39,261 nt of DNA from Candidatus Aminicenantota bacterium (lineage in GTDB: Bacteria; Acidobacteriota; Aminicenantia; Aminicenantales; UBA4085): NCBI GenBank assembly GCA_016931595.1, contig JAFGEN010000294.1, positions 1-39,261 on the forward strand. The letters run 5' to 3'. The notes beneath the pieces were generated by a model. That model was given only the letters and a program-made list of their open reading frames with translations, was not told the origin of the DNA and ran no database searches. The position numbers and the translations under genes are program-made. Shown here one piece after another: positions 1 through 39,261 of this stretch. Positions within the stretch are counted from its first letter, which is position 1. Each line of letters starts with the position of its first letter.

Positions 1-561
1 CATATCGGCCATGAATACGTCCAGAAATCGGCCCTGACCCTGGTCGACGGGTTGTTCATCAACCCGGTCATCGGGAAAAAGAAAAAAGGCGATTATCGGG
101 ACGAAGTCATCCTGGATTCCTACGAGGAGCTGATCAGGAATTATTACGTGCCCGAGCGGACGACCATGGCCATCCTGATGATGGAGATGCGCTACGCCGG
201 ACCACGGGAAGCCATCCACCACGCCGTCATCCGGAAGAATTTCGGCTGCAGCCACATCATCATCGGCCGCGACCACGCCGGAGTCGGCAACTACTACGCG
301 CCGTTCGCGGCCCAGGAGATTTTCGCCCAGTTCCCCGACCTCGAGATCACGCCGCTCTTTTTCCGGTCATTTTTCTACTGTAAGAAATGCGGCTCGGTTG
401 TCAGCGACAAGATCTGCCCCCACGGCAAGGAGCACCAGATCCAGTTCCGGGGGACGGAAATCCGGGACATGCTGCTTCGGGGCGAATACCCGCCGGCCGA
501 GCTGGTCCGTCCCGAGGTGGCCAAAATCATCATGGACGAGAAGAATCCCTTCAACGAATAA
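1..561 (+). CDS. sat: Sulfate adenylyltransferase (ATP sulfurylase), C-terminal part
   Basis: The reading frame is open from the first base, so the N-terminus lies outside the window; 186 residues plus TAA are present. The enzyme makes adenosine 5'-phosphosulfate (APS) and pyrophosphate from ATP and sulfate in the cytoplasm. The fragment opens with HIGHEY, equivalent to the nucleotide-binding HxGH motif of the family. It also contains GRDHAGVGNYY, the conserved loop of the catalytic domain, and near the C-terminus a Cys-rich stretch (YCKKCG then KICPHG). That stretch resembles the zinc-binding insert of thermophilic Sat enzymes such as that of Thermus. The next gene starts 22 bases downstream and APS kinase follows one gene later, so the context is PAPS synthesis (assimilation or sulfation) rather than dissimilatory sulfate reduction. 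No aprAB or dsr genes are visible here. Confidence 0.93.
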   Translation, partial: HIGHEYVQKSALTLVDGLFINPVIGKKKKGDYRDEVILDSYEELIRNYYVPERTTMAILMMEMRYAGPREAIHHAVIRKNFGCSHIIIGRDHAGVGNYYAPFAAQEIFAQFPDLEITPLFFRSFFYCKKCGSVVSDKICPHGKEHQIQFRGTEIRDMLLRGEYPPAELVRPEVAKIIMDEKNPFNE

Positions 562-583
562 AGCGGGAAACAGGGAGAAGGCC

Positions 584-1951
584 ATGCGCAAAGTCCTGAT
601 CATCGGCCTCGATTGTGCTCCGGCCGAGATCGTCTTCGACCGGCGGTCGGAGTTTCCCGTCCTCAACCGCTTGATCGAAGGCGGTCATTACGGGACGATG
701 CGGAGCTCCGACCCTCCGATCACCATTCCGGCCTGGATGGTCATGAGCACGGGCAAGGACGCCGGACGGCTGGGCCTCTACGGGTTCCGCCACCGGACCG
801 GTCCGACCTATGACAAGATGTGGATCGCCACGTCCCTGTCGATCAAGGAGCCGGCGATGTGGGATCTCGTCGGCCGGGCCGGCGGACAAAGCATCCTGGT
901 CTCCGTCCCGCCCAGCTACCCGCCCCGGCCGCTTTCCGGAAACCGGATCGGATGCTTCATCACCCCGGGAGCGGACAAGGACTACACCTATCCGAAAGAG
1001 CTCAAGGCCGAGATCGAGGCCGAGTTCGGCCCGTATCTGTTCGACGTGCCCTTCCGGATCGAAAACCGGGCCGAGATCCTGAAGGAAATCTACCGGATGA
1101 CCGAGCAGCGTTTCGCCGTCATGCACCGCCTGATCCGGACCAAGCCCTGGGACCTCTTCATGTTCGTCGAGATCGGCGTCGACCGGGTCCAGCATGCCTT
1201 CTGGAAGTTCCACGACAAGACCCATCACCTCTACACGCCGGGAAACGAGTTCGAGTCGACAATCATCGACTATTATAAATTCGTCGACGGCAAGATCGGC
1301 GCTCTCCTGGCCGAAGCGGGCGAGGACACCGTGGTCCTGGTCGTCTCCGACCACGGGGCCAAGCGGATGAAAGGCGCCTTCTGTGTCAACGAATGGCTGA
1401 TCTCCCAGGGCGACCTGGTCCTCCAGGGCAAGCCCGAGCGGGGGGCCAGCATCGAAAAGACCCCCGTCGACTGGGACAGGACGAAAGCCTGGGGCTGGGG
1501 CGGGTATTACGCCCGAATCTTCCTCAACGTCGAGGGCCGCGAGCCGAGGGGCATCGTCAAAGCCGCCGACTACGAGAAGGAGCGGGACGCCCTGGCCGAG
1601 CGCTTGAGAGGCATCCGCGGCCCGAACGGCGAGCCTTGGGCGACCCAAGTCATCAAGCCCGATCAGTATTTCGCCGAAGCCCGGGGCGACGCCCCCGACC
1701 TGATGGTTTATTTCGACGACCTGTTCTGGCGCTCGGCCGGCACTTTGGGCTGGGGGACGATGTATCTGGCTGAAAACGACACCGGTCCCGACGACGCCGT
1801 CCACGCCCAGCACGGCATGTACATTTTCTACGACCCGAGGGCCAAGGCCTCGGTCCGCAAAAACATCGATATCACCGACGTCGCCCCATCGGTCCTTCGG
1901 GCGATGGAGCTCCCCGTTCCCGGGGATATGAAGGGGAGCCCCCTTCGTTGA
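584..1951 (+). CDS. Type I phosphodiesterase / nucleotide pyrophosphatase superfamily protein
   Basis: A 455-residue protein of the alkaline phosphatase superfamily (phosphodiesterase/nucleotide pyrophosphatase branch). The N-terminus has VLIIGLDCAP, whose Asp is a usual metal ligand. PPITIPAW follows, where the family's Thr/Ser nucleophile is expected. Later come a GVDRVQHAFW segment and VSDHGAKRMKG, giving the second set of Asp/His metal ligands. There is no signal peptide, so it is probably cytoplasmic. The chosen ATG has GGAG 6 bases upstream; an upstream in-frame extension would overlap sat and is rejected. It lies between sat and cysC, so it may act on a nucleotide by-product of sulfate activation or on a nucleotide sugar. 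That is inference from position only; the substrate cannot be read from the sequence. Confidence 0.8.
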   Translation: MRKVLIIGLDCAPAEIVFDRRSEFPVLNRLIEGGHYGTMRSSDPPITIPAWMVMSTGKDAGRLGLYGFRHRTGPTYDKMWIATSLSIKEPAMWDLVGRAGGQSILVSVPPSYPPRPLSGNRIGCFITPGADKDYTYPKELKAEIEAEFGPYLFDVPFRIENRAEILKEIYRMTEQRFAVMHRLIRTKPWDLFMFVEIGVDRVQHAFWKFHDKTHHLYTPGNEFESTIIDYYKFVDGKIGALLAEAGEDTVVLVVSDHGAKRMKGAFCVNEWLISQGDLVLQGKPERGASIEKTPVDWDRTKAWGWGGYYARIFLNVEGREPRGIVKAADYEKERDALAERLRGIRGPNGEPWATQVIKPDQYFAEARGDAPDLMVYFDDLFWRSAGTLGWGTMYLAENDTGPDDAVHAQHGMYIFYDPRAKASVRKNIDITDVAPSVLRAMELPVPGDMKGSPLR

Positions 1952-1975
1952 TTTGAATAAGGAGACTTTTTCATC

Positions 1976-2518
1976 ATGTGCGACCATCACCATCACAAAG
2001 GCGTTTCCCTGTGGTTTACCGGCCTGCCCTGTTCGGGCAAATCGGCCGTAGCCGACCGGGTCGCCGAAATCCTTAAAAACGGCGGCTACAACGTCGAGCG
2101 GCTCGACGGCGACATCGTCCGGCAGGACTTGACCCGTGACCTCGGCTTTTCCAAGGAAGACCGGGACGAAAACATCCGCCGGGTCACCTTCGTGGCCAAG
2201 CTCCTGACCCGCAACAACGTCATCGTCCTGACCTCCTTCATCTCGCCGTACAAAGCCATGCGCGAGCACGCCCGCAAGGAAATCGGCTCGTTCATGGAAA
2301 TCTATGTCAACACCCCCCTGGAGGTCTGCATCCAGCGCGACGTGAAGGGGATGTACAAGAAGGCCATGGCCGGCCAGATCAAGGAATTCACCGGCGTCTC
2401 CGACCCGTACGAAATCCCGGAAAAGCCCGAGATGGTCCTCGAGTGCGGCAACGAGCCGCTCGAGGAGAGCGTCCGGAAGGTGATCCAGAAGCTCAAGGAC
2501 GAGGGATTCGTGGAATGA
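1976..2518 (+). CDS. cysC: Adenylylsulfate (APS) kinase
   Basis: This 180-residue kinase phosphorylates APS at the 3'-hydroxyl to give PAPS, the universal sulfate donor. The Walker A loop is GLPCSGKS at residues 17-24. The family block DGDIVRQDLTRDLGFS continues into DRDENIRR and binds APS, and FISPYKAMREHAR is the usual lid-region motif. Length matches stand-alone CysC. GGAG lies 11 bases before the ATG. The N-terminus begins MCDHHHHKG, a natural four-histidine run just before the usual KGVxLWFTG strand. The stop codon overlaps the start of the epimerase gene (ATGA), so the two are translationally coupled. Confidence 0.95.
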   Translation: MCDHHHHKGVSLWFTGLPCSGKSAVADRVAEILKNGGYNVERLDGDIVRQDLTRDLGFSKEDRDENIRRVTFVAKLLTRNNVIVLTSFISPYKAMREHARKEIGSFMEIYVNTPLEVCIQRDVKGMYKKAMAGQIKEFTGVSDPYEIPEKPEMVLECGNEPLEESVRKVIQKLKDEGFVE

Positions 2519-3459
2519 GCCGCTATCTCGTAACGGGGGGCGCCGGCTTCATCGGCTCGCACCTGGTGGAAACGCTCCTCGAGCGGGGCCATCAGGTTTG
2601 CGTTCTTGACAACTTCCTGACGGGGAAACGGGAAAACCTGGCCCCCTTCGCCGGGCGGATCGACCTTGTCGAAGGCGACCTGCGCGACAAGGACGCCTGC
2701 GGGCGGGCTTGCGCCGGAGTCGATTACATCCTCCACGAAGGCGCCCTGCCCTCTGTTCCGAGATCTGTGGCCGATCCGTTCACGACCGACGAGATCAACG
2801 TCCGGGGGACGATCAATCTCCTCTGGGCGGCCCGCGAGTCCGGGGTCAAGCGCCTGGTTTTCGCCTCTTCCTCTTCCGTCTATGGCGACGAGCCCGGCCT
2901 GCCCAAGCGAGAAGGGATTGAGGGAAAGCCCCTCTCGCCCTACGCCGTGAGCAAATTCGCCGGGGAGAAATACCTCCAGGTGTTCGCCATGACGTATGGA
3001 TTGGAGACCGTCTCCCTCCGATATTTCAATGTCTTTGGACCGCGGCAGGACCCGGCTTCGCAGTATGCGGCAGCGATCCCTCTCTTCATCACGAAGATCC
3101 TCAAGGGAGAGAGTCCGACCGTCTACGGCGACGGGGAGCAGTCGCGGGATTTCACGTTCGTGGCTAATGTGGTTGAGGGGAATCTTCTGGCCTGCACGGC
3201 CGCCGGGGCTTCGGGCGGCGTATTCAACGTCGCCTGCGCCGACCGGATCACGGTCAACGCCCTTCTCGGGCACATCAACCGGATCTTGGGGACTTCGACG
3301 GCCTCCGTTTATGTCGACCCCCGGCCGGGGGACATCAAGCATTCGTTCGCCGATATCAAGGCCGCCGAGACAGTCCTCGGGTTCCGGCCGGTCGTCGGAT
3401 TCGAAGAAGGATTGAAGCGCACGATCGATTGGTACAAGGAAAGGATGGGAACCAAATGA
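2515..3459 (+). CDS. NAD-dependent nucleotide-sugar 4-epimerase (WbpP/GalE-like)
   Basis: A 314-residue short-chain dehydrogenase of the extended type. The Rossmann motif GGAGFIGSH lies at residues 8-16. The catalytic set is a Ser-rich strand (ASSSSVYGD) followed by YAVSK, giving the Tyr-x3-Lys pair. The segment LPSVPRSVADP resembles the signature of UDP-N-acetylglucosamine 4-epimerases of the WbpP/TviC type more than that of plain GalE. The start overlaps the cysC stop as ATGA, and the stop overlaps the next start the same way. With the adjacent UDP-sugar dehydrogenase it would give UDP-HexNAc or UDP-GalNAc uronate precursors for a surface polysaccharide. The substrate (Glc versus GlcNAc) is inferred. 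Confidence 0.88.
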   Translation: MSRYLVTGGAGFIGSHLVETLLERGHQVCVLDNFLTGKRENLAPFAGRIDLVEGDLRDKDACGRACAGVDYILHEGALPSVPRSVADPFTTDEINVRGTINLLWAARESGVKRLVFASSSSVYGDEPGLPKREGIEGKPLSPYAVSKFAGEKYLQVFAMTYGLETVSLRYFNVFGPRQDPASQYAAAIPLFITKILKGESPTVYGDGEQSRDFTFVANVVEGNLLACTAAGASGGVFNVACADRITVNALLGHINRILGTSTASVYVDPRPGDIKHSFADIKAAETVLGFRPVVGFEEGLKRTIDWYKERMGTK

Positions 3460-4775
3460 ATCAGCTCAGCCAGACGGTGTTGAAAAAAATCAAAGACAGG
3501 AAAGCCCTGGTCGGGGTGGTGGGCCTCGGCTACGTCGGGCTTCCCCTGGTCAAAGCGTTCTTGAAGAAAGGCTTCGCGGTCACCGGTTTCGATGTCGACA
3601 AGAGTAAAGTCGACATGTTGAACAAGGGGAAAAGCTACATCAAGCACGTCACGGCCTCCGATTTGCGGCCGTACATGGCCAAGCGGAAGTTCGAGGCGAC
3701 GACCGACTTCGTCCTGATGGCCAAAATGGACGCGATCCTGATCTGTGTCCCGACGCCCCTGGATGCTCATCGCAATCCCGACCTGTCGTTCGTCCTGAAC
3801 ACGACCGAGACGATCGCCGCTCATCTTCGGAAAGGTCAGCTGGTCATTCTGGAGAGCACGACCTATCCGGGGACGACCGACGAGGACATGCTCCCGATCC
3901 TGGAACGCGGCGGCCTGAAAGGCGGAAAGGATTTCTTCCTGGCTTTTTCGCCCGAACGTGAAAACCCAGGCGATCCCGTCTATACGGCCGAAAACACTCC
4001 GAAAGTGGTCGGCGGCTTGACGGCGGACTGCCTGACCCTGGCCGATGCCCTTTATGCGCAGGTCGTTGCCCGGACGGTGCCGGTCTCTTCGACTCGAGCG
4101 GCCGAATCGGCCAAGCTCCTGGAAAACATCTTCCGCAGCGTCAACATCGCCCTGGTCAATGAGATGAAAATGATTTTCGAGAAGATGGGGATCGATGTTT
4201 GGGAAGTCATCCGGGCGGCCTCGTCCAAACCCTTCGGCTTCATGCCCTTCTATCCCGGCCCCGGCTTGGGCGGGCATTGCATCCCGATCGACCCGTTCTA
4301 CCTGACCTGGAAGGCCCGGGAGGTCGACTACCAGACGAAATTCATCGAGCTGGCCGGCGAGATCAACACGAAGATGCCGTATTACGTCATCAACAAAACG
4401 CTGGAAGCGCTGGCCGAGGAGAAAAAGTCGCTCAAGGGTGCTAAAATTCTGGTCCTGGGCATCGCCTACAAGAAAGACATCGACGATCAGCGGGAGTCGC
4501 CGTCGTTGAAAATCATCAGCCTGCTGCAGCAGAAGGGGGCGAAGGTCGATTATAACGACCCCTATGTCCCGGTTTCTGAAGGCCACCGCGAATACCCGGG
4601 GATGAAGCTGCGCTCGGTGCCCTTAACGGCGGCCCGGCTGCGGAAATCCGACGCGGTGATCATCGCCACAGATCACACCTGTTACGACTTCAAGTTCATT
4701 GTAAAGAACGCCCGGCTGGTCATCGATACCCGGAACGCCGTCAAGAAGCCCCGGAAAAACGTGGTCAAAGCCTGA
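3456..4775 (+). CDS. UDP-sugar 6-dehydrogenase (WbpA/WbpO/TviB-like)
   Basis: A 439-residue nucleotide-sugar dehydrogenase that oxidises a UDP-hexose or UDP-HexNAc to the uronate using two NAD+. The NAD-binding motif GLGYVGLPL is near residues 22-30. STTYPGTTDE is the usual central motif. The catalytic Cys is in PGPGLGGHCIPIDP. A C-terminal UDP-binding domain follows, starting at KILVLGIAYKKDIDD. This length and the PGxGxGGHCIP form are typical of UDP-GlcNAc/ManNAc dehydrogenases. The ATG overlaps the epimerase stop (ATGA), so the pair is a co-translated unit. The exact UDP-sugar cannot be assigned by reading. Confidence 0.92.
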   Translation: MNQLSQTVLKKIKDRKALVGVVGLGYVGLPLVKAFLKKGFAVTGFDVDKSKVDMLNKGKSYIKHVTASDLRPYMAKRKFEATTDFVLMAKMDAILICVPTPLDAHRNPDLSFVLNTTETIAAHLRKGQLVILESTTYPGTTDEDMLPILERGGLKGGKDFFLAFSPERENPGDPVYTAENTPKVVGGLTADCLTLADALYAQVVARTVPVSSTRAAESAKLLENIFRSVNIALVNEMKMIFEKMGIDVWEVIRAASSKPFGFMPFYPGPGLGGHCIPIDPFYLTWKAREVDYQTKFIELAGEINTKMPYYVINKTLEALAEEKKSLKGAKILVLGIAYKKDIDDQRESPSLKIISLLQQKGAKVDYNDPYVPVSEGHREYPGMKLRSVPLTAARLRKSDAVIIATDHTCYDFKFIVKNARLVIDTRNAVKKPRKNVVKA

Positions 4776-4832
4776 ATTTTCATCATTGATTCATGGCCCG
4801 GATTTTGCGGAGTCTTGGCCCAGGAGTTCTCG

Positions 4833-5690
4833 ATGAATAAAAGCTCTTATCTGTTCCTCGCCGTTATCCTCTCCTTGGGATCGATGATCCTGGCCCAGGA
4901 GAGACCTTTTCCCGTTTTTAAGGGACCCTATCTCGGCCAAACACCCCCCGGGTCGATCCCGGAAAAATTCGCGCCTGGATTCATCTCCATTTTCGGATAC
5001 GATTTTGTCCCGACATTTTCTCCCGCTCTTGACGAGGTGTTCTGGGGCCACCGGCCGACGGAAGAGGGAAGCGACAACAAGCTGTATTATTCCCGCATGG
5101 TGAACGGCCGTTGGGAGAAGCCGGTCCTGGCTCCCTTCTCTTCCGGGGCCATGGAATACGAGGCTCAACTTGCGGTCGACGGAAAAACGCTTTATTTCAC
5201 CCGCGATGGAGATCTGTACCTCAGCCGGAAGACCGAAACCGGCTGGAGCGAAGCCCGGGTGCTGGATCCGCCGGTGACCAAAGGCATGTGCCCGGCCGTC
5301 GCCGCCAATGGGAACCTGTATTTCACCGCCGCACGCAACAAGGTCTACGGCATCTTCTGCTCACGGTTCGCCGACGGGAGCTATCAGGAGCCTGAGATCG
5401 CGATCCGCATGGCCGCCCATTCCTGGATAGCTCCGGACGAGTCCTTCATGGTGTTCGACAAATATATTTTCAACAACGGCGTTCAAACGAGCAAGCTCTA
5501 TGTCAGCTTCCGGAGGAGCGATGAAACGTGGGGCGACCCGATCGATCTCGGACGGGACGTCAACGTCAACGGCACGGAGCTCATCGCCAAGATCTCTCCG
5601 GACGGAAAATACCTCTTTTTCCAGCGGAAAGTCGACGGCGACACCGATATCTACTGGGTGGACGCCAAGATTGTCCACGATTTGAAATAA
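4833..5690 (+). CDS. Secreted PD40 (TolB-like) beta-propeller repeat protein
   Basis: A 285-residue exported protein. An N-terminal signal peptide (Asn-Lys start, then a hydrophobic core to about residue 20, ending in LAQ) precedes several short repeats of the PD40/WD40-like kind. Examples are TFSPALDEVFWGHR, DGKTLYFTRDGDLYLS, ANGNLYFTAAR, PDESFMVFDKY and SPDGKYLFFQRK. Such repeats form beta-propellers in periplasmic or surface proteins. The ATG is preferred over an upstream TTG because CAGGAG sits 6 bases before it. The gene begins 57 bases after the dehydrogenase stop and may be the last gene of that operon. It is convergent with the permease gene, with a strong hairpin between them. No enzymatic residues are recognised. 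Confidence 0.8.
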   Translation: MNKSSYLFLAVILSLGSMILAQERPFPVFKGPYLGQTPPGSIPEKFAPGFISIFGYDFVPTFSPALDEVFWGHRPTEEGSDNKLYYSRMVNGRWEKPVLAPFSSGAMEYEAQLAVDGKTLYFTRDGDLYLSRKTETGWSEARVLDPPVTKGMCPAVAANGNLYFTAARNKVYGIFCSRFADGSYQEPEIAIRMAAHSWIAPDESFMVFDKYIFNNGVQTSKLYVSFRRSDETWGDPIDLGRDVNVNGTELIAKISPDGKYLFFQRKVDGDTDIYWVDAKIVHDLK

Positions 5691-5717
5691 AATCGGCGTT
5701 TTCCATCAAGCCGAAGG

Positions 5718-5749
5718 GCGGCCCCCCGCGGAATCTCGAGGGGGGCCGC
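5718..5749. terminator. Hairpin between convergent genes
   Basis: A perfect 10-bp stem, GCGGCCCCCC (5718-5727) and GGGGGGCCGC (5740-5749), with a 12-base loop. It lies between the stop of the PD40 gene (+) and the stop of the permease gene (-). No T-tract follows on either strand, so it may end transcription in both directions weakly or protect 3' ends. Confidence 0.6.
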
Positions 5750-5765
5750 ACGACGTCCCGGGACT

Positions 5766-8147
5766 TCATTCATAACGCAGGGCTTTGACCGGGTCGGCGT
5801 TGGCCGCCCGGAGGGAAAGAAGTCCGACCGCCGCAAAAGCCAGGGCGAGAACGGCCAGGGCGGGGAGAACGAAGTTCCAGACGGTCAGGTCCACCCGATA
5901 GGCATAGCCCTTGAGGAGGGATCGGGCCGCGAAATATCCCGCCGGCCAAGCGACGAGGTTCGCCGCGAGAACGCTCCGAGTCATTTCCCCCGACATCAGG
6001 GCGACGATACCGGGCGCCGAAGCGCCGAGGACCTTCCGGATTCCGATCTCCCTCGTCCGTCGTTCGGACATGAAGGCGGCCAAGCCCAGCAAACCGAGGA
6101 CGGCGACGAAAATCCCCATCCCGGCAAAGGCCCGGAAAACTCCGGCCATCCGGCGTTCCGACCGGTATAGGCCGGCGTAGGTATCGATGAGAAACCGGTA
6201 TTCGAAGGGTGTCGCCGGGCTGAATTCCCCCCAGGCCTTGCGGATGTGCTCCAGAGCGGCCGTCGTTTTCCCCCCGTCGATTCGAACGACCACGAGTCCC
6301 GTCTGGGAGTTGGAGGCCGGGTTGGCGATGTAGAACACGCAGGGATCGACTTCGTGCTGAAAGCTTCGGAAACGGGCGTCGGCGACGACGCCGATGATGA
6401 CGGCGGCTTCGTCTTTTGAAGCGGAGAAGCGCTTGCCCAGGGGATCCTTGATCCCCATTCTTCGAATGGCCGTTTCATTCAGGATCACCGCGGCGTTGGA
6501 ATCCGAAGCCAGATCCCTGGAAAAGTCCCGGCCTTGAAGCAGGCTCATTTTCATCGTTTCGAAATATCCGTAATCCACCCCGGTATAGACCATGTCGAGA
6601 TTGTTGGCCGGGTCGCGGCCTTCCCAGTCGAAATTGCCGGAGCTTCGCCAGGTCGATTCGGCGAAGGAATAGGCTTGCCCCGAAACCGCCAGGATCGAGG
6701 GATCCTGAAGCAGGCGGGACTTGAACGCTGCATAGGACTTCCCGACGTCTCCCTTGACCGGGATTTGGACGACATCCTCCTTGACGAAACCCGGATCGGC
6801 GGCCATCATGAACCGGAACTGCCGGACGACCACGACGGTGGAGATCAAAAGGGTGAGAGAAAGGGCGAACTGAAAGGCGACGAGAAGCTTACGGAGCCGC
6901 CCTCCCTTCCGCCCGCGATCCAATTCGCGCTTAAGGGCCGAGACCGGGCGGATCGAGGAGAGAACCAAGGCCGGGTACAGTCCCGCGCCGATCCCCGTCA
7001 GCCCGATGACCGCGGCCATGACGGCCAGCGTCTCGGGACGGAGGAGGTCGAGACTCAAGGTTTTTCCCGAAAGGCGGTTGAACGCGGGGATCATGAGGGC
7101 GACCAAGCCCAGGGCCAGAGCCGCGGAAGCCCCGACGAGAAGAAGCGATTCGCCGAAGAAGCGGCGGATGACGGAGCCCCGCCCGGCCCCGACCGTCTTT
7201 CGCAATCCGACCTCCTTGGTTCTGAGCCCGAGCCGGGCCGTCGACAGGTTGACGAAATTGATGCAGGCGATGATGAGGACGAACACCGCGACGGCGGAAA
7301 AGAGGAGAACGGCCGAGGCGTCGCCCAAAACGAGTCCCGGACCCGCGCCCGCCTGGGGCGAAAGATGAATATCAGCCAGGTGTTGAAGGCGGAATTGAGC
7401 GCCGTCGACGACCTGGGGGCATTTATTCATCCGGGCGATCTCGGTGATTTTCGTCCCCAGTCCGGCCGGGTCGGCGCCGGACTTGAGAAGAAGGATCGTC
7501 GAGAAATTGAACGCCCCCCAACCCCGGCTCAAGCCCGAAAGGCGGTCGATATACTGAAACGAGTGGGCGTAATCGAATTGGAAGGTGGACGTTCTGGGTA
7601 TATTCTTCAGCACGCCCCGGACGACCCAGGGCCGGCCTTCGACGTCCAGGGTTTTTCCGACCGGTTCATCCCGGCCGAAGTATTTGGCGGCCAGCGCCTC
7701 GGTCACGAGGATGTCCTCCGGCCCGCTCAAGGATTCCGCGCCTTTTCCCCGGACGAGGGGGAACGTGAGGATATCGAAAAACGCCGGATCGACGATGATC
7801 CCGCGATTCTCATAAAATGCCTTGTCTCCGAAGCGGAAGACCTTTTTCTCCTCCCAGGCGATCCGGGCGGACCATTCGACCTCCGGAAGCCCGCTTTGAA
7901 CAGACTCGCCCAGGGGAGAAGGGGTTCCCGGCATTCCGTCCCATTGATATTTCGTCCAATCGGAAACGATCCGATGGATCCGGGCGCCCTTTTCGTGGAA
8001 ATCGTCGAAATTCCGCTCGTCCCGGACCCAGAAGGCGATGATCAGGCAGCCGGCCATTCCGATGGCCAGGCCGGCGATCATGACCGTGGAGTAAGCGGTG
8101 TGCCGGCGAAGGCTTCGCCAGGCCATGAGAAGGTGATTTTTGAACAT
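5766..8147 (-). CDS. FtsX/MacB-type ABC transporter permease
   Basis: A 793-residue inner-membrane permease with the duplicated FtsX architecture. One transmembrane helix lies at about residues 20-41. A periplasmic MacB-like core domain reaches about 275, and the first FtsX block covers about 276-395, including the coupling motif LRTKEVGLRKTVGA. A second extracytoplasmic region follows, and the last 125 residues hold the second FtsX block with the matching RRTREIGIRKVLGA. It has no ATPase domain, and none is encoded in the window, so its partner is elsewhere. AGGAGG lies about 6 bases before the ATG. It is the last gene after the sigma, anti-sigma and HEAT genes, 87 bases downstream of the HEAT gene. 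Substrate unknown; the family includes lipoprotein, peptide and drug exporters. Confidence 0.88.
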   Translation of the reverse strand: MFKNHLLMAWRSLRRHTAYSTVMIAGLAIGMAGCLIIAFWVRDERNFDDFHEKGARIHRIVSDWTKYQWDGMPGTPSPLGESVQSGLPEVEWSARIAWEEKKVFRFGDKAFYENRGIIVDPAFFDILTFPLVRGKGAESLSGPEDILVTEALAAKYFGRDEPVGKTLDVEGRPWVVRGVLKNIPRTSTFQFDYAHSFQYIDRLSGLSRGWGAFNFSTILLLKSGADPAGLGTKITEIARMNKCPQVVDGAQFRLQHLADIHLSPQAGAGPGLVLGDASAVLLFSAVAVFVLIIACINFVNLSTARLGLRTKEVGLRKTVGAGRGSVIRRFFGESLLLVGASAALALGLVALMIPAFNRLSGKTLSLDLLRPETLAVMAAVIGLTGIGAGLYPALVLSSIRPVSALKRELDRGRKGGRLRKLLVAFQFALSLTLLISTVVVVRQFRFMMAADPGFVKEDVVQIPVKGDVGKSYAAFKSRLLQDPSILAVSGQAYSFAESTWRSSGNFDWEGRDPANNLDMVYTGVDYGYFETMKMSLLQGRDFSRDLASDSNAAVILNETAIRRMGIKDPLGKRFSASKDEAAVIIGVVADARFRSFQHEVDPCVFYIANPASNSQTGLVVVRIDGGKTTAALEHIRKAWGEFSPATPFEYRFLIDTYAGLYRSERRMAGVFRAFAGMGIFVAVLGLLGLAAFMSERRTREIGIRKVLGASAPGIVALMSGEMTRSVLAANLVAWPAGYFAARSLLKGYAYRVDLTVWNFVLPALAVLALAFAAVGLLSLRAANADPVKALRYE

Positions 8148-8234
8148 GGAAATCCTCCTGTGATCGAATCGAGGTTTTCTGGGAACCGGCCCAGCCCCAG
8201 GGCGGCGTGAAGCCCGGAGGCCGGCCGGCGTTAT

Positions 8235-10055
8235 TTAAAAGACGCGTTCAACCGCGATAGAGAACTTGTCCGGTTCTTTCACCGGAACGAAGAGAAGGGC
8301 GCCTTCGGCGGCGATCTTTCCCTTGGGATCCTTCAAGACCGCCTGGTAGGCCAAGATCTGTCCGCTCGAGACGACGAGGGTGAGATTTCCCTTCAGAGAC
8401 CAGGCCCCTCCGGGGCCCGGAAGCGAAGCGGTGGCGGCCCCGAAATTCAGGAGGGAAGCCTCGCCGACGGCCGTTCCCGTTTGGGACGACCGGATCCAGC
8501 CTCCGTTGGCCAGAGAATAAACAAATTCGGCGGCATCCTCGGATCCCCCCGCTTTGAACTCCGAGCTGAAGCGTTCCGGATGGCCGAGGGGCACCCGGAT
8601 CTCCGCTCCCTCGGCAGACGTTGTTCCGTCGGGACGGATGAGCTTGGCTCTGCGGCCGATCAGGACATTTTCCTTCTTCTGCCAAAGGATTTCGCCGATC
8701 AGGGTCCAGGTCCCTCCCTCTCCGGGCATTTCGGCCTTGGCAAGGCCGTAGTCGAAAATGTTGGACTTGAGGGATTCCGAGTCCGTGGAATTGCGCGTGG
8801 AGCGAATGACCGCTCCTTTGATATTGAACTCGGTATAGTAAACCGGTCCCTGTCCCGCCCGTGCGGATTTCCTCCCGGGCGGGTTGGAAATATCCAGGTT
8901 GTCGAGGCTTATGATCTGTTCGGCGGGTTCGGCCGGAGACATCTCCAGGAACATGACGGCCTGCCGGCTGCCTTTGCGGGCAGCCAGGATGAGGTCGTTG
9001 GTCGCGTCGACCTTGAACGGCACGTCGCCCCCGCCGAAGCGAATCCGTCCGCTGATTTCCCTCTCCGACTTGATGAGAGAATCGGCGTCCATCTCGATGC
9101 GAAAGCCGGCGATCAGATGCGAAACCCGGGACATCGGTTCCAGAATGGAGGACATCATCGTCGCTTTGGATCCAGAGAATTTGAGGCCGCCCTTGAACAC
9201 CCGTTCGATTTCTCTCTTCGCCCGCGCTTCGCTGCCGGTCCGGCCGTGGGGAACCTCAAATCGGGCGACTTGGCCTTCGGGGACTTTTGCATATTGGGTC
9301 AGGTCGGTCACTTCGGTTTCAAAGCAATAATAGCTGACCTGGACCGGGATGAGGCGGCTGCGGATCTTTTCGAGCCGGGCGCCCGCTTCCTTCCTGACCT
9401 CGGCATCCGGGTCGCTCGATTGTGTTTCTTCCAGGAGCGGAATGACTTCCCGGGTATATTTCCCGCCCAGGAGCGTTACGGCCTGCTTCCTTAAATTCGC
9501 ATCGCCCTCCGTTTTAAGGAAATTCCCCAATACGTCCACGACGGTTCTTGAATCCAGGGCGAGAATCGAACGCAGAGCCGCGCTTTTTATTTGGAATCCA
9601 TTTTTGCCGCCGCCGGCCACGACGTCTTCGAGGAATTTCTGTTGATCTTGATCGCCCAGAACGGCCAGGCTGCCGGCGACGGTCACCTGAAATTCGCGGG
9701 CGTCGTCCCGCCAGAGGCTTTCAGGATATTCTTTGACCAGTCGGTCCAAAGCCGTAAAGGCCCGCCGCTTCAGGTCGATGACGGAGGAAGCCTCCTTAGC
9801 CTCGCGGGCCAGGCGGTCCAGGCTTCGGGCCAGCCAGAACAGGGCCTCATCCTTCATTTTGCCGGATGGGTATGTCTTGAGGTAGGACTCCATCCCGGAC
9901 CGGACGCCGGCCCAGTCCCCGGTGAAAACCAGGGCTTTCGCCTTGAAAAAAAGGTCTTGATCCTTGGTTTGGTCCGGAAGATCCGCCCTAGCTGAAAATC
10001 CGGCGAGGAGGAGGATCAATCCTCCAAGGAACATGGTTCGCAAGTGATGTTTCAT
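8235..10055 (-). CDS. Exported TPR/HEAT-repeat protein with duplicated C-terminal unit
   Basis: A 606-residue protein. A signal peptide (MKHHLRTMFLGG, hydrophobic to about residue 22, ending SARA) is followed by a TPR-like helical segment (YPSGKMKDEALFWLARSLDRLA). HEAT-type repeats then occupy about residues 120-240 (IKSAALRSILAL, LRKQAVTLLGG, VRKEAGARLEKI). The C-terminal 180 residues hold two similar units, at about 430-505 and 533-606. Each runs from a FDYG/LNFG strand through PGxGGxW to an AEGAxxxVPxxxPxxF ending. An earlier ATG at 10067 is possible, but GGAG lies 6 bases before the ATG used here. It is placed directly after the anti-sigma gene and before a permease, so it is probably a periplasmic partner of that system. 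Function not recognised. Confidence 0.75.
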   Translation of the reverse strand: MKHHLRTMFLGGLILLLAGFSARADLPDQTKDQDLFFKAKALVFTGDWAGVRSGMESYLKTYPSGKMKDEALFWLARSLDRLAREAKEASSVIDLKRRAFTALDRLVKEYPESLWRDDAREFQVTVAGSLAVLGDQDQQKFLEDVVAGGGKNGFQIKSAALRSILALDSRTVVDVLGNFLKTEGDANLRKQAVTLLGGKYTREVIPLLEETQSSDPDAEVRKEAGARLEKIRSRLIPVQVSYYCFETEVTDLTQYAKVPEGQVARFEVPHGRTGSEARAKREIERVFKGGLKFSGSKATMMSSILEPMSRVSHLIAGFRIEMDADSLIKSEREISGRIRFGGGDVPFKVDATNDLILAARKGSRQAVMFLEMSPAEPAEQIISLDNLDISNPPGRKSARAGQGPVYYTEFNIKGAVIRSTRNSTDSESLKSNIFDYGLAKAEMPGEGGTWTLIGEILWQKKENVLIGRRAKLIRPDGTTSAEGAEIRVPLGHPERFSSEFKAGGSEDAAEFVYSLANGGWIRSSQTGTAVGEASLLNFGAATASLPGPGGAWSLKGNLTLVVSSGQILAYQAVLKDPKGKIAAEGALLFVPVKEPDKFSIAVERVF

Positions 10056-10067
10056 GATCGGCTCCAT

Positions 10068-10784
10068 TCACAGAGTGGTTTTCACGCCGGACAGCTCTCG
10101 CAGTTTCGAACGCATCTGACGCTCGCGGATCATCCGGTCCAGAAGGCCGGCCGATTCGCTGTCTCCGGGATTCAGGTTGGCCATGCTGACCAAGATGTGC
10201 TCCAACTCGTCCAGGAAGCCCCAGAGGGAATCGTCTCCCGTCTCCTCAGCCTTCATTTTCAGTAAATGCGTTTCGGAAATGAGCGAACGAATGCTTTGTT
10301 CCCGAAGTTCCCGGACCTCCGGAGGAAGGGGCGTTTTGCCGCGGTTTAAAAAATCGATCAGCACCGGCTCCAGGGAATCGGCGAAGGCCGGCAGGGGAGT
10401 AGCCGATTCGGACGCGCCGGCCGCCATCAGGGCCGTCTCGGGAACCGGCTGGCGGTTCCTCCGCCCGGCGAGCCAGCCCAGGACGAAGACTGTCAAAAAG
10501 GCCGCCGCGGCATACGCCCAGACTAGGCGCCGTCCGAAGGTCCGGATGACGGGTTTTTTTTCGGGGAAAGCCCCGCGGGCGATGATGTCCCAGGATTTTT
10601 CCCAATCGGGCAGGCGGGGCTCGTCGGCGATCCGGGCCGAAATCCGGAGCTCCGCCGAACGCTCCCAATCCCGGGCGCAGGATGGGCATTCGGCCAGGTG
10701 ATCCCGGAGGGCTATGCTATCGGTCTCGTCCAAGTCTTCCAGGATGCCCACGGTGATCAGGTTTTTGGCTTCGTCGCAGGTCAT
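10068..10784 (-). CDS. Zinc-finger (zf-HC2) anti-sigma factor
   Basis: A 238-residue membrane protein. The N-terminal zinc-binding anti-sigma domain has Cys3 and the H-x3-C-x2-C motif at His29, Cys33 and Cys36 (HLAECPSC). A single transmembrane helix lies at about residues 86-106 (ending VFVLGWLAGRR), and a periplasmic C-terminal domain is mostly helical and charged. Such proteins hold an ECF sigma factor inactive at the membrane until a signal releases it. The ATG overlaps the stop of the sigma gene (ATGA), the usual sigma/anti-sigma arrangement. The long frame extension upstream lies inside the sigma gene and is rejected. The next gene starts just after this stop. Confidence 0.87.
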   Translation of the reverse strand: MTCDEAKNLITVGILEDLDETDSIALRDHLAECPSCARDWERSAELRISARIADEPRLPDWEKSWDIIARGAFPEKKPVIRTFGRRLVWAYAAAAFLTVFVLGWLAGRRNRQPVPETALMAAGASESATPLPAFADSLEPVLIDFLNRGKTPLPPEVRELREQSIRSLISETHLLKMKAEETGDDSLWGFLDELEHILVSMANLNPGDSESAGLLDRMIRERQMRSKLRELSGVKTTL

Positions 10785-11347
10785 GGCTTCCCCCAGGCGG
10801 GTTCGAATTTCTTTCGCAGCTTGCCCACGGCCCGGGCCAGCTGGGTTTTCACGTTGCTTTCGCCGCAGTCCATCCGGACGGCGATTTCCTTGATATTCAG
10901 GTGGTCCCGGAAACGCAGGTCGAAGATGATCCGCTGCCGGGGAGGGAGGCTGTCCTGGGCCGTCCGGACCAAGGCCAGGGCTCGGGATGCGGAAACCACG
11001 TTTTCCGGCGCGGGATCCGAGGATTCGGGTTCCCGGGGCAGGTCGTCCAGGGAGACAGCTCCTCGGCGTTTTTGGGACCTCATTCGCCGCAGGTGGGCGA
11101 CGGCGCAATGCATGCCGATGGTCCCGATCCAGGCGGAAAAGCTCGAATCGGCGGATTCCGCATCGTATGAACTCAGGCCTTTGAACGCCCGGATGAAGGT
11201 CTCCTGCAGGACATCTTCGGCATCCTCGGCCGACCGGGTGTATCGGTAGGCCAGACGGAAGATCCTTTCCCGGTGGCCTTCGTACAGGAGACGGAAGGCG
11301 TCGCGGCTTCCCGCCCGGGCCTGTTGGATGATCTCGTTTTCGGTCAC
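10781..11347 (-). CDS. ECF-type RNA polymerase sigma factor
   Basis: A 188-residue sigma-70 family factor. Region 2 covers about residues 8-90, with AYRYTRSAEDAEDVLQETF, where -10 recognition and core binding sit, and an FSAWIGTIG segment. Region 4 covers about 125-180, with LPPRQRIIFDLRF and the helix-turn-helix KEIAVRMDCGESNVKTQLAR. Regions 1 and 3 are absent, as in ECF factors. The start is GTG; an in-frame TAG two codons upstream excludes a longer protein. No clear Shine-Dalgarno sequence is visible. It begins 42 bases after the stop of the second permease gene, so read-through from the padR operon is possible. Confidence 0.92.
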   Translation of the reverse strand: MTENEIIQQARAGSRDAFRLLYEGHRERIFRLAYRYTRSAEDAEDVLQETFIRAFKGLSSYDAESADSSFSAWIGTIGMHCAVAHLRRMRSQKRRGAVSLDDLPREPESSDPAPENVVSASRALALVRTAQDSLPPRQRIIFDLRFRDHLNIKEIAVRMDCGESNVKTQLARAVGKLRKKFEPAWGKP

Positions 11348-11389
11348 ATTCTATTGAACGCCGAAACGAGGGAAAAAGTCTACAAGCGC

Positions 11390-14050
11390 TTACTCGAACC
11401 GCAGGGCGTCGGCCGGATTGGCGCGGGAGGCCTGAATCGTCTTATAGGAGACCGCCGCCAGGGCGATAGCCAGGGAGAACGCTGTCGCTAACAAGGCAGG
11501 CCCGATCCCCGGTTCGACCCGGTAGGCGAATTCCCGGAGCCAGCGCCCGGCCGCAAAATAAGCCAGGGGAAGTGCGATCATGTTGGCTCCCAAAACCCAG
11601 GCCAGAAACTCCCGGACCTGCAGCAAAACGATCCCGTGGGAGGAGGCTCCAAGGACCTTCCGAATGCCGATTTCCTTCGTCCTCTTTTCGGCGACAAAGG
11701 CGGCCAGGCCGACAAGCCCGAGGCAGGCGGTGAAGAGGGCCAGGATCGTGAACACGCCCAGGATGGAGCGGGTCCGGCGGTCCTGTTGGTAGAAGGCGTC
11801 GTACCGGTCATCAAGGAAGGCATAGGTGAACGGGAACAACCGGTCCGGCACGGCGGTATTCCAGGCGTCCTCCAGGAATTTGAGGGTTTCCGGAATGGCC
11901 GTCGAGCCGATTCTGATGTTCAGATAGGGAAATTGATTTCCGTCATTGGTGAAGACGATGGGCTCGATCGCCCGGCGAAGGGAGGTCTGATGGAAATCCT
12001 TCATCACCCCGATCACCGTGTAGGTTCGCGTTTCGACTTCCCCCTGGGATGACATGGCGGTCATTGTGAGGCGCCTCCCGACTGCCGGGTCGGACCCCAT
12101 CGCCCGAGCCGCTGTTTCGTTGACGACCACGGCCTCGGTCCAGTCCGAAAGGATGTCCCTGGAAAAGAATCGTCCTTCGATCATCTCCGCCCGGAAGGTG
12201 TCGAGAAAGTCCGGGTCGACTTTAGATGGATAGAACGGCGTGTTGTCGTCCGGACGTTTGCCCTCCCAGGTCACCTCGGGCGCCGTTCTCAGGTTGGTTC
12301 CCGGCGGGACCGACTGGCTTGCATTCAGAATCTTTGGGTTGGAATAAACGGCATCCAGAAAGCTTTGTCTGGGCGGGATGGCCAGGGTGACGACCTGATG
12401 TGTATCGATCCCAAGGCTCTTTGTCCGGATGAAGCGCATCTGCATATCGACGACGATGGACCCGAAGATGAAGAATGCGGTCAAGCCGAATTGGAGAAGG
12501 ACGAGGCCTTTTCGCAACGCGGCATGTCCCCGTTCTCCTCCGGCGAAGGTTCCCTTGAGCACCCGGGCCGGTTGAAAGGCGGCGAGGTAAACAGCCGGAT
12601 AACCTCCGGCCAGAAGCCCCGAAAAAAGGGTGACGCCGGCGATAGCCGCCAGAAGCCCCGGCCGAAAGACCCGGGTGAAGGAGAGGATTTTCCCCGAGAG
12701 ACCGTTGAACAGCGGCAGGAACGCCCAGAGCAGGAGCAGGGCCAGGGCGAGTCCAAGGAAGGAGAGGATGATGGATTCGCCCAGGAATTGGCGGACGAGA
12801 TCGGCCCGGCGGGCGCCGGTGACTTTTCGCATGCCGACTTCCTTGGCCCGGTTGGCCGAGCGGGCCGTGGCCAGGTTCATGAAATTGATGCAGGCCAGAA
12901 GGAGGATGGCCGAGGCCGCGATCGCAAACAAAGCCAGGATCGAGGCGCTTCCCTGATGATAATTGTTCAGGTCGAAGGCAAAATCCGACTTCAAATGGAT
13001 GTCTTTGAGGGGCTGAAGGCGGAGGCTGACGTTGGTCTTGTTCATTTTTCGGGACAGGAAACCCGACATCTTGGCCGCCGTCTCGGCCGGGACTGTTTGC
13101 GGCGCCAGGCGGATATAACTGGAGAAGAAGCGGCTGTCCCAACCGGCGAAGTTGACATGGTGGTATTCATGCATATTGACGGCCGGGATTACGCAGGCGA
13201 AATGGAGATGGGAGTTGTCCGGAATGTCCTTGATCATCCCGGTCACGGTATAAGGATCGCGGCCAATGTTCAAAAGCTTGCCCAGCGGATCCTCGTCCCC
13301 GAAGAACCTGCGAGCCAGGCTTTCCGTGACGACGATGGACCTTGGCTCAATCAGGGACGTCTTCGGATTCCCCCTGATGAACGGGAAGGTGAAGAACGTG
13401 AAGAAGGACGGGTCGGCGATGCCGATGACTTCGGTGAAGGAGACCTGATCCCCAAGCCGGACGCCATAGTTGTTGTTGGTCCGAAAGCGGCAAAAATCCG
13501 CGACCTCGGGGAATTCGTCCTTGAGAGCGGGCGCGGCGGGCGTCGGAGCCCGGGCGTCGAGGATGGACGCGTTCTCGTTCCGGGCTTCGGTTATGAGGCG
13601 GTAAATCGAGTCGCCGTCGCGGTGAAAACGGTCGAACCCCGTTTCCTCCGCGATCCAAAGCATCATCAGAATCGAGCAAGCCAAGCCGACGGCCAGCCCG
13701 GCGATGTTGATGAAGGCATAGCCTTTTTGGCGGCGGATCTTGCGCAATGCGACCTGAACATAATTCCAAAGAAGGGCCGGAACGAACCGGGGCGGCTGCC
13801 AGGGCGGACGGGGGGACCGGCGGGTCCTCATGGCTTTATAGAATTCCCGGCCGGAGTCGGCAGCCGGCCCCATGGCCGCGGCGGCTTTCCGGAAGGCCGA
13901 TTCGGGGTCGTTGCCGGCGGAAACGAATCCCTCGATTTCATCCTGAAGCGCGGTTTCGAGTTCCGCCGCCTGGCCGTCCTCGAGGGCAGGATTTCGGCGA
14001 AGGGACTTCTTCCATTCGGCTATGGCGTGTTCAAGGTTGAACATGTTCAT
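11390..14050 (-). CDS. FtsX/MacB-type ABC permease with N-terminal prefix domain
   Basis: An 886-residue permease. Residues 1-80 form a soluble helical prefix (EHAIAEWKKSLRRNPALEDG) of the kind found on permeases encoded beside PadR regulators. A transmembrane helix follows at about 112-134 (GYAFINIAGLAVGLACSILM), then a periplasmic MacB-like domain. The first FtsX block has the coupling motif NRAKEVGMRKVTGAR; the C-terminal FtsX block has KRTKEIGIRKVLGAS. There is no ATPase domain, so it is an orphan permease like the one at 5766-8147 and probably a distant paralogue. GGAGG lies 5 bases before the first ATG; a second ATG is two codons later. It follows padR by 12 bases and is almost certainly co-transcribed with it. 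Substrate unknown. Confidence 0.9.
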   Translation of the reverse strand: MNMFNLEHAIAEWKKSLRRNPALEDGQAAELETALQDEIEGFVSAGNDPESAFRKAAAAMGPAADSGREFYKAMRTRRSPRPPWQPPRFVPALLWNYVQVALRKIRRQKGYAFINIAGLAVGLACSILMMLWIAEETGFDRFHRDGDSIYRLITEARNENASILDARAPTPAAPALKDEFPEVADFCRFRTNNNYGVRLGDQVSFTEVIGIADPSFFTFFTFPFIRGNPKTSLIEPRSIVVTESLARRFFGDEDPLGKLLNIGRDPYTVTGMIKDIPDNSHLHFACVIPAVNMHEYHHVNFAGWDSRFFSSYIRLAPQTVPAETAAKMSGFLSRKMNKTNVSLRLQPLKDIHLKSDFAFDLNNYHQGSASILALFAIAASAILLLACINFMNLATARSANRAKEVGMRKVTGARRADLVRQFLGESIILSFLGLALALLLLWAFLPLFNGLSGKILSFTRVFRPGLLAAIAGVTLFSGLLAGGYPAVYLAAFQPARVLKGTFAGGERGHAALRKGLVLLQFGLTAFFIFGSIVVDMQMRFIRTKSLGIDTHQVVTLAIPPRQSFLDAVYSNPKILNASQSVPPGTNLRTAPEVTWEGKRPDDNTPFYPSKVDPDFLDTFRAEMIEGRFFSRDILSDWTEAVVVNETAARAMGSDPAVGRRLTMTAMSSQGEVETRTYTVIGVMKDFHQTSLRRAIEPIVFTNDGNQFPYLNIRIGSTAIPETLKFLEDAWNTAVPDRLFPFTYAFLDDRYDAFYQQDRRTRSILGVFTILALFTACLGLVGLAAFVAEKRTKEIGIRKVLGASSHGIVLLQVREFLAWVLGANMIALPLAYFAAGRWLREFAYRVEPGIGPALLATAFSLAIALAAVSYKTIQASRANPADALRFE

Positions 14051-14062
14051 CGTCTCCTCCGC

Positions 14063-14401
14063 TCAATCGACGGCCGTCATCGGACCCAGAAGCTTCCGCA
14101 GCGCGTTTTGGACGTTGCGCCAGCGGGCTTTTTCCTCGGCCAGTTCGTCCCGGCCGTGTTCGGTCAGGGTGTAATACTTCCGCATCCGGTTCTCGGGCGA
14201 TGTTTTCCACTCGGACCTGATCAAGCCTTCCCGTTCCATTTGATTGAGGAGGGGATAGAGCATGGTATGGGACCACTCGAGCGTTCCCCCCGAAACCCGG
14301 CGGACGCGCTTGATGATTTGATAGCCGTAGCTTTCGCCGGAAAGAAGCAGGGACAGAATGACCGCCTTGGCCGGGGCGGCGATGAGATCCTTGGAGCTCA
14401 T
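14063..14401 (-). CDS. PadR-family transcriptional regulator
   Basis: A 112-residue winged-helix repressor. The family pattern is clear: AVILSLLLSGESYGYQI for the first helices, then LEWSHTMLYPLLNQMEREGLI for the recognition helix and wing, and a C-terminal dimerisation helix (LAEEKARWRNVQNALRKLL). AAAGGAGG lies just before the ATG at 14401; an earlier in-frame start is not supported. It sits first in an operon with the prefix-domain permease and probably controls it. A perfect inverted repeat just upstream is the likely operator (autoregulation). The ligand is unknown. Confidence 0.92.
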   Translation of the reverse strand: MSSKDLIAAPAKAVILSLLLSGESYGYQIIKRVRRVSGGTLEWSHTMLYPLLNQMEREGLIRSEWKTSPENRMRKYYTLTEHGRDELAEEKARWRNVQNALRKLLGPMTAVD

Positions 14402-14417
14402 TATGAACCTCCTTTGA

Positions 14418-14446
14418 GGCATATGTCAGGATTGATACATATGCAA
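14418..14446 (-). promoter_or_regulatory. Putative PadR operator and promoter
   Basis: A perfect inverted repeat, GCATATGT (14419-14426) and ACATATGC (14437-14444), with a 10-base spacer, 18 bases upstream of the padR ATG. PadR operators are known to be ATGT/ACAT dyads. On the minus strand the repeat overlaps a possible promoter: TTGCAT (14441-14446), 17 bases, then TATGCC (14418-14423). The -10 is poor, so the promoter assignment is weak; the dyad itself is certain. Confidence 0.5.
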
Positions 14447-14572
14447 GAGTTATGCCATAAACGGGTGACCTGTTGACCGGGGTTCGAGTGTGAAAGGGGC
14501 CGACGACCGTTCGAACATGAACGAATTCTGTCCGGAAGCGAACGAGGGAAGGGGGCTAAATACTCCCGATTT

Positions 14573-14992
14573 TCATAACCATTTCGAGCTTTTGAGAAAC
14601 TCCTCCTCGGTCAATCCGCCGGATCCCCACCCGTTTAGAATCTCCTGCCGTTCCGCCGCGACCATCTCCAATCCCACGGTCAGCCGCTCGTTCTGCTCAA
14701 ACAGGGCCCGGATGATCCGGTCCTGGATCTCGTGGGTTGGAAGGGAATCGTGCGATTCCCCGATGAGGATGAAAGGAACCGGCTTCATCTCACGGATCAT
14801 ATCTTCGAAGGAGAGGGGGTTCCCGGTCGCCATGGAAACAATCTGTCCCGGAACGATCTCAACCGTTTGATCCTTGAATCCCGGGTCGCCAAAGGCGAAG
14901 AGCCAACGCGGGTCGAGCGTCTGGCCCGAGATTCCATGGGACAGGAGGAAAAGAAAGGCCAGACCCGATGGGAGCTTCGCCTGCTTCTTCAT
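14573..14992 (-). pseudogene. Truncated ChaN-like (haem-binding uptake / Tiki superfamily) gene
   Basis: A 139-residue reading frame with a signal peptide (MKKQAKLPSG start, LAFLFLLSHGISG core) and the N-terminal part of a ChaN-type domain. PFILIGESHDSLPTHEIQD, the segment TVGLEMVAAERQEILNGW and LTEEEFLKSSKW match the start of that family. Family members are usually about 250-300 residues; here the frame ends at TGA right after KSSKWL. Reading on in the next frame gives GYENREYLAPF, which resembles the following family segment (a Trp-Gly-Tyr then Tyr-x-Pro block). This suggests a frameshift, and the remainder of the domain is missing. An upstream ATG at 15016 is possible. A sequencing error could explain the frameshift but not the missing 3' half. 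Confidence 0.6.
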
Positions 14993-15050
14993 GGCCTCTC
15001 TATTGTAATGGTCCATCCCCGGCGGTCAAGCGTCCGAACGCGGCTGAGCC

Positions 15051-15080
15051 TTGACAGCGGTTTGCGCCTGGAAATATGAT
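15051..15080 (+). promoter_or_regulatory. Sigma-70-like promoter of the first hybrid kinase
   Basis: Consensus -35 TTGACA (15051-15056), an 18-base spacer and -10 TATGAT (15075-15080). A start site near 15087 would give a leader of about 45 bases containing AGGAGG just before the GTG start. It faces away from the truncated ChaN-like gene. Confidence 0.7.
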
Positions 15081-15131
15081 GGTTCCGCCGGAATTTCACA
15101 GGGTTCATGTGGAATATTTCAGGAGGTCTTC

Positions 15132-17969
<2,838 letters not shown>

Positions 17970-17978
17970 TGGCAGGCG

Positions 17979-18006
17979 CTCCGCTCCGTCAGCGGAGGAA
18001 TTTTTT
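17979..18006 (+). terminator. Rho-independent terminator of the first kinase
   Basis: Stem CTCCGCT (17979-17985) and AGCGGAG (17991-17997), loop CCGTC, followed after three bases by a run of six T (18001-18006). It starts 10 bases after the kinase stop codon. It lies partly within the 3' end of the convergent kinase gene, whose final codons form the downstream arm and T-tract. Confidence 0.75.
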
Positions 18007-19548
18007 CAAAACATCGGCCAGGCGGTCGACGTCGACGGGCTTGGTCAAGTAATCGTCCATTCCGGCGGCCATGCCGAGATCCCGCTCGTTGTCCAGGGCA
18101 TGGGCGGTCAAGGCGACGACCGGGACATCGATTTTCCTCTCCCGGATCAGCCGGGTCGCCTCCAGGCCGCTCATGACAGGCATCTGGATATCCATGAGGA
18201 TCAAGTCGTAGGATTTCTTGGCCAGGACTTCGAGCGCTTCGGCGCCGTTTCCGGCAATGTCCACTTCGAGTCCCATTTTCTGAAGGAGCCGGGCGATGAG
18301 CTTCTGGTTAACGGCGTTGTCCTCGACGAGAAGGATGGAGCTTGTCTCCGCCCGCGGCCGCGGGTGAGGACGAGTCGGGGCCGGCTTCGCCGGAGCGGCG
18401 GCCGGAGGAAGCTTGATCGTGTAGTGGAAAACGCAGCCCGGAGTCTCTGCGGGCGCTTCGGGATTGGGGCTCTCGGTCCAGATCCTCCCGCCCATCAACT
18501 CGACGAGGTGCCGGGCGATCGCCGTTCCCAGCCCTGTTCCTCCGTATTTACGGGAAAAGGACGAGTCGACCTGGGAAAACGGCTCGAATAAAAGGCAAAG
18601 CTTATCGGCCGGGATGCCGATGCCCGTGTCGGCGACCCGAATGTGAAGGCCGCCCGGTTCGGGAAAAGCCTCGACCGCGATGCCGCCCCGGGCAGTGAAT
18701 TTTACGGCGTTGTCCAGGATATTCGAAAAGATCTGCTTGAACCGTTCCTCGTCCCCCCGGACAAAGCCATGGATCCCCTGGTGGAACACGGTCCGCAGAG
18801 CGAGTCCCTTTTCCTCCGCAAGCCGCTGGAAGGGAAGGAGAGCCTGCCGCAGAGCCTCAACCGGGGTAAACTCCTTGTCCTGGAGCCCGAGCTGGCCGGC
18901 CCCCAACCGGGTCAGGTCGATCAGGGATTCGACGATGCGCATCAAGGATTTTCCCGAGGACCGGATGATTTCCAGCAATTCCCCTTGCGTCTCCGAGACT
19001 TTGGTCATATCCATCAGGGCGACGGCCGAAAGGATGCCGTTCATCGGGGTTTTCAGCTCGTGGGAGATATTGGCCAGGAACTGGCTCTTGAGCCGTGACG
19101 CTTCATCGGCCGACTCCTTGCTTTTCATGATCTCGCGCTCGATCCGTTTTCGGGCGGTGATGTCGATCATGCTGCCTTCGTAGAAGCCGATCCGTCCTTC
19201 GGCGTCCCGGATGACCCGGGCGTAATCCTCAACCCAGATCTCGCGTCCGTCATAGCGGCGAAGGGAAAATTCATACCGGCGGACGTCGCCGACCTGGAGG
19301 AGAACCTTGGTTTCCTCCTCCCGGTGACCGGGGTTGATGAACAGGTCGGGAACCCTGATGGACATGAGGGTTTCCAGGTCCGGGAACCCCAGCATGGAGA
19401 TCAAGGCATCGTTGGCTAGGAGGATCCGGCCGTCCGGCGTCGAGCGATAGAGGCCGATCGGGATGCTGTTGAAAAGGACTTTAAATTCTTTCGGACGGGC
19501 CACGGTATACTCGTCGCCGTAGCTGCCGGCCGTCTTTTTCCCCTTCAT
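17989..19548 (-). CDS. PAS hybrid histidine kinase with one receiver domain
   Basis: A 519-residue soluble sensor kinase. A PAS domain covers residues 20-132, with GLYRSTPDGR and GFPDLETL. The His-kinase dimerisation domain has acceptor His163 (ISHELKTPMNG). The ATPase domain spans about 260-395, with NILDNAVKFT, DTGIGIP and GGTGLGTAIA. A Pro/Ala-rich linker (about 395-420) leads to a receiver with acceptor Asp453 (LMDIQMPVMSG) and Lys in LTKPVD. The ATG is directly preceded by an in-frame GTG that could also serve; the Shine-Dalgarno is weak. It lies 33 bases downstream of the M20 peptidase gene on the same strand, and its 3' end converges with the larger kinase gene 19 bases away. Signal and partner are unknown. 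Confidence 0.92.
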   Translation of the reverse strand: MKGKKTAGSYGDEYTVARPKEFKVLFNSIPIGLYRSTPDGRILLANDALISMLGFPDLETLMSIRVPDLFINPGHREEETKVLLQVGDVRRYEFSLRRYDGREIWVEDYARVIRDAEGRIGFYEGSMIDITARKRIEREIMKSKESADEASRLKSQFLANISHELKTPMNGILSAVALMDMTKVSETQGELLEIIRSSGKSLMRIVESLIDLTRLGAGQLGLQDKEFTPVEALRQALLPFQRLAEEKGLALRTVFHQGIHGFVRGDEERFKQIFSNILDNAVKFTARGGIAVEAFPEPGGLHIRVADTGIGIPADKLCLLFEPFSQVDSSFSRKYGGTGLGTAIARHLVELMGGRIWTESPNPEAPAETPGCVFHYTIKLPPAAAPAKPAPTRPHPRPRAETSSILLVEDNAVNQKLIARLLQKMGLEVDIAGNGAEALEVLAKKSYDLILMDIQMPVMSGLEATRLIRERKIDVPVVALTAHALDNERDLGMAAGMDDYLTKPVDVDRLADVLKKFLR

Positions 19549-19581
19549 CACCGCCCATTCTAGCGATGGAGGCCGCCGAGG

Positions 19582-21162
19582 TCAAGGACGTTGGGGAAAA
19601 TCATCCCAGGCGCTCCCCAGCCCCGTGAGCAAGGCCGCGTACATCGCGATCCCCAGGCGGAGGTTTCCGATCCTCAAGTTTTCGTTCGGGGAGTGCTGGT
19701 TGTTGTCGTGATTGGCGATGGGGAAGAGGGCGATGGGAAGGCCGAGGATCCGGTCGAAAAGCTCCATCGGGATACTCCCGCCGAGAGCCGGCATGACGAT
19801 GATCGACCCGCCCGAGGCGGGTTCGAGGGTGTGGACGAGGGCTTGGGAAAACGGCGCATCGAGCGGCGCCCGGTAGGCGGGATACCTGCCCTCCCATTCT
19901 AAAAGAACGAGCCGCGGCATTCGGCGTTTCATTTCCGCGTCGGGCGGTTCATGGACGACCGTCCAGCCCAACCCGGTCAAATGCGACTCGACGAGAGTCC
20001 GGACCCGTTCAGGCTTCTGGTCGGCGACGAGACGGAAATCGAACGAAGCTCGGGCTTCGGAGGGAACTGCGTTGGGTGCCTTGGCTCCCACGGCCCCGGA
20101 GGCCAGGCCGCGGACATTGAGGGCCGGGCGCAAAATGAGCTCCTCGAGCCGGGCCCCGGCGCCCTCGCTCCAGCCCAGGTCGAATTCGGCAAGAAGGCCG
20201 GTTTCGACCCGTGGAATTCCGGCCAGGGCATTCCGGTCGGCCTCGGTGAGCGGCCGGACGTCGTCGTAGAATCCGGGGACCAGAATTTTTCCTTCGGGAT
20301 TGCGCAGAGAGGCGATCAGACCGGCCAGTTGGGCCGCGGGATTCGGGGCCCAGTTCCCGTAATGGCCGCTGTGGAGGCCATGGTTGGGGCCGAATACGGT
20401 CATCTCCAAGCCCATGACTCCCCGGGCACCGAAGACCACCTGCGGTTGGCGCGTTTGATGGGCCGGTCCGTCGCAGAGGATCAGGCCGTCGGCCTGGAAA
20501 AGATCCTTATGGGCCGCGAGGATTGTTTCGAGGTGCGGTGAGCCGGCCTCCTCCTCGCCCTCGAAGAGCGTCTTGATATTGACCGAGAGGGCCCCTCCGG
20601 AGGCTTTCACCCGGTCCAGGGCGGCCATGAAGGCCACGATCGTTCCTTTATCGTCGCTTGCGCCCCGGCCGTAGAGAAACCAGTCGTCCCCCTCGGCCCC
20701 GGGCGGAAGTTGGTCCAAGGAAACCGCGGGCGCACCGGACTCGAGTGTTCCCGAGCGGAGGACCGCCGTCCATGGATCGCTCGCCCAACGCTCCGGCTCG
20801 ACGGGTTGTCCGTCGTAATGGGCGTAGATAAGGAGTGTCCGCGTCGCACCCGGAGCGGCCAGCTCGCCGTAGACGACCGGAGGAGCGCCCGCTTCCTCGA
20901 TGAGACGGGTTTGGATGCCCCGCTTCTCCATCATCGCGGCCAGGCGCTCGGCGTTTTTCCGAATGTTGACCGTGTCGGAGGCGACGCATGGAATGGATAG
21001 AAACTCGGCCAACTCGGCCAGCCCGGGCTCGGCCGGTACGGCGGCCGGCTCGGGAACAGCCGATTCCCGGCATCCGGTAGAAACGAGCAGGAGGATGCCG
21101 CAGAGAGCCGGCCACACCGGGTACCGATGCATAAATGGACGATTCATCGTCGAACGGGTCAT
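19582..21162 (-). CDS. M20-family metallopeptidase lipoprotein
   Basis: A 526-residue zinc peptidase related to carnosinase/dipeptidase and ArgE/DapE enzymes. The N-terminus is a lipoprotein signal (hydrophobic CGILLLVSTGC, with the Cys as the lipidation site), so it acts in the periplasm. Metal and catalytic residues are visible in LLIYAHYDGQP (His and Asp), YGRGASDDKG (bridging Asp) and FEGEEEAGSP (catalytic Glu pair). The lid-domain His is in HGLHSGHYGN. The C-terminal HSPNEN supplies the last metal ligand. GGAG lies 6 bases before the chosen ATG; a TTG 18 bases upstream is less likely. It is separated from pcnB by a structured gap and precedes the smaller kinase. Substrate unknown; a dipeptidase role is typical. 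Confidence 0.9.
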   Translation of the reverse strand: MTRSTMNRPFMHRYPVWPALCGILLLVSTGCRESAVPEPAAVPAEPGLAELAEFLSIPCVASDTVNIRKNAERLAAMMEKRGIQTRLIEEAGAPPVVYGELAAPGATRTLLIYAHYDGQPVEPERWASDPWTAVLRSGTLESGAPAVSLDQLPPGAEGDDWFLYGRGASDDKGTIVAFMAALDRVKASGGALSVNIKTLFEGEEEAGSPHLETILAAHKDLFQADGLILCDGPAHQTRQPQVVFGARGVMGLEMTVFGPNHGLHSGHYGNWAPNPAAQLAGLIASLRNPEGKILVPGFYDDVRPLTEADRNALAGIPRVETGLLAEFDLGWSEGAGARLEELILRPALNVRGLASGAVGAKAPNAVPSEARASFDFRLVADQKPERVRTLVESHLTGLGWTVVHEPPDAEMKRRMPRLVLLEWEGRYPAYRAPLDAPFSQALVHTLEPASGGSIIVMPALGGSIPMELFDRILGLPIALFPIANHDNNQHSPNENLRIGNLRLGIAMYAALLTGLGSAWDDFPQRP

Positions 21163-21198
21163 GTTGATCTCCGATCCCAAAAAGAGTCGGTTATCTCT

Positions 21199-21242
21199 CC
21201 GCCGCGAGGCCGCGGCGGTCTTCCCCCTAAAACAGGGGGAAG
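21199..21242. terminator. Two tandem hairpins between pcnB and the peptidase gene
   Basis: First stem: CCGCCGCG (21199-21206) with CGCGGCGG (21211-21218), 4-base loop. Second stem: CTTCCCCCT (21220-21228) with AGGGGGAAG (21234-21242), 5-base loop. Both are perfect and adjacent. No T-tract follows immediately; on the minus strand a CTTTTT lies about 14 bases further on. They could terminate the pcnB transcript or fold in the leader of the peptidase mRNA. Confidence 0.5.
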
Positions 21243-21319
21243 CGATAGCCCCGCAAACATTGTAATGAGATTCATCGAAAAAATGAAATCCAATAAGAAG
21301 CGAAGCGGCGTTCGAGCGG

Positions 21320-22573
21320 TCAATTTTGGGGCGGCCGCGGCGTTCGGCGCCGGCGGCGGGGCCGCCGTCTTTTTGTCTTTTCCGGCTGTGCTGTCTCCCC
21401 GCCGGGTTGGGGATGGCCGAAAAGCTCGCGCGGGACGTCGTCCGGTCCGGGCAGAACGCCCCGCTCGATCAGCCAATAAACACGGAAGGCGGAGGAAAAC
21501 AGGGCTTGGCGCCCCAGGGAGAGACTCGGCCGGTTGAGCCGGAACGCTTTCCCGATCCGGGCAATGAGCGTCAGGAGGTGAACGACATCCGCGCGCATCT
21601 TCTTGGGGAACACGGCCTGGGTTCCGGCGCTTTCGAAAGCCCGGTCCAGAATCGGACTCATGTCTCCCTCTTTCCCGTTAAAAAAAGACTCAGCCCAAGG
21701 CCAGAAAAATAGGGCGTACATTTCCTCCCTGATCAGGGCGGCCCCGTCTTTCTGGACCCGGTCCTTGACGTCGAGAAGGCCGCGGAGGCGGTTATAGAGA
21801 ACGTCATCGTTCTCGAAATCCTCACCGAATCCGCCCAGGATGTGGCGGAGGAGGCCGTGGGCTCGAAGGGCGTCCACGACCGGCCGGGTCTTTTCAACGA
21901 ACTCCTTGTTGAGTTCCTCGTAAAGCCGGGCCGCAGCGCATTTCCCCAGCAAGGGGGAGAAGGCCGGGATCGCCCGGGCCGTTTCCTCCTCGAGCGTGAA
22001 GCCGAGCCGGGCGGCATAGCGGACGACCCGCCAGATGCGGACCGGGTCTTCGGTATAGCGGACCGCGGGGTCGCCGATGATCCGGACGCGGCGGGCGGCC
22101 AGGTCTTCAACCCCCCCGGCATAATCGATGACTTCCCCCGTTTGGGCGTCGTAATAAAGGGCGTTGATCGTCACATCCCGCCGGAAGGAGTCCTCCCGAG
22201 GCGTTCCGTACAGAAGCTCGGGCGGGACTCGTTCGCCCGGCGCGGGGGCCTCTTCTCCGGTCAGGTCGCGCCGGAAGGTGGCCACCTCGATGATTTTATT
22301 GCCGGGGAAGTGGACGTGGGCCAGCCGAAAGCGGCGGCCGATAATGAAGACGTTGGCGAAACGCTTCTTGATCTGTCCCGGCCTGGCGTCGGTGACGATG
22401 TCGAAATCCTTCGGCTTTCGTCCGAGGAGGAGGTCCCGGACCGCCCCGCCGCAGAGATAGGCGAGGAAGCCCATCCGGTTGAGGCGGGCGATAATTTTCA
22501 GGGCGTCCGGGTCCACGTCCTCGCGCTTGAGGCAGTGTTCGGACGCCGACAAGACGCGGATTGTCACGGTCAT
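21320..22573 (-). CDS. pcnB: Poly(A) polymerase / tRNA nucleotidyltransferase family protein (PcnB-like)
   Basis: A 417-residue class II nucleotidyltransferase. The catalytic motif GGAVRDLLLGRKPKDFDIVT carries the metal-binding Asp pair (DFD). IIGRRFRLAHVHF follows, the form typical of bacterial poly(A) polymerases rather than CCA-adding enzymes. DVTINALYYD and a RNA/nucleotide-binding region (EDPVRIWRVVRYAARLGF) complete the head and neck. The C-terminus ends in a strongly basic tail (KTKRRRPRRRRR), probably for RNA binding. The ATG overlaps the stop of the glycosidase gene (ATGA). CCA addition cannot be fully excluded without biochemical data. Confidence 0.85.
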   Translation of the reverse strand: MTVTIRVLSASEHCLKREDVDPDALKIIARLNRMGFLAYLCGGAVRDLLLGRKPKDFDIVTDARPGQIKKRFANVFIIGRRFRLAHVHFPGNKIIEVATFRRDLTGEEAPAPGERVPPELLYGTPREDSFRRDVTINALYYDAQTGEVIDYAGGVEDLAARRVRIIGDPAVRYTEDPVRIWRVVRYAARLGFTLEEETARAIPAFSPLLGKCAAARLYEELNKEFVEKTRPVVDALRAHGLLRHILGGFGEDFENDDVLYNRLRGLLDVKDRVQKDGAALIREEMYALFFWPWAESFFNGKEGDMSPILDRAFESAGTQAVFPKKMRADVVHLLTLIARIGKAFRLNRPSLSLGRQALFSSAFRVYWLIERGVLPGPDDVPRELFGHPQPGGETAQPEKTKRRRPRRRRRTPRPPQN

Positions 22574-24222
22574 GGGTTTGATTTCCTTTGGGAAAAATTG
22601 AATCCCCGGACGGTCAGAACGTGCGGAGAGAAGTCGGTTTCCAGGACCAGGAGCGTCTCTTCCCGAATGCGTTCGACCTCAAACGGCGCTGCCCGTCCGT
22701 CCAGGAGAACAACGAGGCCGGCCTTGCCCGGCGGCTCCGGGAGAAGAAGACGGAGACGGCCGGGACGCCGGACCGAGCTTTCAAAACGGAAGGTGAGGCG
22801 GCCCCGCTCCGGATCCCAGGCGGATTCGTATGCGACGGAAACATCCGCCGCCGGAAGACGGAAAAAAACCTTGGCGCCGTCTTTTCCCAGGCGAGGTTCC
22901 AGGTTGCAGGAGTTCCGGGTCAGGCGGATGCCGAAATACCCTTCCGCGGCGGCCAGGGCCAGGCTGCCGGCGCTCCCGGTGAACGCGGAACTGCCGCGGC
23001 CGCTTCCGTCGGGCGCGTTCCATTCGTGCAGACCGCCCGCGGCCAGGTTTTTTCGAGCGATCGCGATCAGGGCGGCCCTGGCTTCGGCCGAAAATCCCCG
23101 GTCGAACATCGCCCGGATCAACTTTCCGGCGAACCAGTCCCAAAGGCCGCCGTTCTGGTATTCGTAGGGATCGTCGACCATCGGATGCTTGAACGTGCCC
23201 CGGGGATAGGGAGGAAGAAGGACCGCTCCGATGGTCGGCATTCGGAAGGATGACTGGCGGTCGAGAGCCGTCCGGATGATCCGGGCCGCCTTGGTTTCGC
23301 CTGCCAGTCCGGAAAGTATCGCCTCCGTGTTGCCCCCCAGGGCGAACATCTCGTCCTCGTCGAAACCGTGGCGGAGGGAATCCAAATGGATGTGGACGCG
23401 ATAGAATCCGCGGTCTTCCTGCCAGAGGAGGCGATCTGCGGCCGACCGGACATCCTCGGCCCGGCCCATCCAGAACCCGGCCCGCACGGTCCGGCCTTCG
23501 CCCTGTAGGAGCCCGGCCAGGGCCCGGGCCGCCCCGTAGAACATGCTCTGGTCGTAGATGTCGCAGGTCCAATGAGTGTCCGCGTCGACATAGACGGCGG
23601 TCCGGTCGGAGTCCTCCAGGCCGACATCTCCCCAATCGGCGGTGTGGGCGCCCTTGATCAATCCCCGCCCGGCCTCAAACCGGTTGTTCAGGACGAAGGC
23701 CAGGGCGGAATCCAGCCGGTCCAGGATCGTCCGGCCGTCGATTTTTTTCCCCAGCCACTCGGGGCCGATGATCCGCACGGCCTGTTCGGCGGCCAGGACC
23801 ATGGATGCTTCCTGGTCGGTCTCGGTCGTATTCTTGTCGATGCTTCTCCGGACATCGACCCAGTCGGGAAGGCCGCCGTCGGGTCCCTGAAAGGACAGAA
23901 TCTCCTCGAGCCCAGAGACAAGCGAATCCCTGGAATCGTAATACTTGGCCGCGGGGAGGATCGTGGCCAGGTCCCGGATCCAAACTTGGGGATAAAGGCT
24001 CCCGGCCGAAAAGCCTTCGACCCGGCCGGTCTTCCCGGGGAACGCGACGCGGTTTCGGCCAAGCGTCGCCCGGACAAGGCGCCAAAGCGGCTGGAGCTCG
24101 GGAATGCTCGAGCGGAACGTCGTCGTCCTCGGAACGGGATCCTCCGGGGCGGCAAGGGCTGAAAGAACCAGGACCGTCCCGGCGATCTTCGGGAGCCGCC
24201 GCCGTCTGTCCGGGTTCAGCAT
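22570..24222 (-). CDS. Six-hairpin glycosidase-like exported protein
   Basis: A 550-residue protein with an N-terminal signal-like segment (RRRRLPKIAG, then VLVLSALA). An alpha/alpha-barrel catalytic domain resembles amylo-alpha-1,6-glucosidases and other six-hairpin glycosidases. Recognisable pieces are YPQVWIRDLATILPA, GGLPDWVDV, DTHWTCDIYDQSMFYGAARA, GGNTEAILSG and YEYQNGGLWDWFAGKLIRA. The acidic residues in these blocks are candidate catalytic residues. A beta-rich C-terminal domain of about 100 residues follows. The ATG overlaps the hypE stop by 7 bases, and the stop overlaps the pcnB start. The family and substrate cannot be fixed by eye. Its place among hydrogenase maturation genes is unexplained. 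Confidence 0.72.
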   Translation of the reverse strand: MLNPDRRRRLPKIAGTVLVLSALAAPEDPVPRTTTFRSSIPELQPLWRLVRATLGRNRVAFPGKTGRVEGFSAGSLYPQVWIRDLATILPAAKYYDSRDSLVSGLEEILSFQGPDGGLPDWVDVRRSIDKNTTETDQEASMVLAAEQAVRIIGPEWLGKKIDGRTILDRLDSALAFVLNNRFEAGRGLIKGAHTADWGDVGLEDSDRTAVYVDADTHWTCDIYDQSMFYGAARALAGLLQGEGRTVRAGFWMGRAEDVRSAADRLLWQEDRGFYRVHIHLDSLRHGFDEDEMFALGGNTEAILSGLAGETKAARIIRTALDRQSSFRMPTIGAVLLPPYPRGTFKHPMVDDPYEYQNGGLWDWFAGKLIRAMFDRGFSAEARAALIAIARKNLAAGGLHEWNAPDGSGRGSSAFTGSAGSLALAAAEGYFGIRLTRNSCNLEPRLGKDGAKVFFRLPAADVSVAYESAWDPERGRLTFRFESSVRRPGRLRLLLPEPPGKAGLVVLLDGRAAPFEVERIREETLLVLETDFSPHVLTVRGFNFSQRKSNP

Positions 24223-25202
24223 ATCCGGGGAAGCAGTTCCGAGGTGAGGGGCTCGAGCAGGCGCAGGCCTCCGCTTTGCGTCCGAAGGAGAAGCTCGCCC
24301 GGCCGGCCGACCGTCTTTTCCGCCCGGCCGATGACCGCCGCCCTTCGCCCTCCGGGATGGCGGCGGATGGTTTCCAGGACGCCTGTCGCCCGGTTTTCCG
24401 GAACGGCCAGGACAGCACGGCCCTCGCAGGCCAGGAAGAGTGGGTCGATGCCCAGCAGCCCGGCCGCCGACCTGGCCGCGGTCGATAAAGGGATATCCTT
24501 CTCTTCGATGAGCAGGGGGCAGGGGACATCGGCGGCCAGCTCTGAGAGGATGGTGGCCAGACCGCCGCGGGTAATGTCGCGCATCCAGCGGACGCCCTTC
24601 TTCCACAGGGGAAGCAGGAATGTCAGCGGAGCGCAGTCGCTTTTAACCGGATTCTCGAATCCAAACTCGCCCCGGGCGGCCAGGATGGCCAGGCTGTGTT
24701 CGCCCAGGGTGCCGGTGAGGATGAGCTTGTCCCCCGGCCGGACGGACTTCGGTTTCGGCGCGGCGACGACCCGACCGATTCCCGATGTGTTGATGTACAG
24801 GCCGTCGCCCTGGCCGCGGCGGACGACCTTGGTATCGCCGGTGACGATGAGGACGCCGGCCCGATCGGCGGCTTTTCTGATCGTCCGAAGGATGCGCTCG
24901 AGAGCGGCGGTTTCCAGGCCTTCCTCGATGATCAGGGCCAGCGAGAGGAAGAGAGGCTCGGCCCCGGAAACGACGAGGTCGTTGACCGTGCCGTTGACCG
25001 CCAGGTCGCCGATGTTCCCGCCGGGAAAAAAAATCGGGTCGACGACGTAGCTGTCGGTCGTAAAGGCGAGTTTTCCGGGCAGGAGGGCGGAGTCCAGGAG
25101 GGGGGCTAGGCGGGCGTTCCCGAAGATCGGCAGAATCGTCCGGGAGATGAAATCGCGCATCGTCTTTCCGCCGCCGCCCAGCTCCAGGCTGATTTTTTCC
25201 AT
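24216..25202 (-). CDS. hypE: Hydrogenase maturation factor HypE
   Basis: A 328-residue PurM/AIR-synthase-like protein. HypE dehydrates the thiocarboxamide on its C-terminal Cys to a thiocyanate, the source of the CN ligands of [NiFe]-hydrogenase. The start ELGGGGKTMRDFI, the ATP-binding segment FTTDSYVVDPIFFPGGNIG and MRDITRGGLATIL are all family motifs, and the protein ends in the required PRIC, with the modified Cys as last residue. Length is normal. The ATG is 5 bases after the hypD stop. No hypF (carbamoyl donor) is present in the window. Confidence 0.97.
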   Translation of the reverse strand: MEKISLELGGGGKTMRDFISRTILPIFGNARLAPLLDSALLPGKLAFTTDSYVVDPIFFPGGNIGDLAVNGTVNDLVVSGAEPLFLSLALIIEEGLETAALERILRTIRKAADRAGVLIVTGDTKVVRRGQGDGLYINTSGIGRVVAAPKPKSVRPGDKLILTGTLGEHSLAILAARGEFGFENPVKSDCAPLTFLLPLWKKGVRWMRDITRGGLATILSELAADVPCPLLIEEKDIPLSTAARSAAGLLGIDPLFLACEGRAVLAVPENRATGVLETIRRHPGGRRAAVIGRAEKTVGRPGELLLRTQSGGLRLLEPLTSELLPRIC

Positions 25203-25207
25203 GGGTT

Positions 25208-26335
25208 TCAGGGCGTCCTTTTCGCGGCCCGAAGGGGGCCGCGGTATTTGTGATGGACCAGGCAGGCTCCTTCGAGCGAAACCATGCACGGGCCCCTCGG
25301 ATGGTCGGGGGTGCACATCCGTCCGAACAAAGCGCATTGAGGAGGGGAGATCACGCCGCGCAAAACGTCTCCGCAGCGGCAGCCCGGCGCATCTGAAGCA
25401 TCCCCGGCCGGGTGGAGGCCGTACTTGACCGCGGCGTCGACCGCGGAGGAGCGCGGCTTGAAGCGAAGGCCGCTTTGCGGGATCAGCCCCAGCCCCCGCC
25501 AGACGGCGTCGGCCGGCTCGAGTTCGGAATCCATCACCTCGCGCGCGGCCGGATTCCCCTCTGTCCGGACGACGCGGGGGTAGGCGTTATCCACCCGGGG
25601 CCGGTCGTCGCGGATCTGTTCCAGGATGGAACGGACGGCCAGGAGAATGTCGGCCGGTTCGAAGCCGGCGACCGCTCCGGGAAGGCCGAATTCCCGGGCG
25701 ACGAAGGCATACGGAGCGAGGCCGATGATCGCGCTCACGTGGCCGGGGTAGAGGAATCCGGAGATCCGGGCTTCCCCCGACGTCAGGATGGCCCGAAGCG
25801 GGGGAGGAATGGTCCAAAACGCCGTCAGGACGGAAAAACGGGTCCGTTTTTCGGCCATGGCCCTCTTGGCCGTCACCACGATCGCCGGGATCGTCGTCTC
25901 GAATCCGGCCCCGAAGAAAACCACATCCCGGCCGGTGTTGCGGCGGGCCAGGTCGAGGGCTTCGGCCGGAGAATAGACGATTTTCACGGCCGAGCCCGGG
26001 GCGGGGACCGCGGTCTGAAGCGACCCGATCCGGGTGGGAATCCGGGTCATATCTCCGAACGTGGCCAAGACGAAATTCTCCCGTCCGGTGACCAGCCCGA
26101 TGGCCGCTTCGTGAAATCCGTCCGGTGTGATGCAGACGGGGCAGCCCGGCCCCGAAACCATCTCCACGCCGGCTCCTCGCAGAAGATTCTTGAGACCATG
26201 ACGATGGATCGCCATGGTATGCGTCCCGCAGACTTCCATCAAGCGGACCGGTTTGGAGGTTTTTGCGGCCAAGGCGGCGATTTCGGCCAGCAATCCGGCC
26301 GTCACCCGGCGGTCATGATATAAATCGGTCGTCAT
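25208..26335 (-). CDS. hypD: Hydrogenase maturation factor HypD
   Basis: A 375-residue iron-sulfur protein that, with HypC, forms the scaffold on which the Fe(CN)2CO unit is built. Key motifs are MEVCGTHTMAIHRHGL with the redox-active Cys, VSGPGCPVCITP and FFGAGFETTIPA. The C-terminal Cys-rich region GCRCGDVLRG and CALFGRMCTPDHPRGPCMV ligates the [4Fe-4S] cluster. The start lies inside the 3' end of hypC (23-base overlap), indicating translational coupling. Length agrees with the family. Confidence 0.97.
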   Translation of the reverse strand: MTTDLYHDRRVTAGLLAEIAALAAKTSKPVRLMEVCGTHTMAIHRHGLKNLLRGAGVEMVSGPGCPVCITPDGFHEAAIGLVTGRENFVLATFGDMTRIPTRIGSLQTAVPAPGSAVKIVYSPAEALDLARRNTGRDVVFFGAGFETTIPAIVVTAKRAMAEKRTRFSVLTAFWTIPPPLRAILTSGEARISGFLYPGHVSAIIGLAPYAFVAREFGLPGAVAGFEPADILLAVRSILEQIRDDRPRVDNAYPRVVRTEGNPAAREVMDSELEPADAVWRGLGLIPQSGLRFKPRSSAVDAAVKYGLHPAGDASDAPGCRCGDVLRGVISPPQCALFGRMCTPDHPRGPCMVSLEGACLVHHKYRGPLRAAKRTP

Positions 26336-26558
26336 CGGACGCTTTCTGGACCTCCCGCAGCATGGCCAGGGTTTCCCGGGCTTCCTTCTCGTCCAGGCGG
26401 GAGATGGCGAAACCCGCGTGGACGATGACCCAGTCTCCGACCCGGATGTCCTTGAGCAGGGCGAAATTCGCCCCAATTTTCGTCCCCATATAATCCACTT
26501 TTCCGGTATCGTCCGAGGAGTCGAGAGCGATGACGCGGACGGGAATGGCCAGGCACAT
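26313..26558 (-). CDS. hypC: Hydrogenase maturation chaperone HypC
   Basis: An 81-residue OB-fold chaperone. The N-terminus is MCLAIPVRV, where Cys2 binds the iron and the hydrogenase large-subunit precursor. DYMGTKIGANFALLKDIRVG and DWVIVHAGFAISRLDEKEA are the standard following motifs. AGAGGTG lies just before the ATG. It is the first gene of the hypC-hypD-hypE-glycosidase-pcnB series and is divergent from uppS. On the minus strand a TATCCT (26581-26586) could be the -10, though the -35 is poor. Confidence 0.96.
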   Translation of the reverse strand: MCLAIPVRVIALDSSDDTGKVDYMGTKIGANFALLKDIRVGDWVIVHAGFAISRLDEKEARETLAMLREVQKASDDDRFIS

Positions 26559-26613
26559 GTTCACCTCTTTGGAAGGACATAGGATACCAGAACCCGGCCT
26601 TCGAATCCACGTG

Positions 26614-26642
26614 TGGACGGGCGGCCGGGGCTCCGCTATACT
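26614..26642 (+). promoter_or_regulatory. Promoter of uppS, probably giving a leaderless mRNA
   Basis: -35 TGGACG (26614-26619), 17-base spacer, -10 TATACT (26637-26642). The ATG of uppS begins only 7 positions after the end of the -10, where transcription would start, and no Shine-Dalgarno sequence can fit. The same geometry is seen at ispG. Confidence 0.55.
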
Positions 26643-26648
26643 ACTCCC

Positions 26649-27416
26649 ATGCTCAAAGGCCTGGAAGGCTGGCTCGCGGATGGAAGCGAAGAAGCCCGTC
26701 TGGCTGCCCGCCTGATTGCGGACCGGATGCCCCGTCATGTGGCCGTGATCATGGACGGCAACGGCCGTTGGGCCGGCGAGCGCGGCCTGCCCCGGACGGA
26801 GGGACACAAGGCCGCGGCAGCGTCGGTCCGGGAAATCGTTGAAACGGGGGCCCGTTTGGGTCTGGAGGTTCTCTCTTTATTTGCCTTTTCCACGGAGAAC
26901 TGGAAGCGCCCGGCCGGAGAAATCAGGATGCTGATGAATCTCCTGGAGGATTTTCTGGGGAAAGAGGCCTGCCTCCTCGTTGAAAACGACCTTCGATTGC
27001 GGGTTTTGGGGGACAAGGAGAAGCTCCCGGGCAGCCTCCGGAAAGCCCTTGAGAGGGTCGAGCAGGACACCCGGAAGAATACTCGGATGACGGTCGGATT
27101 GGCCCTCAACTACGGCGGCCGGGCCGATATTGTCGCCGCCGTCCGCCGGATCCTGGCCGAGGGCCTGATCAAACCCCGGGATCTCGATGAAGCCTCCTTC
27201 GCCCGGCACCTGGACACGGCCGGCCTGCCCGACCCCGACCTGCTGATCCGGACGAGCGGAGAGTCGCGGATCTCCAATTTTTTCCTCTGGCAAATCGCTT
27301 ATGCCGAAATTTGGATCACGAAAACATACTGGCCCGATTTCCGAAAAATCCATTTGTTCCAGGCCTTGCTCGACTACCAGGGGCGGGAGCGCCGATTTGG
27401 CGAGGCCAAAGTTTAA
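26649..27416 (+). CDS. uppS: Isoprenyl transferase (undecaprenyl diphosphate synthase)
   Basis: A 255-residue cis-prenyltransferase that extends farnesyl diphosphate with isopentenyl diphosphate to the C55 carrier lipid for peptidoglycan and O-antigen. The catalytic block HVAVIMDGNGRWA contains the essential Asp; LSLFAFSTENWKRP and the C-terminal LLIRTSGESRISNFFLWQ are diagnostic. Normal length. A -10 box sits 6 bases before the ATG and no ribosome-binding site is visible. First gene of uppS-cdsA-dxr-rseP, an order conserved in many bacteria. It is separated from cdsA by 3 bases. Confidence 0.96.
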   Translation: MLKGLEGWLADGSEEARLAARLIADRMPRHVAVIMDGNGRWAGERGLPRTEGHKAAAASVREIVETGARLGLEVLSLFAFSTENWKRPAGEIRMLMNLLEDFLGKEACLLVENDLRLRVLGDKEKLPGSLRKALERVEQDTRKNTRMTVGLALNYGGRADIVAAVRRILAEGLIKPRDLDEASFARHLDTAGLPDPDLLIRTSGESRISNFFLWQIAYAEIWITKTYWPDFRKIHLFQALLDYQGRERRFGEAKV

Positions 27417-27419
27417 CCC

Positions 27420-28235
27420 ATGAACATCGCGAAGAGACTAGCGACCGCCGCGGTCATGCTTTCGCTCGTTTTCGCAGTCTTGTTCTTTGGTTCTCCCTGG
27501 GTGGTGTTCCTGTTTCTTCAGCTGGCCGTCGTCGGCTGCCTCGTCGAGTTCTACAACCTCGCCCGAAGGCGAAAGCTTCATCCCCGAACCGGGCCCGGGA
27601 TCCTGATGGCCCTGTTGATCGGCGCCTCGTTCATCGTCCCGGGATTGTCCCTGGGATTGTGTCTGTTTGCCGGACTTCTCCTTATGGGTTTCTATTATGT
27701 AGCCGTCACCCGGACGGTCGAGTCGGCCGTTCAGGTGACGGAGTCGATCGCGGTGACGGTCTTCGGCGCGGTTTACGTCGGCCTGACCCTGAATTTCTTC
27801 CTTCCCCTCCGCCAAGAGTTCGGCGTTTCGGCCGTACTTTTTCTCATGGCCGTCATCTTTCTGGGGGATACGGGGGCGTTTTTAATCGGCAAGGCGGTCG
27901 GGCGCCGCAAGATGACCCCGATCGCAAGTCCCCATAAGACCTGGGAAGGCGCCGTCGGCGGCTGGGTCACGGCCGCATTCAGCGCCTGGGCCGCCCAGGC
28001 CGTTTTCCTTCCCCGGGCCGACGCTCTTTCCGCGGTCGGAGTCGGCCTGGCCGTTTCCCTCGTCGCCCAAGTCAGCGACCCTCTGGAATCACTCTTTAAA
28101 AGGGCGGCCGGAGTCAAGGATTCCTCCAACGCCCTGCCCGGGCATGGAGGCATTCTGGACCGGGTCGACAGCCTGATTTTCGCCGCCCCGTTGTATTATT
28201 TCCTGCTCCGCTATCTCTGGAATCCGGGCGGATGA
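27420..28235 (+). CDS. cdsA: Phosphatidate cytidylyltransferase
   Basis: A 271-residue polytopic inner-membrane enzyme that makes CDP-diacylglycerol from phosphatidate and CTP. Hydrophobic segments fill most of the N-terminal two thirds (for example SLVFAVLFFGSPWVVFLFLQ). The conserved cytoplasmic loop has SPHKTWEGAVGG. The C-terminal signature DPLESLFKRAAGVKDSSN leads into LPGHGGILDRVDSL, which carries the metal-binding Asp residues. Its stop overlaps the dxr start (ATGA). Confidence 0.95.
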   Translation: MNIAKRLATAAVMLSLVFAVLFFGSPWVVFLFLQLAVVGCLVEFYNLARRRKLHPRTGPGILMALLIGASFIVPGLSLGLCLFAGLLLMGFYYVAVTRTVESAVQVTESIAVTVFGAVYVGLTLNFFLPLRQEFGVSAVLFLMAVIFLGDTGAFLIGKAVGRRKMTPIASPHKTWEGAVGGWVTAAFSAWAAQAVFLPRADALSAVGVGLAVSLVAQVSDPLESLFKRAAGVKDSSNALPGHGGILDRVDSLIFAAPLYYFLLRYLWNPGG

Positions 28236-29389
28236 AAAACGTCGTTCTGCTCGGCTCCACGGGCACGATCGGACGGAATACCCTGGACGTCATCCGCCGC
28301 AATTCCGGCGCTTTCCGGGCGGTGGGGCTCGCGGCCTGGTCCAACCGGGATCTTCTCCTGGCCCAGATCAGGGAGTTCCGCCCGGACGTCGTTTCGGTCG
28401 GGAAAGCCGAAGACGCGGCGAATATCCGCCGGCGGCTGGTTGGACGGAAGCCGGAGATTTTATCCGGTCCCGAGGGGGCCGAGGCGCTGGCCGCCGAGAC
28501 GAAGGGCGACATCGTCGTTTCGGCCATCACCGGATTCAACGGCCTGCGGCCGACCCTGGCCGCGGTGAAGACGGGGAAAATCGTCGCCCTGGCCAATAAG
28601 GAATCGATGGTCGCGGCCGGAGCCCTTCTCCGCCGGGAAGCCATCCGAAGCGGGGCCGCCTTCGTCCCCGTTGACTCGGAGCACAGCGGCGTTTTCCAGT
28701 GCCTTGCCGGCCGACGGGCCGATGAAATCAGGAGCGTCACCCTGACGGCCTCAGGAGGGCCCTTCCTCCGCACGCCCCTCCGGGACATGGGTCGGAAAAC
28801 CCCGGCCGAGGCCCTGGCCCACCCCCGCTGGAAAATGGGCCGCAAGGTCACGATCGACTCGGCGACGATGATGAACAAGGGCTTGGAACTGATCGAAGCG
28901 CGCTGGCTGTTCGATCTCGAGCCGGGGCGGCTTCGCGTCCTGATCCATCCCCAGAGCATCGTCCATGCCCTGGTCGAGCTTCGGGACGGGTCGGTTCTGG
29001 CCCAGCTCAGCCTGACGGACATGCGAATCCCGATCCAGTACGCCCTGACCCATCCGGAACGGCGGGATGGGATCCTGCCTCCCCTCGACCTGGCCGCCGT
29101 CGGTGCCCTGGAGTTCATCGCACCGGACGAGAGGCGGTTCCCGCTCCTGCGGACGGCCCGCTGGGCTCTGGGGGAGAAGGACAGCGCGGCCGTAGCGATG
29201 AACGCGGCCAACGAGGTCGCGGTCGAGGCCTTCATCGAAGGGAAACTCAAATTCACCGGCATCGCCCGGACGATCGAATCCGCCCTGGCCGGACTGCGGC
29301 CGCGCCGCCTGGATTCGATCGGCGACATCGTCGAGGAAGACCGCCGGGTCCGGGAGCAGACCCGTTCCCGGATCGGCAAAAGGAAATAA
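28232..29389 (+). CDS. dxr: 1-deoxy-D-xylulose 5-phosphate reductoisomerase
   Basis: A 385-residue NADPH-dependent enzyme of the MEP isoprenoid pathway (DXP to MEP). NADPH-binding LLGSTGTIGRNTLDVI starts the protein. LANKESMVAAG, the metal/substrate motif PVDSEHSGVFQCL, TIDSATMMNKGLELIEA and AMNAANEVAVEAF follow in the normal order. Length is typical. It sits between cdsA (4-base overlap) and rseP (1-base gap). Together with uppS and the nearby ispG it supplies the lipid-carrier pathway. Confidence 0.97.
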   Translation: MKNVVLLGSTGTIGRNTLDVIRRNSGAFRAVGLAAWSNRDLLLAQIREFRPDVVSVGKAEDAANIRRRLVGRKPEILSGPEGAEALAAETKGDIVVSAITGFNGLRPTLAAVKTGKIVALANKESMVAAGALLRREAIRSGAAFVPVDSEHSGVFQCLAGRRADEIRSVTLTASGGPFLRTPLRDMGRKTPAEALAHPRWKMGRKVTIDSATMMNKGLELIEARWLFDLEPGRLRVLIHPQSIVHALVELRDGSVLAQLSLTDMRIPIQYALTHPERRDGILPPLDLAAVGALEFIAPDERRFPLLRTARWALGEKDSAAVAMNAANEVAVEAFIEGKLKFTGIARTIESALAGLRPRRLDSIGDIVEEDRRVREQTRSRIGKRK

Positions 29390-29390
29390 G

Positions 29391-30722
29391 ATGATCAATG
29401 TCTTAGGCACGATTCTCGCGTTTCTGATCGTTTTCGGCATCCTCGTCTTCATCCATGAGTTCGGCCATTTCTTCACCGCTAAGCTGGTCGGCATCCGGGT
29501 GGAGGTCTTCTCTTTCGGTTACGGAAAGCGGCTGTTCGGGGTGAAGAAGGGGCATACCGATTACCGCATCAGCATCCTGCCGATGGGCGGATATGTCAAA
29601 TTCCTAGGGGAAGGCGTGTACGAGCCGGGCAAGGTCCTGGAACCGGACGATTTCGCGGCCAAGACCCGCTTCCAGAGGTTCATGGTCATCCTCATGGGCC
29701 CGGTCATGAATATCCTCCTGGCCGTGGTGATTGTCGCCGGGATCAACATGGTCGGGGTGGATGCGCCCGAGTACCAAGACCAAGCCCCTGTCATCGGCTG
29801 GATCGAGCCGGGGTCGCCCGCTTCCAAGTCGGACCTCCTACCCGACGACCTGATTTTGGCGATCAACGGCCGCAAGACCGCGACCTGGACCGATGTGGAA
29901 ATCGCCGTCGGGACAAAGCCCGACCGACTGCTGACCATCGACATCCGGAGGGACGGCCGAGAGGTCAGCGTGCCCATGCAGACCGAGAGCCGGACGAAGT
30001 ACGATATGGGATATGCCGGGTTTTACGGCAAGATCCTGACCCAGGTCCAGATGATCTCCCCGGGGTCGCCGGCCGAAAATGGCGGCCTTCGCCAGGGGGA
30101 CGTCATCAAGGCGATCAATGGCGAGCCGGTCTATTTTTACCGTTTTGTCGAAATCGTCGAGGCCAACGCCGAGAAGGAATGCGAGTTTCTGATCGAGAGG
30201 GATGGGGCGGAGATGACCCTCCGCATCACCCCGCGGCGGGAGGGAGATGTCGGGAAGATCGGGGTCATGCAGACGGCCAAGTCCGTCATCAAGAAGTATG
30301 CGTTTTTCCCCGCGATCGGCCAGAGCTTCAAGGAAAACAAGCGCCTGGCTTTTCTTGTCATCGACTTTCTCAAAAACCTCATCACCGGCCAGGCTTCGGC
30401 CAAGCAGCTCGGCGGGCCCCTGGAAATCGCCAATTTTTCATACGCCGCCCTGAAGATGGGCTTCCTTGCCCTGATGAGCTGGATTGCGGTCATCAGCCTG
30501 CAACTGGGGATTTTGAATCTCTTCCCCATCCCGGTTTTCGACGGCGGGCAGCTGTTCGTCCTGGTCGTCGAGGGCATCATCCGCCGGGACCTCAACCCCA
30601 AGGCCCGGCAGATCTGGATGCAGATCGGGTTCGTCATCTTCGTCGTTTTGATCGCCTTCGTCATTCTGAACGATATCGTCAAGCGGCTGCCGCACGGCTG
30701 GAGCAGCTTGTTGCCGTTCTAG
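29391..30722 (+). CDS. rseP: Site-2 protease RseP-type zinc metalloprotease
   Basis: A 443-residue intramembrane protease. The zinc motif HEFGH (His22, Glu23, His26) lies in the first transmembrane helix, and the third ligand is in NLFPIPVFDGGQ near residue 385. Two PDZ domains lie between, at about 115-195 (GWIEPGSPASKSDLLPDD) and 205-285 (MISPGSPAENGGLRQGD). Further membrane helices close the C-terminus. In E. coli RseP releases sigma E by cutting the anti-sigma factor RseA; here an ECF/anti-sigma pair is encoded at 10068-11347, which could be a substrate (inference only). Last gene of the uppS cluster; a hairpin-rich element follows. Confidence 0.95.
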   Translation: MINVLGTILAFLIVFGILVFIHEFGHFFTAKLVGIRVEVFSFGYGKRLFGVKKGHTDYRISILPMGGYVKFLGEGVYEPGKVLEPDDFAAKTRFQRFMVILMGPVMNILLAVVIVAGINMVGVDAPEYQDQAPVIGWIEPGSPASKSDLLPDDLILAINGRKTATWTDVEIAVGTKPDRLLTIDIRRDGREVSVPMQTESRTKYDMGYAGFYGKILTQVQMISPGSPAENGGLRQGDVIKAINGEPVYFYRFVEIVEANAEKECEFLIERDGAEMTLRITPRREGDVGKIGVMQTAKSVIKKYAFFPAIGQSFKENKRLAFLVIDFLKNLITGQASAKQLGGPLEIANFSYAALKMGFLALMSWIAVISLQLGILNLFPIPVFDGGQLFVLVVEGIIRRDLNPKARQIWMQIGFVIFVVLIAFVILNDIVKRLPHGWSSLLPF

Positions 30723-30739
30723 ATTTCGTCGGCTTTTCA

Positions 30740-30945
30740 GGGATTGGCAATTCAGGGTCCTGCCGCGCGTCGCGGGCTTTGCCGTCCTCCCCGCCCTCGT
30801 CGCGAGGGCAGCCCCGATGCCCTGGCTCCCAAGGGTCGCGTAGGACAGCAAAGCCTAGTGCTCGCTCCACCCATCCCCCAGCGGGTCCCTTCCGCTGCGC
30901 GCGGCGGGGCGCGCCGCTCGGCGCCACCCTGAATCGGCCAATCCC
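30740..30945. mobile_element. MITE-like element with terminal inverted repeats
   Basis: A 206-bp non-coding GC-rich element. Its ends are near-perfect inverted repeats: GGGATTGGCAATTCAGGGT (30740-30758) and, on the other strand, GGGATTGGCCGATTCAGGGT (30945-30926). They differ only by A versus CG. TTTTCA occurs directly outside the left end (30734-30739) and, one base away, outside the right end (30947-30952), as a possible target duplication. Inside are nested palindromes: GGCTTTGCCGTCCT (30775-30788) pairs with 30842-30855 with one mismatch, GCCCTCG/CGAGGGC at 30793-30809, and CAGCGG/CCGCTG at 30879-30897. No transposase is encoded. It could also act as a terminator or processed RNA structure. 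Confidence 0.6.
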
Positions 30946-31030
30946 GTTTTCAATCACATGGAATCGTCTGGAGCCGGCAATATTCTCCGGATAAAAGAAG
31001 AAATCGCGTTCCTCCGGCCGGGGATTCGGA

Positions 31031-31036
31031 TATAAT
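31031..31036 (+). promoter_or_regulatory. Consensus -10 box of ispG, leaderless start
   Basis: A perfect TATAAT followed by TCCTCC and then the ispG ATG at 31043. Transcription would begin at or next to the start codon. The intervening bases are the opposite of a Shine-Dalgarno sequence. No convincing -35 is found 16-18 bases upstream. Confidence 0.55.
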
Positions 31037-31042
31037 TCCTCC

Positions 31043-32149
31043 ATGAAAACGAAAGCCGCGGAGCTGTTTCCCCGAAGAAAATCGGTCCGGATCAAAATCG
31101 GAAACGTGGAGATCGGGGGGGGGGCTCCAGTCAGTGTCCAGTCGATGACCAAGACCGACACGAGAAATATACGGGCGACGGCCGCCGAGATCCGCCGCCT
31201 AGCCGCGGCCGGATGCGAGATCGTCCGCCTGGCGATTCCAGATGACGAGGCGGCCCTGGCCTTCGGCCGGTTGAAAAAATCCGCTTCCGTTCCGCTGATC
31301 GCCGACATCCATTTCGACCACCGCCTGGCCTTGGCCTGCCTTGACGGGGGCGCCGACGGACTCCGCCTCAATCCCGGCACGATCGGCTCTCGGGACAAGG
31401 TCCGCGACGTCGTCCGGGCAGCCCGGGAAAGGGCCGTCCCGATCCGGGTCGGAGTCAATTCCGGTTCGGTCGAACGAGGCCTTCTCAAGGCCCATGGCGG
31501 GGCGACGCCTGCGGCGATGGTGGAAAGCGCCCTCCGCCATGTCCGGATTCTCGAGGACCTCGACTTCCGCTTGATCAAGATTTCGATCAAGGCGTCCGAC
31601 GTCGTACGGACGGTCGAGGCCTACCGGCTCCTGGCGGCGAAGACGGACTACCCTTTTCATACCGGAATCACCGAGGCCGGGCCGCTCGTGCCCGGGGCGG
31701 TGAAGTCGGCCGTGGGGCTGACGCTTCTCTTGGCCGAAGGACTGGCCGACACCATCCGGATTTCCCTGACCGCCCCTTCGATCGAGGAAGTCAGGGTTGC
31801 TTATTTGCTTCTGGGTTCGGCCGGACTCCGGACCCGGGGCGTCGAAATGATTTCCTGCCCGACCTGCGGCCGGTGCGAAGTCGACCTGCTTAAGATTGTC
31901 CGGGAGATCGGGCGTGCTCTCTCCGGTATAACCGCTCCGCTCAAGGTGGCCGTCATGGGCTGCCCGGTCAATGGGCCGGGGGAGGCGAGGGAAGCCGATA
32001 TCGGAGTGGCCTGCGGGCGGAAGTCGGGGACACTGTTCGCCGGCGGGAAAATCATCCGAAAAATTCCGGAGAAGGATATCGTTCCGGCCCTGGCGGCGTT
32101 GGCCGATCAGGCTGCCGCCTCTCGAAGGCGCCGGGGGAGGACGGCATGA
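31043..32149 (+). CDS. ispG: 4-hydroxy-3-methylbut-2-enyl diphosphate synthase
   Basis: A 368-residue [4Fe-4S] enzyme converting MEcPP to HMBPP in the MEP pathway. The TIM-barrel half has PVSVQSMTKTDT, LIADIHFDHRLAL and LRLNPGTIG. The C-terminal half holds the cluster ligands: SCPTCGRCE with two Cys, and GCPVNGPGEAREADIG with the third Cys and the Glu ligand. Length is normal for the short bacterial form. The GGGGGG run near codon 27 is in frame and appears genuine. The ispG stop overlaps the larE start (ATGA). Confidence 0.97.
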   Translation: MKTKAAELFPRRKSVRIKIGNVEIGGGAPVSVQSMTKTDTRNIRATAAEIRRLAAAGCEIVRLAIPDDEAALAFGRLKKSASVPLIADIHFDHRLALACLDGGADGLRLNPGTIGSRDKVRDVVRAARERAVPIRVGVNSGSVERGLLKAHGGATPAAMVESALRHVRILEDLDFRLIKISIKASDVVRTVEAYRLLAAKTDYPFHTGITEAGPLVPGAVKSAVGLTLLLAEGLADTIRISLTAPSIEEVRVAYLLLGSAGLRTRGVEMISCPTCGRCEVDLLKIVREIGRALSGITAPLKVAVMGCPVNGPGEAREADIGVACGRKSGTLFAGGKIIRKIPEKDIVPALAALADQAAASRRRRGRTA

Positions 32150-33015
32150 ACCAAGCGAAGCGTTTCTCCTTACAGCCGGGCCTGGAGTCCAAGCTCGGCC
32201 GCCTCCGCAGCATCCTTCGGGAGATGGGCCGGGTCGTGGTTGCCTTCTCCGGTGGAGTGGACAGCTCCCTGCTCCTTAAAATCGCGGCCGATGAGCTGGG
32301 TCCGAACGTCCTGGCCGTCATCGCCTCGTCGGAGACATATCCTGCCCGGGAGATCCGCGAGGCTGAAACGCTTGCCCGGAAGCTCAAGGTCCGCCACGAG
32401 GTCATCCGGACGACGGAACTCGACAATCCCGATTTTACCGGCAATCCGCCCCTCCGGTGCTACCATTGCAAGAAGGAGCTGTGGACGGCCATGCTCCAGG
32501 CCGCCCGCCGGGAAGGGATGGAGACCGTTGTCGACGGCCAGAACCGCGACGACGAGACTGACTTCCGTCCGGGCTCCAAGGCCGGACTGGAGCTGGGAAT
32601 CCGCTCTCCGCTTAAGGAAGCGGGATTTGGCAAAAAAGAGATTCGGACGTTGTCGCGAAGCATGGGCCTCCCGACCTGGAATAAACCTTCGCTGGCCTGC
32701 CTGGCATCCCGGATCCCATACGGCACGCCGATCGATCAACCGACACTGGCCCGCATCGGCGCTGCCGAGGATTATTTGCGGAGTCTGGGATTCGGCCAGG
32801 TCCGGGTTCGGGACCATGGAGCGGTCGCCCGGATCGAAGTCGAGCCGAAGGCAATCCCGAAGCTGGCGGAGAAGGGGATCCGGGAGAAAGTCGAATCCAG
32901 GCTTCGAAAGCTCGGGTACCTCTATATTGCGGCCGACCTGGCCGGATACCGGACGGGGAGCTTGAATGAAGGGTTGCCTGCCTATTCCCGGGCGAAAAAA
33001 AAGCCCGGGCGGTGA
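32146..33015 (+). CDS. larE: LarE-type ATP-dependent sulfur transferase
   Basis: A 289-residue N-type ATP pyrophosphatase. The PP-loop is VVAFSGGVDSSLLL (residues 31-44). Three cysteines stand out: Cys105 and Cys108 in RCYHCKKE, and Cys185 in PSLACLASRIPYG. In Lactobacillus plantarum LarE the Cys equivalent to 185 is sacrificed as the sulfur donor for the nickel-pincer cofactor of lactate racemase. Three-Cys versions are thought to hold a [4Fe-4S] cluster and act catalytically. No larA, larB or larC is in the window, so its role here may differ. It is coupled to ispG. Its stop codon lies inside a terminator hairpin that serves the opposite strand. Confidence 0.88.
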   Translation: MNQAKRFSLQPGLESKLGRLRSILREMGRVVVAFSGGVDSSLLLKIAADELGPNVLAVIASSETYPAREIREAETLARKLKVRHEVIRTTELDNPDFTGNPPLRCYHCKKELWTAMLQAARREGMETVVDGQNRDDETDFRPGSKAGLELGIRSPLKEAGFGKKEIRTLSRSMGLPTWNKPSLACLASRIPYGTPIDQPTLARIGAAEDYLRSLGFGQVRVRDHGAVARIEVEPKAIPKLAEKGIREKVESRLRKLGYLYIAADLAGYRTGSLNEGLPAYSRAKKKPGR

Positions 33016-33029
33016 AACCACCGCCCGGG
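32995..33029 (-). terminator. Rho-independent terminator of the tonB-exbB-exbD transcript
   Basis: A perfect 11-bp stem, CCCGGGCGGTG (33004-33014) and CACCGCCCGGG (33019-33029), with loop AAAC. On the minus strand it is followed by one base and eight T (complement of A at 32995-33002). It starts 17 bases beyond the exbD stop. The same DNA encodes the last residues and stop of larE on the plus strand. Confidence 0.85.
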
Positions 33030-33046
33030 TCGGTCAACCGTGTCGA

Positions 33047-33466
33047 TTAACCCTGATCGGTCTTCTTGTCGGTGATGATGGCGACGTTCTCGTACCCCGC
33101 GTTTCGAATTGTCTCGTAGAGGTCGAGCAGCTTGCCATACTCGAGTTCGCCGTCCGCTCTCAGATAAAGCCTCTTGTCCTCGGAGGTCAGGAATTGTTCC
33201 TCCAGCTGGGACTGGAGCTTCTCGATCGTCGTCCGATCCTGGTTCAGGAACAAGCTGCCGTCCTTACGGATGTAAAGAACGACACTGGGGTTCTCGGGCA
33301 TCGTGGCGTGATTGAGCGCTGTCGGCAAATTCAAATCCACGCCTTTCTGAACGAGCGGAGTCACCACCATGAAAATGATCAGCAGAACGAGAAGAACGTC
33401 GCACAGGGGGACGACGTTCGGCGTAGCCTGTACCGACTCGCCTTCTTTGCTGATTGAAAAACCCAT
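33047..33466 (-). CDS. exbD: ExbD/TolR-type biopolymer transport protein
   Basis: A 139-residue inner-membrane protein. One transmembrane helix near residues 20-42 carries the proton-pathway Asp (PLCDVLLVLLIIFMVVTPLV). The periplasmic domain includes VVLYIRKDGSLFLN and LYLRADGELEYGKLLDL, as in ExbD/TolR. With ExbB and TonB it transmits proton-motive force to outer-membrane receptors. GGAGGG lies 8-9 bases before the ATG. Third gene after tonB and exbB, 30 bases from exbB, closed by a terminator. Confidence 0.93.
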   Translation of the reverse strand: MGFSISKEGESVQATPNVVPLCDVLLVLLIIFMVVTPLVQKGVDLNLPTALNHATMPENPSVVLYIRKDGSLFLNQDRTTIEKLQSQLEEQFLTSEDKRLYLRADGELEYGKLLDLYETIRNAGYENVAIITDKKTDQG

Positions 33467-33496
33467 GGGATGTCCCTCCTCTTGGGGTCTGGGATG

Positions 33497-34171
33497 TTAT
33501 TTCGCTTGCTTGCGGATGAAGAAGTCGAGAACCTGGGAGGAGGTGTTGGACATCTCCGCGTCGAAGATTTCCGACTTGGTGGACAGGTAGTTGTAGCACC
33601 AGAGGGCGATGATGGCGACGCCGATCCCGAACGCCGTGGTGACCAGGGCTTCGGCGATACCGGAAGCGACGGCCCCGATTCCGCCCGAGCCGGTGGCGGC
33701 CATACCCTTGAAGGCGTTGATGATGCCCGAAATCGTCCCGAACAGGCCGATGAAGGGCGAGGACGTGGCGATGGTGGCCAGGACGCTCAAGCCACGCTTC
33801 AACTCCTGGTTGAAGATCGAGGCGGCTCGCTCGGTGCCGCGCTCGGCCGTATCGATCTGCTGTTCGAACGGCAGGCCGGAAGAGCCGCCCTCGAGGAATT
33901 CGTGCGAAGCGGCGGCGGTGACCCGGGCCAGGTGGCTGGCCTTGTATTCTTTCTTCGAGGCCAGGGCGAGGGCTTCCTTGATCTGGCCGGCCTTCAACAG
34001 GTCGGCGAGCTTCGGGGCCACGGCCTTGGAAAGAACTTTCGCTTTCCTGTAGAAAAGCGTCCGTTCGATCAGCAGGTAAATGGAAACGATGGACAGGGCG
34101 ATCAGCAGGAAGGAGACCACCTTGGCCAGAACACTCATGGCCTGGAACATTTCTACGAGACCAAATTGCAT
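33497..34171 (-). CDS. exbB: ExbB/TolQ/MotA-type proton channel protein
   Basis: A 224-residue inner-membrane protein with three transmembrane segments: about residues 12-35 (VVSFLLIALSIVSIYLLIER), about 130-155 (LSVLATIATSSPFIGLFGTI) and about 170-195 (GIAEALVTTAFGIGVAIIAL). The MotA/TolQ/ExbB signature and channel Thr residues are present. A large cytoplasmic loop separates the first two helices. AAAGGAGG precedes the ATG. It sits 48 bases after the tonB stop. TolQ is possible by sequence alone, but the neighbouring TonB favours ExbB. Confidence 0.93.
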   Translation of the reverse strand: MQFGLVEMFQAMSVLAKVVSFLLIALSIVSIYLLIERTLFYRKAKVLSKAVAPKLADLLKAGQIKEALALASKKEYKASHLARVTAAASHEFLEGGSSGLPFEQQIDTAERGTERAASIFNQELKRGLSVLATIATSSPFIGLFGTISGIINAFKGMAATGSGGIGAVASGIAEALVTTAFGIGVAIIALWCYNYLSTKSEIFDAEMSNTSSQVLDFFIRKQAK

Positions 34172-34219
34172 TGTCGTACCTCCTTTAAATATGCAAAAGC
34201 TTTCTCAGCTTCTCGGGCC

Positions 34220-34999
34220 TTACTTGAGGGTGAAGCGGACCGTCACCGTGAAGATGACGCCGCGGGGACGGCCGTTGATGACCATCGGTTCATAGACCCA
34301 CTGCCGGACGGCGTCGATGGCCGCCTGGTCGAGCAGGGGAATGGACCGGAGGACTTTCACGTTGTTGACCCGGCCGTAGATGTCGGTCTGGGCCTCGATG
34401 ATGACGATGCCGTCCACCCGGGCTTCGCGGGCGATGTCGGGGTAGAGCGGTTCGACCCGTTTGATCAGGTTCGGGGGTTTGACTTCGCCGATGGCACGCA
34501 CCGGCGCCTCGACTTCTCCGACGACGCCTCCAAGGACGCCTCCGACGACGCCTCCGAGGACACCGCCGACGACGCCGCCTTCGACACCGCCTTCAACGCC
34601 GCCTTCGATCCCGATGTCGGAAATCTGCTCTTCGGCGATTTCGGTCGGGATGTCGACTGGGGCGACGAGCCGGCCCGCCTCGAACGACGACTGGACCTGA
34701 ACCGGCTTGATTCTCCGGACCGTGGACGACGACGCCTTTTTCGCCGGAGGCGGCGGCGGGGGCGGGGGCGGCGGCGGCGGGGCCAGGAAGGCGCTCGTGA
34801 TCTCGATCCTCGGGAGATTGGAAGTGGAGAGCAGCGGGGCGACGATCAAGATGGCCACGAGAACCGTGTGAAGGATGAGAGCGATCGGGAAGGCCACGGC
34901 CTTCCGCTTGCCGCTTTTCCCGGCGACGAAGAAGGAATCCTTGAACATCTCAGGGATTTCTTCCCTCGTGGAGGGTTTCGGCTTTGGTTGTTCAGCCAT
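34220..34999 (-). CDS. tonB: TonB-family energy transducer with Pro run and GGV repeats
   Basis: A 259-residue protein. A cytoplasmic N-terminus is followed by a transmembrane helix at about 37-57, with the His in ALILHTVLVAI that is typical of TonB. A run of 12 Pro (74-85) and seven tandem Gly-Gly-Val-x units (133-160) form the periplasmic spacer. The C-terminal TonB domain (about 175-259) has LIKRVEPLYPDIAREARVDG and the closing WVYEPMVINGRP segment that contacts outer-membrane receptors. It is the first gene of tonB-exbB-exbD, with a near-consensus promoter 47-75 bases upstream. Confidence 0.93.
   Translation of the reverse strand: MAEQPKPKPSTREEIPEMFKDSFFVAGKSGKRKAVAFPIALILHTVLVAILIVAPLLSTSNLPRIEITSAFLAPPPPPPPPPPPPAKKASSSTVRRIKPVQVQSSFEAGRLVAPVDIPTEIAEEQISDIGIEGGVEGGVEGGVVGGVLGGVVGGVLGGVVGEVEAPVRAIGEVKPPNLIKRVEPLYPDIAREARVDGIVIIEAQTDIYGRVNNVKVLRSIPLLDQAAIDAVRQWVYEPMVINGRPRGVIFTVTVRFTLK
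34520..34603 (-). repeat. Seven 12-base tandem units in tonB
   Basis: Seven consecutive 12-bp units encode Gly-Gly-Val followed by Glu, Val or Leu (order E, E, V, L, V, L, V). The reading frame is kept, so changes in copy number would lengthen or shorten the spacer by four residues without disrupting the gene. Confidence 0.85.
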
Positions 35000-35045
35000 A
35001 TTTTACCTCGGTTGAAGAGATAGAAAATCAGCGTTCAACGAACCG

Positions 35046-35074
35046 ATTATAACCTAAAGAACGGATCATGGCAA
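35046..35074 (-). promoter_or_regulatory. Sigma-70-like promoter of tonB-exbB-exbD
   Basis: On the minus strand: -35 TTGCCA (35069-35074), 17-base spacer, -10 TATAAT (35046-35051). The expected start near 35039 gives a leader of about 40 bases to the tonB ATG. It separates this transcript from secF, which ends at 35106. Confidence 0.8.
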
Positions 35075-35105
35075 GTCGAATCTGCGCGGGGTTCATAATC
35101 GTCCA

Positions 35106-36269
35106 TTAGCGACGCCGACGCTTTTCCGGGAACCATTTCTGCCAGAAGAGAACGACCGGGCAGGACAGGGCGATCGTCGAATAAATACCCTCGATCGACC
35201 CGACCAGCATCGTGAAGGCGAAGTCGTTGATAACCGACCCGCCGAAGATGAACAGGGCCAGGACGGTCAAGAGGACCGTGCCCGAAGTGATGAACGTCCG
35301 GCCGAGCATTTGGTTGAGGCTGAGGTTCATGACCTCTTCCAGGGGCATTTTCCGGAGGGCCTTCTGGTTCTCCCGAATCCGGTCGAAAATGACAATCGTG
35401 TCGTTGATCGAGAACCCGACGATCGTCAGAAGAGCGGCGATGATCGGCAGGTTGATTTCCCGGCCGCTGAAGGAATAGATCGAGACGGTGATGAGGACGT
35501 CCTGGGCCAGGGTGAAGATGGCCGCCACGCCGTAGGAGAGCTTGAACCGGAAGGCGATGTAGACCAGCATTCCGATCAGCGACCAAATGGTTGCCAGGAC
35601 CGCTTTTCTCCGGAGGTCGGCCCCGACCTGGGGCCCGACGGATTCGAGGCTGAGGATATTGAGTTTTCCGAGGAAGGTTTTGCTCTTCAGAAACTCCACG
35701 GTTTCAGCCGAAACACCCGCCTTGGACAGGTCGGCGAAGTCGCTGAAGGCTCCTTTGACGGATTCGCTGTTTCTGGCCTTGAGGACGACTTCGGTCAAAG
35801 CCGTCCCCTGCTCGGGAAAGGCGGCCTCGAAAAGGGCCGCCAGGGTTTTTTGATCGACCGTGTTGAGGTCGATCAGGCCCTGGGCGGTCTCGCGTTCACC
35901 GTCCGTGCCTTTGAGGGCGGAGATGATTTTATTACTGAGTTCGGCGTGGCTTTCCAGCGATTCGCCGGCCTGGGCGTTCTGAACCTCGACCGCCCGAATC
36001 TGGATTTCGCGGCCGGAATCGCCGACTTCCTGAATCGAGCTTCCGCTCAAGCCGATATCGGTCAGCAGTTGGCGGATGTCGGCGACCACGACCGGATCCT
36101 TGAAGGCGATCCGGATCAGGGCCCCTTCGCCGAAATCGACGCCGAGCTTGAGGCCGCGGCCGGCGAAAATGTTGACCATCCCGGCGGCGATGATGACCGC
36201 GGTGATGATCAGGGCGATGTACTTGTACTTGAGAAACTTGATTTGCGGGGTTTTCTTGAAGATTTCCAT
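35106..36269 (-). CDS. secF: Protein translocase subunit SecF with helix-hairpin-helix-like insert
   Basis: A 387-residue inner-membrane protein of the SecDF complex, which uses the proton gradient to pull exported proteins. Helix 1 is about residues 17-36, and LGVDFGEGALIRI marks the start of the periplasmic domain. The C-terminal membrane domain begins about 222 and contains VGFSINDTIVIFDRIREN, the family's core motif. The periplasmic domain has an extra segment at about 131-201 (LIDLNTVDQKTLAAL, then GAFSDFADLSKAGVSAETV) resembling paired helix-hairpin-helix units of ComEA or GspK. Family SecF proteins are about 300 residues, so this insert explains the added length. It starts 1 base after the secD stop. 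Confidence 0.95.
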   Translation of the reverse strand: MEIFKKTPQIKFLKYKYIALIITAVIIAAGMVNIFAGRGLKLGVDFGEGALIRIAFKDPVVVADIRQLLTDIGLSGSSIQEVGDSGREIQIRAVEVQNAQAGESLESHAELSNKIISALKGTDGERETAQGLIDLNTVDQKTLAALFEAAFPEQGTALTEVVLKARNSESVKGAFSDFADLSKAGVSAETVEFLKSKTFLGKLNILSLESVGPQVGADLRRKAVLATIWSLIGMLVYIAFRFKLSYGVAAIFTLAQDVLITVSIYSFSGREINLPIIAALLTIVGFSINDTIVIFDRIRENQKALRKMPLEEVMNLSLNQMLGRTFITSGTVLLTVLALFIFGGSVINDFAFTMLVGSIEGIYSTIALSCPVVLFWQKWFPEKRRRR

Positions 36270-36270
36270 G

Positions 36271-37806
36271 TCAGATGCTCATTTTCGTCGCGGTTTTGGG
36301 GATGGTTATGTCGAACATCAACCGGGAGATGAAGACCGCGGTGAAGACATTTGCCACGAGGCTGATAATCAGGGTGATCGCATAACCCTTGATCGGTCCG
36401 GTCCCGAACTGAAAGAGGAAGACGGCCGAAATAATCGTCGTCAGGTTGGAGTCGAAGATCGCGGTGAAGGCCCGGTTGAAACCGAGGCTGATAGCCCCGG
36501 GGACGTTTTTCCCCGCGGCCCGCTCTTCCTTGATCCGTTCGAAGATCAGGACGTTGGCGTCGACCGACATGCCGATGGCTAGAATTAAGCCGGCGATGCC
36601 CGGAAGGGTCAGGTTGGCTTTAAAATAGGCCAGGACGCCGAACAGGATCACGACGTTGAAGATCATGGCGATGACCGCATTGACGCCGGACAGGCGGTAG
36701 TAGACCAGCATGAAGGACATGACCAGGATGATGGCCGCGAGGCCGGCCATCATCCCCTGGCGGACGGAGTCCGAACCCAGGGCCGGGCCGATGACCCGCT
36801 GCTCCAGGTATTCAATCCCGGCCGGCAAGGCCCCGGCCTTGAGGACGATGATCAGGTCGTCGACTTCCTGGTTGGTGAACTGCCCCTGGATGATGCCCGA
36901 GTCGCCGATCCGGGTGTTGATGTTGGGGGCGGACTGGATTTTATTGTCCAGGATGATGGCCAGGGCTCGTCCGATATTGGCCCCGGTGACTTGTTCGAAG
37001 CGTCGGCCGCCTTCGGGGCTTAGGGTGAAGGCGACGGCCGGGTTGTTCCATTCATCGGTTCCGCGGCGGACGGTCCGGAGGTCCGAGCCCGTGATCGCGG
37101 CGACTTTTTCCACGAGGTAGACGCCCGGATGGCCGCGTTTGGCATCGCCCCGGATGATCTCGGCGTCGTCGGGGACGACCCCGCCGAAGGGCTGGAGAAG
37201 GGAGGCTTCGTCTTCGGCCGGGCCGGCTTTGACCAGCTTCCACGTCAGGACGGCCGTGACCTTGATCAAGTCTTTGACCCGGTCTGGGTCATCAACACCG
37301 GGAAGCTCGACGACGATCTGGTCGTCCCCCTGGCGCTGGATCAGCGGTTCGGCTACGCCGAACTCGTCGACACGGTTGCGGACCGTTTCCAGGGTCTGGT
37401 TGACGGATTGGTCGCGGAGGAGGGCCTCGACACCCGGCTTGAGGGTGAACGTCACCTTGTCGGGGAGGTAGGCCGTATCCCAGTCGGGCGCGTACTGGTC
37501 GACGACGTCCCGGACCATGGTCTGTTGGTCAATATTCAGGCCGGTAATGGCGAACCGGCCCGGACGTTCCTTGACCGCCGAGGCGTAGGTCAGGGAGTTC
37601 TTCTTGAACTGCTCGGTCAACCGGTTGATTTCCTGGTCGGTTTCGCCGTCGAGGGAATCATCGGTTTTGACCTGGAGAACCAGGTGGATGCCGCCCTTGA
37701 GGTCGAGTCCGAGCTTGATCTTGTCCTTGAGGGGCAGGGCCATGAACAGGCAGAAGCCCAGGACGACGAGGGTCAGGAGAATTTTCCAGCGGAGTCCTTT
37801 CTTCAT
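36271..37806 (-). CDS. secD: Protein translocase subunit SecD
   Basis: A 511-residue inner-membrane protein. The first helix (WKILLTLVVLGFCLFMALPL) is followed by LGLDLKGGIHLVLQV, the standard SecD start. A large periplasmic domain covers about 60-330, with NRVDEFGVAEPLIQRQGDDQ and LPGVDDPDRVKDLI. A six-helix membrane bundle includes AIGMSVDANVLIFERIKEE, with the functional Asp. The chosen ATG begins MKKGLRWK; a longer frame would run into yajC and is rejected. Middle gene of yajC-secD-secF. Confidence 0.96.
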   Translation of the reverse strand: MKKGLRWKILLTLVVLGFCLFMALPLKDKIKLGLDLKGGIHLVLQVKTDDSLDGETDQEINRLTEQFKKNSLTYASAVKERPGRFAITGLNIDQQTMVRDVVDQYAPDWDTAYLPDKVTFTLKPGVEALLRDQSVNQTLETVRNRVDEFGVAEPLIQRQGDDQIVVELPGVDDPDRVKDLIKVTAVLTWKLVKAGPAEDEASLLQPFGGVVPDDAEIIRGDAKRGHPGVYLVEKVAAITGSDLRTVRRGTDEWNNPAVAFTLSPEGGRRFEQVTGANIGRALAIILDNKIQSAPNINTRIGDSGIIQGQFTNQEVDDLIIVLKAGALPAGIEYLEQRVIGPALGSDSVRQGMMAGLAAIILVMSFMLVYYRLSGVNAVIAMIFNVVILFGVLAYFKANLTLPGIAGLILAIGMSVDANVLIFERIKEERAAGKNVPGAISLGFNRAFTAIFDSNLTTIISAVFLFQFGTGPIKGYAITLIISLVANVFTAVFISRLMFDITIPKTATKMSI

Positions 37807-37856
37807 CGGATGTCTCTTTCCTTGTGCGAATGGGCCGGCGCCGGACGGCGCGGGCG

Positions 37857-37885
37857 CCGCCGGGAGCTCCCGGGGAGGCCGGCGG
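37857..37885. other. GC-rich palindromes between yajC and secD
   Basis: CCGCCGG (37857-37863) pairs with CCGGCGG (37879-37885). A 14-base perfect palindrome CCGGGAGCTCCCGG (37860-37873) overlaps it. The 94-base gap between the yajC stop and secD ATG is unusually structured. It has no T-tract, so it is more likely an mRNA stability or attenuation structure than a terminator. Confidence 0.4.
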
Positions 37886-37900
37886 ACGGGGAGGGGGGCA

Positions 37901-38257
37901 TCAGGCTTCGGATTTTTCGGCAGGTTGTGTTTCACCCTGGGAGAGGATGACGCCGACGGAACCCTTGGTCACTTCGATTTTCACGTTGGCTGCGATTTTC
38001 AGCTCGATCCGGTCCTTGAGAACGCCCATGACCGTGCCGAACATTCCGCCGGTCGTGATGATTTTGTCGCCTGGCTTCAGGCCTTCGATGGCCTCCATGT
38101 GCTTTTTCTGTTTCTTCCGCTGGGGAAGGATGATGAGGACATAGAAGATCCCGAAGACGAGGACGAAGGGGAGCAGGGCGGTCAGCATGTTCCCCTGCAT
38201 CGGCTGTCCCGCCGAGGGCTGGGCCTGCGCGGCCGCGAAAAGGGCGCTGAATATCAT
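37901..38257 (-). CDS. yajC: Sec translocon accessory protein YajC
   Basis: A 118-residue single-pass membrane protein associated with SecDF. After an Ala-rich N-terminus comes the transmembrane helix at about residues 25-45 (LLPFVLVFGIFYVLIILPQR), followed by RKKQKKHMEAIEGLKPGDKI and the YajC core TTGGMFGTVMGVLKDRIELK. AAAGGAAG precedes the ATG. First gene of yajC-secD-secF and divergent from lepB; a TTGACT (minus strand, 38346-38351) could be its -35, but the -10 is unclear. Confidence 0.94.
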   Translation of the reverse strand: MIFSALFAAAQAQPSAGQPMQGNMLTALLPFVLVFGIFYVLIILPQRKKQKKHMEAIEGLKPGDKIITTGGMFGTVMGVLKDRIELKIAANVKIEVTKGSVGVILSQGETQPAEKSEA

Positions 38258-38358
38258 CTGTTCACTTCCTTTAAGGAGTTCATGAGACTTAACTTAACCC
38301 GTTCGAGGGAATGAGATGAATAAGATTGCCGCATTTCGGGCTTAAAGTCAAGAAAAAG

Positions 38359-38387
38359 TTGAAGCCTCCGGCGATTTGAGCTATAGT
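38359..38387 (+). promoter_or_regulatory. Sigma-70-like promoter of lepB
   Basis: -35 TTGAAG (38359-38364), 17-base spacer, -10 TATAGT (38382-38387). Expected start near 38394, giving a leader of about 20 bases with AAGGA 6 bases before the lepB ATG. Confidence 0.7.
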
Positions 38388-38414
38388 ATCCCTTCATTTT
38401 CCAAGGACATCACG

Positions 38415-39128
38415 ATGACCGAAGCGAAAGTCGAAGGCAAGAAGAAGCGAACCAAGAGTGTCTTCCGTGAATATTTCGAGCTCATCGCCGAAACGGCCGT
38501 CTTCGTCTTCTTCGTCATGACGTTCGTCGTCCAGGCGTTCCAGATCCCCACCGGTTCGATGGAGCCGACCCTGCTCATCGGGGATTTTCTCCTGGTGAAC
38601 AAGTTCGTCTACGACAACGGGACGCCGGCGATCGACCGGGTTCTCCTGCCCCGGAGGGACATCCGGCGCGGCGACATCATCGTCTTCAAGTATCCGAACG
38701 AGCTGTCCAAGGATTACGTCAAGCGGGTCGTCGGCCTGCCCGGCGAGAAGCTCGAAGTCCGGGACAAGCAGGTTTACATCAATGACCAGCCGATCGACGA
38801 ACCGAACAAAGTCCACAGCGACTCCCAGGTCTTCTCCAAGAACGGATATTACAACTATGAGGACACGATCCGGGACAACTACGGTCCGGTGATCGTGCCG
38901 GCCGGCCACCTGTTCGCTATGGGCGACAACCGCGACCAGAGTTCGGATTCCCGGTACTGGGGATTCGTGCCCTTGAGCTATGTCAAGGGACGCCCCTGGA
39001 TCATATATTTTTCCTATGCCGCGGAGCGCGATGCCTACCTGAAGACATCGGTCCGCGACCGGATGAAGAAGCTTGTCCAGTTCATCCCCAAGGCCCGCTG
39101 GAACCGGATGCTGAAGATCATCCACTGA
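38415..39128 (+). CDS. lepB: Signal peptidase I
   Basis: A 237-residue membrane-anchored serine protease that removes signal peptides from exported proteins. The anchor helix (AVFVFFVMTFVVQAF) precedes the catalytic Ser48 in IPTGSMEPTL; the general base is Lys103 in DYVKRVVGLPGE. GHLFAMGDNRDQSSDSRYWG is the conserved C-terminal box. The ATG at 38415 has AAGGA upstream; an earlier in-frame start lacks support. Divergent from the yajC-secDF operon, so export and processing genes share one intergenic region. Confidence 0.96.
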   Translation: MTEAKVEGKKKRTKSVFREYFELIAETAVFVFFVMTFVVQAFQIPTGSMEPTLLIGDFLLVNKFVYDNGTPAIDRVLLPRRDIRRGDIIVFKYPNELSKDYVKRVVGLPGEKLEVRDKQVYINDQPIDEPNKVHSDSQVFSKNGYYNYEDTIRDNYGPVIVPAGHLFAMGDNRDQSSDSRYWGFVPLSYVKGRPWIIYFSYAAERDAYLKTSVRDRMKKLVQFIPKARWNRMLKIIH

Positions 39129-39148
39129 GCCGACAGCCTCGCGCTCAG
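39125..39148. terminator. Weak hairpin at the lepB 3' end
   Basis: CTGAGC (39125-39130) and GCTCAG (39143-39148) with a 12-base loop span the stop codons of both lepB (+) and the convergent partial gene (-). No T-tract, so termination is uncertain. Confidence 0.25.
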
Positions 39149-39261
39149 GGGGATTTCCGGACCGTGACGTCCTCGTAGGATGCGATGGTGATGAGGGGGT
39201 TTTCCTCCTTGAATTCCCGGGTGAAGATCGTCGTCCGGGCAAACCCGTCCATGTCCTTGGC
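39145..39261 (-). CDS. C-terminal fragment of an unidentified gene
   Basis: On the minus strand the frame is open from the window edge to a TGA at 39145-39147, giving 38 residues. The sequence begins AKDMDGFARTTIFTREFK and ends YEDVTVRKSP. It is mixed polar and hydrophobic, without a membrane segment. Codon use and GC content look like those of the neighbours, so it is probably the 3' end of a real gene. I do not recognise the family. It is convergent with lepB. Confidence 0.5.
   Translation of the reverse strand, partial: AKDMDGFARTTIFTREFKEENPLITIASYEDVTVRKSP

Follow-up and report, generated by a model that had tools for sequence, protein, structure and literature searches.

The intergenic region between rseP and ispG in a draft genome of a Candidatus Aminicenantota bacterium contains a 206-base inverted-repeat structure (30740–30945), and the question that it raises is whether this structure is a unit that moves, an RNA that the cell reads, or some combination of the two. 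An earlier note, made from the sequence, had described it as a MITE-like element. Short dispersed palindromes in bacteria are usually limited to related species and are treated as selfish or structural. The window, meaning the whole 39,261-nucleotide stretch that was analyzed, is contig C311 of an 87%-complete bin of 373 contigs (G000). The features of the window needed here are the following.

29391–30722, + strand: rseP, the upstream gene (TIGR00054, E 6e-93, NCBIfam); stop codon at 30720–30722, 17 bases before the element
30734–30739, + strand: TTTTCA, which may form a direct repeat with the copy at 30947–30952; not a rule for the family
30740–30754, + strand: left outer arm, copy-specific (GGGATTGGCAATTCA); pairs with 30930–30945; its terminal sequence occurs once in the genome
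30755–30769, + strand: module 5' end, with the family-conserved GGGTCCTG and the start of the stem; 34 aligned copies start with this motif
30774–30855, + strand: second hairpin, interrupting the module's left strand (GGGCTTTGCCGTCCT ... AGGACAGCAAAGCC); contains the dispersed 29–37-nt repeat TGCCCTGGCTCCCAAGGGTCGCGTAGGAC
30858–30904, + strand: conserved apical core, GTGCTCGCTCCACCCATCCCCCAGCGGGTCCCTTCCGCTGCGCGCGG; holds most of the invariant alignment columns and is found across phyla
30905–30929, + strand: right stem strand and conserved module 3' end GCCACCC; many relatives' matches stop near query position 190
30930–30945, + strand: right outer arm, copy-specific (TGAATCGGCCAATCCC); pairs with the left arm and is unique in the genome
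31043–32149, + strand: ispG, the downstream gene (TIGR00612, E 5e-119, NCBIfam); ATG at 31043, 97 bases after the element

A composite inverted repeat between rseP and ispG

The left arm GGGATTGGC-A-ATTCAGGGT (30740–30758) pairs with the right arm ACCCTGAAT-CG-GCCAATCCC (30926–30945) with one A/CG interruption, just as the terminal inverted repeats of 19–20 bases had been described. The suggestion that the stretch may fold as RNA was borne out by the predicted energy of the whole 206 nt (−122.7 kcal/mol versus −92.2 ± 4.5 kcal/mol for shuffled sequences; z = −6.73), which was equaled by none of 200 shuffles. As for the reported lack of coding capacity, none of the open reading frames crossing 30740–30945 is a convincing gene, although mechanical ORFs do run through it. 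The proposed TTTTCA duplication was not confirmed as such. Both copies are present, one G off flush. A direct 6-mer repeat as close as this pair occurs in about 0.4% of random placements in the window, and a flanking 6-mer repeat was found at just 2 of 63 non-redundant module copies (0.4 expected), so that no duplication rule holds for the family.

When the 206-nt stretch was compared with its own genome using BLAST, 18 matches were obtained, consisting of the element itself and partial matches (e.g. query 13–77, 74–116, and 79–107); the copy on contig C101 matches query 13–77 at 91%. Matches were also detected in 22 of 59 relatives, mostly to query 119–190 (30858–30929) and often many per genome. 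The outer terminal-repeat pattern, on the other hand, was found at a single site in the own genome, the window element itself, even with up to 2 mismatches allowed. The 206-base stretch is a mosaic of repeats rather than one repeated unit. What survives of the non-autonomous transposable element is therefore that its parts are dispersed, not that a 206-bp unit with those ends is repeated.

The nested palindromes seen inside the stretch are real, but they are parts of two separate dispersed repeats. In the module described in the next section, which spans 30755–30929, the left strand is split by a repeat-derived hairpin of about 82 nt (30774–30855), and the window copy may be a relic. The TGCCCTGGCTCCCAAGGGTCGCGTAGGAC repeat inside the hairpin (window ~30818–30846) has about 16 further occurrences in the own genome, several of them at contig ends, and the second-hairpin repeat is absent from the ~97–102-nt module copies of other genomes. 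By locus, the TGCCCTGGCTCCCAAGGGTCGCGTAGGAC repeat (variant GCCCTGGCTCCGAGGCGTCGCAAAGGACGGCAAAGCC) was recorded at window 30818–30846 and at L003–L008 and L016–L025 of the own genome, in many cases at contig ends. Some of its copies sit between TAACCTGGATTAT..ATAATCCAGGTTA inverted ends that resemble a separate MITE.

At the rseP-ispG junction, the module is present in the window genome, in G008 as a divergent copy (37 bits), and possibly in G005 (23 bits, E 0.011), which represent three different genera. Short junctions without it were found in G002 and G003, both of the same genus as the window genome, and in G004, which supports the earlier note on this point. Given this distribution, the window copy is not an old fixed feature of the junction. 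A fixed RNA structure at orthologous positions, which the earlier note had set against a mobile element, is borne out in part elsewhere, with the module vertically conserved between nuoA and nuoB in Nitrospira, but not at rseP-ispG.

A dispersed hairpin module and its fold

The repeated unit has the form GGGTCCTGTC-(stem)-CGTSCTCGCTCCACCCATCCCCC-N-GTGGG..CCCTTMCGCTGCGSGCG-(stem)-GCCACCC and is usually about 96–102 nt long in the loci of several genomes that were compared. An alignment of 34 diverse copies, from which a covariance model (R1) was built, has about 30 invariant columns, many of them outside the stems, while the stems vary by compensatory change. In this alignment, 93.4% of cells are paired and 74 cells are double-changed, whereas shuffles gave 23.8 ± 4.4; when the partners were shifted by a single column, the score fell from 0.27 to 0.05. 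In two of the pairs, U-G occupies 32 or 33 of the 34 rows, and a third pair is G-C in some rows and G-U in others (pairs 17-113, 42-88, and 18-112). Because the U-G pairs would be A-C on the opposite strand, the selected fold is the one on the strand carrying the C-rich core. One module copy folded both ways gave a z of −5.2 in the sense and −2.2 in the antisense direction.

Searches of ten loci against Rfam at the curated score gave no match to the module, with chance-level matches only at a relaxed threshold, and the core string was found in no paper of the literature searched. An HDV-like ribozyme, considered on account of the string UCCUCGCU, was rejected: Rfam lent no support, and a C of the string is replaced by G in 13 of 34 copies.

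Some variants of the module were also seen. In Nitrospirae bins (L128, L159, L191, L195, and L203) the module has an additional domain in its loop, almost constant in length (~77 nt), between the core CCCCC and CCCCTTNCGCTGCGGGCG. In Manganitrophus (L123, L124, and L188) the core and inner stem are retained with the GGGTCC/CCACCC base swapped for AACGATTTGATTTGTAGTGGGC ... GCCCACAGA, and L188 has two module copies close together.

The R1 model detected the module in 31 of 59 relatives, with 4 matches in the own genome, 55 in G005, and at least 60 in G036. It also found the module in ten genomes of other groups, including Nitrospira moscoviensis (6), a groundwater gammaproteobacterial bin (G062, at least 108), and G066 (17). 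Many of the matches in G062 are opposite-strand neighbors about 140 bp apart. Copies are present in 36 of 76 Nitrospira genomes; among 149 genomes drawn from across the phylum to which the window belongs, just 4 carry one. When the GTDB collection was searched with an exact 19-mer from the core, at least 120 stretches matched, and the matches listed include Nitrospira, Manganitrophus, Rokubacteria, Methylomirabilota, Omnitrophota, Saccharicenans, and the groundwater gammaproteobacterial bin. Matches in Kitasatospora and a few others lack the rest of the module and were set aside as chance. No exact core was found in IMG/VR viral contigs, and searches of plasmids and phages at distant sensitivity did not find the module. 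Since many related genomes are without a copy, the element is dispensable. Its patchy spread over deep divergences looks like that of something moving between lineages. The usual short palindrome is confined to related species, whereas this core of about 47 bases recurs with its covarying stems in phyla that are very distant from each other, behind genes and for the most part in a single orientation.

In the gammaproteobacterial bin and others (L118, L122, L187, L190, and L214), the module lies inside a larger inverted shell, GCGGATTATTCATGAACG ... CGTTCATGAATAATCCG, the ends of which we take to be reminiscent of those of IS1380-like elements.

Orientation, copy-specific arms, and the nuoA-nuoB site

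The strand with the C-rich core tends to be co-linear with the gene immediately upstream. With gene ends defined by ORFs filtered by length and GC3 only, 19 copies were sense and 4 antisense within 20 bp downstream of a stop codon, and a second set of loci, a few of which overlap the first, gave 6 sense versus 1 antisense within 25 bp.

Beyond the GGGT..ACCC ends of the module, the two flanks of one copy pair far better with each other than do flanks taken from different copies; the pairing exceeded the 99th percentile of the null in 18 of 63 non-redundant copies and the 95th in 29 of the 63. Several right arms mirror the terminal bases of the gene upstream. Examples are nuoA (GAATGGGAYTGAGC vs GCTCAGTCCCATTC), a gyrA-like gene in G007 (TGAAGAGCCGGAAGG vs CCTTCCGGCTCTTCA), rseP of G008 (CTGAAAAAATGATGG vs CCATCATTTTTTCAG), and the copy on contig C68 of the window genome. 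Some mirrored arms take in the stop codon or coding bases (nuoA, the gyrA-like gene, and rseP of G008). Template switching in replication is known to write reverse-complement copies and to build hairpins (PMC8794818), and is the simplest known explanation for arms of this kind. Alternatively, they may have been produced on insertion, by a process that writes an inverted copy of the flank. Insertion of the module into pre-existing hairpins was considered as well and not favored: at comparable junctions of relatives neither the module nor a palindrome is present, although the alignable ones are too diverged to settle the matter. If the arms were indeed made by template switching, they would provide a natural series for watching hairpins grow.

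The outer arms are repeats in their own right in some genera, and the module is therefore nested in larger elements there. Long arms of the L032 type were at first candidates for a copied gene end; because the same arms recur in other copies of the genus, they represent a larger repeat shell and are no evidence for flank copying.

A case of inheritance at one site is seen in Nitrospira, where the module lies directly behind nuoA and ahead of nuoB and is vertically conserved. Among 68 nuoA-nuoB junctions, the full module was identified in ten and decayed forms in two (L274 and L295); of the remainder, some are short (17–38 bases) and others have unrelated palindromes. Mean p-distance among the ten full copies was 4.2% for the 47-nt core, 11% for the left part, and 19% for the right stem, as compared with 26% for the right arm and spacer and 41% for nuoA third positions. 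Silent sites are thus close to saturation, yet the inherited copy shows very little change. With 4% divergence in the core as opposed to 41% at nuoA third positions, selection seems to hold the module here, which suggests, for one site in one genus, that it is useful where it has settled; this is the clearest sign of such usefulness. Conversion between copies could possibly mimic selection at this site.

In about a dozen other Nitrospira species (e.g. L293, L272, and L320), nuoA and nuoB are separated by a different palindromic element of ~120–185 nt, TGAAGGGCGGTGGG ... CGTGCTCGCCCACCGCGCAC ... CCCACCGCCCTTCA. It has the string GTGCTCGCYC.ACC in common with the module, and its arms also start at the nuoA stop codon. 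Still other species have additional palindromes, unrelated to these, between the two genes, so the junction collects hairpins.

Proposed role and competing readings

Judging from the comparisons above, the module family belongs with the REP- and MITE-like dispersed palindromes, is new, and most likely acts as RNA. We lean towards reading the window stretch as a composite copy of this unnamed hairpin family, that is, a structured RNA in sense orientation flanking gene 3' ends, of transposable origin, and with arms lengthened by template switching. Past spread of the module would be due to a process resembling transposition; hairpin-templated copying of the neighboring gene end would then have lengthened the outer arms of inserted copies. 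In the transcript it would act as a rod-shaped 3'-flanking or intercistronic hairpin, for example by protecting or processing mRNA between genes, or by binding a widely conserved protein via the conserved bulges and apical loop. The window copy would comprise a sense module between rseP and ispG, another hairpin of repeat origin within the left strand of that module, and outer arms of its own. The near constancy of the core in inherited copies suggests some use to the cell. If the RNA reading is correct, the module would be a mobile regulatory part kept by many lineages, and the nuoA-nuoB locus of the cultured Nitrospira moscoviensis would be a defined target for finding the factor that reads it.

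A more specific version can be put forward tentatively. It holds that an RNA element spread horizontally across phyla, settles in sense directly behind stop codons, serves through its invariant bulges and C-rich apical loop as the binding or processing target of a conserved factor, became fixed in important operons such as that of nuoA-nuoB, and has arms that are the inverted end of the host gene.

It is rather unlikely that the module is instead of the REP type, in which a folded single-stranded DNA hairpin is spread by a TnpA-REP (RAYT) HUH transposase and a host function is unnecessary. The likeness is nevertheless considerable. REP, REPIN, and BIME sequences, associated with RAYT genes, are dispersed palindromes located mainly downstream of genes in several phyla; some REP families, which include the GTAG and CGTC super-families, are nested in larger palindromes, and G-U pairs suggest a function as RNA (Di Nocera 2013; PMC3733652). 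The module is likewise palindromic, dispersed, patchy, close to gene 3' ends, and often nested in palindromes, and Y1_Tnp genes are present in 29 of 39 relatives, with two in the own genome. However, no module was found within ~1.5 kb of 42 RAYT loci (30 + 12, some on shorter contigs), nor was a RAYT-like ORF seen in loci surrounding module copies. REPs also measure 20–40 nt, with a stem of 5–13 bp and an unpaired GTAG or CGTC tag, whereas the module is ~100 nt with a long conserved core and bulges, is sense-oriented just after stops, and has no unpaired GTAG/CGTC tag, the CGTSC of its core being paired and covarying (pair 43-87). Its strong conservation at the inherited nuoA-nuoB site likewise does not fit an element without a host function.

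Improbable, too, is a classical MITE moved by cut-and-paste, with a transposase recognizing the outer 19–20-bp inverted repeats and TTTTCA as its target duplication. The inverted ends with their flanking 6-mer, the empty rseP-ispG junction in relatives, and the occurrence of some module copies within larger repeated inverted shells are in line with it, and MITEs such as NEMIS, RUP, and ERIC similarly are non-coding, intergenic, hairpin-forming elements of 70–300 bp that can be co-transcribed with their neighbors (PMC3733652). Yet the outer ends are unique to the window copy and differ from copy to copy, the repeated unit being the inner module, and together with the missing duplication rule this largely refutes the classical MITE. 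A transposase with the same terminal repeats, which had been expected under that reading, was not found in the 87%-complete own genome, nor was a RAYT gene adjoining the module seen. An autonomous element, with a gene between the module halves, was sought and none was found, only loop variants of about 20–80 nt; in the own genome, which is 87% complete and breaks at repeats, no gene-length spacing of left and right halves was seen except for one unrelated second copy.

We give little credence to non-functional quasi-palindromes that grow and persist by template-switch mutation alone. Such a process, the mechanism of which is known (PMC8794818), would account for arms that mirror neighboring sequence and fits the several unrelated palindromes at nuoA-nuoB in different Nitrospira, but it leaves the dispersed core, with its ~30 positions invariant across phyla, and its slow divergence unexplained. 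An intrinsic terminator or attenuator of rseP and similar genes is very unlikely: the module does form a strong sense hairpin right after stop codons and GTTTTC trails the window copy, but T-runs of at least 4 follow only 3 of 63 copies, with no excess over the reverse-direction control, so the copies are not intrinsic terminators; moreover, none was called at the window element, the Nitrospira site lies between two nuo genes, and a terminator would not need a conserved core.

Elsewhere in the window, at 2456–2586, there is a further 27-nt inverted repeat, with arms that are 78% complementary and 77 nt between them.
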